A DNA stretch of 64,000 nt from Fibrobacter sp. (lineage in GTDB: Bacteria; Fibrobacterota; Fibrobacteria; Fibrobacterales; Fibrobacteraceae). This document shows positions 1 to 64,000 of the stretch, one piece after another. Position numbers and translations under genes: made by a program. Location of the stretch: positions 1-64,000 of the forward strand of contig NZ_JAFZKX010000043.1 in the NCBI RefSeq assembly GCF_017551775.1. The letters run 5' to 3'. A model generated the notes under the pieces. The model did no database searches. It had not been told where the DNA came from and saw nothing but the letters and a program-made list of their open reading frames with translations. How positions within the stretch are numbered: position 1 is the first letter of the stretch; every line of letters begins with the position of its first letter.

Positions 1-1
1 C

Positions 2-1762
2 AAACCGGGGATTTTCCGCTACATTTCGCAGTTGCCTCCTTCCACGTCAGCTCTCGAGATGTTCGTCTATGCAGACAACGCCCAAGTCAAGGTGAATGGC
101 GGTACTTCGACAAAGGTAGAACTTCCGTCTTCAAATACTAATGTCAATATAACGCTTACCAGAAATTTGATTTCAGGATTCCCAACCGAAGCGTTCAGTA
201 GCACCTATGCGTTCAACTTTATCAAGAATGCCAATTATCGCGTCTATTGGAACCCACAGAGCCAATGCAAGCAAGGTTGCGATGGATCTGAACCGGCAAC
301 AGCCTTTGGAGACTTTGCGACGGTTCTCGAAATAGCCAAGGCTACGGGACGCGAAATCAATATGGTTGGAGGGGTTTGGAACGTAACCGACAATTTTACT
401 GAAGGTGTTGTTCCTTGGAAGGTCGGTTTTGAACTAGTGGGGTATGTTGGCAATATATGGGATTTGAAATCTGAAAATGACCTTCCTTCTATTAATCTAG
501 AAAATGTTGAACATATTGAAGTTGAAGGACGGTCTCCACGCCGTTTTGTCGGTCTTAACATTATGAATGGGTATAATGTTGACAATGGCGGCGCAGTTAA
601 GGTGCTAAGTCAAAAGATTTACTTAAAAAATGTACTTATATCGTCTTCTAAGTCGGAGGGTGATGGTGGTGGGCTATATGTTATAGATACATTGAATGCT
701 GAATATGTGCGTTTCTCCAATAATTTGGCTAATGGAAATGGAGGAGCAATTGCAATTAGTGGAAATATAAATATGCTCAACGTTCTTTTTTTAAATAATA
801 TCTCTTTGAAAAATGGCGGTGCTGTTGAAATGCGTAATGCCGAGATGTATGTAGGAAATGCCATTTTCTATGATAATCATGCGGGTCTTGTTGGTGGGGC
901 TATGTACAATGAAAATTCTTCTCTTAGTATGTGGAATGCGACTTTCTTTTCTAATTCTGCAACAGTCGCAAATGGGGCTTTAGGAGGTGATGCGAATGGA
1001 ATGATTGGAAATAGTATTTTTTGGAAGAATATTGTATCGGATTGCAATACGGAAAATTGTTCTTCGGAAATCCCCTTTGGGTATTTGGCAGTAAACTCTT
1101 CTTTTTCTCAGGATTATGTTGGAAAAAACATACATGTTGGGGATCCGAAATTTGCTGATGAGGAGAAACCTGAAGGAGAAAGTATGTATATGGACTATGA
1201 TGCTGGGCTTAATTTATCTTTAAATTCACCTTTGTTGAATTATGGTGAAAAGAGTGATTATATGCCGAAAAATGATTTGCTGGGAGAACTTCGAGAATCA
1301 GAGCATGTTGCGCTTGGCGCTTATGCGTATGCGATGCCGAGTGATGATGTTTTTATAGGATTATTGGATTCGGATGGGAACGTGGTTTCTGCTAAGCCGG
1401 CGATTCCTTTGATAAACGCTGTTTCTGGAGGCTATTATAGGGAATTTTTGGCGAATTCTCAGTACGCAAGAGTATTAAAAGCGTCTGTAAGAAAACATGA
1501 AAAAACACGAAAGGAAAAGGCACGCGTTAAATTGTGGGTGAAAAATTTTGAAGGAGAAGTATATACTGATATCCCTCCTGTTGAATTTGATGTATTTCGT
1601 AATGGTGAAGAAAATGGGCGCTATGTTTTCCAGACGATGACGGCCAATGCGGGAAAACCAATTTTTTTCTCGAAGCGACCTCAAGATGCGGGAAATTTTG
1701 ATGAGGGAATTGTTATTTGTATGAAATCTGTTACGGATTATTTCTATTATGAGGCCGAGTGA
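2..1762 (+). CDS. Right-handed beta-helix (Pmp-like) surface protein, 5' end outside window
   Basis: The reading frame is already open at base 2, so the N terminus, and any signal peptide, lies upstream of the window. From about residue 185 of the visible part, short repeats alternate GGA[IVM] with FxxN (for example GNGGAIAI, FLNN, NGGAVEM, FYDN, VGGAMY). This is the pattern of chlamydial polymorphic outer-membrane proteins and other parallel beta-helices. The last 170 residues lack the repeats and may be a beta-sandwich. A role as a surface adhesin or glycan-binding protein is inference. Base composition changes inside the gene: the first ~400 bases resemble the rest of the chromosome, the remainder is clearly A+T-rich. 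The next gene starts 3 bases after the stop, so they are probably co-transcribed. Confidence 0.75.
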   Translation, partial: KPGIFRYISQLPPSTSALEMFVYADNAQVKVNGGTSTKVELPSSNTNVNITLTRNLISGFPTEAFSSTYAFNFIKNANYRVYWNPQSQCKQGCDGSEPATAFGDFATVLEIAKATGREINMVGGVWNVTDNFTEGVVPWKVGFELVGYVGNIWDLKSENDLPSINLENVEHIEVEGRSPRRFVGLNIMNGYNVDNGGAVKVLSQKIYLKNVLISSSKSEGDGGGLYVIDTLNAEYVRFSNNLANGNGGAIAISGNINMLNVLFLNNISLKNGGAVEMRNAEMYVGNAIFYDNHAGLVGGAMYNENSSLSMWNATFFSNSATVANGALGGDANGMIGNSIFWKNIVSDCNTENCSSEIPFGYLAVNSSFSQDYVGKNIHVGDPKFADEEKPEGESMYMDYDAGLNLSLNSPLLNYGEKSDYMPKNDLLGELRESEHVALGAYAYAMPSDDVFIGLLDSDGNVVSAKPAIPLINAVSGGYYREFLANSQYARVLKASVRKHEKTRKEKARVKLWVKNFEGEVYTDIPPVEFDVFRNGEENGRYVFQTMTANAGKPIFFSKRPQDAGNFDEGIVICMKSVTDYFYYEAE

Positions 1763-1765
1763 AAA

Positions 1766-3565
1766 ATGAAAATAAAAATTGTAAAGATGCTTGCAATATT
1801 CATAATCGCTGGAATTCAGATTGCTTGTGAAGAAGAGGTCGCAAAAGGAGAAACTTATGCTGGTGCGAATACTATGGAATGTCACATGGAGGGAAATAAA
1901 CTTGAATGCATTGAAAAAAATCCATATATAAATCCTGTGACTAATAATTATGAGAGTAGTTTATTTTATGGTGATGGAGAGATCGCTGAATTTAATTGGA
2001 ATGAAACAATCCCCTGGTTTTTGCCTTCCCAACAACATGCTTATGGATTTGATCTTGATCCCCTTTCGCTTTTACCGAATTATATAGAAAATGGAAAAGA
2101 TGTTTTTGCTTCCGTAGAAACAAACAAATTAGCAAAAGTGAGAGTTCGGGTTGATCCTAACTCTAAAAAGAAATATACTTTGTATAAAGTAGACGAAAAT
2201 AATGAACCGATTGAATCTATTTTGACGGGAACAGATGTTTGTAAAGAAAAAGATTGTATAAAAGAGGTCGAATTCTCGCCGGGTGATTATGCCGTATATT
2301 ATGATGATGTGGATATGAAACGCTATTTACATATTATAGAATATGAACCATGCCCCAAGGATGTAATCTTTGTGCAATTTGGTTCTGAAAATGGAGCGAC
2401 TTGCTTAAATAGTGAAAAAAATGGATGCTATACCAAAAAACTTGTAGAAGATTATTTTAATGAAATTTATAAACAGGCTGTTGTTGTTGGAAAATTTGAT
2501 GAGAAAGAACCCCAAGAAATAGGTTTTGATGACGTTCTGGTTGTGGATTTTACGGAAAAAGATGCTGTTAGGCATCGAATGGCGACTTATAACGAAATAA
2601 TTAGAATGGCATTGTATCCTGAATATGCAAAAAGTTTTGAAGAGTATTTGAATAAAAAGGATGAACATGATGTTGCTCAATTGGATTATGATGAAAAAGT
2701 TTCAGCCTTGACTGCGTGTACAAAGCAATCAAATAGTACGGAGCAGTGTCAGCAAGAACGAAAAGCTAAGCGGGAGGCTGAAGAAAAATTAGACAAAGTG
2801 ACAGTAGCTTATAACAGCGCACAAAGTAAATTTAACGATTTATTTGTGAGCGAAAATACGCAAAACCATCATGTTGTGTTTGGGATAAATGAAATGAGAA
2901 TTAAATGGAATCTATTGAATAATTCAGCGAAAAATATTAATAACTATGAAGATTTTAATCAGGTTTGTACGATGTATCATGAGAAAGAGTTTGAAGATGG
3001 TTGCTTAAATTTACGTTTCCCAATGTATTTGTCTAGTTCCTGTGGGGGGGCTACTAAGGAAATAGATGTGGAGATGTACGAATATAATGAGGAAAAAAAT
3101 ACGTTTAGTTTGAAATTGCACAATGCTGGTAATCTTGATAGTCGATGTGATTATAGTATTTTTGCTGATGTGTATCCTTACGTTCCAAGCTTGCATCAGG
3201 CTGTTCAATATACGTTACAAATGCTGAAAAGTGAACAAAATCATACTGCTATTGGAGGCTTTGTTTGGGGATCACATGTTGCTGGAAAAAATTCATTTTA
3301 TGTTTTATGTCATGAAATAGGACACGCTTTTGGATTGACGGATTTGTATGTAAATGAAGATGATCCGACTATGCTTAATGGAATTGGATCAAATGAGACA
3401 AATTTGATGAATAACTCAACCCCTATTGGTACGAGAATTCGATATCGACCATTGGAGGTTGTTGCTACATCAACGAATGACAGATTCAAGTTGAAGAGTG
3501 GAAAATATGCGACGGAAAATCAATGGGAATGTATTCGCTCGGTTGAGAAATGTTATAAACAGTAG
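1766..3565 (+). CDS. Lipoprotein with metzincin-type zinc protease motif
   Basis: 599 residues. The N terminus is basic and hydrophobic and ends in IQIAC, an imperfect lipobox that would anchor Cys21 to a membrane. Near the C terminus lies HEIGHAFGLTD (H516, E517, H520, D526), the HExxHxxGxxD zinc site of metzincin-like peptidases. A Met in NLMNNS about 23 residues later fits the Met-turn. Residues ~285-345 are rich in Glu, Lys and Gln and probably form a coiled coil. Many Cys pairs suggest disulfides outside the cytoplasm. The gene is A+T-rich like its neighbours, follows the beta-helix gene after 3 bases and runs into the FGE-fold gene. Substrate is unknown; maturation of the neighbouring surface protein is only a guess. 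Confidence 0.75.
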   Translation: MKIKIVKMLAIFIIAGIQIACEEEVAKGETYAGANTMECHMEGNKLECIEKNPYINPVTNNYESSLFYGDGEIAEFNWNETIPWFLPSQQHAYGFDLDPLSLLPNYIENGKDVFASVETNKLAKVRVRVDPNSKKKYTLYKVDENNEPIESILTGTDVCKEKDCIKEVEFSPGDYAVYYDDVDMKRYLHIIEYEPCPKDVIFVQFGSENGATCLNSEKNGCYTKKLVEDYFNEIYKQAVVVGKFDEKEPQEIGFDDVLVVDFTEKDAVRHRMATYNEIIRMALYPEYAKSFEEYLNKKDEHDVAQLDYDEKVSALTACTKQSNSTEQCQQERKAKREAEEKLDKVTVAYNSAQSKFNDLFVSENTQNHHVVFGINEMRIKWNLLNNSAKNINNYEDFNQVCTMYHEKEFEDGCLNLRFPMYLSSSCGGATKEIDVEMYEYNEEKNTFSLKLHNAGNLDSRCDYSIFADVYPYVPSLHQAVQYTLQMLKSEQNHTAIGGFVWGSHVAGKNSFYVLCHEIGHAFGLTDLYVNEDDPTMLNGIGSNETNLMNNSTPIGTRIRYRPLEVVATSTNDRFKLKSGKYATENQWECIRSVEKCYKQ

Positions 3566-3575
3566 GAGGCGTTGT

Positions 3576-5024
3576 ATGTGTTATCGTGTTGGCATCAAAT
3601 TGCTGTTTCTAGTTTTTTTATGTACTGTTTTTGCTTTTGCAGGGAAAAATTCTATTTATGAAATGGATGGACATAAAGTCAATCCCTATAACAAAGTACG
3701 GGGGCCTAAGGCTGTTGTGGTTGTTTCACATCAGCAAAGGAACTATGTTGATTTAGATTCATCAGTAATTAGCCAGGATACTGTTTTTGTTTCCTTGACG
3801 GATTCTGTTCTTTGGCTTGAAATGGAAAAAAATACGGTATATTCTGTTTGTGCTGAAAATAGTTATGGTGGAGTGTGGACTGTTGTTGGTTTTAATTATC
3901 GCAAGCAGAATGATAATTGTATTCAATTGTATTCGGGCAATTATGTTAAAACAGCGACGATTAATTATTCGATAAAAAAAGGAATTAAATATACCTATAA
4001 TCTCTTAATAGGCATGAAGTATATTGACCTTGGAAAGAAAAAACAGTTGCTTGGTTTTCGTGGCCCAGAATATGAAATAAAAAAGCCAGTCGTCTATCTA
4101 GATGCCGAATCAGAATTGAATAATCGTATTTATCCGGATTCGATTAGATACGAAAAAATAGATGAAACTTTGGCCGTAGATAAATATATGGTCACGGAAT
4201 GCGAATTTATACAGACTTTGTGGGATTCTATTCCGACCGCTCAAATGGAGGGGTTGCCTGAATTCCAAAAGTATTGGATGCAGAAAAAAAGGGCTTCGAT
4301 AAAAGGGGCCTTGTGTGATGCCCATGATTCTGCGGCTATTAGAATTCCTCCCTATCTGGCGCTTGTTTATGCGAATCTTCGAAGTGTCCGTGACGGATTG
4401 AAACCTGTATATTCTTTTTCTAATGAATCAAGCAATGATGATGTTGTGGGATTTAGTGGCAAAAGACGTTTCGGAATGCTAAAGGAGGGCTTCTGCACAT
4501 CTTGCATGGCGGAAAATCGTCGCTATATATTAGTTTCTGTTAACAACTCAGCTGATGGGTATCGTCTGCCTTATTATAATGAATGGATGGCGTTAGCTCG
4601 TGGTGGGCAATCAAATTATAGGTTTGTTTGGGGCGATGAGAAAGATTCTGTTCAGGCTTCGCGACATGCTTGGTTTGGTGTTAGAGATATAGACGATAAA
4701 TATGTAAAAATGGAAGCGAGTAAAACGTCTGATGATAAATTTTGGCTGAAGTATTCATGTGGAAAATGGTTGCAGAAATCACGCCCTGTAGGAATGTTGC
4801 AGGCAAATCCTTACGGACTTTTTGATATGGCCGGTCTTGTTTGTGAGAATGTAATGCTTCCTGGAAAAAGTATTTTCGGAGATGAAGTATTTTCCTGTAA
4901 GGGAGGCTTTTTATCAGATTCATTGGCGTCATTAAATTTAGGTTCTCATTGTGACACGGGAAAAACTAGAGGTGGACTTGTTTTTCAAGGATTGCGCTTG
5001 GTTAGAAAAATAAAAGGAAATTAA
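3576..5024 (+). CDS. Exported FGE-sulfatase (SUMF1) fold protein
   Basis: I start at ATG 3576 (482 residues) because AGGAGG at 3564-3569 is spaced correctly and the product then begins with a clean signal peptide ending FAFAG. An ATG 78 bases earlier would overlap the protease gene and hide the signal. The C-terminal ~280 residues carry SUMF1/FGE-fold landmarks: VDKYMVTECEF, YRLPYYNEW, ARGG, FVWGDE, NPYGLFDMAGLVCENV and a terminal GLRLV. The catalytic Cys pair of true formylglycine-generating enzymes is not recognisable, so this is more likely a binding or structural member of the fold. Residues ~25-190 match nothing I know. It is the last gene of the A+T-rich trio and ends in a strong bidirectional terminator. 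Confidence 0.8.
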   Translation: MCYRVGIKLLFLVFLCTVFAFAGKNSIYEMDGHKVNPYNKVRGPKAVVVVSHQQRNYVDLDSSVISQDTVFVSLTDSVLWLEMEKNTVYSVCAENSYGGVWTVVGFNYRKQNDNCIQLYSGNYVKTATINYSIKKGIKYTYNLLIGMKYIDLGKKKQLLGFRGPEYEIKKPVVYLDAESELNNRIYPDSIRYEKIDETLAVDKYMVTECEFIQTLWDSIPTAQMEGLPEFQKYWMQKKRASIKGALCDAHDSAAIRIPPYLALVYANLRSVRDGLKPVYSFSNESSNDDVVGFSGKRRFGMLKEGFCTSCMAENRRYILVSVNNSADGYRLPYYNEWMALARGGQSNYRFVWGDEKDSVQASRHAWFGVRDIDDKYVKMEASKTSDDKFWLKYSCGKWLQKSRPVGMLQANPYGLFDMAGLVCENVMLPGKSIFGDEVFSCKGGFLSDSLASLNLGSHCDTGKTRGGLVFQGLRLVRKIKGN

Positions 5025-5099
5025 GTTCAAGTTATTTATGAAAAAAGAGATGCAAACGTTAAGGGTGTTTGCATCTCTTTGAAAATGGCACTTGAACTT
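5023..5099. terminator. Nested bidirectional terminator between convergent genes
   Basis: A perfect 14-bp stem (5044-5057 with 5067-5080, 9-base loop) is flanked by A- and T-rich runs on both strands. A second perfect 10-bp pair, AAGTTCAAGT at 5023-5032 with ACTTGAACTT at 5090-5099, encloses it and includes the stop codon of the upstream gene. It sits exactly between the convergent FGE-fold gene and trpA. Confidence 0.85.
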
Positions 5100-5104
5100 T
5101 GTTA

Positions 5105-5860
5105 TTATGCGCCCGTGAGTTCCTTGGCCTTCGCCTCGATTTCGGCAATGGCTTTTTTTCTACCTTCGGCAGAATTCTCGTTCGCGAGCACGATGTTTAC
5201 GAATACAGATCCCGCCACCACGGCGTACACGTGCTTGCACAGCACCTTGGACTGTTCACCGTTACGGATGCCGAAGCCGCCGAGCACCTTCGCGCCGCCC
5301 TTGGCGACGGTATCAATGAAGTCGAGGGTGGCCTGGTCGATGACGGTTTCGCTTCCGGTAGTACCCGCGCGGAGAGCCGCGTAGATGTACTTGAAGCCCT
5401 TGGACGCCATCGTCTCGAGGCGTTCCTTCGTCATGGACGGGGCCGCCACGGGAATGTTCTCGAGGCCATGCTTTTTGCAGGCTTCGGTGAGGCCTTCGTC
5501 GCAGTCGAACGGAAGGTCGGGAATGATGCAGGCGGACACGCCCGCGTCCTTGCACATCTTGACGAAGTTCTCGACGCCCGGAGTGAAGGCGAGCGAGCCG
5601 TAGGTCATGATGTAGATGGGCGTTTCGGGGTGGCGTTCGTGAATCTTCTTCACGACTTCGAGCCCCTGCTTGGTGGAGTAACCCTTCTCGAGGGCGACGG
5701 TAGATGCCGTCTGGATGGCAGGACCGTCGGCGCTCGGGTCGCTGAACGCGAGCTGGATTTCGAGGATGGAGGCACCGCCCTTCACGAGGGCGTCTGCGAT
5801 GGCGACGGACGTTTCCGCATCAGGGAAACCCGCGATAAGATGTGACATGAGGTTGATCAT
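5105..5860 (-). CDS. trpA: Tryptophan synthase alpha chain
   Basis: Splits indole-3-glycerol phosphate into indole and glyceraldehyde 3-phosphate and passes indole to TrpB. 251 residues. The catalytic Glu is in ILEIQLAFSDP and the catalytic Asp in SADGP; the phosphate-binding loops GFGIRNG and VAGSVFV are present. The start at 5860 follows trpB by 9 bases and has an AAGGG ribosome site. The N terminus is about 15 residues shorter than in E. coli TrpA, so the first helix is missing or very short, and the usual GIPFSDP is QLAFSDP. Otherwise the chain looks functional. It is transcribed from the attenuated promoter ahead of trpB. Confidence 0.95.
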   Translation of the reverse strand: MINLMSHLIAGFPDAETSVAIADALVKGGASILEIQLAFSDPSADGPAIQTASTVALEKGYSTKQGLEVVKKIHERHPETPIYIMTYGSLAFTPGVENFVKMCKDAGVSACIIPDLPFDCDEGLTEACKKHGLENIPVAAPSMTKERLETMASKGFKYIYAALRAGTTGSETVIDQATLDFIDTVAKGGAKVLGGFGIRNGEQSKVLCKHVYAVVAGSVFVNIVLANENSAEGRKKAIAEIEAKAKELTGA

Positions 5861-5869
5861 TTTAAACCC

Positions 5870-7141
5870 TTACTTATTCATAATTTCTGCGTCGTGAATG
5901 TCTTCGTTGTTCTCGAGGCGCTTGAGTTCGGCCTTCAGGAATTCCTTCCATTTTTCGGGGCGGAACACCGGACTCGTGATGAAGATGTCCTTGTCGCCGC
6001 GGCCGCTCATGTTGATGACGAGCGCCTTGTCCTTCGGCAGTTCCTTCGCGATTTTCATGGCGGCGGCACCGGCGTGGGCGCTTTCGAGAGCGAAGAGGAT
6101 GCCTTCGTTACGGGCGAAGAACTTCACGGCCTCGAGGGCTTCCTTGTCGAGGATGGCGGTGAATTCCACGCGGCCAGATTCCCCGAGGGCGGCGAGTTGC
6201 GGACCGATGCCCATGTAGTCGAGGCCGGCAGAAATGGAGCGCGTCGGCATGGACTGTCCGTCTTCGTCGATGAGGAAGCGGCTCTTGTAACCCTGCACGA
6301 TTCCTTCGCGGCTCGCGTTGCCCGTCATGCGGGCGGCGTTCTCGCCGACGTTCGGGCCGATACCACCGGCTTCAGCGCCGATGAGACGCACGTTCTTGTC
6401 TTCGATGAACGGGGTGAACACGCCGATGGAGTTGCTTCCGCCACCGACGCAGGCGACCACGGCCGCGATGTCGATATTGCGCTCGGCAGCCTGGCGCTTG
6501 ACTTCTTCGCCGATGACCGACTGGAACGTACGCACGATATCCGGGAACGGGGCCGGGCCGAGAGCGGAACCGAGCACGTAGTGGGTGTTCTTGAAGTTGG
6601 TGGCCCAGTCGCGCATGGCCTCGTTCACGGCGTCCTTCAGGGTGCGGCTGCCGCTAGTGACCGGGACGACCTTCGCACCGTACATTTCCATGGTCGCCAC
6701 GTTCGGCTGCTGGCGCCGAACGTCGACTTCGCCCATGTACACCACGCATTCAAGCCCGAGCTTGGCGCAGGCGGCGGCGGTGGCGAGCCCGTGCTGGCCG
6801 GCACCCGTCTCCGCGATGATGCGGGTCTTGCCCATCTTCTTGGCCAAGAGGCACTGGCCAATGGCGTTGTTGATCTTGTGGGCGCCCGTGTTGGCGAGGC
6901 CTTCGAGCTTGATGTAAATCTGCGCGCCACCCAAGAGTTCGGTAGCCGTCGGGGCGAAGTACAGCGGGGTCTCGCGCCCGATGTAATCGCGCTGGATAAT
7001 ACGGAGCTCCTCGAGGAATTCCGGATCGTGGATGTACTTGTTGAAGGCTGCCTCGAGGTCGTCGAGCGGGCGACGGATGATTTCGGCAACGTACTTGCCG
7101 CCGAACTTGTCGAAGAAACCGTTGTTTGATGTTGTGCTCAT
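5870..7141 (-). CDS. trpB: Tryptophan synthase beta chain
   Basis: PLP enzyme that joins indole and serine to give tryptophan, in an alpha2-beta2 complex with TrpA. 423 residues. The PLP lysine is in NTGAHKINN, the catalytic Glu in ETGAGQHG, the phosphate-binding loop is GGGSN, and the C-terminal SGRGDKD is intact. Against E. coli TrpB it has a C-terminal extension of roughly 20 residues and EGLANTG in place of EDLxHTG. No other trp genes are adjacent, so the pathway is split. Expression should follow charged tRNA-Trp through the leader at 7172-7333. No clear Shine-Dalgarno precedes the ATG. Confidence 0.96.
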   Translation of the reverse strand: MSTTSNNGFFDKFGGKYVAEIIRRPLDDLEAAFNKYIHDPEFLEELRIIQRDYIGRETPLYFAPTATELLGGAQIYIKLEGLANTGAHKINNAIGQCLLAKKMGKTRIIAETGAGQHGLATAAACAKLGLECVVYMGEVDVRRQQPNVATMEMYGAKVVPVTSGSRTLKDAVNEAMRDWATNFKNTHYVLGSALGPAPFPDIVRTFQSVIGEEVKRQAAERNIDIAAVVACVGGGSNSIGVFTPFIEDKNVRLIGAEAGGIGPNVGENAARMTGNASREGIVQGYKSRFLIDEDGQSMPTRSISAGLDYMGIGPQLAALGESGRVEFTAILDKEALEAVKFFARNEGILFALESAHAGAAAMKIAKELPKDKALVINMSGRGDKDIFITSPVFRPEKWKEFLKAELKRLENNEDIHDAEIMNK

Positions 7142-7171
7142 ATTCGCGCTCTGGGTTAGGATTAAAGGGTA

Positions 7172-7257
7172 AAAAATTAAGGCTTCCGGTGAGTCCGAAA
7201 GCCTTTTACAAACGTTTTGATGAAATCGGCAAAACCGGACTCTATGTTCTAGAGCCC
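7172..7257 (-). promoter_or_regulatory. trp operon transcription attenuator
   Basis: Read on the minus strand, four pairing segments lie in the classical order. Segment 1 GGGCTCTA (7250-7257) pairs with segment 2 TAGAGTCC (7237-7244). Segment 2 as GAGTCCG (7236-7242), plus GCC (7228-7230), pairs with segment 3 GGC...CGGACTC (7191-7203) as the antiterminator. Segment 3 also pairs with segment 4: AAGGCTTtCGG (7195-7205) with CCGgAAGCCTT (7179-7189) makes the terminator, followed by AATTTTTTA. The Trp codons overlap segment 1, so a ribosome stalled for Trp would free segment 2 and let trpB be read. Mutually exclusive pairings are visible by eye; the mechanism is inferred from the E. coli trp paradigm. 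Confidence 0.9.
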
Positions 7258-7298
7258 CACCACCAACGGTTGAAACGGATTGCTGTATTCATCATCAT
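7242..7298 (-). CDS. trpL: trp leader peptide (three consecutive Trp codons)
   Basis: An 18-codon frame reads MMMNTAIRFNRWWWGSRT then TAG. Three adjacent TGG codons sit just before the attenuator stems, as expected for a sensor of charged tRNA-Trp. Three ATG codons in a row open the frame. There is no Shine-Dalgarno: the TATATT box at 7305-7310 ends 6 bases before the first ATG, so the predicted transcript start falls on or beside its A. The peptide is therefore probably translated from a leaderless mRNA. The stop codon lies in segment 2 of the attenuator. Confidence 0.88.
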   Translation of the reverse strand: MMMNTAIRFNRWWWGSRT

Positions 7299-7304
7299 GC
7301 CCAA

Positions 7305-7333
7305 AATATAGGAACACCGGTCTGTCCTGGCAA
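7305..7333 (-). promoter_or_regulatory. Promoter of the trp leader
   Basis: On the minus strand TTGCCA (7328-7333) and TATATT (7305-7310) are separated by exactly 17 bases, a good sigma-70-type promoter. The expected +1 is about 7298, the A of the first leader ATG. The batA promoter has the same form, TTGCCT-17-TATATT. Confidence 0.75.
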
Positions 7334-7353
7334 GGGACCCGCCCGAAAGTCGC

Positions 7354-7384
7354 AAAAAAAATGCCCCGCACTTGCGTGCGGAGC
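7354..7384 (-). terminator. Rho-independent terminator of the esterase gene
   Basis: GTGCGG pairs with CCGCAC around a 4-base loop, extended by GC pairs beyond one mismatch (7363-7384). On the minus strand it is followed by eight T (7354-7361). It lies 29 bases past the esterase stop and upstream of the trp promoter, so it insulates trp from read-through. Confidence 0.85.
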
Positions 7385-7412
7385 AGAACAAACGAGGAGG
7401 TACTGCTAATAA

Positions 7413-8903
7413 TTACTTCACGAAGCTGGCGGGCAGCGTGAACTGCTTCAGGAACGGCCAGCCGATGTTGCCATCGCCCTGTTCGTGGCCACCGCCCTGC
7501 TTGGTGCAGAGCACGACCTTCACGCCGTCCATGCAGTTGGAGTATTCGTCGCAACCATCTTTGTTCTTGGACGGAGAGCCGGTGCAGCCGTCTGCTTCTG
7601 CCCAGTACTTGAAGGTGCCTTCTGCGCCGAGGAAGTTCAAACCATCGTTGTAGCCGCTATCTCCACCCTGGTATTTGCAGACCGGGTCTGACGTGCCGCG
7701 GAAGTTGATGACAGCAATTGGACGTGTCTTCTTGCACTGGGCGCTGTTGGTTCTGTTCAGGTCCATAGCTGCCGGAGCAACTGCGGCGAAGACATCGGGC
7801 ATCATGCAGGCCACGTGGTTACTCATGCCGCCACCCATGGAGAAGCCTGCTGCGTAGATGCGCTGCGGGTCGATGCAGGCTTTTTCTCTGACATACTTGA
7901 TCATTTCGCGAGTGAACTCAAGGTCATCGTCGTTGGAGCAGCACGGGCCGACGTTCCAACCCGGGCCCATCGTTTTGGTGGTGCCTTGCGGGTAGAGCGA
8001 GATGACGCCTTCCTTGTCGGTGAGTGCTTTGTACTTCGTGTCTCTCATCTGACCATCGCTGCTGCCACCAATTGGGTGATAGTCAATGAGCAGCGGTACG
8101 GCCTGGTCGCCCTTGTAGGTACTCGGCACATGCATGATGAATGTGCGCTTGCCCGAACTGCCTTGGACGGTCAAACTTACCGTCTCGTCTTTGCCGCCTA
8201 TTGCGGTCTTGCCGGAGCAGTCGATAACGGGTGCCTCTACGCTGCTCGAAGAGGGAGGCGGAGGTGTGACAGAAGAACTCTGGGGCGGCTGGACCGAGCT
8301 GGAACTGGCCGGCGGATTGGAACCGGGTTCCATAACGATGTGCACGCCGGTTTCGACTTCGGCCTTTGCCTGGTAGGTGGCGTTCTTGTAGCCTTCCTTG
8401 GAGAACTGCAAGAACGGCAGCGGGTCGCCTTCTTTCTTGAGGGACTTGACGCCCTTGTCGGTCACCATAAAGGTGCTGTTGCTGCGGTCGCTGTTAATGT
8501 GGATGAACTTCGCTCCCTTGGCGAGATCGCCCATGTTGAGAGAAACGATTCCCTGGATATTCTCGAGATTGCGTTCCTTGAGGACCTTGCCAAGCGCATT
8601 GATTATGGACACCTTGAGGTCTCTTGCGTCCACGTTATAAATGGTAAGCATGTTGCCATCCATGTGGATCGACATGCTGGCAGTCTTCGTGCCGAAGAGT
8701 GAGGAATTATCGTCACTGATGGTGAACTTACCGTCGTCGGCGGTAGAGGCGGAAACGCCCGCAAAGTTGAACGAATTGATGGCGACTCCACCCAGGGGTT
8801 GGCCCTGCTGCGTGGTGACGACACCGGAAATGCTCCAGGCGAAAGCCAGGCTGCTCGACATCGCTATTGCGCTAGCGATGCCCATGATTTTAGAAAACGT
8901 CAT
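7413..8903 (-). CDS. Secreted feruloyl/acetyl xylan esterase (CE1-like)
   Basis: Likely frees ferulate or acetate from xylan outside the cell. ATG 8903 is chosen (496 residues) because an AAGGAG site lies 8 bases upstream and a signal peptide ending LAFA follows. Residues ~25-70 resemble a carboxypeptidase-regulatory/CnaB-like fold. Residues ~75-145 look like the beta-sandwich tails that usually sit at the C terminus of Fibrobacter enzymes, here placed near the N terminus. A Ser/Pro linker covers ~195-225. The alpha/beta-hydrolase domain (~228-496) has the nucleophile S355 in GFSMG and a His near GGGHEQG. The family also contains polyhydroxybutyrate depolymerases (LpqC); the xylanase next door favours feruloyl esterase. 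Confidence 0.85.
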   Translation of the reverse strand: MTFSKIMGIASAIAMSSSLAFAWSISGVVTTQQGQPLGGVAINSFNFAGVSASTADDGKFTISDDNSSLFGTKTASMSIHMDGNMLTIYNVDARDLKVSIINALGKVLKERNLENIQGIVSLNMGDLAKGAKFIHINSDRSNSTFMVTDKGVKSLKKEGDPLPFLQFSKEGYKNATYQAKAEVETGVHIVMEPGSNPPASSSSVQPPQSSSVTPPPPSSSSVEAPVIDCSGKTAIGGKDETVSLTVQGSSGKRTFIMHVPSTYKGDQAVPLLIDYHPIGGSSDGQMRDTKYKALTDKEGVISLYPQGTTKTMGPGWNVGPCCSNDDDLEFTREMIKYVREKACIDPQRIYAAGFSMGGGMSNHVACMMPDVFAAVAPAAMDLNRTNSAQCKKTRPIAVINFRGTSDPVCKYQGGDSGYNDGLNFLGAEGTFKYWAEADGCTGSPSKNKDGCDEYSNCMDGVKVVLCTKQGGGHEQGDGNIGWPFLKQFTLPASFVK

Positions 8904-9274
8904 TTTTCTTGCTCCTTTTTTTGCCAAACACGTAACCATACATCACCAAATTTACCATTTATAATGAGCCCTCAAATGTAAATTTTTATTCGTTTACATT
9001 TTGTAAATGGCAAATTTAGCCAAAAAAAGGCACTTTTTACAGACTAGAGCCTTTGGCTTTCCTTTGCGAGACGAAAAGTTCCATTTTTCTTACGAAATTG
9101 CCTTTTTAAGGGCGTTTTGCACAATGGCTTTTTCCGGCTATGTAAACTTTTGCTTATGGACAAACTGTCAATGGAATAATTTCGGGCGTAAGGAAAATGT
9201 CCTGTTGGGGGAGGTAGTTTTATAATGTGCCTGCATGGGATGTGCCGGCCACAATCATAAAAAAGGATGTGGAT
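8904..9274. other. Divergent promoter region between esterase and xylanase
   Basis: 371 bases without a convincing gene. It must hold the promoters of both enzymes. TATAAA on the minus strand near 8960 and TATAAT on plus near 9220 are candidate -10 boxes without good -35 partners. The middle is T-rich with several short palindromes such as AGCCTTTGGCT. No known operator is recognised. Confidence 0.5.
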
Positions 9275-11113
9275 ATGAAACAGATTATCTCTACATTGAC
9301 CAAGACGATGGCGGTTGCTCTTGCCGCGTCGAGCTTCTCTTTTGCCGGTCCTGGTCTGGCTGACGGTGCTGCCAAGTTCGTCGGCAACATTACGACCCGC
9401 GGTCAGGTCCGTAGCGACTTTACGGAGTTGTGGAACCAGATTACTGCCGAAAACGAATGTAAGTGGGCTTCCATTGAAGGTACCCGCGGCCGCTACAACT
9501 GGAGCGGTTGCGATGCCGCCTACAACTGGGCGAAGCAGAACGGTGGCCACTTCAAGTTCCACGCTCTCGTGTGGGGCTCCCAGTACCCGAACTGGCTGAA
9601 CGGCCTTAGCACGGCTGATACCAAGGCTGCCATTACGGCCTGGATGGACGCCGTCAAGGAACACTACCCCGATCTCGAAATGATCGACGTGGTGAACGAA
9701 GCTATTAAGAGTGGTGGCGGCTATCACTCTCCGTATGGCCAGAACAACAACATCATTCCGGCTCTCGGTGGCGACAACGGCAACTACGAATTCGTGACCA
9801 CGGCCTTCAAGATGGCCCGTGAACGTTGGCCGGATGCAATCCTGATTTACAACGACTACAATACTGTCCAGTGGCAGAAGAACGAAGGTATTGACCTCAT
9901 CCAGAAAATCAAGAAAGCTGGTGCTCCGGTGGACGCCTACGGCTTGCAGGCCCATGACATGATGACCCAGGGCGGTGGTCAGGGCGGTACCGGTGGTGGC
10001 GGCGGATGCTTGAACATCAACACGCTGAAAAGCGTTCTTGATGAAATCTGGCAGAAGACCCAGACCCCGATGTTCATTTCTGAATACGACATCGGCACCG
10101 AAAATGACAATACCCAAAAGCAATGCTATCAGGAACAGATTTCCCTGTTCATGGAAAATGAACACGTTGCCGGTATCACTCTTTGGGGCTACATCTACGG
10201 TGCGACCTGGGTGACCAACGGTAACTCCGGTATCATCAAGGATGGCAAGGACCGTCCGGCCATGACATGGCTCAAGGATTACCTCTCCAAGAACAAGGGC
10301 GTCAACACGACTGGCCTTCCGACGGGCGAACTGACTCAGGTCGATCCTGAACCGCAGCTCCCGTTCAAGGGCGAAGCCTTCGCTATCCCGGGCAAAATCG
10401 AAGCTGAAGATTTCGACATCCCGGGCAAGGGCAAGAACGAAGACGGAACTTCTAACCAGTCTTACTACGATGCAGATTCCGAAAACCATGGCACCTCCAA
10501 TTACCGTAAGGATACCGGCGTTGACCTGTACGAAAAGGCGACTGGCATCGTCGTGGGCTACAACAGCGAAGGTGACTGGCTCGAATACACTGTTGACGTG
10601 AAGGAAGCCGGTGAATACACCTTCTTCGCAGCCGTGGCTGCCGCTGGTTCTACCTCCAGTTTCCAGATGTCTATCGATGGCAAGGAAATCACCGATAAGA
10701 TCTCCGTGCCGGCTGCATCTTCTGGCGAAGACAACTACGAAGACTACAACAAGGTTTCCGCTAACGTGACCCTCACGGCCGGTAAGCATATCCTCCGTAT
10801 GGACGTGACCGGCGCATGGTTCGACGTCGACTACTTCACCTTCGTGAAGGGCGCTAACGCGACCGATCCCGAACCGATTGGCGGTGACGATCCTCCGCAT
10901 GCAATCGCTGTCGGCCAGCATCTGGATGTGAACCAGCTTCAGGACTACTATGTCATCGACCCGATGGGTGTCCAGATGGGTGTGATGAGCGCCTATGGCT
11001 TTGCGGCTGCCGGAGAAATCCTCCAGAGCTCCAGCATGGTCAAGTCCGCCGGTGTCTACTACCTGCGTAACCGCCGCACCGGCGAAATGCAGAGCGTCCG
11101 CGTGACCCGCTAA
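9275..11113 (+). CDS. GH10 endo-1,4-beta-xylanase with CBM6
   Basis: Cleaves xylan outside the cell. ATG 9275 (612 residues) is preceded by AAAAGGA and begins a signal peptide ending FSFAG. The GH10 barrel spans ~30-345, with acid/base E142 in DVVNEA and nucleophile E270 in FISEYDIG; a Gly-rich loop near 232-245 is unusual. A CBM6-type beta-sandwich (~372-535, starting KIEAEDFD and ending WFDVDYFTF) should bind xylan or cellulose. The last ~70 residues are a small module ending in RRTGEMQSVRVTR, similar in style to C-terminal modules of Fibrobacter wall enzymes that may serve secretion or attachment. It is divergent from the esterase and has its own terminator. Confidence 0.95.
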   Translation: MKQIISTLTKTMAVALAASSFSFAGPGLADGAAKFVGNITTRGQVRSDFTELWNQITAENECKWASIEGTRGRYNWSGCDAAYNWAKQNGGHFKFHALVWGSQYPNWLNGLSTADTKAAITAWMDAVKEHYPDLEMIDVVNEAIKSGGGYHSPYGQNNNIIPALGGDNGNYEFVTTAFKMARERWPDAILIYNDYNTVQWQKNEGIDLIQKIKKAGAPVDAYGLQAHDMMTQGGGQGGTGGGGGCLNINTLKSVLDEIWQKTQTPMFISEYDIGTENDNTQKQCYQEQISLFMENEHVAGITLWGYIYGATWVTNGNSGIIKDGKDRPAMTWLKDYLSKNKGVNTTGLPTGELTQVDPEPQLPFKGEAFAIPGKIEAEDFDIPGKGKNEDGTSNQSYYDADSENHGTSNYRKDTGVDLYEKATGIVVGYNSEGDWLEYTVDVKEAGEYTFFAAVAAAGSTSSFQMSIDGKEITDKISVPAASSGEDNYEDYNKVSANVTLTAGKHILRMDVTGAWFDVDYFTFVKGANATDPEPIGGDDPPHAIAVGQHLDVNQLQDYYVIDPMGVQMGVMSAYGFAAAGEILQSSSMVKSAGVYYLRNRRTGEMQSVRVTR

Positions 11114-11141
11114 CAAGAACTGTTATCCATACACCTAAAGT

Positions 11142-11171
11142 CCCCCGAGGTTTTGCTTCGGGGGCTTTTTT
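11142..11171 (+). terminator. Rho-independent terminator of the xylanase gene
   Basis: CCCCCGA pairs with TCGGGGG around a short T/G-rich loop, followed by a C and seven T, 28 bases after the xylanase stop. Confidence 0.9.
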
Positions 11172-11189
11172 TCTAGATTTGGCCCTACG

Positions 11190-12362
11190 ATGGCAGACAC
11201 CACATTGACAACCGCCCCGAAGAAGACCGCGTACTTCCCCGCGATCGACGGGCTTCGGCTTCTTGCGAGCATAAACATCGTGATGCTCCACTTGGGCAGT
11301 TCGAATGCGCTCGCCTACATGGCGGACTACAAGTGGCTCATGCCTATCGTGAGCGCGCCTGCGTTTGCCGCGGGCATATTCTACGTTTTCGCGGGCTTCC
11401 TTTTTGCAAGCAAGTTCAGCGATCCGGACCGCCGCATTCCGGTAATCCCGTTCATGTTCGCCCGCATTGCGAAACTCTACAGGCTTCACTTCTTCATGAC
11501 GCTCTTGATGTTCGTGGTGCTCGTATTCAAGTTCAGCGGCTATACGCACCTGCCTTCTTTCGGCGAAATCGGGGACTGCGCCTCGAAGGGCCTTGCCGCG
11601 ATGACGCACCCCTGGCGGAGCCTGCTTCTGCACCTCTCGCTTACGTGGTCCATCGTGCCCGATTTGGGCATGAAGCTGAACGAACCCAGCTGGTCGCTGA
11701 CGAGTTTCTTTTTGTGCTATGCCATCACGCCTTGGTTCAGCCGCTGGCTGTTCAAGCGCAGCCGCCGCACCCTCTGGATTCTGTTCGGCGCCGTGTTCGT
11801 CCCGGGGATACTCTGGGCGGCGACTTTTGGGCTCACGGGCGACCTGTGGTTCGCCGGCTATGGCGAAAAATACAGGTTCTTCCACATGTTCGCGCCGGTA
11901 CGCGTGTTCGAGTACATTTTCGGCATGGTCATCTTCCGCCTGTATGCCGAAGGCTGCTTCGAGTTCCTCAAGAAGGACTACGTGAGCGGGATAATGCAGG
12001 CGCTTCTGCTTGCGGCCCTTTACGGGAGCCTGTTCCTCATGTCGCCGGCCTACAACCCGGGCGTGAATTACTTTATCCACCATAGCGTCGCCGTGTTCAT
12101 CTACGGGCTGTTCGTGCTGTCGCTCCTTTCGGGAAAGGGCTTCATGGCGCGCTTCTTCTGCATAGGCATCGTCCGCAGGGTGGGCCGCGCGAGTTTTTAT
12201 CCGTACCTCATACACCTTCCGCTCATCACGATTGCGTGGGGTATCTGCAACTTGAATTCCCCGAAGAATACGATTTTGTTCATGCTGTTCGTCTACACGG
12301 TGAGCACGCTTTATATGGAATTCAAGACTTGGCGCCGCAAGCGCAATAAGAATAAAGTGTGA
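11190..12362 (+). CDS. Integral membrane acyltransferase, family 3 (OafA-like)
   Basis: 390 residues with about ten hydrophobic segments. The N terminus has FPAIDGLRLLASINIVMLH, the signature of acyltransferase-3 proteins that O-acetylate or O-acylate sugars of surface glycans, peptidoglycan or small molecules. The His in VMLH is the usual active-site His, and FMFARIAKLYRLHFF matches the conserved R-x10-H region. No SGNH domain is attached. It sits alone between terminators, so its substrate cannot be told from context. No Shine-Dalgarno is evident. Confidence 0.85.
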   Translation: MADTTLTTAPKKTAYFPAIDGLRLLASINIVMLHLGSSNALAYMADYKWLMPIVSAPAFAAGIFYVFAGFLFASKFSDPDRRIPVIPFMFARIAKLYRLHFFMTLLMFVVLVFKFSGYTHLPSFGEIGDCASKGLAAMTHPWRSLLLHLSLTWSIVPDLGMKLNEPSWSLTSFFLCYAITPWFSRWLFKRSRRTLWILFGAVFVPGILWAATFGLTGDLWFAGYGEKYRFFHMFAPVRVFEYIFGMVIFRLYAEGCFEFLKKDYVSGIMQALLLAALYGSLFLMSPAYNPGVNYFIHHSVAVFIYGLFVLSLLSGKGFMARFFCIGIVRRVGRASFYPYLIHLPLITIAWGICNLNSPKNTILFMLFVYTVSTLYMEFKTWRRKRNKNKV

Positions 12363-12382
12363 TTCATCGCACGGAACGGCAA

Positions 12383-12419
12383 CCCGCTTTGAAACTTTTT
12401 GTTTACGAAGTGGGCTTTT
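12383..12419 (+). terminator. Probable terminator of the acyltransferase gene
   Basis: CCCGCTT (12383-12389) pairs with AAGTGGG (12408-12414, one G-T) and is followed by C and five T. Confidence 0.65.
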
Positions 12420-12521
12420 TGGCCGTATGCAACGGAATTATTACATCTTTACGGGGTGCAATACTCCTCGAGTTCAATTATATTTAAATTCGGGTGGGAA
12501 AACCAAAAAATGAGGATGTAG

Positions 12522-14681
12522 ATGAAAAACTTCATTAAAGCAACAATGTGCGTGGCCGCTCTGGCTGCGACGACGGCGATGGCGGGCTCGTTCCCGTTCC
12601 CGCAGAACATGAAGAGCCCCAACGGCTATACGATTCCGTTTGCAAATACGGACATGATCAAGGACCACTATAGTAAGTGGAAAAAAGCCTGGTACGATGC
12701 AAGCCAGGGTTGGATTCTCGCTCCTGAAGGAACTTGCTCGACGGTTTCCGAAGCCATTGCCTACGGTATGTTGATTACCGTGTACATGGATGACCAGCAA
12801 ATATTTGACAAACTCTATGGCACATGGAAGTCCAATGGCGGTAATGGCGCCGGTATGAACTGGCGTGTCGGTTGTAATGGCGGCTCGGGTTCTGCCTCCG
12901 ACGCTGACTTCGATGCAGCCCTCGCTCTTGTGATGGCTTCCAAGCAGTGGGGCGGATCCTACCTGAACGATGCCAAGACGCTTATTGGCTGGATGGCCAC
13001 GAATGACATCAGTAGCAATCACATCAAGCCGGGTAACCAGTGGAACGATGCGTTCAACCCGAGCTACGCGACGACGGCAAACTTCAAGGTGTTCGAAAAG
13101 GTAAATAGCAGCTGGTCCTCCAGCATCGCCTCGACGGCTTACTCTGATTTGACTGCTTGCCGCAATTCTTCTACGGGCCTTGTTCCGGACTGGTGTGACT
13201 GGAACAGCCACAAGCCGACCAAGACGAGTGCCTCTGTGCAGCAGGCCGAAGCGGCCGGCTTCTTTGACGATGCCGCCCGTACTCCGTGGCGCATGGCCTG
13301 GGCCTACTATTGGTTCGGCGACTCCGAAGCCAGGAAGTTCAACGAAAAGATTTCCAACTGGCTCATCCCGACTACCCACACGGGCAGTGGCGTGAACTCC
13401 GGTTATTATATCGATGGCGAACCCGAACTTTCTGAGAAGCGCAGGTTTGCTTCTTCTACGTTCACCGGTGGTCTCGGTCTTGCGACTTCTTCTGTCGAAA
13501 GCTCCGAAGCCAAGGCTTATATGGAGACCGTCTATAACTTCCTCGCCAAGAAGACGAGCTGCGAGAAGGCTAACGGCTGTGGCGAAGGTTCGAACCCGGG
13601 CGAGAAGTACTACCCCTCGACTCTTAATCTCCTCTACCTGCTCCTCATGACGGGTAACATGCCCAATCTCTACGATATGAGTGGCTTTACCAAGTTCACA
13701 CCGGACCCGAGCCTCGCCACGAGCATTTCGGATGCCGAAGGCGAACAGATGGCTTCCGGTGATTCCACGGTCGGTGTTTCCGGCTTCTGGAACTGGGGTG
13801 CATACCACGACAAGCTCGGTATCGGTACGAAGATGTCTCCGGATTCGGGCTCCTCTCCGCTTTACAAGAGGAATTGTGAAATTACTGCCGACGCTTCCAT
13901 GGAAATCGGTCCGGAACCGGAATGGACTGCCGAAGCCGCTGCTGCCGGTACCCTCAAGTACCCGTCCGCCGGTATCGCGATGTCCTTCCTCTCTGACGAC
14001 AAGAAGGGTGTCGACCTTACGAAGTTCAATGTCAAGGCAGTGCGCGTGACCATGAAGGCCTCCGGCCCCATCCGCATGGCGACCCTTAGCGAAATGACTG
14101 CCGAGGCCGGTGCCGAACCGGGTACCTTTGTGCCTAATTCTGATGATTACAAGACTACGACATACGACTTGACCCCGCTAAGTTGCGGGTTTAAGGGCTT
14201 CGATGACCCGAATGCTAAGTACGAGGGAGGTCTCCTCGATTGGGTGAACCAAAACGACGCTCCGATGGGTGAGGATATCTTGAAGACCTTCAAGGGCCTC
14301 AAGTGGGAAGTCAAGGATGCCGCAGGTGGCATTGGTTCCCTCTCCATCAAGGCTGTTGAATTCATCGACGATAGCGGCAACGTTATCGACCCCGAGAAGA
14401 TTACCGGTATCAAGGTTCCGGATCCTCAGTGTGGTACGGGTCCGGGCCCGGAATCCTTCGTGCAGCGTTCGTTCGTTTCGGGCGTGAAGGTTATCGCTTC
14501 CGGTAACCAGGTCCATGTGCTCGGCGCTCAGGTCGGTTCCGACTACGCCGTGTTCAGCCTGCAGGGCAGGGTTGTCGCCTCTGGCAAGGTCCAGTGCGCT
14601 TCTCAGGGCATCACGGTCCCGAACAAGGGAACGTACCTGGTGCGTGTCGGTGGCAAGGTCCACACGATTGCCGTCAAGTAA
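12522..14681 (+). CDS. GH8 endoglucanase with C-terminal modules
   Basis: Hydrolyses beta-1,4-glucan (cellulose; some GH8 cut xylan). 719 residues; signal peptide ending TAMAG; GAGGAT ribosome site. The catalytic domain (~25-380) has the proton donor E77 in TVSEAIAYG, the sugar-binding Asp pair in ASDADFD (127-131), and general base D250 in DDAARTPWR. Residues ~405-620 form a second domain of jelly-roll character, plausibly carbohydrate-binding. The last ~65 residues (from about 655, GVKVIASGNQVHV to the end) look like a type 9 secretion or Fibrobacter C-terminal sorting-like sandwich: VFSLQGRVVASG, then GTYLVRVGG. A strong terminator follows. Confidence 0.93.
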   Translation: MKNFIKATMCVAALAATTAMAGSFPFPQNMKSPNGYTIPFANTDMIKDHYSKWKKAWYDASQGWILAPEGTCSTVSEAIAYGMLITVYMDDQQIFDKLYGTWKSNGGNGAGMNWRVGCNGGSGSASDADFDAALALVMASKQWGGSYLNDAKTLIGWMATNDISSNHIKPGNQWNDAFNPSYATTANFKVFEKVNSSWSSSIASTAYSDLTACRNSSTGLVPDWCDWNSHKPTKTSASVQQAEAAGFFDDAARTPWRMAWAYYWFGDSEARKFNEKISNWLIPTTHTGSGVNSGYYIDGEPELSEKRRFASSTFTGGLGLATSSVESSEAKAYMETVYNFLAKKTSCEKANGCGEGSNPGEKYYPSTLNLLYLLLMTGNMPNLYDMSGFTKFTPDPSLATSISDAEGEQMASGDSTVGVSGFWNWGAYHDKLGIGTKMSPDSGSSPLYKRNCEITADASMEIGPEPEWTAEAAAAGTLKYPSAGIAMSFLSDDKKGVDLTKFNVKAVRVTMKASGPIRMATLSEMTAEAGAEPGTFVPNSDDYKTTTYDLTPLSCGFKGFDDPNAKYEGGLLDWVNQNDAPMGEDILKTFKGLKWEVKDAAGGIGSLSIKAVEFIDDSGNVIDPEKITGIKVPDPQCGTGPGPESFVQRSFVSGVKVIASGNQVHVLGAQVGSDYAVFSLQGRVVASGKVQCASQGITVPNKGTYLVRVGGKVHTIAVK

Positions 14682-14704
14682 TCGACTGGTTCGAATTTGA
14701 AAAA

Positions 14705-14731
14705 GCCGCGGCCCTCGGGTCGCGGTTTTTT
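14705..14731 (+). terminator. Rho-independent terminator of the GH8 gene
   Basis: CCGCG at one arm pairs with CGCGG at the other (14706-14725), and six T follow (14726-14731). The T run is also the start of the first hairpin repeat. Confidence 0.85.
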
Positions 14732-14805
14732 GTATATGGCTCTGCAGCATAAAAGCAGAGCCATGTTGGACAAGCAGAGCCATACTGGGCGCCTCGGTCA
14801 TACGC
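14728..14805. repeat. 78-bp hairpin repeat, copy 1
   Basis: Starts TTTTGTATAT and contains ATGGCTCTGC at 14736-14745 followed by two inverted copies, GCAGAGCCAT, at 14755-14764 and 14774-14783. It ends TACTGGGCGCCTCGGTCATACGC. Except for a variable stretch of about 9 bases between the two inverted copies it is identical to copy 2, 211 bases downstream. Either inverted copy can pair with the single forward copy, so two hairpins compete. Confidence 0.9.
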
Positions 14806-14938
14806 TGTAAAGAAAGCTCGGGGGCGAAAAAGGAGATTGCATTAGCGTAAGTCAGCGCCCCCTCGCCGGCATGCTCAGCTCCAGATTGATATCTGGGGCT
14901 TCGCTTATGCCGCACGAAACTTGCCTACGACTCTCGGC

Positions 14939-15016
14939 TTTTGTATATGGCTCTGCAGCATAAAAGCAGAGCCATACTTAGCATGCAGAGCCATACTGGG
15001 CGCCTCGGTCATACGC
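14939..15016. repeat. 78-bp hairpin repeat, copy 2
   Basis: Same organisation as copy 1: ATGGCTCTGC at 14947-14956, inverted copies at 14966-14975 and 14985-14994. A perfect 30-bp repeat (14919-14948 and 15023-15052) flanks it and carries a TTGCCT-17-TATAT promoter-like unit on each side, so the copy could be transcribed as a short hairpin RNA. Between the copies (14806-14918) are further inverted repeats, GGGGGCG/CGCCCCC and CCAGAT/ATCTGG. No protein gene is credible here. Confidence 0.85.
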
Positions 15017-15024
15017 AAGTGTAC

Positions 15025-15053
15025 TTGCCTACGACTCTCGGCTTTTGTATATT
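15025..15053 (+). promoter_or_regulatory. Promoter of batA
   Basis: TTGCCT (15025-15030), 17 bases, TATATT (15048-15053). The expected start near 15060 gives a leader of about 35 bases with GGAG before the batA ATG. It lies mostly inside the 30-bp repeat, so the repeat family supplies the promoter. Confidence 0.7.
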
Positions 15054-15093
15054 CTTGGCGGGGAAAGACCCCTAGGAATTTTTGGAGCTTAAT

Positions 15094-16197
15094 ATGGATA
15101 TTGGCGCACTTCATTTTCAGAATCCCGAAGCCTTCTGGCTGTTTGTTCTTGTTCCCGTCTTGATAGCTTTGTATGTCTACCGCCAGCAGCGCCGCAAGAG
15201 TACCATCAAGTTCCCTGCGCTTTCCATTGCGAAGAAGGCCGTGCCCAGCCGCCGCGTGCGCCTGCGCCACATTGTGCCTGCCTTGCGCCTGGCCGCCCTC
15301 TGCTGCTTCGTGGTGGCGCTTGCGCGCCCGCAGAACGCGATGGAAGTGGAATACACGAATACCGATGGTGTCGACATCATGCTCGCGCTCGACGTCTCAG
15401 GCTCCATGGGAACGCTCGACATGCTTACTCGTACCGAGCAGGCGAAACTCGGGGTGATGAACGCCGAACGCATCCTCAAGTCGGGCGACTACTGGAAATA
15501 CAGCCGTATGGGCTATGCCCAGGTGGTGATTGCCGACTTCATCCAGAAGCGCCACAGCGACCGCATCGGTCTTTCGGCCTTCGGTAGCCGCGCGGTGACG
15601 CAGTGCCCGCTTACGCTCGATTACGGCAGCCTGCTCGAAATCTTGAAGGCGACTGACGAACTGGCGAAGGATTCCGTGATTGCGGGCCGTACCGCCATCG
15701 GCGATGGCCTCATGAATGCGCTCGCCCGCCTGCAGAAGTCCGAGGCTAAATCGAAGGTCGTGGTGCTCTTGACCGACGGACGCGACAATGCCAGCGTGAT
15801 TTCGCCCGTGCGTGCGGCGGAAGTCGCTCAGTCGCTGGGCGTGAAGGTCTATACCGTAGGCGTGGGCAAGAAGAAGGGTAAGATTCTCGCCTTCCAGCAG
15901 AACCCGTGGACGGGTGAAATCTCGTGGGGCGAGCGCGACATCACGCCCGAGGAAGGTATCGACGAGACGACCCTCAAGTCGGTCGCCGCGAAGACGGGCG
16001 GCAAGTTCTACCGCGCCGAGAACAAGGAACAGCTCGAGGAAATCTATTCCGAGATTGATCAGCTCGAAAAGACCGAGATTGAGACGGTCGCTTACGCCCG
16101 GTATGCGGAAAAGTTCTACCCGTGGCTCCTCGCGGGTGCGATTCTCGTGCTTTTGGAATTGCTGCTTGCGAATACGCGCTTCGTGCGCATCCCGTAA
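15094..16197 (+). CDS. batA: BatA-like von Willebrand factor A membrane protein
   Basis: 367 residues. ATG 15094 is chosen for its GGAG site and because TM1 (~13-28) follows directly. TM2 is ~62-77 and TM3 ~345-360, with a VWA domain between. The MIDAS metal site is complete: D100-x-S102-x-S104, T200 in GRTAIGD, D228 in LTDGRD. Bat proteins work as membrane-bound VWA scaffolds with MoxR ATPases in aerotolerance or envelope stress. A segment of ~27 residues after the MIDAS strand (118-145) is longer than in BatB. No moxR or DUF58 gene is next to it here, and batB is separated by an inverted gene. Confidence 0.88.
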   Translation: MDIGALHFQNPEAFWLFVLVPVLIALYVYRQQRRKSTIKFPALSIAKKAVPSRRVRLRHIVPALRLAALCCFVVALARPQNAMEVEYTNTDGVDIMLALDVSGSMGTLDMLTRTEQAKLGVMNAERILKSGDYWKYSRMGYAQVVIADFIQKRHSDRIGLSAFGSRAVTQCPLTLDYGSLLEILKATDELAKDSVIAGRTAIGDGLMNALARLQKSEAKSKVVVLLTDGRDNASVISPVRAAEVAQSLGVKVYTVGVGKKKGKILAFQQNPWTGEISWGERDITPEEGIDETTLKSVAAKTGGKFYRAENKEQLEEIYSEIDQLEKTEIETVAYARYAEKFYPWLLAGAILVLLELLLANTRFVRIP

Positions 16198-16250
16198 CGC
16201 CCGCCGGTCAGTGGCGGTAATCTAGATTCGTTGTATACGGAAAGCCCGTG

Positions 16251-17366
16251 CTACAGTTTCGTAGCGGGCTTGATGCAGTTCTTGTCGACCTTGTTCAGGA
16301 GCGCATCGATGGTGCGCGTCTCGGAAGTGCCGTATTCGGCCCAATGAATGCTGAAAGTGATTGGCCACGGACCGTCCGTAAAGTCCTGGTTCTCGGCGCT
16401 TGCCGCGATAGCCTTGTTCGTGAAATTCTCTATTTCGGAGAAATCGGAGCATTCGGCGACGATGGCGAATGTCGCCTTTTCGTAGTATGCGATGAAAAGA
16501 CCGCGTCCGGAGCACTGCCGGCGCAAGAAGTCCGCCATTTTCTTGAGCGCGATGACGCCCGTGACCTTGCCGTGGAGCTTCTGCATCGTCTTGAAGTTGT
16601 CTATCTCGATTTTGATAAGGAAGAGCCTCTTGGCGGGGTTCTGACTCTGCGTTATTGTCTCCAGGTAAGACGAGAATTTGTTCGTGTTGTTGAGCCCGGT
16701 CGTTATGTCGATGGTGATGTTCTGGTTGGTCTTGAACAGGTAGAGGAACAGGGTGATGACGACGAATGCCGGGGACGTGATGGGGATGTAGTAGAACTTC
16801 GCCTGCAAAATTAGGGAGAACAGGGGAAGTATCATGGCGAACGAGAGCACATAAAGTTCACGCCTGCGGAACCTGTTGGTGCATTTTTTGGCCTGGGTGA
16901 GGCACAGGGCGGATGCCGAGACGATGTACACGACGGAAAGGATGTTCAGGAGGCCCCATATGACCGGATGCAGGATGATGGGCGTGACATTCAGGTGCAT
17001 GAATGTTTCGACTATGGTGATGCCGCTGAAGATGATGCTCGGGAAAATGATGGGGATTAGCCATTTCCGCAACATGTAGGGGTTTGCGGATGTCGTATAG
17101 AATACGGACAGGAACCAGCTGCAGCCCATACAAATACAGGTGATTACCTTGATGCTGTTGACAATCCTGATGAAGGGGACGTTTGTCGAGGGGATGAAGA
17201 GACCGAGCGAGTTGAGGACGCAGAAGGCAATGGAAAAATCGACCAACAGTTGGAAACCGTGGGCCGCCTTGTCCAGAATGGCACGCTCAGCGTTGCCGTA
17301 CCATATCATTGTTAGTACGATGACACTAATGATGTCTATTTCGATTATAAGAGATGTGAAATCCAT
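16251..17366 (-). CDS. Membrane protein with degenerate GGDEF domain
   Basis: 371 residues from ATG 17366, chosen because GGGGG lies 7 bases upstream and the protein then begins at the first membrane segment. About seven transmembrane helices occupy ~1-205. The rest follows a GGDEF fold: ITTGLNNTNKF replaces D-x-LTGLxNRR, IKIEIDNFK matches the first metal strand with one Asp changed to Glu, and YYEKATFAIV stands where RYGGDEFAI should be. The GG[DE]EF signature is lost, so it is probably not a diguanylate cyclase; it may bind nucleotide or signal by dimerising. It is convergent with batA and divergent from batB, splitting the usual bat operon. Confidence 0.75.
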   Translation of the reverse strand: MDFTSLIIEIDIISVIVLTMIWYGNAERAILDKAAHGFQLLVDFSIAFCVLNSLGLFIPSTNVPFIRIVNSIKVITCICMGCSWFLSVFYTTSANPYMLRKWLIPIIFPSIIFSGITIVETFMHLNVTPIILHPVIWGLLNILSVVYIVSASALCLTQAKKCTNRFRRRELYVLSFAMILPLFSLILQAKFYYIPITSPAFVVITLFLYLFKTNQNITIDITTGLNNTNKFSSYLETITQSQNPAKRLFLIKIEIDNFKTMQKLHGKVTGVIALKKMADFLRRQCSGRGLFIAYYEKATFAIVAECSDFSEIENFTNKAIAASAENQDFTDGPWPITFSIHWAEYGTSETRTIDALLNKVDKNCIKPATKL

Positions 17367-17551
17367 ACACATACCCCCAATAAGCAAAATATAACTTTTC
17401 TTTAACAACAATGTCATTTAATGATAAAAAAACTTAATTTTTGTGATTTTTTGGCAAATTAACGCAAAAATTGGGGCGAAATAGCCTGTTTTTTGTATAT
17501 TCAGGGGGGCGCGGGTTTGAGTCCCGTTGTTTTGCCCCTTTGGAGGATGCG

Positions 17552-18580
17552 ATGCGTTTTGCCGAGCCGAATTTTTTGTGGTGCCTGTTTACACTGCCGC
17601 TTTTCGCGCTTCTTTTCTACTATGCTTACCGCCGCCGTAAAAAGTTGGCTGCGCGGTTTGTGTCTCTCCCGATGCTTTCCAAACTCTCCACGAGCGTCTC
17701 TCCTTGGCGCAGGCTCGCGAAGGTCCTCATATTGCTGTTGGCTATCGCCTTCCTGTTCGTAGCGCTTGCGCGCCCGCAGTGGGGCCGCAAGATGGAACAT
17801 ATCGAGCGTCGTGGACTTGACCTTGTGCTGTTGCAGGATATTTCCCTTTCGATGCTTGCCGAAGACGTGAAACCCAACCGCCTCGTGCGCAGCCGTCATG
17901 AGATTTCCTCGTTCCTGGAGAGCCTTTCGGGCGACCGCGTGGGCCTTGTCGCCTTCAGCGGTGAAGCTCAAGTGATGGTCCCGCTTACGCTTGACTACGG
18001 TACCGTCCAGATGATGTTGCGCGAACTGAATCCGGGCTGGCTCATGCCGGGTACGAACCTCGAGAACGCCATCCGCAAGGGAATGAGCCTGTTCAAGAAT
18101 TCCGGAGGCGCCGGCAAGTATTCGGTGATGATCCTCATGAGCGACGGCGAGGAACTTGAGGCCGCCGCCGTGAACGCCGCGAAGGAAGCGGCCGAAATGG
18201 GCATCAAGATTTATACCATCGGTATCGGTAGCCGCGAGGGCGTGCCTATCCCGGTGAAGACGAAGAACGGCGAGGTCGCCTACAAGAAGGATATGCAGGG
18301 CAATATCGTGACGACGCGTCTCGAAGAAGGCACGCTGCAAGAAATCGCGAGCGTGACCGGCGCGCTGTATTTCTACGCGTCTCCGGGCGAGTTCCAGCTG
18401 CAGAAGGTGCTGAACGAAATTGCGAGTCTCGAGAAGAAGGAACAGGCTAGCGACCGCATGGAAAATTACCAGGACCGCTACCAGATTTTCCTCGGGCTTG
18501 CCGCCCTCCTGTTCCTCATAGAGGCAGTCGTGTCGGAACGCGGCCGCCGCCGCAAGCAACTCGCCGGCAGATTCAGCTAA
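17552..18580 (+). CDS. batB: BatB-like von Willebrand factor A membrane protein
   Basis: 342 residues from ATG 17552, with TGGAGG just upstream. TM helices lie at ~8-25, ~57-72 and ~312-328. The VWA domain has MIDAS D96-x-S98-x-S100, GTNLENA for the Thr loop and MSDGEE for the second Asp. After the VWA comes the typical Bat segment with KTKNGEVAYKKD. It should partner BatA at the inner membrane. A TATATT box at 17496-17501 gives it a promoter of its own, so it is expressed apart from batA. Confidence 0.88.
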   Translation: MRFAEPNFLWCLFTLPLFALLFYYAYRRRKKLAARFVSLPMLSKLSTSVSPWRRLAKVLILLLAIAFLFVALARPQWGRKMEHIERRGLDLVLLQDISLSMLAEDVKPNRLVRSRHEISSFLESLSGDRVGLVAFSGEAQVMVPLTLDYGTVQMMLRELNPGWLMPGTNLENAIRKGMSLFKNSGGAGKYSVMILMSDGEELEAAAVNAAKEAAEMGIKIYTIGIGSREGVPIPVKTKNGEVAYKKDMQGNIVTTRLEEGTLQEIASVTGALYFYASPGEFQLQKVLNEIASLEKKEQASDRMENYQDRYQIFLGLAALLFLIEAVVSERGRRRKQLAGRFS

Positions 18581-18693
18581 GGGTCTACGGTCTGGTTACT
18601 GGTCGCTGGTCGCTAGTTGCTGGATTTTCTGGCGGCAGGATGTTTGTTGCGGGTATGGCCCGCATGAATGTAGCGCGAGCGGTCTTTTATAAA

Positions 18694-18745
18694 CTAAAAA
18701 ACTAAAAGGTTCTGTGCGGACGCACAGAACCTTTTAGTTTTTTAG
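18694..18745. terminator. Perfect 25-bp bidirectional terminator palindrome
   Basis: CTAAAAAACTAAAAGGTTCT... (18694-18718) is the exact complement of 18721-18745 with 2 bases between. The GC core GGTTCTGTGCG is flanked by A on one side and TTTTAGTTTTTT on the other, so it works on both strands: for batB on plus and for the candidate RNA on minus. The 113 bases between batB and this palindrome contain imperfect TGGTCGC direct repeats and nothing else I recognise. Confidence 0.85.
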
Positions 18746-18840
18746 GAGGATAGAGAAGAGCCCTTCAGGTGGGTGTGTCTCTCTTGGAGACGGGCGGCTC
18801 GCCGAGGCGACACCGAGTAATAATCCACCGGAAGGGCTCT
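18746..18840 (-). ncRNA. Candidate structured small RNA of unknown family
   Basis: A closing stem of 11 bp (18831-18841 with 18756-18766) continues, after one mismatch, into 5 more bp (GGTGG 18825-18829 by CCACC 18768-18772). Inside are GTGTC/GACAC (18809-18813 by 18775-18779), GAGAC/GTCTC and GGCG/CGCC stems, so a branched fold is likely. Minus is preferred: a TATATT box at 18847-18852 puts the transcript start at about 18840, the base of the stem, and a perfect terminator follows at 18745-18694. I do not see SRP, 6S, tmRNA or RNase P core motifs. The fold also exists on plus, so a 5' leader element of the next gene cannot be excluded. Confidence 0.55.
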
Positions 18841-18846
18841 TTGACT

Positions 18847-18875
18847 AATATAAGGATTTTTTCCCGCACAGGATA
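18847..18875 (-). promoter_or_regulatory. Possible promoter of the structured RNA
   Basis: Minus-strand TATATT (18847-18852) with TATCCT 17 bases upstream (18870-18875). The -10 matches the box used in this genome; the -35 is weak. The spacing to the RNA stem is what a sigma-70-type promoter would give. Confidence 0.45.
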
Positions 18876-18982
18876 CCTGTACCGAAAAATTGTTATTCCA
18901 ACTTGGAAGAACACGTTTTTGAGAAAAATAGGCATCCGGGCGGTACCATCGCGCGTTGATGAAAAATCTATATTATAAGACG

Positions 18983-20539
18983 ATGCAAAAAGTTGAATTT
19001 ATTATTGCCTGTATGGGGTTCGGGCTGGCCGGCATGGTGGCATGCTCTTCCGGGCCCGCTCCCGAGACCGAGACTCCGGCGCAGTCTGCTCCCGTTGCTG
19101 CAGAACCCGCCCCGGCGCAAACAGCTTCTGAACCTGCGCAAGCGGCGCCTGCTTCGGCAAACGCGCTCCCTGCCTCGTACAAGGACATCCAATATCCCGA
19201 CTACAAGTACGTGGCTCCGTACCCGAAGGATTTCCGTGTGGAACTTGCCCCGGGCATCGCGGGCTACATCGTCGTGGATCGCAGCCTCCCGCTGGTGAAC
19301 TTCACCGCGTATTTCGAGAATCCGCGCGTGCCGACCGATATCAAGGACGAGGCCGCGAACGAAATCGTGGGCTCGATGTTCCGTCGTGGAGGCGGTGCGG
19401 AAATTTCTGCGCATGCGCTGGATGATACTCTTGAATTTATAAGTGCGGGCCTTTCGACGTCGGTCGGGACCTGGGTCTCGAGCTTTAGCGTGAACAGCCT
19501 TACCAAGGATTTCCCGACGATGCTCGACCTTGCGCAGAAGGTGGTTTTGAAGCCCGCGTTCGACAAGGAACAGCTCGAAATCGTGAAGACGAATTTCGTT
19601 ACCGCCTACGAGCAGCGTTTCGACACTCCGGCGAAGGTGCTTTCTTCGCTCCGGAACAAGGTGAACTACGTGCCTTGCCCGCGCCTGTGGGAAGCGAATG
19701 CCGACGAGTACAAGAAGGTCGCCGTTGCCGACCTTAAGCGCTTGTCGCAGGGTGCCTTCGCGAAAGGGCGCGTCGTTTTCGCTCTTTCGGGCGATATCGA
19801 CCGCGATAGCGCCATCGTGGTGCTGAAGGATTTCTTTGACCGCTGGAATGCGGAACCGGCGAAGCCTGTCAAGGGCAAGCCGCTGTTCGATGCCCCGACA
19901 CCGATTGCCTTCCTGAACAAGCCGGGAATCTATGTGGTGGACAAGGACATTACGCAGGCGAACATCTCGCTGAACCAGCCCTTCGTGAAGCGTCCGCATC
20001 CGGATTATTACCCGACGGCGGTCGCGAACTTCATTCTGGGCGGCGGCTCGTTCTCTTCGCGCCTCATGACGCGCGTGCGTAGCGATGAGGGTCTTGCTTA
20101 CCATATCAGCAGCCGCGCCGGCAACGACTACCGCGATACCGCGATGATCACCATCGGCCTGCAGACGAAGGTGGAATCCGCGGCCCGTGCGCTGGAACTC
20201 ATTTACGGCGAAATCGAGAAACTCGCGAAGGAAGGCCCGAGCGAAGAAGAACTTTCGATGGCGAAGAAGACGCTTGTCGAGAGCCTCCCGGGCGAATTCG
20301 ATTCTCCGGCTTCGACCGCCACCATCTTCGCGAAGAACGAGATGATCGGGAAGACGTTCGACCATTACCTCGACTACGTGAAGGAAATCAACGCCGTTAC
20401 CGCGGAACAGGTGAAGGCGATGATCGCGAAGTATTACGCGAAGGACAAGATGACGATTTCGGTCGTGGGTCCGGTATCCAAGCTCGAAAGCCTCAAGCCC
20501 TTTACCGTGATTCCGCTTGACAGCCTTGATTTCAGGTAG
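18983..20539 (+). CDS. M16 (insulinase)-fold lipoprotein without zinc motif
   Basis: 518 residues from ATG 18983. A hydrophobic segment ends GMVACSS, a likely lipobox, followed by a long Ala/Pro/Glu linker (~25-65). The rest has the two-domain M16 fold: DFRVELAPGIAGYIVVDRSLPLVNF in the first half, and LGGGSFSSRLMTRVRSDEGLAY in the second, the well-conserved FxGGGxxSRL...RE.GLAY signature. The HxxEH zinc site is absent where it should be (KDEAANEIVGSMF), so this is the non-catalytic type of M16 subunit, which normally pairs with an active one; none is adjacent. TATATT at 18969-18974 ends 8 bases before the ATG. It leads the operon with the next two genes. Confidence 0.82.
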   Translation: MQKVEFIIACMGFGLAGMVACSSGPAPETETPAQSAPVAAEPAPAQTASEPAQAAPASANALPASYKDIQYPDYKYVAPYPKDFRVELAPGIAGYIVVDRSLPLVNFTAYFENPRVPTDIKDEAANEIVGSMFRRGGGAEISAHALDDTLEFISAGLSTSVGTWVSSFSVNSLTKDFPTMLDLAQKVVLKPAFDKEQLEIVKTNFVTAYEQRFDTPAKVLSSLRNKVNYVPCPRLWEANADEYKKVAVADLKRLSQGAFAKGRVVFALSGDIDRDSAIVVLKDFFDRWNAEPAKPVKGKPLFDAPTPIAFLNKPGIYVVDKDITQANISLNQPFVKRPHPDYYPTAVANFILGGGSFSSRLMTRVRSDEGLAYHISSRAGNDYRDTAMITIGLQTKVESAARALELIYGEIEKLAKEGPSEEELSMAKKTLVESLPGEFDSPASTATIFAKNEMIGKTFDHYLDYVKEINAVTAEQVKAMIAKYYAKDKMTISVVGPVSKLESLKPFTVIPLDSLDFR

Positions 20540-20552
20540 GCGCAGGATAGGT

Positions 20553-21596
20553 ATGCAGAGAAAAGCCTGGACATATGCACCGCAGTTTATCGTCGCGATT
20601 CTCTTCGTGATGTTTTCGTGCGTAAGTTCTTTTGCGGGCGAATCCGAGAACATGCTCGGTGCCGATTCGGTGGTGCGCAACCAGCTGGTGAAAAAGCTTG
20701 GCAACGAAGACGACGTGCGCGCGCTCTGCTCTGGCCTCAAGAAGTGCCTTGACGTGGATTTCCGCGGGTGTTCCGCGGGCGATAAGCATCCCTGGCCGCA
20801 CCTCAAGTACGACAACGAATACTGCGGTGTGTTCCGCGAGGTGGTGAAGCGCGGGTTCGAACCCAAGCCGGGTGTACCGATGGCCGAAGAAGTCTTTGCG
20901 AGGCTCGGCCGCAGGTACAGGGCCGTTTACGAGAACAAGGGAACGCTCATGCTGGGCGAGAACGTCATCAACTACCTGTTTGACAACATGCCCTTCACGG
21001 CCGACCTCATCAATGCGTATCTCGGGACGAACTACGAACTCGAATACACGAGCAAGAACCGCCGGTATTTCCGGGGGAGCAACGGCAGGAGCCTTTCGGG
21101 CGAGTTCTACTGGGCGCTGCAGGACAGTGCGGGACAAAAGCTCGGCATGCGCTACATGTTCTTCGGGTACGGACATGCGAAGGTCCTCAAGTGGTCGTTG
21201 CATGGAACCGCCATCGCATTCCTGGACATGGACGAAACTTCGGACAAGCACATTAATTACAAATTAACGGCAATCGTGTTTCCCGGCAATACCGTGCTGA
21301 ATTCCATCATGCAGATGCAGGTTTTCAAGAACGTGGTGAACGACAAGATCGACCACATCGTGAGTGACATCAAGAAGTCATCGGGCCGCTATTTTGGCGG
21401 CGACAAGGAACCGATGCTCAATAACGCGAAATTGAAGTCTTTTGACAACGTGCAGTACGTAATCGATTTCGAAAACGTGGTGAACGGAGCCCCGTGGAGA
21501 TTGGGTGATTTCGAAAAGTTGAAGAAGGAACGCGAGAAGCAGAGGCTCGAAAGCGTTCCCATAAAAGTTGACGATACAAGGATCCAGACAAAATGA
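20553..21596 (+). CDS. Exported protein of unknown function
   Basis: 347 residues from ATG 20553, 13 bases after the M16 gene. A signal peptide ends SSFAG. I recognise no family. It has four Cys in the first 80 residues (LCSGLKKCLD, RGCSAGD, EYCGVF) that may form disulfides, a central aromatic-rich part (YYWAL, MRYMFFGYG, HGTAIAFLDMDE) and a charged C-terminal helix rich in Lys and Glu. The stop overlaps the trmH start by 4 bases (ATGA), so translation is probably coupled. An envelope role is inferred only from export. Confidence 0.7.
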   Translation: MQRKAWTYAPQFIVAILFVMFSCVSSFAGESENMLGADSVVRNQLVKKLGNEDDVRALCSGLKKCLDVDFRGCSAGDKHPWPHLKYDNEYCGVFREVVKRGFEPKPGVPMAEEVFARLGRRYRAVYENKGTLMLGENVINYLFDNMPFTADLINAYLGTNYELEYTSKNRRYFRGSNGRSLSGEFYWALQDSAGQKLGMRYMFFGYGHAKVLKWSLHGTAIAFLDMDETSDKHINYKLTAIVFPGNTVLNSIMQMQVFKNVVNDKIDHIVSDIKKSSGRYFGGDKEPMLNNAKLKSFDNVQYVIDFENVVNGAPWRLGDFEKLKKEREKQRLESVPIKVDDTRIQTK

Positions 21597-22255
21597 GCGA
21601 AAACGTGAAAGAAGATCTCGAATCCCTCCTGGCCCGTGTCACCGAACGGCGCCGTGAACTTTTGACCGGCGTGGTGAACCGCCGCACGAGGCACTTTTGC
21701 ATGGTGCTCGAAGACCTTTTCGACCCGCACAATATTTCGGCCGTCATCCGTACCGCCGAAGTGTTCGGCCTGCAGGACGTGCACATCATCGAAGAGGATA
21801 ACGCCTACAGCGTGAACAAGTCCATCTTGAAGGGCAGCTACAAGTGGATGAGCCTGTACTTGTACAAGAAGCGCATGCTCTGCATGGAAAAGCTCCGCGC
21901 GAAGGGCTACAAGATTGCGGTTGCGAGCACGAACACCACGAATTCCGTGCTGGACCTCGACCTGAGCCAGCCCACCGCCTTCTACCTCGGTAGCGAATTC
22001 CACGGGAACCATCCGGATACGCTCGCCCATGCCGACTACGAATTCAAGCTGCCGCAGTACGGCATCACCGAATCGATGAACGTTTCGGTCGCGGGCGGCG
22101 TGCTCATGACCTACCTCGACGTTTATATGCAGAAGGAAGGCCGCGAAAAGTTCCTGTTGCCCCCGGCAGAAAGGGATGCCCTGCTGCGCGACTGGCTCGA
22201 CCGCCACGTGAACGGCATCGAGAACAACAGCCCGATAGTGCGCGTGGAGGCCTAA
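21593..22255 (+). CDS. trmH: tRNA (guanosine-18 2'-O) methyltransferase, SPOUT family
   Basis: 220 residues. The SPOUT knot motifs are clear: motif 1 LFDPHNISAVIRTAEVFG with the catalytic Arg, motif 2 FYLGSEFHG, and motif 3 ITESMNVSVAGGVLMT. TrmH methylates the 2'-OH of G18 in tRNA D-loops using SAM. The N-terminal RRRELLTGVVNRRTRHF matches the basic tRNA-binding helix of TrmH. A sister function (rRNA 2'-O-methylation) is possible, but length and motifs favour TrmH. Start codon overlaps the preceding stop. Confidence 0.88.
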   Translation: MSENVKEDLESLLARVTERRRELLTGVVNRRTRHFCMVLEDLFDPHNISAVIRTAEVFGLQDVHIIEEDNAYSVNKSILKGSYKWMSLYLYKKRMLCMEKLRAKGYKIAVASTNTTNSVLDLDLSQPTAFYLGSEFHGNHPDTLAHADYEFKLPQYGITESMNVSVAGGVLMTYLDVYMQKEGREKFLLPPAERDALLRDWLDRHVNGIENNSPIVRVEA

Positions 22256-22348
22256 GGACCCGAAAAATGGCGAACATGGGCCAAAAATCCCCTTTTCGTG
22301 TCGTCCCTCGCCCGTGTGTCGCGGGGAAAAAACTAATTTGAACCTAGA

Positions 22349-23257
22349 ATGAAAAAGAATTCTGTCCTATACTTCTCTGTCGGCCTGGTCGTTCTCTTGG
22401 CTGTCGTGATACTCGTGTTCGGTATGTTCTTCCTGAACGAGAAGGACCCGCGCGAAACCTTCAATATTTTCTATCTGCGCTTTACCCAGGTGAGTACCCT
22501 GGTGCTCGACGACCCCGTGAAGGTCAATGGCGTCAAGATGGGTAAGGTAGAGGACATCAGCCTGGCCGGTCACCGCGTGGTGGTGCGTATCCGCCTGCGT
22601 ACCGACGTGAAGATCCCGAAGGATTCCGAAATTCGCGTCCAGAACATCGGTATCATGGGTGAACGCCAGATTGGCATGATTTTAGGTGATGCCCAAAGCT
22701 ACTGGGCACCGGGCGATACCATCAACGGTCAGTTTGATTCGGGTATTGCCGAAGCGCTCGGGCTTGCCGGCGAAGTTTGCGATAGCACGAAGGTTCTGCT
22801 TGAATCCGTGAAGGCGGCCTTGAACGGCACTATCGCGAGTCCGGATTTCCAGGAGCGTTTCCGCACCATCCTTACCAAGGCGGAATCTTTGGAAGACCGC
22901 CTGATGGTCATGGTCAACACGACCGATCCGCAGCTCAAGAAGAGCCTGAACAACTTGAACGAGGTGATGGGCAAGGTGGATGCGCTCGTGGATGGAGTCA
23001 AGCCGCCTATAGACGGCCTGTTTGCCAATGCCGACAAGGTCATCGGGAATGCCGACGGCCTGATGAACGAACTTGAGGGTGTTACCAAGCACCTGGATGA
23101 ACTGATTGCCAAGGTGCAATCCCGTGACAATACGGTCGGTATACTTTTGTCCGACAGGAAGCTGCACGACGACCTGGTCAAGACGGTTCATTCGGCGGAT
23201 AGCCTGTTCCGCGTGATTCTGCACGACGGGCTTGATGTCAATGTGGATTTCTTCTGA
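22349..23257 (+). CDS. mlaD: MlaD-type MCE-domain protein
   Basis: 302 residues: one N-terminal membrane helix (~8-28), one MCE domain (~38-115, with VKVNGVKMGKVEDI and IRVQNIGIMGERQI) and a long helical C-terminal part containing FANADKVIGNADGLM-type repeats that probably form the periplasmic tunnel. MCE proteins carry lipids between inner and outer membranes with an MlaE permease and MlaF ATPase. Neither partner gene is in the window, so they must be elsewhere. The ptsH start is 7 bases downstream. Confidence 0.87.
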   Translation: MKKNSVLYFSVGLVVLLAVVILVFGMFFLNEKDPRETFNIFYLRFTQVSTLVLDDPVKVNGVKMGKVEDISLAGHRVVVRIRLRTDVKIPKDSEIRVQNIGIMGERQIGMILGDAQSYWAPGDTINGQFDSGIAEALGLAGEVCDSTKVLLESVKAALNGTIASPDFQERFRTILTKAESLEDRLMVMVNTTDPQLKKSLNNLNEVMGKVDALVDGVKPPIDGLFANADKVIGNADGLMNELEGVTKHLDELIAKVQSRDNTVGILLSDRKLHDDLVKTVHSADSLFRVILHDGLDVNVDFF

Positions 23258-23264
23258 GGAAACG

Positions 23265-23537
23265 ATGATAGAGAAGGTTCTCAAAGTCACGAATAAGCTT
23301 GGAATTCATGCAAGGCCCGCCGGGATGATTGTCGATATCACGGGCCCTGCGAAAAGCGACGTCACCATCGAGTTCGACGGCTCCAGGGCGAATGCCAAGA
23401 GCATCCTGAACGTCATGATGCTCGCTATTCCGGTCGGGTCCGATGTCCTGTTCGAAGTGGACGGCGAAGACGAACAGGAAGTGGTACAGAAACTGGAAAC
23501 GCTCTTCCATGACAACTTCAACGAAGAACCCTGCTGA
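23265..23537 (+). CDS. ptsH: Phosphocarrier protein HPr
   Basis: 90 residues from ATG 23265, with GAGGAA upstream. The phospho-accepting H15 is in LGIHARPAG, and S46 in ANAKSILNVM sits where HPr kinase would act. It takes phosphate from enzyme I. No sugar-specific EII gene is nearby. Its placement between mlaD and a lytic transglycosylase gene suggests a regulatory or envelope-linked role, which is inference. The enzyme I gene overlaps its end by 29 bases. Confidence 0.95.
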   Translation: MIEKVLKVTNKLGIHARPAGMIVDITGPAKSDVTIEFDGSRANAKSILNVMMLAIPVGSDVLFEVDGEDEQEVVQKLETLFHDNFNEEPC

Positions 23538-25359
23538 TAATGGGGGAACCGCCGCGCCTTCCGGCAAGAAGTCCGAAAGGCGGGTCCTGGTAGGTATCCC
23601 TGCGTCGCCCGGCTATGTCATGGGGCGCGCGTTCCAGGTGGCAAGCCGCGAGATAACGGTTGTTGAAGAATCCATTCCCAAATCTAGGGTTGCCGCGGAA
23701 GAGGAAAAGTTCCGCAAGGCGATAACCCGCACCTCCAAGGAGATTTCGCAAATCAAGGAAATCTCCGAAACCCGCACCGGCGTGCACGACAGCTTGATCT
23801 TTGCGACGCACCTGATGATCCTGCAGGATCCGGGACTGGTGAACGGGACCCTGAACTTGATCCGCAAGGAACGCAAGAGCGCCCGTTGGGCGTTGCATGT
23901 GATTCTGGGCGGTTACATCGATAATTTTGAAAAGATTGATTCGCCCGCGATGCGCGACAAGGCGGCGGACCTGCGCGACCTGCACAACCGCCTCATGGCG
24001 GCGATGGAAGACACCGAACCTGCCTTGGAGGAAGTCTCCACCGAAGACGGCGCCGTGATCGTGGCGCACGAGGTTTTGCCGAGCTTCTTGATGGCGCTCA
24101 AGCCCGGACAGGCGCGTGCTCTCCTGATGGATACCGGCGGACGTACGAGCCACGTGGCGATTCTTGCCCGCTCCCTCCAGATTCCGGTCGTCTCCGGCCT
24201 GAGGAACGTGGCCGCGGTCGTGAAGACCAACGATACCCTTATCGTGGACGGCTCGGGTGGCCTTGTCATCGTGAATCCGAATGAGGACGACATCCGCAAG
24301 TTCCACGAGCGCCAGGAAGTATTCGAACGCCAGCGCCGTGAACTGTTCACCATGCGCCGGCTCGAACCGATGACCCGCGACGGCAAGTACATCACGCTGC
24401 ACGCGAACGTCGAACTCCCGAACGAGGCCGCCAAGGTGATGGACTACGGGGCGACGGGCGTGGGCCTGTACCGTTCGGAATTCCTGTTCTTGCAGTATGC
24501 AGCCCCGACGGAAGAAGAACAGACGGAAGCCTACACGCAACTTCTCGACGCGCTCTCTCCGTGCCCGGTGACGATAAGGACGCTCGATGCGGGCGGCGAC
24601 AAGCTCGTGTCCGGCATTACGGCGACGAGCGAGGCGAACCCGTTCATGGGATGGCGGTCCATCCGCGTGTGCCTCGACCGAGTGGATATTTTCTGCACGC
24701 AGCTGAAGGCGCTTCTCAAGGCGAACGTCAAGGGAAACTTGCGTATCTTGCTGCCGATGATTTCGGGTCTCGACGAACTCCGCAAGGCGAAGTCCTACAT
24801 AAAGCGCTGCTCCGAGGAACTGAAGGCGGAAGGCTTCGAATGCGCTCCGGTGAAGGTGGGCGTGATGATCGAAGTGCCTGCCGCGGTCGTGCTCGTGGAC
24901 ATGCTCGCGAAGGAGGCTGACTTCTTCAGCATCGGTACGAACGACCTTATCCAGTTCACGCTCGCGGTCGACCGTACGAACGAACTCATTTCGGACATGT
25001 TCCAGCCGCACCATCCCGCGATATTGAAGATGATTTACCAGACGGTGAATGCGGCCCACAGGGAAGGCATCCCGGTGGCGGTCTGCGGCGAAATGGGTTC
25101 CGACCCTATCAGCGTTCTTCTGCTTGTGGGGCTCGGTGTCGATGAACTTTCCATGACGCCCTGGAGCGTTATGGCGACGAAGAAAATTATCCGTTCCATC
25201 AACTTCGAGGAAGTGCGCGAGAGCGCTCTCGCCGTATTGCAGATGGACGACGCCAACAGCGTGAACGGATACATGTACAGGAAGTACGCACAGACAATTA
25301 CCGACCTCGGCATTTCGAGCTTTATCGGCCAGGTCGCGAACGAATCGGCGAAGTCCTGA
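23509..25359 (+). CDS. ptsI: PTS enzyme I (PEP-protein phosphotransferase)
   Basis: 616 residues from ATG 23509, inside the end of ptsH; the first ~25 residues are a non-conserved Thr/Gly-rich tail. The active His is H215 in GGRTSHVAILAR. The PEP-binding barrel (~290-570) has TLDAGGDK, NPFMGWRSIR, the acidic GTNDLIQFTLAVDR and the catalytic C526 in VAVCGEMGSD. It moves phosphate from PEP to HPr. All key residues are present, so it should be active even though no EII is adjacent. A lytic transglycosylase follows after 15 bases. Confidence 0.95.
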   Translation: MTTSTKNPADNGGTAAPSGKKSERRVLVGIPASPGYVMGRAFQVASREITVVEESIPKSRVAAEEEKFRKAITRTSKEISQIKEISETRTGVHDSLIFATHLMILQDPGLVNGTLNLIRKERKSARWALHVILGGYIDNFEKIDSPAMRDKAADLRDLHNRLMAAMEDTEPALEEVSTEDGAVIVAHEVLPSFLMALKPGQARALLMDTGGRTSHVAILARSLQIPVVSGLRNVAAVVKTNDTLIVDGSGGLVIVNPNEDDIRKFHERQEVFERQRRELFTMRRLEPMTRDGKYITLHANVELPNEAAKVMDYGATGVGLYRSEFLFLQYAAPTEEEQTEAYTQLLDALSPCPVTIRTLDAGGDKLVSGITATSEANPFMGWRSIRVCLDRVDIFCTQLKALLKANVKGNLRILLPMISGLDELRKAKSYIKRCSEELKAEGFECAPVKVGVMIEVPAAVVLVDMLAKEADFFSIGTNDLIQFTLAVDRTNELISDMFQPHHPAILKMIYQTVNAAHREGIPVAVCGEMGSDPISVLLLVGLGVDELSMTPWSVMATKKIIRSINFEEVRESALAVLQMDDANSVNGYMYRKYAQTITDLGISSFIGQVANESAKS

Positions 25360-25374
25360 TTCTTGGAGGTGTGA

Positions 25375-27726
25375 ATGTCGTTTTTTAAATCGGTGCTTTT
25401 CCGCCGTTTTGTTCCTGTTTTGGGATTGATTGTCGCATGCCATGCCTCTGGCGAGAATGGCGACAAGCCCGCGGACGGAACGCTTGGCGGGAACGCTTCG
25501 ACCGACGGAAGCGCGCTGGCGGTTCCCGAGAACCCGTATGCTGGGCTGGAACAGATTGCGTCTGCCGATTTCCATAACCGCGTCGTGCGTGCGGACCGCG
25601 CGAAGAAGAGCATGGAAGATACGACCCTTGCGACGAACGTGCGCGATTACGCGAAGGCAGCTTACTTCTACTATACCGAAAATTGGGACAGCGCCTATGC
25701 GGCCTACGACGGCCTGCGCGCCCGCGACCCGAAGCTGGAATCCGAAGTCGTGCTCCGCATGGCGAGGTCCAGGTTCAACCAGGAAGATTTCTCCGGAATG
25801 CGTTCGGCGCTTGCGTTGGGCAAGAAGTTCGAGAAGAACGCCGTGTTTGCGAAAACTGCGGCTCGGCTCCGCGTGGAAGCCGCCCTTGCGGATTCGTCGC
25901 TGAAGGAATCATCGCGCGCCGACTCCCTGAAGGCTTTCTTGGACAAGTACCCCAAGGGCGACGATGCCGCGGTGCTCAAGTACCGCTATGCGATGTATTT
26001 AGAACAAAATAAGCAACAGAAGCAGGCGAAGCGTCTTTACATGCAGTTGCTTGCGACATCGACGCCGTACCGCGATTCTGCCTTTATCGCAGTCCGCAGG
26101 CTCCGCTCGGTGCAGGCGGCCCCGGAATCGCTTGCCGAGAAGGTCGCATACGCCAAGATGGCCTGCGCGAAGGACGAGGCGTCGAACTGCATGGGCCTTT
26201 TGGATTCCATCGCGATTATGGACCGCGATATGGTGCAGTCGCAGCCGGAAACCGCGGTGGCGCCTTCGACGGATTCCCTGCAGGCGCTGTTGCCGGCAAG
26301 TACGCTCGATATGAATACGCGAATCGTCTTGTGGGAAAAACGCGGCAATGCCTTGAAGGCCCTGAACCGCACCGACGAGGCGGCGAACCAGTTCAAGTTC
26401 CTCGTGGATTCCGTGGAGGCGCGCCCCGTGTGGATCCAGGCGGCACTCCGCCTGCTCCGTAGCGCTACCAAGAAGAACACGAAGGAAATCCGCCGGCTCG
26501 ACGCGATGCTGCAGGATGCGAGCCAGTTCAGCAAGGAAAACGCGAACAACCTGTGGGTGAAGGGCTTCGAATACGAGCAGAAGGAAAATTACGACAGCGC
26601 GGTGGTGTGCTTCAAGAAGTTGGCCAATCCGCGTTTCAAGAACAACGTAAAGCGCCAGTGGGCGAAGTTCCGCATTGGCTTCATCTACTTCAAGCAGGAA
26701 AAATGGGCCGAGGCCGAGCAGGCGTTTATCGAAGCGACCAAGGAACCCTTCCTGTGGAGCGGCAGCGGCGCCCGCATGTTCCTGGGCGATACCTACATGA
26801 AGCTGGGGAAGGATTCGCTCGCTCGCGAGGCCTACCTCGACTGCATCCGCGATTTCCCGCTGGCCTACTATGCGCACAAGAGCCGCATGAAGCTGGTGGA
26901 ATACAAACTCATGGAAGCTTCCGAGGTGCCGTATGCCCGCGGGATTGCGATGTCGCCCGAAGAGGCGCTCGCCTGGGTGCGCAACCTCCAGAAGAACGAG
27001 AAGGCCGACCCGACGTATACGCCGGAGCGTTACAACCGCATCAAGACGCTTTTCCAGTACGGGTTCAGCGACGAGGCTTTCGCCCTGTACGACGAGGCGC
27101 GCAAGAAGAATGCGAAGCGGCTGGATTTCTTGTACGAATACGGCAAGCTGTTCTACGACATGGGCGAGATTGCCGCGGGTTACAGGCTCGCACGCCAGTT
27201 CCAGGCCCAGATAGACCGCCGCAAATTGATGGCGCCTCCCATCGACGTGCTGCATTATCTGTTCCCGGTGCCGTACACGGACCAGGTGAAGTTCCATTCC
27301 GGATCGCGCATCGACCCGTTCTTCGTGTACAGCGTGATGCGTCAGGAATCCATATTCGATTACCAGATTACATCGCCTGCGGGCGCGTGCGGGCTGTTGC
27401 AGATTATGCCTGCGACCGGCAAGATGCTCGCGAAGCAGGAAAGCCTGGAAACCTTCGACCCTTCGCAACTGTATAACCCGTACATGAATATCAGGCTCGG
27501 CATCCGCTACCTCGTGGACCTGAAGGCGCAATACAGTGACGATTACATGTATGTGCTCGGGAACTACAACGCGGGCCCGAAACCCACCAAGCGCTGGCAG
27601 GCCGCGGGCGAAGGCAAGCCCTGGGATATCCGCGCCGAGGAAATCAGCTACTGGGAAACCCGCGACTACGTGAAGCGCGTCATGGGGAACTACTGGATTT
27701 ATCAAGAAATTTATGACGGGATTTAG
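25375..27726 (+). CDS. slt: Slt-type lytic murein transglycosylase lipoprotein with TPR repeats
   Basis: 783 residues. Signal peptide with lipobox GLIVAC. Residues ~85-620 are alpha-helical TPR-like repeats (for example WDSAYAAYDGLRARDP, YDSAVVCFKKL, WAEAEQAFIEA), the doughnut part of Slt70. The C-terminal ~160 residues are the lysozyme-like domain: MRQESIFDYQ carries the catalytic Glu, then SPAGACGLLQIMPATG, GIRYL, GNYNAG and ETRDYVKRV. It cuts peptidoglycan glycan strands to 1,6-anhydroMurNAc ends. It is longer than E. coli Slt70 (about 640 residues), mainly in the helical part. Confidence 0.93.
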   Translation: MSFFKSVLFRRFVPVLGLIVACHASGENGDKPADGTLGGNASTDGSALAVPENPYAGLEQIASADFHNRVVRADRAKKSMEDTTLATNVRDYAKAAYFYYTENWDSAYAAYDGLRARDPKLESEVVLRMARSRFNQEDFSGMRSALALGKKFEKNAVFAKTAARLRVEAALADSSLKESSRADSLKAFLDKYPKGDDAAVLKYRYAMYLEQNKQQKQAKRLYMQLLATSTPYRDSAFIAVRRLRSVQAAPESLAEKVAYAKMACAKDEASNCMGLLDSIAIMDRDMVQSQPETAVAPSTDSLQALLPASTLDMNTRIVLWEKRGNALKALNRTDEAANQFKFLVDSVEARPVWIQAALRLLRSATKKNTKEIRRLDAMLQDASQFSKENANNLWVKGFEYEQKENYDSAVVCFKKLANPRFKNNVKRQWAKFRIGFIYFKQEKWAEAEQAFIEATKEPFLWSGSGARMFLGDTYMKLGKDSLAREAYLDCIRDFPLAYYAHKSRMKLVEYKLMEASEVPYARGIAMSPEEALAWVRNLQKNEKADPTYTPERYNRIKTLFQYGFSDEAFALYDEARKKNAKRLDFLYEYGKLFYDMGEIAAGYRLARQFQAQIDRRKLMAPPIDVLHYLFPVPYTDQVKFHSGSRIDPFFVYSVMRQESIFDYQITSPAGACGLLQIMPATGKMLAKQESLETFDPSQLYNPYMNIRLGIRYLVDLKAQYSDDYMYVLGNYNAGPKPTKRWQAAGEGKPWDIRAEEISYWETRDYVKRVMGNYWIYQEIYDGI

Positions 27727-27729
27727 GTA

Positions 27730-28563
27730 ATGCTTTTCCTTCTTCTAACAATCGGCCCTGCGTTCCTTTTTGCATGCGGAAACATCCTTGAGAAGTCGGG
27801 GGTTTCCACTGTCGGCAAGCTTACCGGCGGCACGTCCAGGCCCTGGGAATTTTTCAAGGGTGTCATATCGAATAAGTTCTGGTGGCTGGGAATCGGCTGC
27901 TCCGTCCTTGCTACGGTCGGCTACTACATCGCGATGGCGCGATACGACCTTTCGCAGGTGCAGCCCATGATGGTCTTGAACCCGGTGCTCACCGCCCTGA
28001 TGGGGTTCTGCATTTTGAAGGAGGCGCTGACGAAGCGCATCGTGGTGGCCATCTGCTTCGTGGTGGCGGGTCTCCTGTATTCCGTTGAGAACCTGGGTGA
28101 ATCTACCGGGATGCAGAATGTAGCCCTCCTGTGGTCTTTCGCGGGCGCCCTTTCCTTTGTGGCGCTCCTTGCCCAGTTCCTGTGCAAGAACCGCGAAATG
28201 ACGGACTCGCTCATTATGGGGATTGGGTTCGGGCTTTCTGCCGCGTTCTACAAGAGCGTGACGATGGACTTTGACCTCGATAACGTGGACATGTCCTCTA
28301 TTTTGGGGCTGCTGCTTGACCCGCGCGTGTGGGGCTACGTGTTCACCTACGGTATAGCCTTCCTCTATTCGCAGATTTCCTTCTCGCGTGGCCGCGCCCT
28401 TTTCATCGTGCCGTTCAGTGCCGCGGTCGGTGCCGCGGTGCCCATTCTTGCCGGTGCGGTCGTTTTTTCCGAAGCCTTCCCGATAGGAAAGATTATTTCG
28501 GTGCTCTTGGTTTTGATGGGGGCGGCCCTTTTTGTGGTCCGCAGGCCCAGACGCAAGAAGTAG
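27730..28563 (+). CDS. DMT/EamA-family membrane transporter
   Basis: 277 residues with nine or ten transmembrane helices and an internal two-fold repeat typical of EamA proteins. LSQVQPMMVLNPVLTALMGFCILKEALTKR is the family's conserved end of the first repeat, and ILAGAVVFSEAFP its match in the second. Substrate unknown; relatives export amino acids or metabolites, or move undecaprenyl-linked sugars. It starts 3 bases after slt and ends the run that began at mlaD. Confidence 0.82.
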   Translation: MLFLLLTIGPAFLFACGNILEKSGVSTVGKLTGGTSRPWEFFKGVISNKFWWLGIGCSVLATVGYYIAMARYDLSQVQPMMVLNPVLTALMGFCILKEALTKRIVVAICFVVAGLLYSVENLGESTGMQNVALLWSFAGALSFVALLAQFLCKNREMTDSLIMGIGFGLSAAFYKSVTMDFDLDNVDMSSILGLLLDPRVWGYVFTYGIAFLYSQISFSRGRALFIVPFSAAVGAAVPILAGAVVFSEAFPIGKIISVLLVLMGAALFVVRRPRRKK

Positions 28564-28577
28564 AACAACTTGGATTA

Positions 28578-28615
28578 GGGGCGGTGTGTCGTAAAATTCC
28601 GCTCCGGCCTTTTTT
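28578..28615 (+). terminator. Possible terminator after the DMT gene
   Basis: GGGGCGG (28578-28584) pairs with CCGCTCC (28599-28605, one G-T). GGCC and six T follow. The 4-base gap before the T run makes it a weak candidate. Confidence 0.45.
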
Positions 28616-28632
28616 ATATATATTAAAAACGG

Positions 28633-31419
28633 ATGATTAAGGCCGTTTTGAGGAAGGGCTTGTATGGGGCTCTATTCTTTTTTATTCCGACGATGTCATT
28701 GTCGGGGTGTTCCGGTGATACCTCAAATTCGTCGGATGTGGAGCTATCGGAAAGCAGTTCTTCTGTGGGTGCGGCGGATTTACTTCCCGATGTCGGCATT
28801 TCTGTGAAGTTTACCGAGGTCGATCCTGTCAATATATCGTATAAGGACCATGAAGGCGATGATGACGGCTGGGTGGAACTGGCCAACAATTCTGCTGATA
28901 CGGTCGACTTGTCCGGAATGTTCTTGACGGATTCGAAAGAGAATCCGGAAAAATGGAAACTCGGGAACGTGGTTGTTCCGCCTTACTCGTTCCTGGTGAT
29001 TTTCATGTCGGGAAAGAACTATCCCGATTACGTGATGCCGCACGATTCAGTGGATATGATTGGTCATGGATGCTGGACTTGGACCGATGCGCAGAGCGAC
29101 CCGCCGGGTTATAGCTACGCGGACCCGCTGGAAGGCCAGAGAAAAAATTGTTTTGGAGAAGGTGGCAAGACCCGATTTGGGGCGGTCATGAAGCTGGGTG
29201 ATAACGAGGAACTGGGGTGGTCGTCCATCGCGGTGTTCGTGGGTACGGGAAGTTCCAATCCGGAAGACGTTCTCGATATTTCGAAGACGAACGAGATTTT
29301 GATTCAGGCCTACATCACGCAGGATAGGAAGGTTTCTTTCCGGTTGACGCAGCCGGATGTGGATGACTGGAAAGGGTACGAAATCATATTGACGGGAACG
29401 GGGGATTCTTCGACAGTCTACCGCACGGCAGTCCCGACGGGGTCGACGTTCCCCGATCTTGCGAACATTTACGGTACCCGTATGAGTCCGGAGGCGAACG
29501 AGACACAGGAAGTTACGGTAAAAGTTTTTAGCTATATCGCGCGTAACAGTGGACATGAACCGCATGCGAACTTTAAGCTGAACAAATCAGGCGGCTCGCT
29601 TTACCTGATGAATGCCGAGCACGTGATTGTGGATTCCATCGCCTACCCGCATGTACCTGTGGGCATGACATGGAGCATGGGCGGCTTGAACGGGGGATTG
29701 GGTTTTGGCTATGCGGAACCGTCTCCATATGGATTGCCGTTTGCCGACGTGAACGAGAATCGCTCTCCCGCCCTGGACACTCTGGCGGATTTGCCGCCTT
29801 CTGGATTCTTCAAGGAGCCTTTTGAAATCCATTTCCCCGATAATGGCGATGTGCATTGTGGAAAGGGAGGCCTTGCTCCGATAGCCGATAGCCCTGTAGT
29901 GACAACGTTGTCTATAGACTCGACGACGACCCTACGTTGTGCTGCTTTTACGCCTGGAGCGCTCCCTGGCGATGAGGTTTTCCGCACCTATGTTTTGGAC
30001 GATTCCCGTGCGGTGCCGGTTGTTTTCGTGACTGCCGACCCGAATTCGCTCTTTGACCCTGATACGGGCATCTATATGGAGGGCAATTTTGCACAGGAAA
30101 AGGAACCGCATTATGGTGCAAATTACTGGCTGGACAAGGAAATCCCCGTTGCCGTAGAACTCCTTGAGCCGGGTACGAATGAACCCGCCTTTGCAAAACG
30201 AGCCGGACTCAAGATATTCGGCAATTACAGCCGCCAGAACAATAAAAAGTCTGTGGCGATTACCTTCCGCGAGAAGTACGGCGACAGCCGCTTGAAATAC
30301 CAGCTGTTCCCCGAGTTCCCAGAACTCAACAAGTTCAAGGTGTTCCTGTTGCGCAACAACGGGAGCAACTTCCCCAACGATTACATCCGTGACCGGCTGG
30401 CGAGTTCTGTGAGCGAAGGGCTCGGAGTCGATTACCAGCGCGGGCGATTTGCCGTCGTGTACTACAACGGTGAGTATTTCGGTATCCATAGCATTCGTGA
30501 ACGTTCGACCGAATACTATTTCGAAACGCATTACGGGATAGACCCCAATGCGGTCGACTTGATCAAGGCGGACAATGCCGTTTCGGCGGGCTCTGCGGTT
30601 GATTACGTGGCGCTCATGGACTGGCTCGAAACGCACCACCTCGATGACGAGGATAACTACGCCTACATGGCATCGCAAATAGACGTAGACAACTACATGA
30701 ACTACATGCATACCGAAATATATGCGAACAACCGCGATTGGCCTGCGAACAACATGAAAAAGTGGCGCGGGACGAATCCGAAGACGAAGTGGAAGTGGTT
30801 CCTGTACGACCTGGATTTTGGCATGGGGAACGATTACAGCGAATATACGAACAACATATTCGAATTTGCCACCGCCGAGGATGGGGAAGGTTGGCCGAAT
30901 GGCCCAGAACACACGCTGTTGTTGCGTCGCATGCTTGAAAATGAGGGCTTCAGGGCGGCATTCGTGAACCGCATGGCGGTGTTGCTGCAGATGAACTTCT
31001 CGAGTTCACGGGTCTTGAACCGTATCGAGAAGATGATGTCCGAAATCGAATCGGAAGTCCCGCAGGACCAGAAGCGCTGGGGCCAGAGCAAGACCCGCAT
31101 GGCGGAACAACTGGAAATGATCAAGGACTTCGCGAAGGAACGCCCGGGTGTTGTGCTGGCGGAACTGATGGAGTATTTCGAACTCGGCGAGATTGCGGAA
31201 GTGACGCTTTCTGCGACTGGGCCGGGAACGGTTGCCGTTCACGGGTTAAAGCTGGATGTGCCGACCTTGAAGGTGCCTTTCTTTAAGGGGCATGCCGTGA
31301 CGGTTTCTGCGGAACCGACTGCGGGCGGTGTGTTCGACAGCTGGAGCGATGGTTCCAAGGATATTTCTCGGACAATCGACCCCGAATCGGTCGCTTCGCT
31401 TACTGCAATTTTTAAGTAA
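28633..31419 (+). CDS. CotH-kinase lipoprotein with lamin-tail and InlB-like domains
   Basis: 928 residues. Lipobox SLSGC, then a Ser/Glu stretch. A lamin-tail-like domain (~55-130: VDPVNISY, DDDGWVELANNS, LSGMFLTD) is followed by an uncharacterised part and a chitobiase-C-like segment (~385-450). The CotH kinase-like domain (~500-850) has NYSRQNNKKS, NDYIRDRLAS, VVYYNGEYFGIHSIRERS, EIYANNRDWPANNM and FLYDLDFGMG with the metal-binding Asp pair. The last ~70 residues resemble an InlB B-repeat. CotH proteins are atypical kinases of secreted proteins; the target here is unknown. TATATT ends 8 bases before the ATG. Confidence 0.87.
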   Translation: MIKAVLRKGLYGALFFFIPTMSLSGCSGDTSNSSDVELSESSSSVGAADLLPDVGISVKFTEVDPVNISYKDHEGDDDGWVELANNSADTVDLSGMFLTDSKENPEKWKLGNVVVPPYSFLVIFMSGKNYPDYVMPHDSVDMIGHGCWTWTDAQSDPPGYSYADPLEGQRKNCFGEGGKTRFGAVMKLGDNEELGWSSIAVFVGTGSSNPEDVLDISKTNEILIQAYITQDRKVSFRLTQPDVDDWKGYEIILTGTGDSSTVYRTAVPTGSTFPDLANIYGTRMSPEANETQEVTVKVFSYIARNSGHEPHANFKLNKSGGSLYLMNAEHVIVDSIAYPHVPVGMTWSMGGLNGGLGFGYAEPSPYGLPFADVNENRSPALDTLADLPPSGFFKEPFEIHFPDNGDVHCGKGGLAPIADSPVVTTLSIDSTTTLRCAAFTPGALPGDEVFRTYVLDDSRAVPVVFVTADPNSLFDPDTGIYMEGNFAQEKEPHYGANYWLDKEIPVAVELLEPGTNEPAFAKRAGLKIFGNYSRQNNKKSVAITFREKYGDSRLKYQLFPEFPELNKFKVFLLRNNGSNFPNDYIRDRLASSVSEGLGVDYQRGRFAVVYYNGEYFGIHSIRERSTEYYFETHYGIDPNAVDLIKADNAVSAGSAVDYVALMDWLETHHLDDEDNYAYMASQIDVDNYMNYMHTEIYANNRDWPANNMKKWRGTNPKTKWKWFLYDLDFGMGNDYSEYTNNIFEFATAEDGEGWPNGPEHTLLLRRMLENEGFRAAFVNRMAVLLQMNFSSSRVLNRIEKMMSEIESEVPQDQKRWGQSKTRMAEQLEMIKDFAKERPGVVLAELMEYFELGEIAEVTLSATGPGTVAVHGLKLDVPTLKVPFFKGHAVTVSAEPTAGGVFDSWSDGSKDISRTIDPESVASLTAIFK

Positions 31420-31476
31420 CCTTGCTCACATTTTCTGGGGGAGTTCGGAATGGCTAAAATGTGCCCAAAAATGCCA

Positions 31477-31508
31477 AAAACGGGCGAAAAAAGGCCGTTT
31501 TCTTTTTT
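31477..31508 (+). terminator. Terminator of the CotH gene
   Basis: AAAACGG (31477-31483) pairs with CCGTTTT (31495-31501), followed by C and six T. Confidence 0.7.
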
Positions 31509-31569
31509 ACAACGACCTTTCCGTTAAGGGTGTGCCTGCGAGGGGATTTATTGCTATTTTTTACACATT

Positions 31570-32940
31570 ATGAACTTCAATACCAAGATTCTTTGTATTG
31601 GCGCGGGCTACGTCGGTGGCCCCACTATGACTGTTATTGCCGACAAGTGTCCCGATGTGAAAGTGACCGTAGTCGATATTAACCAGGCCCGTATCGATGC
31701 CTGGAACAGCGACAACCTTCCGATTTTTGAACCTGGCCTCGACGACGTGGTGAAGCGTGCCCGTGGTCGTAATCTGTTTTTTAGCACGGATATCCCCGCC
31801 GCTATCAAGGAAGCCGATATCATCTTCGTTTCGGTGAATACCCCGACCAAGACGTTCGGCCACGGTGCCGGCAAGGCTTCCGACTTGCAGTACTGGGAAA
31901 AGACGGCTCGCAACATTTTGGAAATTGCGGACGAAGGCAAGATTATCGTCGAAAAGTCGACGCTCCCTGTGCGTACCGCCGCCGCGATGGAACGCATCCT
32001 GAATTCCAATGACAAGGGCCTGCACTTCGAAGTGCTTTCGAACCCGGAGTTCCTCGCCGAAGGTACCGCCATCAACGATTTGTTCGAACCGGACCGCGTG
32101 CTCATCGGATCCCACCAGACGGAATCGGGCCTCGCCGCCTGCCAGAAGCTGGTCGACGTCTATGCCCACTGGGTGCCGCGTGACCGCATCCTCACGACGA
32201 ACCTCTGGAGTTCCGAGCTCACGAAGCTCACCGCGAATGCCTTCCTCGCACAGCGCATCAGCTCCATCAACTCCATCAGCGCCCTCTGCGAAAAGACCGG
32301 CGCCGACGTGGACGAAGTCGCCTACGTGATGGGCAAGGACCGCCGCATCGGCCCGAAGTTCCTCAAGGCATCCATCGGTTTCGGTGGTTCCTGCTTCAAG
32401 AAAGACATTTTGAACCTCGTGTACCTGTGCGGCTACTATGGACTGCCCGAAGTCGCCGCCTACTGGGAAAGCGTCGTGAAGATCAACGAGTGGCAGACCC
32501 ACCGCGTGGTGGACCGCATGCTCGAAACGATGTTCAATACCATTGCCGGCAAGAAGATTGCCGTGTTCGGTTTCGCCTTCAAGGCGAACACCGGCGATAC
32601 CCGCGAAAGCCCCGCGAACCTCGTGGTCCGTGACTTGCTCGCTGAACATGCGCAGCCGGTCGTGACCGACCCGAAGGCCATCCCCGATGCGAAGCGCGAC
32701 TTGAAAGATGTTATCGACCAGGTGCAGTTCGAAGAAGACCCGTACAAGGCCGCCGAAGGCGCACACGCCGTGGTCGTCTGCACTGAATGGAAATGTTTTG
32801 CTGAACTCGACTGGAACCGCATTTACAAGGGCATGGCCAAGCCGGCCTTCGTATTTGATGGACGCAATATCCTGGATGCCGACGCTCTCCGCAAGATCGG
32901 CTTCGAGGTCTCGTCCATAGGTAAGGGTAAGGCAGAGTAA
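31570..32940 (+). CDS. ugd: UDP-glucose 6-dehydrogenase, animal-type
   Basis: Oxidises UDP-glucose to UDP-glucuronate with two NAD. 456 residues. The NAD fold begins [11 protein letters not shown], catalytic Cys is C275 in [10 protein letters not shown] (position nearly that of the human enzyme), and the C-terminal [13 protein letters not shown] and FVFDGRNI are the eukaryotic-type signatures; usual bacterial Ugd is ~390-440 residues and lacks these. An AT-rich TATTTT lies 9 bases before the ATG with no ribosome site, again suggesting a leaderless mRNA. It is followed after 20 bases by a second sugar-nucleotide dehydrogenase. Confidence 0.93.
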
Positions 32941-32960
32941 TTACGGAATAGGTTCTTATT

Positions 32961-34274
32961 ATGGCTTCTATCAGCGTGTTCGGTTTAGGTTATGTGGGAT
33001 GTGTAGGCATCGCGTGTCTCGCAAAGCTCGGTCATCGGGTTATTGGCTGCGATGTGGATTTTAACAAGGTTTCCCGTGTTGCCATGGGACTTCCTACTAT
33101 AGTCGAACGCGATATCGACGAAGTCATGCAGGAAGGTTTCAAGGCCGGCTTGATTTCGGCGACGTCTTCTGCCGAAGAGGCCGTGCTCAAGTCTGAAATT
33201 TCGTTCCTGTGCGTCGGCACGCCGAATGCTCCGGATGGACGCCTGGATACCTCGTTCCTCATGTCGGCGGTGAAGTCCATTGCCGGCGCTATCCGCTCGA
33301 AGTCCACGTTCCACATCGTGGTTATCCGCAGTACGGTTCCTCCCGGAACGAATGCCGCGGTGAGCGAACTGATTGAGAAGGTTTCCGGCAAGCGCGAAGG
33401 CATCAACTTCACGGTGGTCTCGAACCCGGAATTCTTGCGCGAAGGCATGGCGGTCTCCGACTTCTTGAACCCGCCGATTACGGTTATCGGAAGCAGGAAC
33501 CGCAGGGCTCTCAACAAGCTCAAGGAAATGTATTTGGGACTCGGGAGCGATGTCGTGGAAGTCGACCCGAAGGTCGCCGAAATCATCAAGTTTGTCAACA
33601 ACTCCTACCATGCGCTCAAGGTCGCCTTCGGTAACGAAATCGGTGCCATCTGCAAGAAGCTCGATATCGACAGCCACCAGGTGATGGACCTGTTCTGCAG
33701 GGATACGCAGTTGAACATTTCCCCGTATTACTTCAAGCCCGGGTTCGCCTATGGCGGTTCGTGCCTCCCGAAGGATTTGCGCGGGCTCAACTTCCTCGCC
33801 GAATCGAACCAGGTGGAAACTCCGATTCTCGGCTCCATCGAGAACAGTAACAACCTTCACATTCATCGCGTGCTCGAACGCGTGCAGCAGATTGGCGTGC
33901 GTTCCGTGGGCATTGTCGGCCTGACCTTCAAGGCGGGTACGGATGACCTCCGCAACTCCGCGGCCATCCGCCTTGCGGAAGCGGTACTCGGCAAGGGCTG
34001 CACGCTGCGCATTTACGACCGCTACCTGAATATCGCGCGCGAGAAGGAAACGAACTTGAACGAACTCAACAAGCGCATTCCGCACCTGCTCCCGCTGTTG
34101 GACAAGGATGTGGAAAGCGTCGTGAGCAAGACTTCGCTTGTCATTGTGACGGTCAAGAATCCTGAAATACCCGACCTGATTCGCAAGTATCCGGAAATCC
34201 ACTTCCTGGACCTTGTGCGCCTGAAGGATCCCACTGTGGAAACTCTGCCGAACTATGAAGGATTCTGCTGGTAA
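32961..34274 (+). CDS. algD: GDP-mannose 6-dehydrogenase (AlgD-like)
   Basis: 437 residues. NAD fold FGLGYVGCVGIACLAKLGH, then VCGTP-type CVGTPNAPDG, STVPPGT, the catalytic C268 in GGSCLPKDLRGL, and GLTFKAGTDDLRNS. These follow P. aeruginosa GDP-mannose dehydrogenase, including the position of the Cys. The product would be GDP-mannuronate, precursor of alginate-like polymers. UDP-sugar dehydrogenases of the WbpO/VipA group are the alternative, but length and motifs favour AlgD. Start 20 bases after ugd; the following glycosyltransferase begins at or within its end. Confidence 0.82.
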   Translation: MASISVFGLGYVGCVGIACLAKLGHRVIGCDVDFNKVSRVAMGLPTIVERDIDEVMQEGFKAGLISATSSAEEAVLKSEISFLCVGTPNAPDGRLDTSFLMSAVKSIAGAIRSKSTFHIVVIRSTVPPGTNAAVSELIEKVSGKREGINFTVVSNPEFLREGMAVSDFLNPPITVIGSRNRRALNKLKEMYLGLGSDVVEVDPKVAEIIKFVNNSYHALKVAFGNEIGAICKKLDIDSHQVMDLFCRDTQLNISPYYFKPGFAYGGSCLPKDLRGLNFLAESNQVETPILGSIENSNNLHIHRVLERVQQIGVRSVGIVGLTFKAGTDDLRNSAAIRLAEAVLGKGCTLRIYDRYLNIAREKETNLNELNKRIPHLLPLLDKDVESVVSKTSLVIVTVKNPEIPDLIRKYPEIHFLDLVRLKDPTVETLPNYEGFCW

Positions 34275-34281
34275 TAACGTT

Positions 34282-35478
34282 ATGGAACTCGCTGGTAAAA
34301 AAGTCTGCATTGTAGTTGAGAATCTTCCTGTACCTTTTGACCGCCGTGTGTGGCAGGAATCGCTTGCCTTGAAGGAAGCGGGAGCCGAAGTTACAGTCAT
34401 TTGTCCGAAAACAAATAACTATCCGCTGGAATACGAGGAACTGGACGGCATCAAGATTTACCGCCATCCGCTTCCCGAGGCGAACCGTTCTATCGAGTAC
34501 ATCAAGGAATACCTCGGCGCGCTCTATCACGAGACGCGGCTTTTGCTCAAGGTGTTCCGCAAGCAGGGCGTACAGGATGTAATCCATGCCTGCAATCCGC
34601 CTGACTTGATTTTCATTGCGGCTGCGCCGTTCTACTTCTTTACCCGCTGTAAGTTCCTGTTCGACCACCACGATATCAATCCCGAACTCTGGATTGCGAA
34701 ATTCGGCAAGAAGGGACTCGGCTACCGTGCGATGCTTCTGGTGGAACGCCTCACGTACCATTTCGCGAAGCATGCGATTGTGACGAACGAGTCGTACAAG
34801 GAAATCGCCATGCGTCGCGGGCGGAAGTGCGAAGAAGACGTGACCATCGTGCGCAGCGGCCCGAATATCTCGAAGCTCAAGGTGGGCCCCGCGAAGCCCG
34901 AAGTCAAGAAGGGCGCCAAGCATCTTGTCGGTTACATCGGCGTGATGGGCAAGCAGGAAGGCATCGACCTCCTGTTGCAATCGGTGGATTACCTTGTTCA
35001 CAAAAAGAACCGTACCGATATCCGTTTCTGCATTATGGGCGGTGGCCCCGCTCTCGATGAATTGCGCCAGATGAACGAAAAGATGGGCCTTACGGACTAT
35101 GTGGAATTCCCGGGCCGCGTCTCGGACGAATACTTGGCCGATGTGCTCAATACCGCGGACGTGTGCGTGAATCCGGATTTGCCTTCCGAGATGAACGACA
35201 AGTCTACCATGAACAAGATCATGGAATACATGGCGTTCGGGAAGCCGATTGTGCAGTTTACGCTCAAGGAAGGACAGTTCTCTGCGCAGGAATCTTCGCT
35301 TTATGCGAAGAATACCGACACGGATGACTTTGCCGAAAAGATCCTCTGGTTGATTGAAAATCCGGAGAAGGCGACGGAAATGGGACGTTTCGGCCGCGAA
35401 CGTGTGGTGAATGAACTTTGCTGGGATTTTGAAAAGCCCAAACTGATTGGTGCGTACAAGAAATTGTTGAAGCTGTAA
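34282..35478 (+). CDS. GT4-type glycosyltransferase
   Basis: 398 residues from ATG 34282; another in-frame ATG at 34255 would overlap the dehydrogenase end and adds nine non-conserved residues. GT-B fold of family 4: VVENLPVPFDRRVWQESLAL in the acceptor domain and a donor domain with YIGVMGKQEGIDLLL, the E-x7-E-like segment DKSTMNKIMEYMAFGKPIV. Such enzymes use nucleotide sugars for extracellular polysaccharides; FDRRVWQE is common in capsule or exopolysaccharide loci. Context with ugd and algD suggests it builds a uronate-containing polymer. Confidence 0.87.
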   Translation: MELAGKKVCIVVENLPVPFDRRVWQESLALKEAGAEVTVICPKTNNYPLEYEELDGIKIYRHPLPEANRSIEYIKEYLGALYHETRLLLKVFRKQGVQDVIHACNPPDLIFIAAAPFYFFTRCKFLFDHHDINPELWIAKFGKKGLGYRAMLLVERLTYHFAKHAIVTNESYKEIAMRRGRKCEEDVTIVRSGPNISKLKVGPAKPEVKKGAKHLVGYIGVMGKQEGIDLLLQSVDYLVHKKNRTDIRFCIMGGGPALDELRQMNEKMGLTDYVEFPGRVSDEYLADVLNTADVCVNPDLPSEMNDKSTMNKIMEYMAFGKPIVQFTLKEGQFSAQESSLYAKNTDTDDFAEKILWLIENPEKATEMGRFGRERVVNELCWDFEKPKLIGAYKKLLKL

Positions 35479-35484
35479 GCGAAA

Positions 35485-37368
35485 ATGTTTATGAAGACAA
35501 AAAAGAAAAAATTATTTTTCTTTTCTGTTTTTGTTTTCGCTTCGTTCTTTGCTGTTGCGTGTTCCAATAGTGAACTTGTTCCGGTGGAGGGAGAGTCTCT
35601 TGTCTCCGCGGAAAATTATTTTTGGGGTTCCTTTAACCCTGCTTATTCTACCGATAGCGTAGGTATTCCTGTTTGGGGCCTAAAGACGTCCGCCGAATGC
35701 GCCGGAATGCTCCCGCCTTCGGGCTTTTACAATGCATTGACCATTCCTGTGCCGAGCGCTCAATACGGAGATACGGTCAGGTGCACTTTCGACGGTTCCG
35801 AACCTACGCCAAGAACTCCGGGGTTTCTTCTCCCTTATGTTGTCGAAAAGAATACGGCTGTACGTTGCGCTGAATTTGTAGATGATGAAATCATGTGCAA
35901 GTCCGAAGGGACGTTCTTTATGCATGAAACGGTCCGCATGCCGGTTGTCGCCATAAGTGTCAATCCCGTCAGCATGTTTGACTCCGTAATAGGTTATTAT
36001 AGCAAGGGTGTAGATTCCTGTACGGACCAGTGCAAGAATGCTAATTTCTGGCAGGACAGGGAACTTCCGGTACATGTGGAGTTTTTTGAAAACGGCAGTT
36101 CGTCGGAGACCTCAAGCTGGCATATCGATGCGGGACTTTCCATTATGGGCAATGCTAGCCGCAACAATAAAAAAAGGTCCCTGGCCATCAAAATGAAGGA
36201 ACGGTATCAGGATGGCCGCCTGAAATATCCGCTTTTTAAGACTAGGCCTGAAAACAACAAGTTCAAGGGATTCAACCTGCGTAACGGAGGGAACCGTTAT
36301 GGTTACGACTATATCGAAGATGCCGCACTTTCGAGCCTTCTAGAAGGAAGCGGGGTAGATTACCAGCGTAGTCGTCAGGTGGTTGTCTTTTTTAACGGGG
36401 AGTATTTCGGAATCTATGATTTGCGGGAACGCCTAAACGAACACTTTGTCGAAACCAATTACAAGATTGATTCCAAAATAGTAGACATGGTGAAACAATG
36501 GAGGGAAACGGTAACGGCAAACGGAGGCTCCAAGGATGCTTATTTGGACCTGCTGGATTTCGTCCATAAGAACAACTTTGCAAAAAAGGACGCATACTTG
36601 AAGGTTTCGACCATGATGGATGTCGGAAATTATGCGGATTACATGGCCGCAGAAATCTATTTCCATAATGGTGATTGGCCCAACAACAATGTTTGCGCCT
36701 GGGCGACGCCGCATCACCCTTTTAAGTTCGTCCTTTTTGATTTGGACCACGGCTTCGGTTATGACCGCCCTGCCTCGGGGTTTGATGCGAATAACCACAA
36801 TATGTTTAGTTGGATTAAACGTGGTGGGGCACCCCGTTGCAACGGAAAGCGCTGTTTTGCCGAAATTTACAACAAACTGGTAAAGAACCCCGATTTCAAA
36901 CGCCTTTTTATCAACCATTCTTCCGTTATGCTGGATTATTACCTGACTTACGACAGGCTGGTGAAAGCTGTGGACGATATGGTATCGTCTATTCCGGAGT
37001 CCGAAATAAAACGTGATATGCGTAAATATCCCAGGAATGGACATGAGTTCGACAAGACGGGAGCTTCGCTGAAATCCTTTGCGCAGGGTAGGAGCGAAAA
37101 AGTTCGCGAGGAGTATCGCGAGGAATTCAAATTGGGCAAGGACATTTCAGTGACGATTGCCGCGCAGGGAAACGGGGACGTCCTTTTGGATGGAATGAAA
37201 CTGCCGGAAAAGGTTTATACGGGCCGGTTCTTCGAAGGGAACGACATGCTCCTTTCCGCAGCTCCTAAAGGAGGGAGCGTCTTTGTCGAATGGACGGATG
37301 GGAGCAAGGAAAATCCCCGCCTGGTGTCGCCTAAGGGCGGCGCAAAATATGAGGCGGTATTCCGGTAA
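35485..37368 (+). CDS. CotH-kinase lipoprotein (second copy)
   Basis: 627 residues. Lipobox FAVACSN after a Lys-rich start. A chitobiase-C-like segment (~75-135: VRCTFDGSEPTP) is followed by the CotH domain (~150-540): NASRNNKKRSLAIKMKERY, YDYIEDAALSSLLEGSGVDYQRS, VVFFNGEYFGIYDLRERL, AEIYFHNGDWPNNNV and FVLFDLDHGFGYD. A short InlB-like repeat ends the protein. It is shorter than the copy at 28633 and lacks the lamin-tail part. It starts 6 bases after the glycosyltransferase, so a polysaccharide-linked role is likely; kinase activity is inferred from the family. Confidence 0.87.
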   Translation: MFMKTKKKKLFFFSVFVFASFFAVACSNSELVPVEGESLVSAENYFWGSFNPAYSTDSVGIPVWGLKTSAECAGMLPPSGFYNALTIPVPSAQYGDTVRCTFDGSEPTPRTPGFLLPYVVEKNTAVRCAEFVDDEIMCKSEGTFFMHETVRMPVVAISVNPVSMFDSVIGYYSKGVDSCTDQCKNANFWQDRELPVHVEFFENGSSSETSSWHIDAGLSIMGNASRNNKKRSLAIKMKERYQDGRLKYPLFKTRPENNKFKGFNLRNGGNRYGYDYIEDAALSSLLEGSGVDYQRSRQVVVFFNGEYFGIYDLRERLNEHFVETNYKIDSKIVDMVKQWRETVTANGGSKDAYLDLLDFVHKNNFAKKDAYLKVSTMMDVGNYADYMAAEIYFHNGDWPNNNVCAWATPHHPFKFVLFDLDHGFGYDRPASGFDANNHNMFSWIKRGGAPRCNGKRCFAEIYNKLVKNPDFKRLFINHSSVMLDYYLTYDRLVKAVDDMVSSIPESEIKRDMRKYPRNGHEFDKTGASLKSFAQGRSEKVREEYREEFKLGKDISVTIAAQGNGDVLLDGMKLPEKVYTGRFFEGNDMLLSAAPKGGSVFVEWTDGSKENPRLVSPKGGAKYEAVFR

Positions 37369-37417
37369 TCCGGTCTTTGCCGCCGTTACTCCTCGAAATA
37401 TTTCAATTTTATATAGA

Positions 37418-38287
37418 CTACTTTTCACCATTCCGCATTACATCCAGCATGACTTTTGCCGAATTGATGTAATGTTTGTATTGGAAACGGCGCTTCAGGC
37501 GGCTTTTTGTCGAAACGGTCTTCGTCGCGGCATCTTCCTTGTGGAAAATCTCGATATCCGGCGTAAAGACGGATTTCATGCCGTTCTGCAGCAGGCGCAG
37601 GAACAGCAGGCGTTCTTCGTGGTACAGGAACGTCCTGTCGTTTAAGCCGTCAAATTTTGAAATGTAGTCTCGCGAGAAAATCAGGAAACTCCCGTGCAAA
37701 AGCACGTTTTCTGCGCGACGTTCCAGCAGGGATTCGTCGAACTTCTTGTCCTTTTTCCCGAGTAGCTTGCGCAGGAGCCATTCATAAGCGGCATCTAATC
37801 CGAAAATCCTGTTCAGGAACAGTTTGAACGAAACCTTGCGCACGTATTTCTTGTACCAGTTTTCCGAAGGCAGTTTTGAAGGGCCCGGATTGGAACTGTA
37901 GGGCTTGTGCGGCGTCTTGATGATGGGCCCCAAGACGGCGAAATGGCTTTGTTCGTATTCCTTTTCTACGCGGGCAGTAAAATCGTCCTGCAAAATCAGG
38001 GTGTCGTTGTTGAGCATCACGATAAAGTCGGGGTCTTGATGATCCTTCGCGTAACGGAATCCGACATTGTTCCCGCGGGCGAATCCTTCGTTTTCGGGAT
38101 TCAGGATGACGGTCACTTGCGCGTCGTCGCGGTACTTCGCGTCGAGTTCTACGCCGGTCCCGTTCGGGGACTTGTTGTCGACAACCACTATGCCGCAGTC
38201 TGGCCCGACGCACTTTTTTATCGAATCGATGCATTCGATGGTATCGGGCAGGGCGTTGTAATGCAAGATGACAAACGAGAACTTCAT
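37418..38287 (-). CDS. GT2 glycosyltransferase (rhamnosyltransferase-like)
   Basis: 289 residues. GT-A fold: FVILHYNALPDTIECIDSI, VVVDNKSPNGTG, GFARGNNVGFRYA, and the metal-binding DxD as MLNNDTLI. HGSFLIFSRDY and YHEERLLFLRLLQNG match dTDP-rhamnosyltransferase-type GT2 enzymes. Its ATG overlaps the stop of the preceding gene (TAATG). It is the last gene of the glf operon. Confidence 0.87.
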   Translation of the reverse strand: MKFSFVILHYNALPDTIECIDSIKKCVGPDCGIVVVDNKSPNGTGVELDAKYRDDAQVTVILNPENEGFARGNNVGFRYAKDHQDPDFIVMLNNDTLILQDDFTARVEKEYEQSHFAVLGPIIKTPHKPYSSNPGPSKLPSENWYKKYVRKVSFKLFLNRIFGLDAAYEWLLRKLLGKKDKKFDESLLERRAENVLLHGSFLIFSRDYISKFDGLNDRTFLYHEERLLFLRLLQNGMKSVFTPDIEIFHKEDAATKTVSTKSRLKRRFQYKHYINSAKVMLDVMRNGEK

Positions 38288-39462
38288 TATACTCTAGCCT
38301 CGTAGCAGTTCAGGTACTGTTTCGCCACTTCTTCCCAGCCGTTCTTTTCGAGCCATTCGCCGGCGATATACTTCCGGAACATTTCCAGCCGTTCTGGGTG
38401 CCCGACAAGTTCGGCCATGGCGCGGGCCAAGGCGTCGGCGTCGCAGGGCGGGACTATCACGCCGGATTTCCCGTCTTCGATCGCGACGGCAAAGTTTCCC
38501 ACATCCGAAGCGACAATCGGGGTGCCCATCGAAAATGCAGTCTGCACCACGCCGCTCTGCGTGGCGTCCTTGTAGGGGCAGACCGTGAACAGGGCGTTCT
38601 TCAACAGGCCAGCCAGTTGCGCCAGGGGAATATAGCGGTTCATCAGGATTACGTTCGCATTCCCCTTGTACAGGGATTCGTCGAAATACAGTTTGCCGGA
38701 GCCTGCGATTAGCAATTTTACATCGGGATAATCCTGTTGCATTTTTTTGAAGGCCTGCAACAGGTATTCGACACCCTTGTAGGGGGCGATCAGTCCGAAG
38801 AACAGGATGTACTTCTGGCCGCGCAGTTGTTCTGGCAATTCTTCGGCGGAACCAAGATGTTCGGAAAGGTAATTGATGCAGTCGTATTTCCCGAGCCGCG
38901 CATGGAAAAGCCTGTTCCGCGGGAACTTGTAGACCTCGCAGAATTTTTCCGTTTGGGCGTCGTTCAGCAAGATGATTTTCGGAATCCACTTGAACGCCAG
39001 TTTGCGGCAGAATTCGAATTCGCGATTGTTCTTTGCGGAATGCGGGAACGGGTCGTGCAGGGTAAACACCAGCTTTTTCCGCAATAGGTACAGGAGCATC
39101 TTGTTGCGGCGCGGGGGCCAGGTGATGTTCACGACATCGGCTCCCAGCTTCTTGATTTTGCGTACCAGCGACAGCATGGTGCGGATATTCGCCGGATGGA
39201 AATCGGACTGGTGCAGGCTATTGATCACGAAGACCTTGGACATGTCCATGTAGCCTTCGTACGCCTTGAATTCCTCGTAGACCGTCGCCGGGAAAATCCC
39301 CTGCTTCTTGTAGACTTCGGGAATGTCTATGAGCGTCGCGCGGTGGCTGTAAATCGAGACGTAAATGAAAAAGTAAACATCGATACCCTGCCGCTGCATC
39401 TCGCGAACGAGCGGAAAGTCCGCATCCGCAAAAGGCAGGTTACTGATGTATGCGACCTTCAT
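38287..39462 (-). CDS. GT4 glycosyltransferase
   Basis: 391 residues, GT-B fold. The N-terminal domain begins KVAYISNLPFADADFPLV; the C-terminal domain has ILFFGLIAPYKGVEYLLQAF, LLIAGSG, and the donor-binding stretch from FTVCPYKDATQSGVVQTAF to GTPIVASDVGN. No sugar specificity can be read. It starts 3 bases after the preceding GT2 gene stop and shares a start/stop base with the following one, so it is part of one transcript. Confidence 0.88.
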   Translation of the reverse strand: MKVAYISNLPFADADFPLVREMQRQGIDVYFFIYVSIYSHRATLIDIPEVYKKQGIFPATVYEEFKAYEGYMDMSKVFVINSLHQSDFHPANIRTMLSLVRKIKKLGADVVNITWPPRRNKMLLYLLRKKLVFTLHDPFPHSAKNNREFEFCRKLAFKWIPKIILLNDAQTEKFCEVYKFPRNRLFHARLGKYDCINYLSEHLGSAEELPEQLRGQKYILFFGLIAPYKGVEYLLQAFKKMQQDYPDVKLLIAGSGKLYFDESLYKGNANVILMNRYIPLAQLAGLLKNALFTVCPYKDATQSGVVQTAFSMGTPIVASDVGNFAVAIEDGKSGVIVPPCDADALARAMAELVGHPERLEMFRKYIAGEWLEKNGWEEVAKQYLNCYEARV

Positions 39463-39465
39463 ATT

Positions 39466-40476
39466 CTACTTCTGGTTGCCCATAATCTTGTGCAGTTTCA
39501 CGCACAGGCGGAATTTCAGCGTCGGTTTGTATTTCTTGCGCCAATCGCGAATGAACGGAATCTTTTCGCGGCGTCCATAGAGGCATCCGTCCAGAAGCGC
39601 ATAGAGCTTGCCGGAATGTTCCTTGATGAACTTGTCCATCTCTATCAGGAAATCGTTATCGCCTTCTTCGTTCCGGACTAGGTTCTGCATGTAGATGCGG
39701 CGAAGGCGGTGCAGCAGGTATTGGTCGAAATATCCCTGGACGGAGAGGTTCTGGTGGGCGTCCCAGAATTCCACCATGCGCTTGGTGATAATCAGTTCCT
39801 GGCTGCGACCGCGCTTGTAAACCTCGGGAGCCATGGTCTGGCCGGCGCGTCCGATGAGGTAGCGGTATAGCACCTTCGGGAAGTAGAAGCAGGTCGTCAC
39901 CGATTCCATCGGGAAGAACGCCCATTCCGTATCCGTGTACGAAATTCCTTCCGTCTGCTTGTAGCCCAGTTTGCGGACATTTTCCAGCTTGTACGCGATG
40001 CAGTGCATGGGCATTTCGTCGACCTTGGAATGGTCGGCAAAATTTACCACCTGCATCGGCGGGATGGAAAAGTCGTTCTTCAAGACGAATGAGCCGTCTT
40101 CGTGAATCTGGACGGTATCGGTCAGGAACAGGTCCGCATTGACCGTTTTCATTTGCTCCAGAACTTCGTCGAGGACTTGCGTATCGAAGTGGTCGTCGGC
40201 ATCCAGGATTTTCACGTACTTTCCGCAGCCTTCGGCGACACCCCTGTTGATACAGGAGCCGTAGTTGCCGTTTTCCTTGTCGATAACGCGGATGGACTGC
40301 GGATACTTTTCGCTGTATTCGTGCGCTATGGCCGAAGACGCGTCCTTGCTGCCGTCATTTACCACCAGCACTTCGAGGCTGTCCAGATTCCTTGCGACAA
40401 GAAGCGAATCCAGGCATTTTTTCAAGTACCTTTCCATGTTGTACGTGGGTATGATGAGGGTCAGCAATTTTTCCAT
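39466..40476 (-). CDS. GT2 glycosyltransferase
   Basis: 336 residues from ATG 40476. Longer frames reach back into glf, but the GT2 fold begins right here with KLLTLIIPTYNMERYLKKCLDSLL. LVVNDGSKDASS is the UDP-binding loop and ILDADDHFD the DxD region. The C-terminal half has several aromatic and basic stretches typical of membrane-associated GT2 enzymes of capsule loci. It follows glf by 17 bases. Confidence 0.9.
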   Translation of the reverse strand: MEKLLTLIIPTYNMERYLKKCLDSLLVARNLDSLEVLVVNDGSKDASSAIAHEYSEKYPQSIRVIDKENGNYGSCINRGVAEGCGKYVKILDADDHFDTQVLDEVLEQMKTVNADLFLTDTVQIHEDGSFVLKNDFSIPPMQVVNFADHSKVDEMPMHCIAYKLENVRKLGYKQTEGISYTDTEWAFFPMESVTTCFYFPKVLYRYLIGRAGQTMAPEVYKRGRSQELIITKRMVEFWDAHQNLSVQGYFDQYLLHRLRRIYMQNLVRNEEGDNDFLIEMDKFIKEHSGKLYALLDGCLYGRREKIPFIRDWRKKYKPTLKFRLCVKLHKIMGNQK

Positions 40477-40493
40477 GGTCAAATTCCAGGATT

Positions 40494-41615
40494 CTAGATG
40501 TTCATTTCGAGGACACGCTCGATAATCGGAGCCATGTCGTAATATTTGTACTCGGCCAGGCGCCCGCCAAAGATGACGTTCTTTTCGGCGCGGGCCAATT
40601 GCCTGTATTTTTCGGCGAGTTCGTTGTTGCGGGAATCGTTCACGGGATAGTAGGGTTCCATGCCCTCGGTCCATTCCGTAGAAAACTCCTTGGAAACGAC
40701 GGTCTTGGGGCAGTCATAGACGGCCTGGCCGAACATTTCGAAATGCTTGTGCTCGATGATGCGGGTGTAGGGGACTTCGCGCTCGGTGTAGTTCACCACG
40801 GCGTTGCCCTGGTAGTTCGGCATGTCGAGGATTTCCGTTTCGAAACGGACCGTGCGGTATTCCAGTTTGCCGAAACGGTATCCGTAAAATTCGTCGAGCT
40901 TTCCCGTAAAGACAATCTTGTCCGCGATGGATTCCAGGCGTTCCCTGTCTTCGAAGAAGTCCACGTTCACTCGGGTCTCGATGCCGTCCAGCAATCCGTT
41001 TATCAGCTTGTTGTATCCGCCGATGGGGATGCCCTGATAGCTGTCGTTGAAATAGTTGTTGTCGAAAGCCAGGCGCACCGGGAGACGCTTTATGATGAAG
41101 GCGGGCAAATCCTCGCACTTGCGTCCCCATTGCTTTTCGGTATAGCCCTTGATAAGTTTTTCGAAAATGTCCTTGCCCACGAGCGTAAGCGCCTGCTCTT
41201 CCAGGTTGGCGGGTTCGCGACCGTTCAGCGAAGCGACGGCTTCCGCCTTCTGCTCCTCGATTTTTGCGCGGGCCTCTTCCGGAGTCTTCACGCCCCACAT
41301 CTGGTAGAACGTGTTCATGTTGAAAGGCAGGTTGTAAAGTTTGCCCTTGTAGTTGGCCACGGGGCTGTTCGTATAACGGTTGAATTCGACAATCGAATTC
41401 ACGAAATCCCATACCGCCTTGTTGGACGTATGGAAAATATGTGCGCCGTACTTGTGGACGTTGACCCCTTCCGTATTTTCGCAATAGACGTTTCCGCCCA
41501 GGTGGGCGCGCTTGTCTATTACCAGGCACGATTTTCCCGCCTTCTTTGCCCGATAGGCGAATGTCGCACCGAAAAGGCCTGAGCCAACAATCAAGAAATC
41601 GTACTTCTTTTCCAT
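40494..41615 (-). CDS. glf: UDP-galactopyranose mutase
   Basis: Flavoenzyme that turns UDP-galactopyranose into UDP-galactofuranose. 373 residues from ATG 41615 (MEKKYDFLIVGSG), the usual start just before the FAD motif GSGLFGATFA. VHKYGAHIFHTS, NLPFNMNTF, KGYTEKQWG and GGRLAEYKYYDM are diagnostic. First gene of a four-gene minus operon with three glycosyltransferases, so one of them probably adds galactofuranose. Confidence 0.96.
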   Translation of the reverse strand: MEKKYDFLIVGSGLFGATFAYRAKKAGKSCLVIDKRAHLGGNVYCENTEGVNVHKYGAHIFHTSNKAVWDFVNSIVEFNRYTNSPVANYKGKLYNLPFNMNTFYQMWGVKTPEEARAKIEEQKAEAVASLNGREPANLEEQALTLVGKDIFEKLIKGYTEKQWGRKCEDLPAFIIKRLPVRLAFDNNYFNDSYQGIPIGGYNKLINGLLDGIETRVNVDFFEDRERLESIADKIVFTGKLDEFYGYRFGKLEYRTVRFETEILDMPNYQGNAVVNYTEREVPYTRIIEHKHFEMFGQAVYDCPKTVVSKEFSTEWTEGMEPYYPVNDSRNNELAEKYRQLARAEKNVIFGGRLAEYKYYDMAPIIERVLEMNI

Positions 41616-41711
41616 ACCAAATAAGGGATTCGTGGTTTTGATATAAAATTTAATTATTGTCTTTCTGTCCATCATCAAAAACTTCCTATATTTAAAGAAA
41701 AAACAGCCTGT

Positions 41712-43076
41712 ATGTCAACTGCGATCGTCTACGTCATCCTTTTCTCACTTTTGACCATCATGGTCATCGGGTCGTCGAAAGCTCGCTTTTTGGCATTATT
41801 TGTCGGCATAGTCGTTTTCCCTCTCGGAATCAGTTTTTTGAAGTCCCCCACGCTTAGGCCGCAGGATATGTTCCTTTACGGATTCCTCGTGGTTGCGTTC
41901 ATGAAGGACCGCGAATATTTTTGGGACGACCTCAAGGCGTTCCCGCTAAAAATCCCGCTGCTCTTGATTCTCTTGTGCCATTTCGCGTCTGTATATTTCA
42001 ACGATGGCTTCAAGGTCAAGCAGTTTTATGCCTGTACGCGAGAATTTATCGAACTGTACGGTTATTTGTTCGCCGCATTCATCACCACGAGAAGGATAAG
42101 CGTCGCCTCTATCACCAAAGGGCTGTTCCTGTTCACGGCGGGCATCTGCGTTCTGGGCATTCTCGAAATACTCTTGCAGGGAAACTACCCTTATACCTAC
42201 ATCTGCCGCGCGTTTCCCATCTATAGCGGGTACTACTCGCTGGACAGCATCATCAGCTGTATCCAGGAATACAGAATCAGGGCGATGGTCACTACGGCGC
42301 ACCCGACTGCATACGGTACGCTGCTGTGTTGCCTGACGCTCTTTTTCGTCTCGATTTGGAACCGCGGCTATATCGAAAAGAACAAGCTTCTCGCCCTTTA
42401 TGCCTTGCTCGCGATAAACCTGTTCCTTTGCGGTTCAAGAACGGGCATGCTTTGCGCGGGCCTCGGATTGCTCCTGATTTTCCTCCAGAACAAGTCCGTC
42501 GTCCTGAAATTCGCCTGCGCCGGGATATGTTTTTTTGCCGCGGTCGCGTACATAAATACCGCTATCGAAGAGTTTTCCCAGCAAAGCAAGGGCAGTTCCT
42601 TGTCTTTGCGCGAACAGCAGATGTTGTTCACCTTGTTCCAGATACAGCAAAGTCCCATAGTCGGAAACGGGACGGGGTACACGAAAAACGTATTCGACTA
42701 CGATGACGAGGGGCGCCCCATAAACGACGCCTCTATCGGAGGGCTCGAATCCATCGTGTTCCGTTCCCTCATTGACTACGGGTTTATCGGGCTCGCCGCG
42801 TACTATTTTTACGCCCTGTGCCTGTTCATGCTGTTCTTTAGGCGCCGGAAAACCTATTGGACAGCCCCAGTCGGCTATCACATGGTTTTCATAAGCACGC
42901 TCTTCTTCACGCTATCCGGGCATATCGGCAACAATACGGCTTTCGCCTTCTTGCTGGATGGGCTGCTCCTGGGTGCGCTCTACAGGGAAGGCGACGACTC
43001 TGAAAAATCCGAGGACAACCCGGAATTGGAGCATGCCGAAATGGAGCAAATAGAAGAGGAGCCTACAGCACCTTAA
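41712..43076 (+). CDS. O-antigen polymerase/ligase-like membrane protein
   Basis: 454 residues with about eleven membrane helices and a periplasmic loop (~265-330) containing LRPxD-like and GNGTGYTKNV. LFLCGSRTGMLCAGLGLLLIF is the conserved Arg-containing helix of Wzy/WaaL proteins, which join lipid-linked repeat units or attach them to a carrier. The C terminus is a run of Glu-rich residues. TATATT lies about 18 bases before the ATG. Its last 14 bases overlap the end of the convergent heparinase-like gene. Confidence 0.8.
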   Translation: MSTAIVYVILFSLLTIMVIGSSKARFLALFVGIVVFPLGISFLKSPTLRPQDMFLYGFLVVAFMKDREYFWDDLKAFPLKIPLLLILLCHFASVYFNDGFKVKQFYACTREFIELYGYLFAAFITTRRISVASITKGLFLFTAGICVLGILEILLQGNYPYTYICRAFPIYSGYYSLDSIISCIQEYRIRAMVTTAHPTAYGTLLCCLTLFFVSIWNRGYIEKNKLLALYALLAINLFLCGSRTGMLCAGLGLLLIFLQNKSVVLKFACAGICFFAAVAYINTAIEEFSQQSKGSSLSLREQQMLFTLFQIQQSPIVGNGTGYTKNVFDYDDEGRPINDASIGGLESIVFRSLIDYGFIGLAAYYFYALCLFMLFFRRRKTYWTAPVGYHMVFISTLFFTLSGHIGNNTAFAFLLDGLLLGALYREGDDSEKSEDNPELEHAEMEQIEEEPTAP

Positions 43077-45000
43077 TCTTGGTCACGAATTCGACGGTTC
43101 CTTCACCGTCTGTTTTCGCGTAAAGGTATTTCGCCGGAACCTTCTCGCCGAAGTGTTCCGAATACCAGCCGTTTTCCCGAATTTCGTAAGCGAGCTTCTG
43201 GTCGAATTCCATGGCCACGCGGCGGCTTCCCGGTACGGAGATTTCCGCTGCCGCGCCGTCCAACGTCACTGTCGCCGACGGATGCAGATGGAACGGAATC
43301 TCGAGGGATGATTTGCGGTCGCAGCGCAGAGTGTCGGTAATGACGAACTCTTCGGCATCGCGGTTGAATTCTACGCGGCGCGTATGAGAAACGCCTTCGG
43401 AAGCGTACCCGTCATGGGTCGCCTCGACAACGCCCTGCGCCTTGTCGCAAGAGATGACCTTCGCCTTGTAGTGCTTGAGCCACAGCGTCGGGCCCGCCTG
43501 TTCGGCCTGGTTCTTGCCGTTTACGCATACCGTATTGTGCGCGAGGGTGCTGACAAAGTAATTCCTGAGTTCCCTGTGGGTGTGGTAGGTGAACGTGCCC
43601 GGATCTACGATTACGGGATTTCCGTCCACATGCAGTATGAACGAGAGCGCGTCGGCATGCCCGTGCGCGGCGATGCTCAGGTAGCCCAGCGGCGCGGCAT
43701 CGAAATGCATGTATGTTTCGTGAACCGCGGTGCCGGTAGAACCCCGTCCGTTGTTTGCCCCGACATCTGTCGTGGTGATGGTTTCCACCTTCCGGAAAAT
43801 AAAGTGTCCGCTTTCCGCGAAGAATTTGTTCTTGTCCCGAACGGCGGGAGCAGTGGGCAGAGCCTCGAATTGTCTGCGGCCTTCCTTACCGAAGAGGATT
43901 TCGTTCTTTTCGTCCCAGGCAAGGCCCGCGCGCTTGAACGAGGAATCGCCGAAGTATGTCGCGAAAGAAACGAGCAGCGACTTGAAGTTGTTGAAATGCC
44001 CGCCCGCATCGGGACGCAGCACGAACCCGTCGTCGCCGTCACCGTACATCGGGTAATTGCAGTTCATGTCCAGCATGGCGTTCATGTATTCGGCCATGGC
44101 ATGAAGTCGTTTATTGTATGCGTCGGAAAATTTAATTCCGTAGCGGCGACCTGCGACCGCAGCAATCAAGAAGAAGTCGTCGATGAACTGGATGTATTCC
44201 GCGGCCTCTTCGCGGTTCACGCCCTCGGGCGTATTCTGCTTGAGGATTTCGCGTTCGAGCCCTTTGCGCGCATAATCCAGTCGCGCCTTCTGGTGTGGAA
44301 TTTGCCACTTGCATGCCGCGACAAACAGTCCGGCGTATTCTGCGACTAGGTGGTTGTTCGCCGAAGAATAAAAAGACGGATGGTTATACGAAAAATCCGC
44401 ATGGTCGCAAATAAGGGGCGTCCAGATTTCGACAATAAATTCTTCTACAATCGGGTCTTTCTTGCGGAGGTTGTCTATGTCCAGGACTTCCCATCCGAAG
44501 AACCAGTTTATCAGGCGCAGGTTTACTTCTATGTTGCTGTACCAGTTGACTCCGACCAGATAAGGGTTTGCATCCCTCCACATTCCGAGGTGATGGCAGT
44601 AAAGTACCAGATACTTGTGCTGGCCCGTAGTCTTGTACAGCCATGCGATATGCAATAAGAACTGCTGGCGGTTTACTTCCCACACGTGCTTCGCGCTTCC
44701 GTATTTGTCGCTGCGGATGTCAATCTTGTGCGAAAATGTTTTGGGAAAATGCTTGCCCGTCGATACGTCCAGATGCCAGTCTATATCCTTGAATATATCC
44801 ACGCTGGATTCGAAAATCGGATAGAAACTGTGGGCGTTAGAATCCGAGACAATTGAGCAGTCTGGCTTTGAATGCGTGAAATCGCTCTCGTCGAGCTTGA
44901 TCCAGTCCAGCACATGCGTACGGAACCTTTGACGAATGCGGTAGAAAACTTCCCCCGCCGAGAATGTTTGCAGTCTTTTTATATACCAGGATATGCTCAC
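43063..45000 (-). CDS. Heparinase II/III-family polysaccharide lyase-like protein
   Basis: 645 residues if started at GTG 45000. Longer frames to 45141 would run into the divergent lipoprotein gene. The N-terminal half is an alpha/alpha toroid (AWLYKTTGQHKYL, NLRLINWFFGWE, SANNHLVAEYAGLF). The C-terminal half is a beta-sandwich with AAHGHADALSFILHVDGNPVIVDPGTFTY, the family's His-rich active site. There is no signal peptide, and it lies in a polysaccharide assembly locus, as lyase-like proteins of capsule clusters often do. TATATT ends 6 bases before the GTG and no ribosome site is present. Confidence 0.85.
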   Translation of the reverse strand: MSISWYIKRLQTFSAGEVFYRIRQRFRTHVLDWIKLDESDFTHSKPDCSIVSDSNAHSFYPIFESSVDIFKDIDWHLDVSTGKHFPKTFSHKIDIRSDKYGSAKHVWEVNRQQFLLHIAWLYKTTGQHKYLVLYCHHLGMWRDANPYLVGVNWYSNIEVNLRLINWFFGWEVLDIDNLRKKDPIVEEFIVEIWTPLICDHADFSYNHPSFYSSANNHLVAEYAGLFVAACKWQIPHQKARLDYARKGLEREILKQNTPEGVNREEAAEYIQFIDDFFLIAAVAGRRYGIKFSDAYNKRLHAMAEYMNAMLDMNCNYPMYGDGDDGFVLRPDAGGHFNNFKSLLVSFATYFGDSSFKRAGLAWDEKNEILFGKEGRRQFEALPTAPAVRDKNKFFAESGHFIFRKVETITTTDVGANNGRGSTGTAVHETYMHFDAAPLGYLSIAAHGHADALSFILHVDGNPVIVDPGTFTYHTHRELRNYFVSTLAHNTVCVNGKNQAEQAGPTLWLKHYKAKVISCDKAQGVVEATHDGYASEGVSHTRRVEFNRDAEEFVITDTLRCDRKSSLEIPFHLHPSATVTLDGAAAEISVPGSRRVAMEFDQKLAYEIRENGWYSEHFGEKVPAKYLYAKTDGEGTVEFVTKIKVL

Positions 45001-45041
45001 GTAATAAATATATATTACTTTTGGATGAAAAGGAGTCTTAA

Positions 45042-47873
45042 ATGAGGTTCTTGCTTGCGGTGTCAATGTTTTCAGTGCTTTTTTTCGCTTGTAGTAACAG
45101 CGAGACGCCGATTCCGTATGATGAAGAGTCGCCAGAATCAAGCGAGTCGTCTGGTTTTAGCGCTTTTGAGAACTTGCCCGAAATAGAGGGAATGATTCTT
45201 GTTCATGGCGGAACGGTGACGCTCGGTACTGACGACGACAAGTACAGACCTTCGGAACGTCCTGCCATGAAGGTTGTTTTGGACTACGATTTCAATCTCG
45301 ATGTACATGAGGTGACCTGCGGGGAATACCGCGAACTAGCGAAGAAGACTGGCCTTAAGGATTTCGGGACGTGCGAAAGCGACAGCCTGCCGCTCTCCAA
45401 TGTTACTTACTATGATGCAGTGCTTTTTGCGAATGCCAAGGGCAAGTTCGAAAGACGCGATACGGCCTATACTTACAGCAATGCGGTATACGACACCGAA
45501 GGACACTGCACGAATTTGGAAGGTTTCTCGTTTCATCCTGAGGTTGTTGCGTACCGTCTGCCGACGGAGGCGGAATGGGTGTTTGCGGCATCGCAAGGTT
45601 GGGATCCTGAAAACAGAAGCTGGAATGCGGACAATTCGGAATACCGTGCGCATGCAGTCTGTAGTGCGGGTGCGGATTCCCTCGGATTCTGCGACCTCGC
45701 GGGTAACGTGAAGGAATGGGTGAATGACTGGGCCGGCGGTTTTTGCGATACGATAGTCACGAACTACGTCGGAGCGCCTGACGGGGGCGCCCTTGGGGAA
45801 CGCGTGCTGAAGGGCGGCTATTTCTCCGACAGGGCTTCCGAAATGAATGTCGTTGCCCGCGGGGACGAATACACCGTGGTGGCTTCGACCCGCGCTGAAC
45901 GCTTGGGATTCAGGCTTGCTTTCGGATTTATCCCGAACCCGGTTTGGCTTGGTACCGACGGGAGAGTGGTGAGCAGTATAGTCACGCCGCTTGCGAGCGC
46001 GGCGTCGCTGAAGGCGCTTACTGGGTCTTTCAAAATGATTCTCGTTTTCCGCAACGATATCAGCGGGAACCTCGCCTATATAGACTACAACGAAGTGAAT
46101 TTGTCCGTAACCGAAATTGAAGACGACATGGAGGTCTTCCACCCAGATGTTTCTCCTGACGGGATGTGGGTTGCCTTCTGCACCAAGCCCGAAGGTGTTG
46201 CCGGCAAGTCCGAGCTTTACGTGCGCAACCTGAATAAGGAAGGCTCCAATCTTGTGAAACTCGATGTCGAGAGCGCTGCCATCCCGCGCTGGCGCGTGCT
46301 CGGGGACGGCGATACCGTGATTGTTTACGTGACCGATGCGGGCAACAACAAGGATGATGCCGCGTTCAAAAGTACTTCTACCTGGCAGGTGAAATTTGCT
46401 GGCGGCAAGTTCGGTGCGCCGAAAAAACTCTTCGACGGTGCTTTCCACGGTGGTATCAGCGAGGACAATACGCTCGCCGTTACGGGAGCGCGGCTGCTTC
46501 GCGCCCGCATTGCAAATTCTGGTTCTACGCTTGAGCAGGATGCCCGCGATGCTGTCTGGTACGACAGTGCACAGGCCTGCAATGCATCGCTTGCCCAGGA
46601 TGGTTCCAAACGTACGGCGTTCCTTGATTTCGGTGGAAAACTGGGCCGTAAATTCGCTGGCGAAAGCTACGCCACACATGAACGCATCCTCGTTGCCGAC
46701 AGTAGCGGAAATCTGGTGCAGACGCTCAAGGCTCCCGCTGGCTACACGTTTGACCATAGCGAATGGGCGGGCGATGGCGAGACCTCCAATATTGTGGCGA
46801 CGCTTGCGAACAGCGCCGGCGCGCATACGAAAATCGTGCTCGTGAGCCCTTCCGACAGCAGCGTCTTGAAACTGGTTTCGGGCGCGGAACTCTGGCATCC
46901 GTGTCTTTGGGTGAAAAAGGCGAACTCCGCTCCTGTCGATACGGGCAGCACCGAATTTGTCCTTGATCCCGATAGCGCGGAAATCTATTACAATTCTTCG
47001 GGTGCGAGCACGAATGATATCTATTACCGCTATAAGATGGAATTGCTGTGGCAATATCGGGATTCTATTAATGTGGCTGTTCTGGGCTCGTCGAGAGCAT
47101 TGCGCGGCGTGAATCCAAATGAATTTCGCAAACCCGTTTTTGCGGTAAACATGGCAATCGCCGCGACGGTTATCGATGCACACAGTTTCTTGTTCTATAA
47201 TTACGTGTTGCCCCATTGCAAGAACCTGAAGGCCGTCGTCATTTCGATTGATTTGGATAGAGGCGCCAATACCGGAGATAACAGCAACAATATTTTCCAT
47301 GAGGCCTACAAGTCTTATCCGGGATATGTGTATGACATGAATCATAACTTCTGGAAAGATTCATTCCCGCCGAAATTGGCTTCGATGACATATGATTCCC
47401 CGGGCTCGCAGGAGATGGCGAAAAAATTAAGACCGGCGAAGGGCTTCCACAGTACCGCTTCTCACGGGTGGGGCGATCCGGTGATTACGGGGGATTCCTG
47501 CTGGATGGATAAAAGGGAGTCTATTTACCGCTCGAATTTTGACCTGTTCGTTGAATTGCTCAAGACTTGCAAAAAGAGGAATATCTATGTGATAGGGGTG
47601 ATTTTCCCGACAAATCCGAGGTATGCAGAAACCGGTGCATACGGGTATGCGGGACTCAGGAGGAGCGAAGCCCCGGCCCTTATCCAGGAATTGGCTGAAT
47701 TGCATGAGACGTACCCGAATTTCATTCTGATGGATGAAAACAAGATGGGAAATCATGACTATGGCGACAACTTGGCTAACGATTATAGCCATTTGAGTCG
47801 TTCAGGAGCGGCTGTGTTGACCGCCCGCATCGATTCTCTCATCAAAACCTTGAATATTGATTTTGGTGAATAG
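45042..47873 (+). CDS. Lipoprotein fusing FGE-fold, beta-propeller and SGNH-like domains
   Basis: 943 residues; lipobox LFFACSN; AAGGAG ribosome site. Residues ~45-300 are an FGE-sulfatase fold: GGTVTLGTDD, LDVHEVTCGEY, YRLPTEAEW, LAGNVKEWVNDW, GGYFSD, LGFRLAFG. Residues ~330-640 look like a TolB/WD40-type propeller (HPDVSPDGMWVAFCTKPEG, then IPRWRVLGDG). The C-terminal ~270 residues resemble an SGNH hydrolase: VAVLGSSR with S684 at the nucleophile place and D914-x-x-H917 in NDYSHLS. SGNH proteins can acetylate or deacetylate glycans. FGE catalytic Cys residues are not evident. It is divergent from the heparinase-like gene and upstream of two Fibrobacter paralogous lipoproteins. Confidence 0.82.
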   Translation: MRFLLAVSMFSVLFFACSNSETPIPYDEESPESSESSGFSAFENLPEIEGMILVHGGTVTLGTDDDKYRPSERPAMKVVLDYDFNLDVHEVTCGEYRELAKKTGLKDFGTCESDSLPLSNVTYYDAVLFANAKGKFERRDTAYTYSNAVYDTEGHCTNLEGFSFHPEVVAYRLPTEAEWVFAASQGWDPENRSWNADNSEYRAHAVCSAGADSLGFCDLAGNVKEWVNDWAGGFCDTIVTNYVGAPDGGALGERVLKGGYFSDRASEMNVVARGDEYTVVASTRAERLGFRLAFGFIPNPVWLGTDGRVVSSIVTPLASAASLKALTGSFKMILVFRNDISGNLAYIDYNEVNLSVTEIEDDMEVFHPDVSPDGMWVAFCTKPEGVAGKSELYVRNLNKEGSNLVKLDVESAAIPRWRVLGDGDTVIVYVTDAGNNKDDAAFKSTSTWQVKFAGGKFGAPKKLFDGAFHGGISEDNTLAVTGARLLRARIANSGSTLEQDARDAVWYDSAQACNASLAQDGSKRTAFLDFGGKLGRKFAGESYATHERILVADSSGNLVQTLKAPAGYTFDHSEWAGDGETSNIVATLANSAGAHTKIVLVSPSDSSVLKLVSGAELWHPCLWVKKANSAPVDTGSTEFVLDPDSAEIYYNSSGASTNDIYYRYKMELLWQYRDSINVAVLGSSRALRGVNPNEFRKPVFAVNMAIAATVIDAHSFLFYNYVLPHCKNLKAVVISIDLDRGANTGDNSNNIFHEAYKSYPGYVYDMNHNFWKDSFPPKLASMTYDSPGSQEMAKKLRPAKGFHSTASHGWGDPVITGDSCWMDKRESIYRSNFDLFVELLKTCKKRNIYVIGVIFPTNPRYAETGAYGYAGLRRSEAPALIQELAELHETYPNFILMDENKMGNHDYGDNLANDYSHLSRSGAAVLTARIDSLIKTLNIDFGE

Positions 47874-47927
47874 TGGTCCTGACGGATTTCTGTATATATT
47901 ATAGGCAGTGGTTGTCGAGGCGATGCT

Positions 47928-49466
47928 ATGGAAAAGAAAAAGGTATTTGCGATACTTTTGGTGCTTTTGGCACTTGGCCTTGTTGCCGCCTGCAGCAACA
48001 GCGTGTCCGAATATGCGGATGAATTCGGGAAAAATGCTCTGGACATAGAAAGCTCATCGAGTAGCGATGGAATGGAAAGCTCCAGTGGGCAGCATGTTGA
48101 AATTGTGCCGCCCTGTAAAACGGAGAACGAGGATAATTGCGAATACGGCTCCTTGGTGGATGAACGCGATGGCCAGGTCTACAAGACCGTGAAAATCGGT
48201 GACCAGTGGTGGATGGCCGAAAACTTAAATTACAGGGGTCCCCTTTATTATTGGAAGAGTGCGCAAAATGCTTGCCCTGCAGGTTGGCATTTGCCGTCAA
48301 AACAAGAAGTCGAAATTCTGTTTGCCTCGGTGGGTGGAGATTCTGTAGCGGGGCAGAAACTTAGCACGCGGGACTCTTCCCGTAATGGCATGTTTGCGGG
48401 AACAGATGAATATGGTTTTTCCGCTTTTAATGTAAAGACTTTTTTTGAAGATGAACTTTATGAAAAAAAATGCTTCTGGACTTCTACAGCATATATAGAT
48501 ACTCTTATTGATTCAAATTATTATGATGAGGATTATTTCTTTTTTTGCTTGATGAGTCATTATACGTATTCCCCCAAAGCGCATATTAACGATTTTGAAT
48601 ATGATGTAATGGATTATTCTGTTCGTTGTGTTATGGATGATTCCGAGAATCCGAATGGATCTAGGTCTTCAAGTAGTTCGAAAATAGTGAGTTCCAGCGG
48701 GCAACCCGTTCTTTCGAGCGAAACATCAAAAGATATAGCCACACGTTGCAAGAATTCAAAGGAGGACCTTTGCGAATATGGCTCCTTGACAGATGGACGT
48801 GACGGGCAGGTGTACAAGACGGTGAAAATAAGCGAACAATGGTGGATGGCTGAAAACCTCAATTTCCGTTATCCGCCCAAAGACGGAACTCTTGATTCCA
48901 GTAGTTTCTGTTTCAACGATTCCCTTGAATATTGTGAAAAATATGGCCGGTTGTATTTGTGGAGCGCAGCGATGGACAGTGCAGCGTTGTTTTCGGATAA
49001 CGGCAAGGGATGCGGAATGGATGCGGGTTGCACGCCAGTTTATCCGGTACGGGGAGTGTGCCCTGAAGGTTGGCATATTCCGAGCAAAGAAGAATGGCGT
49101 ACCCTCAATGTTAAGACTAAACCTGTTTATCCGACTGAGTATTCTTCGGAAGATGACTATGGTGGTTTTATGATGAGATCGGTGGAATGGATAGACTCTA
49201 CGGAATGGAGGCATCAGCACAGTGAGCAGGACCGATTCGGCTTTGAAATTCTTCCTGCTGGGGTCTGGGACAGTTACTTTTCTGCTTATAGGGCTAATAT
49301 GACGGGGTTCTGGAGTTCTACTGTAGAAAGCAGCTCTAGTACCAATGCTGATGACGGAAGTACTGAATGGTTCGAACTTGTATGGTCGCTCATTGTGCAA
49401 GATGATTATGGACTGGGAGATCTTGATAAGAATAATGCGTTCTCGGTTCGCTGCATAAAGGATTGA
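47928..49466 (+). CDS. Lipoprotein with two Fibrobacter major paralogous domains
   Basis: 512 residues; lipobox LVAACSN; Ser-rich linker. Two copies of the Fibrobacter succinogenes major paralogous domain lie at ~65-240 and ~280-510. Each opens CEYGSL.DxRDGQVYKTVKI..QWWMAENL, continues CP.GWHLPS or CPEGWHIPSKEEW, then DRFGF and WSST, and ends in an AFSVRCIKD-type strand. The fold is related to FGE/C-type lectin-like proteins; ligand unknown. Coding of the conserved blocks is of normal composition whereas the parts between are A+T-rich. It ends 36 bases before the ATG of its near-duplicate. Confidence 0.88.
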   Translation: MEKKKVFAILLVLLALGLVAACSNSVSEYADEFGKNALDIESSSSSDGMESSSGQHVEIVPPCKTENEDNCEYGSLVDERDGQVYKTVKIGDQWWMAENLNYRGPLYYWKSAQNACPAGWHLPSKQEVEILFASVGGDSVAGQKLSTRDSSRNGMFAGTDEYGFSAFNVKTFFEDELYEKKCFWTSTAYIDTLIDSNYYDEDYFFFCLMSHYTYSPKAHINDFEYDVMDYSVRCVMDDSENPNGSRSSSSSKIVSSSGQPVLSSETSKDIATRCKNSKEDLCEYGSLTDGRDGQVYKTVKISEQWWMAENLNFRYPPKDGTLDSSSFCFNDSLEYCEKYGRLYLWSAAMDSAALFSDNGKGCGMDAGCTPVYPVRGVCPEGWHIPSKEEWRTLNVKTKPVYPTEYSSEDDYGGFMMRSVEWIDSTEWRHQHSEQDRFGFEILPAGVWDSYFSAYRANMTGFWSSTVESSSSTNADDGSTEWFELVWSLIVQDDYGLGDLDKNNAFSVRCIKD

Positions 49467-49502
49467 TGCTTGTATAGAGAAATTTTTGCAGGAGATGGTT
49501 CT

Positions 49503-51008
49503 ATGAAAAATGCGCCACGTATAACCGCTTTGCTATTTGCATTATGCTTTGTTGCCGCCTGTAGCAATAGCGTGTTGGAATATGCGGATGAATCTGGAAT
49601 TGCTCAGGAGATAGAAAGTTCCTCGAGCAGCGCTGGAATAGAAAGCTCAAGTGAGCAACCGATAGAAGTTGTGCCGCCCTGCAAGACGGATGCCGAGGAC
49701 AACTGTGAATACGGCTCCTTGGTGGATGAGCGCGATGGCCAGGTCTACAAGACTGTGAAAATCGGTAGCCAGTGGTGGATGGCCGAAAACCTGAATTACG
49801 GAGCATCTTTTAGATATTGTCGTGATGACGATTACTACATCAGGAGTGGCCTATCGTACAGGATAAAAGACGCCTTGACAGCGTGCCCTAGGGGATGGCA
49901 CTTGCCTTCAAAAAAGGAGTTTGACGCCTTGATTGACATGGTGGGAGGGGCTCGTTCTAATGCAGGTCGAGTTCTTTCTTCGAATAAACCATCTTATTGT
50001 GAAACTTGTGGAAAGAATACGGATGATTACGGCTTTTCGGCGGTTGCGCTAATAAAATATCCTGTGGGAGATCCTGAACTGATGAGCATATTCTGGAGTT
50101 CAAGTGAAGGTGTTGGTTATGATCCTGTAGCTGATGAGGATGTGCATGGCCAATTAGTTCTGAAAATAGACCATTTTTATGGCCATGCCGCCGTTGGAGT
50201 CTCTTCGGAATTAAATAGTGTACGTTGCGTTAAGGATTCTTCGGAGACTCTTCAGGAACCGGATTTGTCGCGGTTAAATAGTCTTCCCTGCGCAGATACG
50301 AGCACTCATATGGCGAAACGTTGCAGGATGAATTCGAAAGAAGACAATTGCGAGTATGGGACTTTGACGGATGAACGTGACGGTCGAGTCTACAAGACCG
50401 TGAAAATTGGAGAGCAGTGGTGGATGGCGGAAAACCTCAAGTTCCGTTATTTGCAGAAAACGGATTCTCTAGATTCAAGCAGTGTTTGTTACCATGATTC
50501 TCTTGAAAACTGCGAAAAGTACGGGCGACATTATTTATGGAGCGCCATGATGGACAGCGCAGGTTTGTATTCTACCGATGGCAAAGGATGTGGTAATGGC
50601 GTGGTTTGTTCGCCGACATTTCCGGTTCAGGGCGTGTGCCCGACTGGTTGGCATGTTCCAAGCCTTGAAGAATGGGAAATATTGGAAGGTATGACCTATC
50701 CGAATTCTGTGTATGAGGGATATGATACTGAAGGGCCGGAATATGACAATTTTATGTTGAAGTCGGTGGAATGGGGTGGAAAAGATCGATTTGGTTTCAA
50801 TGGACTGCCAACGAGTTGTCGCATTTACGATAGGTATAGAAATAAAAATGTTGTGTCTTGCTATGCGATGTTTTGGACCACAAATATATGCAAGGCTCCT
50901 GCGTGTGGAGATCCGAAGGTAAAGGTGGAAGCTTATGACTTTGAAACAGTTGGTGCCACGACATCTTTCAAAAATGGATTTTTGGCTGTCCGCTGCATAA
51001 AGGACTAG
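49503..51008 (+). CDS. Lipoprotein with two Fibrobacter major paralogous domains (tandem copy)
   Basis: 501 residues from ATG 49503, which has AGGAGA upstream; an ATG 33 bases earlier gives a non-signal extension. Lipobox FVAACSN. Domains at ~65-245 and ~285-500 repeat the pattern of the preceding gene, with the block around DGQVYKTVKIG nearly identical even at DNA level. Between blocks the sequences differ strongly. The C terminus is again FLAVRCIKD. Such variable-between-conserved structure suits a family diversified by recombination. Its stop is 1 base from the end of the convergent lyase-like gene with no visible terminator. Confidence 0.88.
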   Translation: MKNAPRITALLFALCFVAACSNSVLEYADESGIAQEIESSSSSAGIESSSEQPIEVVPPCKTDAEDNCEYGSLVDERDGQVYKTVKIGSQWWMAENLNYGASFRYCRDDDYYIRSGLSYRIKDALTACPRGWHLPSKKEFDALIDMVGGARSNAGRVLSSNKPSYCETCGKNTDDYGFSAVALIKYPVGDPELMSIFWSSSEGVGYDPVADEDVHGQLVLKIDHFYGHAAVGVSSELNSVRCVKDSSETLQEPDLSRLNSLPCADTSTHMAKRCRMNSKEDNCEYGTLTDERDGRVYKTVKIGEQWWMAENLKFRYLQKTDSLDSSSVCYHDSLENCEKYGRHYLWSAMMDSAGLYSTDGKGCGNGVVCSPTFPVQGVCPTGWHVPSLEEWEILEGMTYPNSVYEGYDTEGPEYDNFMLKSVEWGGKDRFGFNGLPTSCRIYDRYRNKNVVSCYAMFWTTNICKAPACGDPKVKVEAYDFETVGATTSFKNGFLAVRCIKD

Positions 51009-51009
51009 T

Positions 51010-52212
51010 CTATAAATCCTCTGCCCTGACGTAGAGCAGTCTGAACATGTCGTAGGCAGCCTTGGCCTTGTTTTCGCGGTAAATGTTGCGGTAATTTTCC
51101 TTGCTGGAATCCAGCAGGTGTGTCCGGTACAGGTCGCGGATTAGTTCGTGCTGCGCATGCTCCCATCCGGAAATCTGCTTGTAGGGCCACTTGCTGACAT
51201 CTTTGCCGATGTAGTTTGCGAGAAAATCGAGCGCCTTGTAGTAGGAGCGTCCCTGTATTTCTGTCGCCTTGCGGGTGTCGAGCCCGTTGTTCTTCGCGAT
51301 GGTGTAAAAGTCCAGCATGTGCGAAAGGTTGTACCATGAATAATGGAAGGCGAGTGTCCTTTTGAGTTCCTTGGGCTGACTTCCGTCTTTTTCGACCTGC
51401 TTTAGGATGTGCCGTTTTGCGAAATGGTCGATGAGGTTCTGTGCCGTCTTTCGGTCGCCTATGTAAAGGCTGTAGGCGAGCAACTGCGTATCATATGTCG
51501 TCCCGTGGTTGTTCTCGGCCTTGCTTTCTTCGATTCCCTGCTCGCTGGTGGTAAGCCACTGGACGTATTCGGCAAACCATTTCTTGAGCGTCGCTTTTTC
51601 TGCGGGCAAAAAACCGGGATACGATTCCAGAAGCGCGAGCGCGTCCATCATCTGCACGAAGGAGTAACCGTCTAGAACACCGAAGGGATATCCCTTGCCG
51701 AAATTACGCCCGGGAATCATCTGCGCGAAATTCATGTTCGGGTTCATTTTGGTGGCGGAGTCCAGGAACCAGATGCGAACCTGCTTCAGGGCGGCTTCGG
51801 CGAAAGCGGAATCGCCGCCCAGGAACCAGGCGAGTGAAAGCGTCTGTACGCGGCGGCTCATCTTGTCGAGGGTTTCTCGGTCGTATTCCTTCAATTCAGG
51901 GTTGCTCACGCCGTCGCGGGAAATGTAGGGGAGTCCGTCGGGCTTGCTGGAATCCGGCCAGAAGTATCGCGAAAGGCTTGCGTAGTCGTGCCTGTCCCCG
52001 CTTGCGGGCACATGCTTCTTGTCCATGACGGAGACGTCTTTCTCTTGCAGCAAGGATTTCGCTTTGGTTTCCAACCCGCGAAACGCTTCGGCATAAGGGC
52101 TGTTTTTTGCCTTGAGGGATTCTTTGACCTGCAGGAGGTGCGATTCGTTCCAGAGGAACTGCGCGAAGCAGGGCGTTGCCAGGAGCAGAACAAGGAACAG
52201 TCGGATGAACAT
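51010..52212 (-). CDS. Exported alginate-lyase-family protein
   Basis: 400 residues; signal peptide ending PCFAQ. The alpha/alpha-barrel of the PF05426 alginate lyase family is marked by SLSRYFWPDSSKPDGLPYISRDG near 80-105, then AENNHGTTYDTQLLAYSLY with the active-site Asn-His, and WEHAQHELI. PL5-type enzymes cleave mannuronate-rich alginate in the periplasm. The algD-like gene elsewhere in the window makes a mannuronate polymer plausible as substrate. Other Fibrobacter and Bacteroidota relatives have unknown specificity. It is the last gene of a three-gene minus operon with two glycosyltransferases. Confidence 0.85.
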   Translation of the reverse strand: MFIRLFLVLLLATPCFAQFLWNESHLLQVKESLKAKNSPYAEAFRGLETKAKSLLQEKDVSVMDKKHVPASGDRHDYASLSRYFWPDSSKPDGLPYISRDGVSNPELKEYDRETLDKMSRRVQTLSLAWFLGGDSAFAEAALKQVRIWFLDSATKMNPNMNFAQMIPGRNFGKGYPFGVLDGYSFVQMMDALALLESYPGFLPAEKATLKKWFAEYVQWLTTSEQGIEESKAENNHGTTYDTQLLAYSLYIGDRKTAQNLIDHFAKRHILKQVEKDGSQPKELKRTLAFHYSWYNLSHMLDFYTIAKNNGLDTRKATEIQGRSYYKALDFLANYIGKDVSKWPYKQISGWEHAQHELIRDLYRTHLLDSSKENYRNIYRENKAKAAYDMFRLLYVRAEDL

Positions 52213-52225
52213 TTTGGGCCTGCTT

Positions 52226-53290
52226 TTATTTGCCTACAAAATGGATCGCGTCGATAAAGCCCTGGAACATGTTTTCGATTTGCATTTCGGTTTCGTAGGT
52301 GTGGCGGGCCGCTGCGGATAGGCGGTCGTGCAGTTCGCAGTTTTCGCAAATCTCGCAAATCTTTGTTTTGAGTTCCGCTTCGGAATCGACGATGAACCCG
52401 TTTTCGCCTTGCTTCAGGTAGATGATTTCGGGAGCATGGATGCGGTTCAGCACTACGACGGGAATGCCCCAGAACATGGCCTGGTTCAGCGCGAGCCCGA
52501 TGTGGCCCGGTGTGCTGAAGACGTCGCCGACCTGGTAGATTTCATCGACTTCCTTCCCGTATTTTTCGCCGAGATAATAGTAGTGTGGATTCGAATCGAT
52601 TATGGCCAGCTGCTGTTCGCTTATCCCGCCGCCGACAACGACAAGCGCGATTTCGGGGCGGTCCTTGAATTGTTCCAGCAGAATATCGAGCCCCTTGTAG
52701 GGGAGGATGCGCGAAATGTAGAGGACGACGCGCTGTTCCTTGATGCCGTAAGCCGCCTTGACTTCTTCGGGGCTACGCAACGCCTTCCTGTCGACATCGG
52801 AAAAGTCGAGCGTGTTCTTCGCGATAAAGGTCTTTTTCTGGTTCCGCTTGCTCAAGTACTTCAGCTGCGCGGGCGAATAGAGGATAATTGCGCTGCTGAT
52901 GGTATGGATGAAATGGAAAATCGAATTCTTGAGTTTCGCGTCGGGCGTCTTGATGTTGATTCCGTGATTCCAGTAAATCATGGGAATCTTTTTCCACCGG
53001 CAATAGAACGTGAGCGGAATGATGAGCTTGTCCTTCAGGTGCAAAAAGTTCAGGCACACGTCGGGCTTGATTTCTTTGATGAGCCTGGTGTAGTTCTTGG
53101 TGCTGAAGGGGGCGTCGTGCCGTATGTAGCGAATGGGGAAGTCGACCTTCTGGAAATCATTGCTCGCCACATGGAATTCGTAACCGAGTTCCTTGAACAT
53201 GTCGAAGAACTTGTTGTAAATGCGGCTGCGATAATGCATCACGCGGTTCGAAATCAGGAGAATCTTTTTCATCGGGGACGCCTGCGCCAT
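52226..53290 (-). CDS. GT4 glycosyltransferase
   Basis: 354 residues from ATG 53290; a second ATG at 53272 starts the more typical MKKILLISNRV and may be the true start. GT-B fold: LNFLHLKDKLIIPLTFYCRWKKIPMIYWNHG in the acceptor half, LYISRILPYKGLDILLEQF, VVVGGG and NQAMFWGIPVVVLNRIHAPEII in the donor half. No sugar specificity can be read. It starts 2 bases after the preceding GT2 gene and is followed by the alginate-lyase-like gene. Confidence 0.87.
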   Translation of the reverse strand: MAQASPMKKILLISNRVMHYRSRIYNKFFDMFKELGYEFHVASNDFQKVDFPIRYIRHDAPFSTKNYTRLIKEIKPDVCLNFLHLKDKLIIPLTFYCRWKKIPMIYWNHGINIKTPDAKLKNSIFHFIHTISSAIILYSPAQLKYLSKRNQKKTFIAKNTLDFSDVDRKALRSPEEVKAAYGIKEQRVVLYISRILPYKGLDILLEQFKDRPEIALVVVGGGISEQQLAIIDSNPHYYYLGEKYGKEVDEIYQVGDVFSTPGHIGLALNQAMFWGIPVVVLNRIHAPEIIYLKQGENGFIVDSEAELKTKICEICENCELHDRLSAAARHTYETEMQIENMFQGFIDAIHFVGK

Positions 53291-53292
53291 GG

Positions 53293-54234
53293 CTATTTCG
53301 AGAAGATTTTCTTTTTCCGGAGCGCCTTTATGAAGGTCGAAGGAGAAAGGAAGAATGCTTCAATCAGGTCGCGCAAATGCTTGCGCTTCCCTTCGATATG
53401 GGCGACGTGAATGAGGCTCCTGCACAAATCGCTGTTGATGCGCTTGCGGTTGATGTCGGTGAAATTCACCTTCAGTTCACGGATGTGGTTGGGCAGCGCG
53501 AGGGCCCTCTTTATCTTGAGCTTTTCGTCCCACGTGACTCCGCCGGCGTGCTTTCGGTAGGCGGACATCTTCTTGTTGATGCAACGGACCTTGCCGGAAT
53601 GCGCGCATTTTTCGACCAGGAAGATGTCGCCATTCAGGATGTTGTCCGGATTCTTGATTTTGTAGTCGAGAACTTCGCGCCTGTAGATCATCGACGCGGT
53701 CGGAACGACCCAGTTCTCGTAAAGTTCGGATGCGGTGTAGTCGCGGTCTTCGAGCGGTGCGTATGGGTCATCCGGGGACGGGTTCCCGTCGGCGTCGACG
53801 ACCGTGGCGCCATGGAAAATCATGGAATAGTCGGGGTGGCTTTCCAGGAAGTCGATTTGACGCTGCAACTTGTGCGGGTCAGTCCAGTAGTCGTCCCCTT
53901 CGCACATGGCGACGTATTTCCGCTTGAGCATTCCCGTGACGATTCGCGTGAATGTCCCGTCCTGCTTTTTCCACTGGTTTTCAGTCTCGTAAAGGGGCTT
54001 CAAAATCCTGGGGTATTTCGCTTCGTACTCGCGAATGATATCGGCGGTCCTGTCCGGGCTCGCGTCTTCGTGAATCATGACTTCGAAGGGGAAATCCGTT
54101 TCTTGGATGAGGAATCCTTCGAGGCATTTCGCAATGAATTTTTCTTGCTTGAAAGTGATACAACGGACGCAGACAATCGGCTCGGCATTCTCAGGCCATT
54201 TCGCCGTGATTTCTTCTTGGGTACGTAATTGCAT
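53293..54234 (-). CDS. GT2 glycosyltransferase
   Basis: 313 residues from ATG 54234. VRCITFKQEKFIAKCLEGFLIQETDFPFEVMIHEDASPDRT is the nucleotide-binding start of a family 2 GT-A enzyme, and AMCEGDDYWTDPHKL holds the metal-binding ExDD region. NWVVPTASMIYRR resembles enzymes of O-antigen and capsule loci. TATATT lies 9 bases before the ATG without a ribosome site, so the mRNA may be nearly leaderless. It is first in an operon with a GT4 and a lyase-like gene. Confidence 0.87.
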   Translation of the reverse strand: MQLRTQEEITAKWPENAEPIVCVRCITFKQEKFIAKCLEGFLIQETDFPFEVMIHEDASPDRTADIIREYEAKYPRILKPLYETENQWKKQDGTFTRIVTGMLKRKYVAMCEGDDYWTDPHKLQRQIDFLESHPDYSMIFHGATVVDADGNPSPDDPYAPLEDRDYTASELYENWVVPTASMIYRREVLDYKIKNPDNILNGDIFLVEKCAHSGKVRCINKKMSAYRKHAGGVTWDEKLKIKRALALPNHIRELKVNFTDINRKRINSDLCRSLIHVAHIEGKRKHLRDLIEAFFLSPSTFIKALRKKKIFSK

Positions 54235-54351
54235 ATGCTGACAAATATATCTATATGAGTGCAAATGGTCAACTTTTCGCCTGTTGGCGGAGATGTTTAG
54301 AACTTTTATTTTCTAAATTGATTCTGTAGATTGTTTCAAGAAAGGTGAAGC

Positions 54352-55662
54352 ATGGCAAAGACTGTCTATTTAGGAATGATTGGGGATATTATGCACCCCG
54401 GTCTCATCAATATCATTAATGAGGGCGCCAAGTACGGTGACGTGATGATTGGCCTTTTTACGGACAAGGCGATTGCGACGCATAAGCGCCTCCCGTATCT
54501 GAATTACGAACAGCGCAAGAATGTCATCGAGAATATCAAGGGTGTGTCGAAGGTCGTTCCGCAAGATGAATGGAGCTATGTCGAAAACCTGAAGAAGTAC
54601 AAGCCGGATTATATCATCCACGGCGATGACTGGCTTTACGGCCCGGACAAGTATATCCGTGACGAAGTTTTCAAGGTCATGGAATCCCTGGGCGGCAAGG
54701 TGATTGAAATTCCTTACACGCAGGGCATCACCTCGACCGGACTCAAGAAGGAAATGGAGTCTCTGGGCACGACCCCGCAGGCGAGACTTTCTTCGCTGCG
54801 TCGCCTGATTGCGGCGAAGCCGATTGTCCGCATCCTGGAATCGCACAACGGCCTTACGGGCCTTATCGCCGAACACACCAGCGTAGAAATTGACGGCTGC
54901 GTCCGCGAGTTCGACGGCATGTGGTCTTCGTCCCTTACCGATTCTACCAGCAAGGGCAAGCCGGATATCGAGGCGGTGGACCTCACGACCCGCCTGCACG
55001 ACCTGAACGATACTCTTGAAGTGACGACCAAGCCGGTCATCTTCGACGGCGACACCGGTGGAAAGGTGGAACATTTCGGTTTCACGGTCCGCACTCTGGA
55101 ACGCCTCGGCATTTCGGCGGTCATCATCGAAGACAAGGTGGGCCTCAAGCAGAACTCCCTGTTCGGGACGGATGCCATCCAGACGCAGGACACCATCGAA
55201 GGCTTCTGCACCAAGATCCGCGCGGGCAAGGATGCGCAGATTACGAATGACTTCATGGTGATTTCCCGTTGCGAATCCCTGATTGCGGGCAAGTCCGTGG
55301 ACGACGCCCTGGAACGCTGCCACGCCTATGTGGCTGCCGGTACCGACGGCATCATGATCCATTCCAAGGACAAGAGCGGTGAGGACATCAAGGAATTCTG
55401 CAGGCGCTTCCGCGAGAAGGATGCGCACACGCCGATCGTGGCCGTGCCTACGACTTACAACCAGTTCACCGAAGAAGAACTGGCGACCTGGGGCATCAAT
55501 ATCGTCATCTATGCGAACCACATGCTGCGGTCTGCCTATCCGGCCATGGTGAAGTGCGCGGAGTCCATCCTTACGCATAGCCGTAGCCTGGAAGCCTCCA
55601 ACGACTACTGCATGCCTATCAAGCAGATTCTGAACCTCATTCCCGGAACGATGAAGAAATAG
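54352..55662 (+). CDS. pepM: Phosphoenolpyruvate mutase with N-terminal cytidylyltransferase-like domain
   Basis: Makes phosphonopyruvate from PEP, the first C-P bond of phosphonate biosynthesis. 436 residues. Residues ~1-130 resemble a nucleotidyltransferase (MHPGLINIINEGAKYGDVMIG; YNE-like YLNYEQRKN; HGDDW). The mutase barrel (~145-430) has DGDTGG and EDKVGLKQNSLFG; the Lys-x-Asn-Ser-Leu gate marks true mutases and not the isocitrate-lyase-type lyases. GAAAGGTG precedes the ATG. Two bases separate it from the decarboxylase gene. The fused first domain could activate the final phosphonate with CTP; that is inference. Confidence 0.92.
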   Translation: MAKTVYLGMIGDIMHPGLINIINEGAKYGDVMIGLFTDKAIATHKRLPYLNYEQRKNVIENIKGVSKVVPQDEWSYVENLKKYKPDYIIHGDDWLYGPDKYIRDEVFKVMESLGGKVIEIPYTQGITSTGLKKEMESLGTTPQARLSSLRRLIAAKPIVRILESHNGLTGLIAEHTSVEIDGCVREFDGMWSSSLTDSTSKGKPDIEAVDLTTRLHDLNDTLEVTTKPVIFDGDTGGKVEHFGFTVRTLERLGISAVIIEDKVGLKQNSLFGTDAIQTQDTIEGFCTKIRAGKDAQITNDFMVISRCESLIAGKSVDDALERCHAYVAAGTDGIMIHSKDKSGEDIKEFCRRFREKDAHTPIVAVPTTYNQFTEEELATWGINIVIYANHMLRSAYPAMVKCAESILTHSRSLEASNDYCMPIKQILNLIPGTMKK

Positions 55663-55664
55663 TC

Positions 55665-56792
55665 ATGATCAGCCCGAAGTTTTTTATCGATACGCTCGGC
55701 TCCTACGGCATTGATTTCTTTGCCGGGGTTCCCGATTCTTTGCTCAAGAACATCTGTGCCTACATCGCCGACAACAAGGATGCGAAGCATAACGTGATTG
55801 CCGCGAACGAAGGTGCCGCCGTGGGTCTTGCCGCGGGTTATCACCTCGCTACCGGAAAGATTGGCGTTGTCTACATGCAGAATTCCGGCGAAGGCAACAT
55901 CATCAACCCGCTCGCTTCGCTTACGGACAAGGAAGTCTACAACATTCCGGTGTTGCTCCTCATTGGCTGGCGCGGACGCCCGGGCGTTCATGACGAACCG
56001 CAACATGTGAAGCAGGGCAAGGTGACTACCGGCATCCTCAACACGATGGGCGTGAACTTTGACGTGCTCTGCAAGGAAGAGGACAAGGCTGCAAAGCAGA
56101 TTGCGAAGGCCGTAAATACGATGAAGGAAACGGGCGAAGTCTATGCGCTCGTCATCGAGAAGGACACCTTCGAAGATTACAAGCTCCAGAGCGTCGAAAA
56201 GAACGATTTGACGATGAGCCGTGAAGAGGCCATCCAGACAGTTGCCGCCGCGCTTGGCGAAAAGGATGTCATCGTCTCTACTACGGGCATGATCAGCCGC
56301 GAACTTTTTGAATACCGCGCCCAGAAGGGTGAAGGCCACGAACGCGACTTCCTCACGGTGGGTTCCATGGGACACGCCTCGCAGATCGCGCTCGGCATCG
56401 CGATGGAAAAGGACAATCGCAAGGTCTGGTGTTTCGACGGCGACGGTGCGACTATCATGCACATGGGTTCCATGGCGATTGTCGCAAGCAAGTCCCCTGC
56501 AAATTACGTGCACGTGGTGTTCAACAACGGTGCGCACGACTCCGTGGGCGGCCAGCCTACGGTGGGCCTGAAGATTGACTTGCCCGCTGTTGCGAAGGCC
56601 GTGGGTTACCGCGACGCGCTCTCCGCCGACAGCAAGGAGTCCCTTGCCGCCGCCCTCGAAAAAGTGAAGGGCATGCAGGGCCCGGTGCTTTTGGAAGTCA
56701 AGGTGAAGAAGGGCAACCGCAAGGATTTGGGACGCCCGACCACGACGCCAATCGAGAACAAGAACGCCTTGATGGAGTTCCTGAGGAAATAA
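55665..56792 (+). CDS. ppd: Phosphonopyruvate decarboxylase
   Basis: TPP enzyme that drives the unfavourable mutase step by turning phosphonopyruvate into phosphonoacetaldehyde. 375 residues. FAGVPDSLLKNIC and ANEGAAVGLAAGYHLATG form the pyrimidine-binding half with the catalytic Glu; WCFDGDGATIMHMGSM ... VFNNGAHDSVGGQPT is the GDG-x-N diphosphate motif typical of phosphonopyruvate and sulfopyruvate decarboxylases. Adjacent pepM settles the phosphonate assignment. No aminotransferase that would give 2-aminoethylphosphonate follows. Confidence 0.94.
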   Translation: MISPKFFIDTLGSYGIDFFAGVPDSLLKNICAYIADNKDAKHNVIAANEGAAVGLAAGYHLATGKIGVVYMQNSGEGNIINPLASLTDKEVYNIPVLLLIGWRGRPGVHDEPQHVKQGKVTTGILNTMGVNFDVLCKEEDKAAKQIAKAVNTMKETGEVYALVIEKDTFEDYKLQSVEKNDLTMSREEAIQTVAAALGEKDVIVSTTGMISRELFEYRAQKGEGHERDFLTVGSMGHASQIALGIAMEKDNRKVWCFDGDGATIMHMGSMAIVASKSPANYVHVVFNNGAHDSVGGQPTVGLKIDLPAVAKAVGYRDALSADSKESLAAALEKVKGMQGPVLLEVKVKKGNRKDLGRPTTTPIENKNALMEFLRK

Positions 56793-56793
56793 G

Positions 56794-57522
56794 ATGCGTC
56801 TCGCCCTGATGTCGGACATCCATGCGAACGTGACGGCATTGAAGGCCGTTCTCGAAGAAATCGCCCGCCGCCATGTCGACAAGTTCGTGTTGCTGGGCGA
56901 CCTGGTGAATTACGGCATGCGCCCGAACGAGATTGTGGACATGGTTCGCGACATGGACGACAAGTTTGTCGCGAAAATCTGGGGCAATCACGAGAAGGCC
57001 GTCATGGACAACGATACGACCCGTTTCGCGACGGACCGCGGGCGCGCCATTCTCCATTACACGCAGAAGCGCCTGTCGCAGGAATCCATCGACTTCATCA
57101 ATAACAAGATGAACCGCGACGGCACCTGCACCCTGGAAATCGACGGCAAAAAATTCCTGCTGGTGCACGGAATCCTGGGCGACCCGTACTGGGGCAAGTT
57201 TACGCCGGCGGAACTCATGCGCGAAGAATACGCCCCGTACGATTTCGTACTGACGGCTCATTCCCATGTATGCCATTACTTCGAGGTGCTTTTCAAGGCG
57301 GATTCCCCGAGCACGAGGAACAAGAAGAAGACCGTGTTTATCAATCCCGGCTCCGTAGGGCAGCCGCGGAATATCAATCCCTGCGCCCAGTTCGGGATTC
57401 TCGATACCGAGACGACGGAATACGAGCATATTTGCGTTCCGTACGACATCGAGGCGGAACAGAAACTTTATACGGACGAGGTAGATGTCTTCTACAAGGA
57501 TCGTCTGACTTTAGGAATTTAA
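56794..57522 (+). CDS. Calcineurin-like metallophosphoesterase (YfcE type)
   Basis: 242 residues. The five dimetal motifs are visible: MSDIHAN, LLGDLVNYG, WGNHEKA, VHGIL and TAHSHVC. Substrate is unknown. Relatives act as small phosphodiesterases. One base separates it from ppd and 13 from the next gene, so it belongs to the phosphonate operon, where it might cleave a phosphodiester or CMP-phosphonate intermediate; this is inferred from position alone. Confidence 0.87.
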   Translation: MRLALMSDIHANVTALKAVLEEIARRHVDKFVLLGDLVNYGMRPNEIVDMVRDMDDKFVAKIWGNHEKAVMDNDTTRFATDRGRAILHYTQKRLSQESIDFINNKMNRDGTCTLEIDGKKFLLVHGILGDPYWGKFTPAELMREEYAPYDFVLTAHSHVCHYFEVLFKADSPSTRNKKKTVFINPGSVGQPRNINPCAQFGILDTETTEYEHICVPYDIEAEQKLYTDEVDVFYKDRLTLGI

Positions 57523-57535
57523 ACAGAGGCTTATC

Positions 57536-58534
57536 ATGAAGAAAAATCTGTATGTCATAAGTGGTGCTACCGGCATGACCGGCAGTGAACTTTCACGCCA
57601 GCTGCTGAAGGACGACAACATCGTTGTCGGCTTCGACAACTTCTTCGCCAGCTCCATCGATACGGTGAAGGACCTGGTCGGTCGTGACGATTTTATCTTT
57701 TACGAATACGACATCAACAATGCGGAACACATGGCTTCCATCACCGACAAGGTGAAGAGCCTCAAGGGTTCGTATTCCGGCCGCCTGATTTTCATCAACT
57801 GCGCTGCTGCGGTCCATACGAAGCACTTCTACGAAATTGAGCACACCTTCCAGACGAACGTCGTCTCGATGAAGATGTTCCTCGAAATGGCAATCGCCCT
57901 CGGTGCGGATACCTACATGAACTGCTCCACTTCCGAAGTGTACTCCATGCAGTCTTGGAACGCCAACGGTGGTGTCCGCGAAGACGACTTCCTGGTGCTT
58001 GCTACCGCGGAACACAGCCAGCGCACGAGCTACGCCGTCGGCAAGCTCCTCACGGAATTCTTCATGAAGGATGCCGTGGACAAGGGCCGAATCAAGGGCT
58101 GCTCCATCCGCTTCGCGAACGTGTACAGCAAGCATGAACGCTTTGCCGACCACATTATCCCGCACATCATCAACAACCTTCTCGAAAAGCCCGAAGTCAC
58201 GCTTCTCGAAAACTCGAAGGTCAACAAGCGCACGTTCCTCCACAACATCGATAGCTGCCGCGCCGTGATGGAACTCATGGAATCGCCCGAGGCTCTCGAC
58301 GGTACCGTCTATAACGTCGCGACCGAAGAAGAAATCTCCATCGTGGATCTGGTGAAGCTGATCGCGAAGAAGATGGGCATCGACGATGTGAAAATCAAGT
58401 TCGAAGGTTTCCGCAAGTCCGATCCGGAACGTCGCCTGCTGAACACCGACAAGATTCGTGCCCGCACGAACTGGAAACCGGTCGTCACGCTTGACGAAGG
58501 CCTCGAAATGTGCGTGAAGAGTATCGAAAGATGA
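57536..58534 (+). CDS. NAD-dependent epimerase/dehydratase (extended SDR)
   Basis: 332 residues. Rossmann motif SGATGMTGS, then NCAAAVH, CSTSEVYS, and YAVGK with the catalytic Tyr-x3-Lys. RTFLHNIDSCRAVMELM and YNVATEEEISI resemble UDP-hexose epimerases and dTDP-glucose dehydratases. The substrate could be a nucleotide sugar to be decorated by phosphonate or a phosphonate intermediate. The next gene starts within its stop codon (ATGA). Confidence 0.88.
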   Translation: MKKNLYVISGATGMTGSELSRQLLKDDNIVVGFDNFFASSIDTVKDLVGRDDFIFYEYDINNAEHMASITDKVKSLKGSYSGRLIFINCAAAVHTKHFYEIEHTFQTNVVSMKMFLEMAIALGADTYMNCSTSEVYSMQSWNANGGVREDDFLVLATAEHSQRTSYAVGKLLTEFFMKDAVDKGRIKGCSIRFANVYSKHERFADHIIPHIINNLLEKPEVTLLENSKVNKRTFLHNIDSCRAVMELMESPEALDGTVYNVATEEEISIVDLVKLIAKKMGIDDVKIKFEGFRKSDPERRLLNTDKIRARTNWKPVVTLDEGLEMCVKSIER

Positions 58535-59274
58535 AGTACCTGATTATTACCGTTGCCGGTACGGCGACCCGCTTCAACAGGGATACCGAAAAGGAAACCC
58601 TGAAGTGCCTTTACTATAAGGATTCTCCGAAGTTTGCGCTGCTGAACCAGCTCATCAAAAACTGCGGCGAATACGACAAGTACATCATCGTGGGCGGTTA
58701 CCTCTATTCCGCGCTCGAAGCCTACGTGAAGGAAAATCTCCAGGCTTACGGCGACAGGATTGAACTCGTCTACAACGAACATTTCAAGGACTACGGTTCG
58801 GGTTACAGCCTGTACAAGGGCATCGAAGCCGTGAAGGAACAGGGCGATGTCACTTTCGTGGAAGGCGACCTGTTCTTCTTGAAGGAAAATTTCAAGCCGG
58901 TTTACGATAGCGAAAAGAGCGTGCTCACGATAAACCGCGAGCCCATCTATTCGAACAAGGCGGTCGCGCTCTATGTATCGACGGATGGCCGCCCGCATTA
59001 CCTGTACGACACGAACCATTCTTCGCTCACGATTCCGGAGCCGTTCCTCGCGGTGTTCAATTCCGCGCAGATGTGGAAGTTCCAGTCCGCAGAAAAATTG
59101 CACGAGGCAGTCGCTTCGCTGACCGAAAAGCAACTCCAGGGCACGAACCTCGAGATTATTCAGGCGTATTTCAACAAGCTCTCCCGCGAAGAATACGACG
59201 TGGTCACGTTCGATGCCTGGTACAACTGCAACACCGTTGCGGACTACAACATTGTCCGCGAACTTATGGAGTAG
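58531..59274 (+). CDS. LicC-like nucleotidyltransferase
   Basis: 247 residues from ATG 58531, overlapping the previous stop by 4 bases. VAGTATRFNRDTEKETLKCL is a divergent form of the G-x-G-x-R sugar-nucleotidyltransferase start, and VEGDLFFLKE holds the metal-binding Asp. In this place the likely job is CTP-dependent activation, as LicC does for phosphocholine and PntC for phosphonates; a sugar-1-phosphate nucleotidyltransferase is the alternative. The usual GTxxR loop is modified, so activity is not certain. Confidence 0.72.
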   Translation: MKYLIITVAGTATRFNRDTEKETLKCLYYKDSPKFALLNQLIKNCGEYDKYIIVGGYLYSALEAYVKENLQAYGDRIELVYNEHFKDYGSGYSLYKGIEAVKEQGDVTFVEGDLFFLKENFKPVYDSEKSVLTINREPIYSNKAVALYVSTDGRPHYLYDTNHSSLTIPEPFLAVFNSAQMWKFQSAEKLHEAVASLTEKQLQGTNLEIIQAYFNKLSREEYDVVTFDAWYNCNTVADYNIVRELME

Positions 59275-59277
59275 AAT

Positions 59278-60459
59278 ATGGAAATTCTGAACAAGAAAAT
59301 TGCCTTGCTCAAGTCCAAGGTCGAAAAGAACGAGACGATTACCATCATGATTATCGGCCTCGGTAGCGTCGGTACGTTCCTGCTCGACTTTCTGGTGAGC
59401 CTCCGCGATCCGCAGCTGAAAATTGTGGTCGCGGGCCGCAATGCCGCCAAGATGCAGATGGACGTGAACATCGTCCGCACGGCAGCGACGATCCGCCGCG
59501 AACTGCGCAGCCAGATTGAAATCCTCGGCGATTGCGACCTGAACGATGTCGACAGCATCGCCGCGACCATCAAGAAGGCGAACCCCGACTTTATCGTGAA
59601 CAGCAGCCGCGTGTATTCGGGCCTCAAGTACGGGAGCATCTCGTGGAGCAACCTGCGCGCTTATGGCATCTGGTCTCCGCTCTCCATCCGTTACGCGAAG
59701 AACATCATGGCCGCTTACGAGAAGGCCGGCTCGAACGCCGTCACCATCAATACCTCGTATTCCGATGCCGTGATTCCTTGGCTCAAGTCTGCGGGCAAGA
59801 CGTACTTCGATTTCGGTAGCGGCAACCTGAACCACCTCATTCCGCGCATGAAGTTCTTCATGGCCGAAAAGTACGGCATCGATAACCTCAACGATATCGA
59901 CGTGACGCTTGCGGTGAGCCACTTCCACGATGTGGTGATTTCGAAGGAAGGCCATGCCGAAGGCCAGACCCTGCTTTTGAATTTCAAGAAGGATGGCAAG
60001 GATTTGCCGTTCGACCAGGCCGAAGTGCTTTCCGCATGCTCCATCCCGATGCCTGTGGACCAGAAGCGCAACATGATGAACGCTTCGAGCAACTTCAACA
60101 TCATCGATTCCATCCTCACCGCGCTCCGCGAAAAGACGGTGACCAAGGTGCATGCGCCTGGCGTCGATGGCGAAATCGGCGGCTACCCGGTGCTCATTGA
60201 CGGCGCGAAGGCGGAAGTCTCGTTCGATACTTCGCTCTTTGCCATGGATGACATGCGTGCGGCAAACCGCAAGTCCATCTACTGCGATGGCATTGAGAAC
60301 GTGGAAAACGGCACGCTCGTCTATACCGACGAACTCGTGGCGAAGGTGAAGAAGGCCTTCAACGTCGACTTGCCGAAGCGCGTCGCGTTCGAAGATATCG
60401 AGAAGACGGCCGACTTTATCATCAAGAACATCATCGAGCCGTTCGCCCCCAAGAAGTAA
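59278..60459 (+). CDS. NAD(P)-binding oxidoreductase of unknown substrate
   Basis: 393 residues. MIIGLGSVGTFLLDFLVSL is a Rossmann start; VAGRNAAKMQMDVNIV, NPDFIVNSSRVYSGLKYGSISW and VTINTSYSDAVIPWLK recall saccharopine-dehydrogenase-like or malate-dehydrogenase-like folds, but I cannot place it in a family. Phosphonoacetaldehyde reduction would suit the pathway, yet the known reductases are iron alcohol dehydrogenases with no likeness to this. It closes the six-gene phosphonate operon and is followed by a terminator. Confidence 0.7.
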   Translation: MEILNKKIALLKSKVEKNETITIMIIGLGSVGTFLLDFLVSLRDPQLKIVVAGRNAAKMQMDVNIVRTAATIRRELRSQIEILGDCDLNDVDSIAATIKKANPDFIVNSSRVYSGLKYGSISWSNLRAYGIWSPLSIRYAKNIMAAYEKAGSNAVTINTSYSDAVIPWLKSAGKTYFDFGSGNLNHLIPRMKFFMAEKYGIDNLNDIDVTLAVSHFHDVVISKEGHAEGQTLLLNFKKDGKDLPFDQAEVLSACSIPMPVDQKRNMMNASSNFNIIDSILTALREKTVTKVHAPGVDGEIGGYPVLIDGAKAEVSFDTSLFAMDDMRAANRKSIYCDGIENVENGTLVYTDELVAKVKKAFNVDLPKRVAFEDIEKTADFIIKNIIEPFAPKK

Positions 60460-60482
60460 AATCTGGCGGTGCTAAAAAATTT

Positions 60483-60513
60483 GGGTTCGCTGCGGTAGTA
60501 GCGAACCCTTTTT
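60483..60513. terminator. Bidirectional terminator between phosphonate and licD operons
   Basis: GGGTTCGCT (60483-60491) pairs perfectly with AGCGAACCC (60500-60508). Five T follow on plus; on minus the stem is followed by AAATTTTTTAG. It sits between convergent operons. Confidence 0.9.
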
Positions 60514-60516
60514 GTA

Positions 60517-61428
60517 TTAAGCCTTGCAGCCGTTTTCCAGGAATTCCTTGTACGGGATATCCGGTTCCAGGATGTAGTGCCCGTGATGCTTGCCGCGGTC
60601 TTCTACAGGCGGGAACGCCATGTAGTCGCCGTAGGCCTGCGTAAGGATATTCTTGTACCCGGACGGAATGGGGAACATGTGTCCGGCAAATTCGGCCTCG
60701 ACCGAGCTCTCGAAATCCACCGCGTTCCAGGTGTTTATTTCCAGGGGTTCGGCGGTAAAGAGCATGATGGCGATTTTTTCGGTCTTGCGGTCGTTGTACA
60801 TCGTGGCGATGCGCTGGATTTCTTCGAAATCCTTCATGTGGTCGCGGTTGTACGCGGCGACGCGCTGACGGTTCTTTTCGTTCAGTTCCGGATTGGTCAG
60901 GCGCATGAACGTCCCGTTCTCGATATTGAGCCGGTTTATCTGTTCGTAGCGTTCCTGGGCGCCTTCTTCCACGAGATTGTCCAGCGGGAAGATGTCGACG
61001 AAGAGCCCCTGGTTCATCTTCTGGTATTTGATGATGGGGCTGATGGCGCTCGTGTTCGCATTGCGGACTCGTGCAAACGAGGCGGCGTAATCGTTGTCCG
61101 TGTAAGGAGTCTGCAAAAAGATGGGGTGCTTGAATTCGTCGCCGAGGCGGATGAACTTCTCGTAGTCTTCGCGCGGCATGGCGAGGTCGGCATCGTCATC
61201 CCACGGGATAAATCCCTTATGGCGGATAGCGCCGAGCAGCGTTCCGCACATGAGGAAGTAGCGCAGGTTGTGTTTCTTGCAGACCCTGTCGATTTCCAGC
61301 ATCAGTTCCAGTTCGACCGCCCAGATTTTTTTCCTGTGGGAATCGACGAGGAATTCGCATTGGATTTCTTCGTCCAGAAAATTCGGCGGAACGATGCCTT
61401 CCGCGACAATTCTTTCGGGCTCGGTCAT
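60517..61428 (-). CDS. LicD-family phosphotransferase (1)
   Basis: 303 residues. The LicD signature is FLMCGTLLGAIRHKGFIPWDDDADLAM near residues 58-85, with the metal-binding Asp triad. RKKIWAVELELMLEIDRVCKKHNL before it is the usual leading helix. LicD enzymes move phosphocholine, or other phospho-alcohols, from a CDP carrier to sugars. It follows the second licD by 3 bases and ends at the shared terminator. Confidence 0.9.
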   Translation of the reverse strand: MTEPERIVAEGIVPPNFLDEEIQCEFLVDSHRKKIWAVELELMLEIDRVCKKHNLRYFLMCGTLLGAIRHKGFIPWDDDADLAMPREDYEKFIRLGDEFKHPIFLQTPYTDNDYAASFARVRNANTSAISPIIKYQKMNQGLFVDIFPLDNLVEEGAQERYEQINRLNIENGTFMRLTNPELNEKNRQRVAAYNRDHMKDFEEIQRIATMYNDRKTEKIAIMLFTAEPLEINTWNAVDFESSVEAEFAGHMFPIPSGYKNILTQAYGDYMAFPPVEDRGKHHGHYILEPDIPYKEFLENGCKA

Positions 61429-61431
61429 GGT

Positions 61432-62406
61432 CTAGAATTCGCTGTAGTCGATCAGAGGTTCGCCGGTCATCTTGAAGTAGGTATTCTTGTCCAGCAGGGT
61501 GTGCGGAATGCCGATGTCCTTGGGGTAGTCGCGCCAGCTTTTCCCGTATTCGCGGTTCAGGATTTCTTCGGCCTTGTTCGGGCAGGCGAATTCCTTGCCT
61601 TCGAACATGATGGTCGTAAGCGGGTACACGTCGTCGTGATGCCTGAAACCGTGGAATCCGTACATGGTCAGGTCCCAGTTGCCAAGACCCGGAACGATTC
61701 GGGAAGTCGGCTCCAGCGAGTAGATGCCGCTTTCCTTCCAGTTGGTTTCGTAGAAGTCGAAGATTTCCTTCCAAGTATGCGGCACGCGCATGAAGGTGAT
61801 GACCTTGTCCCTGAACGCGAGGTACTGTTCCTCGGTCACTTCTTCCTTCAAGAAGTCGTTCGGGAAGAATTCGATGTTCCTTACGTCCCTCAGGCAGGTG
61901 CCGTTGAACACGTGCATGCAGTGAGGAGTCTTGATGACGATATTCTTGTTCGGGTTCTCGCGAATGAGCTTGTCGTAGTATTCGGAATAGTAACCCGTCT
62001 TCTTGGAAGAATCGATCCAGACGAAGTTGGAATCGGTCTTCAGCACTTCAAGCAGCTTGTTGTAGTCGGAGCGGGCCATGGCGATATCGATATCGTCGTC
62101 CCAGGGAATGAATCCCTTGTGGCGCTTGGCGCCGAGCAGCGCGCCGCCTTCGAGGTACATCTGGATGCCGTAGGGCTTGAGCAGGCCGAGAATGTAGTCC
62201 GCAAAATCGACTTCGGCGAGCTGGAATTCGCGGAGAACTCCTGTCGCGGGTTTCAGTTGCCCGATGTCGCAGTGGTGCTTCAGGTAGTTGACTTGGAACG
62301 TCAAGTTCTTGACTTCTTTTTCCAGTTTCCTGTTCCTGATTTTAGTCTTGAAAAGTATCGGGTAAAGAGGACCCATGCACTTGATGATAATTTGCTTTAC
62401 ACCCAT
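61432..62406 (-). CDS. LicD-family phosphotransferase (2)
   Basis: 324 residues. YLEGGALLGAKRHKGFIPWDDDIDIAMARSDYNKL (~83-117) is the family core. A basic, partly hydrophobic N terminus (MGVKQIIIKCMGPLYPILF) may bind membrane. GYSxDD-like DIGIPHTLLDKNTYF ends the protein. The two other LicD proteins in the operon are different in length and termini, so each probably has its own acceptor or donor. It starts 2 bases after tagD ends. Confidence 0.9.
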   Translation of the reverse strand: MGVKQIIIKCMGPLYPILFKTKIRNRKLEKEVKNLTFQVNYLKHHCDIGQLKPATGVLREFQLAEVDFADYILGLLKPYGIQMYLEGGALLGAKRHKGFIPWDDDIDIAMARSDYNKLLEVLKTDSNFVWIDSSKKTGYYSEYYDKLIRENPNKNIVIKTPHCMHVFNGTCLRDVRNIEFFPNDFLKEEVTEEQYLAFRDKVITFMRVPHTWKEIFDFYETNWKESGIYSLEPTSRIVPGLGNWDLTMYGFHGFRHHDDVYPLTTIMFEGKEFACPNKAEEILNREYGKSWRDYPKDIGIPHTLLDKNTYFKMTGEPLIDYSEF

Positions 62407-62408
62407 GG

Positions 62409-62801
62409 TTATTTATTCTCCAAGTCTTTCTTGATTTGCGTCGTGCTGATTTCCGGAGTACGTTCCAGATAAACGACTTCGCATTGTTCTTTTAGAAAAT
62501 CGAATTTGCCTTTCCAGTCATCGCCCATTACGAACGTGTCGATGTGGTATTCCTTCACGTCGGTCTTTTTCTGCTCCCAGTTTTCTTCGGGGATGACCAG
62601 GTCTACGTAACGGATGGCTTCCAGCAACTGCTTGCGCTTCTCGAAACTGAAATAGCATTTCTTCTGCTTGGCGTTCCAGTTGAATTCGTCGGTCGAAAGG
62701 GCTACGATCAGGTAGTCGCCCAGGGCCTTTGCGCGGCGGAGCAGGTTGATGTGACCATAATGGAGGAGGTCGAAAGTTCCGTACGTAATAACGCGTTTCA
62801 T
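62409..62801 (-). CDS. tagD: Glycerol-3-phosphate cytidylyltransferase (TagD-like)
   Basis: 130 residues from ATG 62801, with AAGGAA upstream and just past the end of the third licD gene. GTFDLLHYGHINLLRRA contains the HxGH motif, and RTPEISTTQIKK the RTxGISTT signature. The likely product is CDP-glycerol, used to add glycerol phosphate; CDP-ethanolamine or CDP-ribitol-type products are less likely. In this operon it should feed a LicD enzyme. Confidence 0.92.
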   Translation of the reverse strand: MKRVITYGTFDLLHYGHINLLRRAKALGDYLIVALSTDEFNWNAKQKKCYFSFEKRKQLLEAIRYVDLVIPEENWEQKKTDVKEYHIDTFVMGDDWKGKFDFLKEQCEVVYLERTPEISTTQIKKDLENK

Positions 62802-62805
62802 TGCA

Positions 62806-63558
62806 TTATTCCTTTTCGATAAACGTGACACTGCCGAAATGGGGAATTCTCGCTTCTACCGGAGGCAATTCCATGTATTTGCCGTAGCGCATGGTGAGGA
62901 TGCGGTCAGGGTTGATTGGGCCCCAGAAATCGTAGTCGCCGATTTTGTAGCGCTTGAGCGGGAACACGTCTTCGGGATACTGCATGCCGATATCGAACGG
63001 GTAGGCGAGCAGTTCGCGGTCTTCGTTGATGACTTCAGTTCCCTTGCGCGCATCGAAAGAAGCCTTGCGCTTCTCGTATTCTTCCGGGGCGATGAGCCCG
63101 AGTTTTTTGCGGCGGTCGATATAGGCGACTGCATGTTCGTAGCGGAACTGGGCAAAATCGCGTGCGTTGATTTTCTTGATTCGGAACAGGTCGACGCAGA
63201 GCCCGTGATGCGAATAGATTTCGTCTTGCGGGTAATGTTCGTACGTGCATTCGGTGCCCGTGTCCTTTACGCGGGACCATGCATGGAAAAAGTTCGGCTC
63301 GGTCTTTTCGTTTTCGAGGAACATGTCGGCAGGGAGTTCCTTCGAAAGGATATCCATGGCCTTCTCGTAGGTGTCGTCGAACAGGAAGAAGTCGAAGTCG
63401 TCGTCCCAGGGGATGAACCCGCCGTGGCGTACGGCCCCGAGAAGCGTTCCGAATGCGATTTCGTAGGGGATGTCGTTCTTTTCGAGGATGGTGGCGATGG
63501 TCTTCGCCATTGTCAAGAGACGGTCCTGCACGCGCTGGATGTCAAAGGGCATTTCCAT
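62806..63558 (-). CDS. LicD-family phosphotransferase (3)
   Basis: 250 residues. EIAFGTLLGAVRHGGFIPWDDDFDFFLFDDTYEK (~33-66) is the LicD core. It is the shortest of the three copies. PDRILTMRYGKYMELPPVE near the end is a common LicD C-terminal motif. Its ATG shares a base with the stop of the HAD gene (TAATG). Substrate not determined. Confidence 0.9.
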   Translation of the reverse strand: MEMPFDIQRVQDRLLTMAKTIATILEKNDIPYEIAFGTLLGAVRHGGFIPWDDDFDFFLFDDTYEKAMDILSKELPADMFLENEKTEPNFFHAWSRVKDTGTECTYEHYPQDEIYSHHGLCVDLFRIKKINARDFAQFRYEHAVAYIDRRKKLGLIAPEEYEKRKASFDARKGTEVINEDRELLAYPFDIGMQYPEDVFPLKRYKIGDYDFWGPINPDRILTMRYGKYMELPPVEARIPHFGSVTFIEKE

Positions 63559-64000
63559 TATAGGGCCTCCACCATGTCCAGGCTGAAAACCGGGATATGG
63601 AACTTATCGGCGACGGCCTTGCGTTCGGCGAAGGAATCGTCGATGAATATCGAATCGGTGTTGTCGATAAAGTCAATCTTTTTCTGGCTCGGGTCCAGAT
63701 GAATAATACGGTCGAATACCTGGCGGATGCGCAGTTTGCCAAGCAGGTCGTCGAGCTTGCCGAGCTTCTCGTCGTCGTGACGGGAAAGGAGCGTGACCTT
63801 GATGCCGTTGTTGATGCAGCGGTACAGGAAGGCCATCAGGGCGTCGTTCACGAACTGCTTTTCCAGGTAGACGCAGTCGTCGAAATCGACAAAGACTTCG
63901 CCGTATTTCAGGCTGAGCTTGTATTTGTTGTCGAGCGCACGGTCCATTTCCACGTCGTAGTCGTTGCGGAGAATGGATACGGGAATTCCGAAGGCGTCGA
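63558..64000 (-). CDS. HAD-like protein, 5' part outside window
   Basis: The frame stays open to the end of the window (visible residues upstream include FGIPVSILRNDYDVEMDRAL), so the gene begins beyond 64000. A GTG at 63953 could be an internal start but is not needed. The visible part has VFVDFDDCVYL (the DxD nucleophile motif of HAD proteins), TLLSRHDDEK (Thr/Ser motif) and IDFIDNTDSIFIDDSF (acidic motif). It may be a phosphatase, or the HAD half of a longer glycan-modifying enzyme; the upstream part cannot be judged here. Confidence 0.72.
   Translation of the reverse strand, partial: DAFGIPVSILRNDYDVEMDRALDNKYKLSLKYGEVFVDFDDCVYLEKQFVNDALMAFLYRCINNGIKVTLLSRHDDEKLGKLDDLLGKLRIRQVFDRIIHLDPSQKKIDFIDNTDSIFIDDSFAERKAVADKFHIPVFSLDMVEAL

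Follow-up and report, generated by a model that had tools for sequence, protein, structure and literature searches.

A probable ribosome-mediated attenuator with a putatively leaderless leader peptide ahead of trpBA in Fibrobacter

The window analysed here, a 64,000-nt stretch of a contig from Fibrobacter sp., carries on its minus strand the tryptophan synthase genes trpB and trpA and, ahead of trpB (7333-7171), a promoter, a short reading frame and a set of alternative RNA helices:

5105..5860, minus strand: trpA, tryptophan synthase alpha (TIGR00262, 193.7 bits)
5870..7141, minus strand: trpB, tryptophan synthase beta, first gene under the proposed control (TIGR00263, 547 bits)
7171..7176, minus strand: T run of the terminator (sequence and terminator scan)
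7179..7189, minus strand: segment 4 (CCGGAAGCCUU), 3' arm of the intrinsic terminator (terminator scan and folding)
7191..7205, minus strand: segment 3 (AAGGCUUUCGGACUC) (terminator scan and folding)
7218..7232, minus strand: 3' side of helix P0, just after segment 2 (MFE structure)
7235..7244, minus strand: segment 2 (UAGAGUCCGG), partner of segment 1 or 3 (per-leader folding)
7242..7298, minus strand: leader peptide frame MMMNTAIRFNRWWWGSRT, 18 codons plus TAG, its ATG the probable transcript start
7250..7257, minus strand: segment 1 (GGGCUCUA), partner of segment 2 (per-leader folding)
7257..7265, minus strand: Trp control codons TGG TGG TGG (sequence; WWW or WW in all relatives)
7280..7294, minus strand: 5' side of P0, leader nt 5-19, early codons (MFE structure)
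7305..7310, minus strand: -10 element TATATT (sequence and promoter scan; consensus of relatives at this place CCTAWATT)
7328..7333, minus strand: -35 element TTGCCA (sequence and promoter scan)
7362..7385, minus strand: terminator of the upstream esterase-like gene, separating that gene from the trp promoter (terminator scan)

A preliminary description of the locus had listed a TTGCCA-17-TATATT promoter ahead of trpB, an 18-codon frame with three consecutive TGG codons, and mutually exclusive 1:2, 2:3 and 3:4 stems with a terminator and T run. All of these were recovered. The promoter, read directly, was also found by the promoter scan (10/12 matches) with a 17-nt spacer between 7333-7328 and 7310-7305; the frame and its codons were read directly on the minus strand; and sequence, scans and folding agreed on the stems and the terminator. 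Segment 3 is divided between two partners, 7198-7191 pairing with segment 2 as antiterminator and 7205-7195 pairing with segment 4, and the terminator scan retrieved the leader terminator at 7205-7179 with 11 bp. The six bases TTGGGC, followed by ATGATGATG, alone separate the -10 element from the ATG at 7298, and no Shine-Dalgarno sequence precedes the leader ATG.

The trpB leader folded with an energy of -43.2 kcal/mol (z = -3.6 against shuffles, none of which equalled it). In constrained folding, a ribosome on any of the Trp codons made the 2:3 antiterminator the best structure at -16.4 kcal/mol, as computed on the RNA preceding the last terminator arm. Moving the ribosome to the stop codon made 2:3 impossible and let the 3:4 terminator form, and with no ribosome 1:2 formed together with 3:4. 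These modelled states follow the classical logic of attenuation, including the predicted termination of an untranslated leader.

We compared this leader with its counterparts in the family, where TrpB was found in 103 of 111 genomes (weaker TrpB-like matches counted); the named relatives whose TrpB is 98-99% identical to that of the window are Fibrobacter. Comparison of upstream regions confirmed that two or three consecutive Trp codons are kept in about 70 Fibrobacteraceae trpB leaders. The preliminary description had named missing TGG codons in relatives as a ground for refuting it, and this comparison did not refute it. The commonest peptide is M(K/M)MN..IRFNRWWWGS.., with MKMINVLCENFDGRWWRGL as the variant of one subclade and MKNVKNNNRWWRRA, MQNVKSINRWWWRT or MQNTRNTNCWWRRA in a sister genus. 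The offset from ATG to Trp codons takes values of 27, 33, 36, 39, 42 and 48 nt, all in frame. Apart from the Trp codons and an IRFN-R-WWW-GS core, the residues of the peptide are free to vary, and the 9 synonymous and 90 non-synonymous codon differences from the window give no support to protein-level selection over its full length. As the helices are broken up in the MAFFT alignment, a first RNA model (R1, 14 bp) was mostly sequence-driven, and helices were scored leader by leader instead. Scored in this way, the 1:2, 2:3 and 3:4 helices formed in 58/58 distinct trpB leaders, with mean energies of -11.3 (range -8.6 to -12.4), -16.3 and -18.1 kcal/mol, respectively. Covariation in the stems was also found: in the L112 subclade, segment 2 changes from GAGUCC to GAGUCU and segment 3 from GGACUC to AGACUC, a compensatory exchange of C-G for U-A that the terminator arm follows.

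A covariance model built from the trpB leaders was searched in the window's own genome and in the phylum. It located a second leader copy in the same genome, ahead of trpE (G000:C8), that encodes MVNATSTIFNRRWWRGL and has its own TTGCCA promoter 35 nt ahead of the ATG. The trpB and trpE pair recurs in relatives, and in some species trpCF too is preceded by a leader, the third of its kind, with the peptide MQIK(V/M)AS.AK...FANRWWWGS.G followed by a stop codon. The attenuator stands in each case ahead of Trp biosynthesis genes (trpB/trpA, trpE or trpCF), and Trp codons were present in every intact leader of the three operons. Most trpE leaders, unlike those of trpB, contain a C.A mismatch in both 1:2 and 2:3, a point against the attenuator reading. 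Across the phylum the model matched 86 of 168 genomes, in 6 of 41 genera; in genera with trpB directly after trpF the matches lie elsewhere, for example ahead of a trpE-like gene (L260). As a separate observation, the mismatched trpE segment 2 reads GAGCCCGG (G000:C8:724-590 and other trpE leaders).

The position of the promoter bears on how the leader peptide is translated. Counted from the first T of TTGCCA, the ATG lies 35-36 nt downstream in 68 trpB leaders and 37 nt in that of L005 (read by hand), counts that come from homologous loci, hence are not independent, and were obtained with search patterns favouring spacings of <=36 nt. The leader ATG itself lies 101 to 390 nt from trpB. Readable trpE and trpCF leaders have the same 35-36 nt spacing, and reading by hand gave 36 nt in another genus (L260) and 37 nt in another family of the order (L259). 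In a promoter of the sigma-70 type with a 17-nt spacer, this distance would place the transcription start on the A of the ATG. A pyrimidine-purine step is the usual site of transcription start, and of 54 distinct promoters 51 carry C or T directly ahead of the ATG. The transcript of the trpB leader thus very probably begins at its AUG, as judged from promoter geometry, and a leaderless start is well supported though not proven.

We also considered whether the same attenuator might have a 5' leader of 1-10 nt, or a second promoter upstream, and so not be strictly leaderless. The -10 element lies 6-7 nt, rarely 8, from the ATG, which would allow a start as much as ~4 nt further upstream, and the leader promoters often have G at -4 and -5; initiation at a G 2-4 bases upstream would give a 1-4-nt leader, functionally similar to a leaderless one but not strictly so. 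However, the pyrimidine followed by the A of the ATG in nearly all distinct promoters fits a start exactly at that A, a leader of such length would be too short for any Shine-Dalgarno sequence, and the terminator at 7385-7362 shuts the leader off from the gene before it. We therefore regard this variant as unlikely and retain a start at the AUG itself as the preferred reading.

Leaderless initiation would not be confined to this leader. In 800 kb of a congener (G061:C1:1-800000), where genes were called simply from their first ATG, we searched the 262 genes whose upstream space is free for a TAnnTT box with its end 6-8 nt ahead of the ATG. Such a box was present in 39 of them, compared with 7.8 +/- 2.7 in shuffles (maximum 18 in 1000). 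A Shine-Dalgarno sequence preceded 1 of these 39 genes as against 81 of the 223 others, and a pyrimidine occupied position -1 in 32 of the 39 (L168-L207). Fibrobacter thus appears, from these sequence statistics, to combine leaderless starts with Shine-Dalgarno ones, and a whole class of leaderless genes is predicted in the genus; the published surveys of leaderless genes that we consulted make no mention of Fibrobacter. The suggestion in the preliminary description that the sensor peptide is translated without a Shine-Dalgarno sequence accordingly gains support from the fixed spacing, the -1 pyrimidine, the absent Shine-Dalgarno sequence and this predicted class. TTGCCA was rejected as a general mark of leaderless genes, TTG standing at the right distance in 5 of the 39. 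A scan of the same 800 kb for the full design (a short codon-run frame with a -10 box 5-8 nt ahead of it and a terminator) gave the trpB leader as its only convincing case and none for other amino acids; the scan is insensitive, since it missed the known WW-type trpE leader.

A terminator and an antiterminator do not by themselves reveal the sensor, and a T-box, a TRAP-like Trp-binding protein, a riboswitch or another device could in principle take the place of a translating ribosome. Against this stands the conservation of Trp codons and an in-frame AUG at three paralogous operons, and no Rfam family, Trp_leader and T-box included, scored above its gathering threshold in the window. Sampled relatives likewise gave no relevant Rfam family (T-box, trp) up to E = 1, and inspection of the sequence revealed no array of GAG/UAG repeats. 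We consider a sensor of this kind very improbable. That promoter-like hexamers, a hairpin and a short frame came together by chance is untenable: single pattern matches of this kind do arise in shuffles, but the architecture is conserved in ~70 genomes and again at trpE and trpCF.

The locus is, with high probability, a ribosome-mediated transcription attenuator of trpBA whose RNA would begin on the first ATG or very close to it and whose antitermination would depend on stalling at Trp codons. Its description as textbook Trp attenuation is borne out by the conserved codons, the covarying exclusive helices and the three paralogous operons; the sequence, codons, exclusive helices and promoter spacing are observed, and the Trp response, the exact start site and the role of P0 are predicted. 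In the proposed mechanism, RNA polymerase would start at the A of the first ATG or a few bases from it, and a ribosome would load on the 5'-terminal AUG without a Shine-Dalgarno sequence and translate the 18-codon peptide. With ample charged tRNA-Trp it would reach the stop codon, which sits in segment 2, so that the 3:4 terminator could form. Under Trp shortage it would stall at one of the three Trp codons and cover segment 1, leaving segment 2 to pair with segment 3 and allowing read-through into trpBA. Where no ribosome loads, 1:2, closed off by the 5' helix P0, would hold segment 2 away from segment 3 and transcription would terminate. The predicted RNA switch would thus turn on the Trp-making genes of a gut bacterium only under Trp shortage.

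P0, formed by 7294-7280 with 7232-7218, lies beyond the textbook stems. Its pairing is GAUGAA:UUCAUC in most trpB leaders, GAUUAAC:GUUGAUC in L112, AACGUAAA:UUUGCGUU in the sister genus and CAGAUUAAA:UUUAAUCUG at trpCF. Native pairs had a mean energy of -12.2 kcal/mol compared with -8.4 kcal/mol for mixed, cross-clade pairs, and 0 of 20000 permutations of 13 representatives were as stable as the native set, which argues from covariation that P0 is retained in every clade. Because P0 encloses 1:2 and begins right behind the AUG, it can strengthen 1:2 and close the leaderless start, a role in the attenuator that is suggested by its position. More tentatively, and as a reading that we hold less likely than not, P0 may gate leaderless initiation at trpB, trpE and trpCF alike: with the start codon at the 5' end of the RNA, a ribosome would have to load before P0 closes ~80 nt later. 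If so, a late ribosome would meet a locked start site and the operon would be terminated, and the attenuator would read both the charging of Trp-tRNA and the supply of ribosomes competent for leaderless initiation.

The Trp attenuator of E. coli (Rfam Trp_leader) has in common with that of Fibrobacter the 1:2, 2:3, 3:4 logic and tandem Trp codons, although the Fibrobacter leader matched no Rfam model, this one included. The AUG of E. coli trpL follows a stretch of leader RNA and a Shine-Dalgarno sequence, and TrpR also controls the operon. Closer parallels are published. In Sinorhizobium meliloti the trpL / trpLE(G) system (rnTrpL, peTrpL) is likewise a Trp attenuator with a terminator, and its transcript has the start codon ATG of a 14-codon frame at its very 5' end (PMC7298713); it belongs to another phylum and controls trpE(G) rather than trpBA, trpE or trpCF, and no trans-acting role is known for the Fibrobacter leader. 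Streptomyces lividans trpL1 of trpE, supported by RNA-seq, encodes an 18-residue leaderless WWW peptide, MFAHSTRNWWWTAHPAAH, followed by a terminator (PMC8079986), and differs in being from Actinobacteria, preceding a single trpE gene and having an unrelated sequence. The leader frame of Corynebacterium glutamicum ilvBNC lies one nucleotide from the transcript start, and its hairpin H1 both covers the leaderless start and serves as antiantiterminator (PMC11857589), the role proposed here for P0 with 1:2; that system responds to branched-chain amino acids, and its three hairpins overlap differently. According to the account of Canestrari et al. 2020 given in PMC9031893, leaderless poly-Cys short ORFs of mycobacteria are described as attenuators; as reported there they share with Fibrobacter a short leaderless frame in which codons for the sensed amino acid follow one another, and differ in sensing cysteine and in acting on the translation of downstream genes. 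The link between Trp sensing and leaderless initiation proposed in the preliminary description is therefore upheld by comparison, whereas its implied novelty is not, having been preceded in S. meliloti and S. lividans. Our literature search found no paper on attenuation in Fibrobacter, and the case appears to be new at the level of the phylum, apparently the first attenuator described for Fibrobacterota; it would make this a third major lineage, besides Alphaproteobacteria and Actinobacteria, with leaderless translation as the sensor of an amino-acid switch. The multi-operon arrangement and the conserved 5' helix are features of Fibrobacter's own.

Several further observations were made among the relatives. 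Two trpB leaders, in L036/L141 (the same genome region) and L144, are odd: one has a GTG start and a terminator fused into the trpB frame, the other has neither -10 box nor start codon, and both represent deletions or assembly faults. TrpB proteins 81-83% identical to that of Fibrobacter occur in rumen Spirochaetaceae and horse-faeces Treponema bins (L038, L040); L038 has a Shine-Dalgarno sequence and a different leader without a Fibrobacter-type attenuator, which suggests gene transfer (or mis-binning) without the switch. At 26 loci outside the window, for example L138:430-600 (minus strand), L133, L007 and L012, a second RNA of ~130-145 nt with its own terminator and a strong TTGACA-17-TATATT promoter lies a short way upstream of the trpB attenuator. 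Its homology to the trp leader is seen from a model built on it (R2), which finds trpB leaders at ~1e-12 or better. ATA usually stands in place of the 5' ATG, this RNA has lost the Trp codons, and its structure is conserved but no peptide is; it is possibly a duplicate of the leader turned non-coding RNA. Some genomes have, between this RNA and the trpB leader, a gene of DHH/DHHA2 phosphoesterase type with what looks like a lipoprotein signal (L268:463-1728, L269:190-1515), so that the extra RNA may be the leader of that gene.
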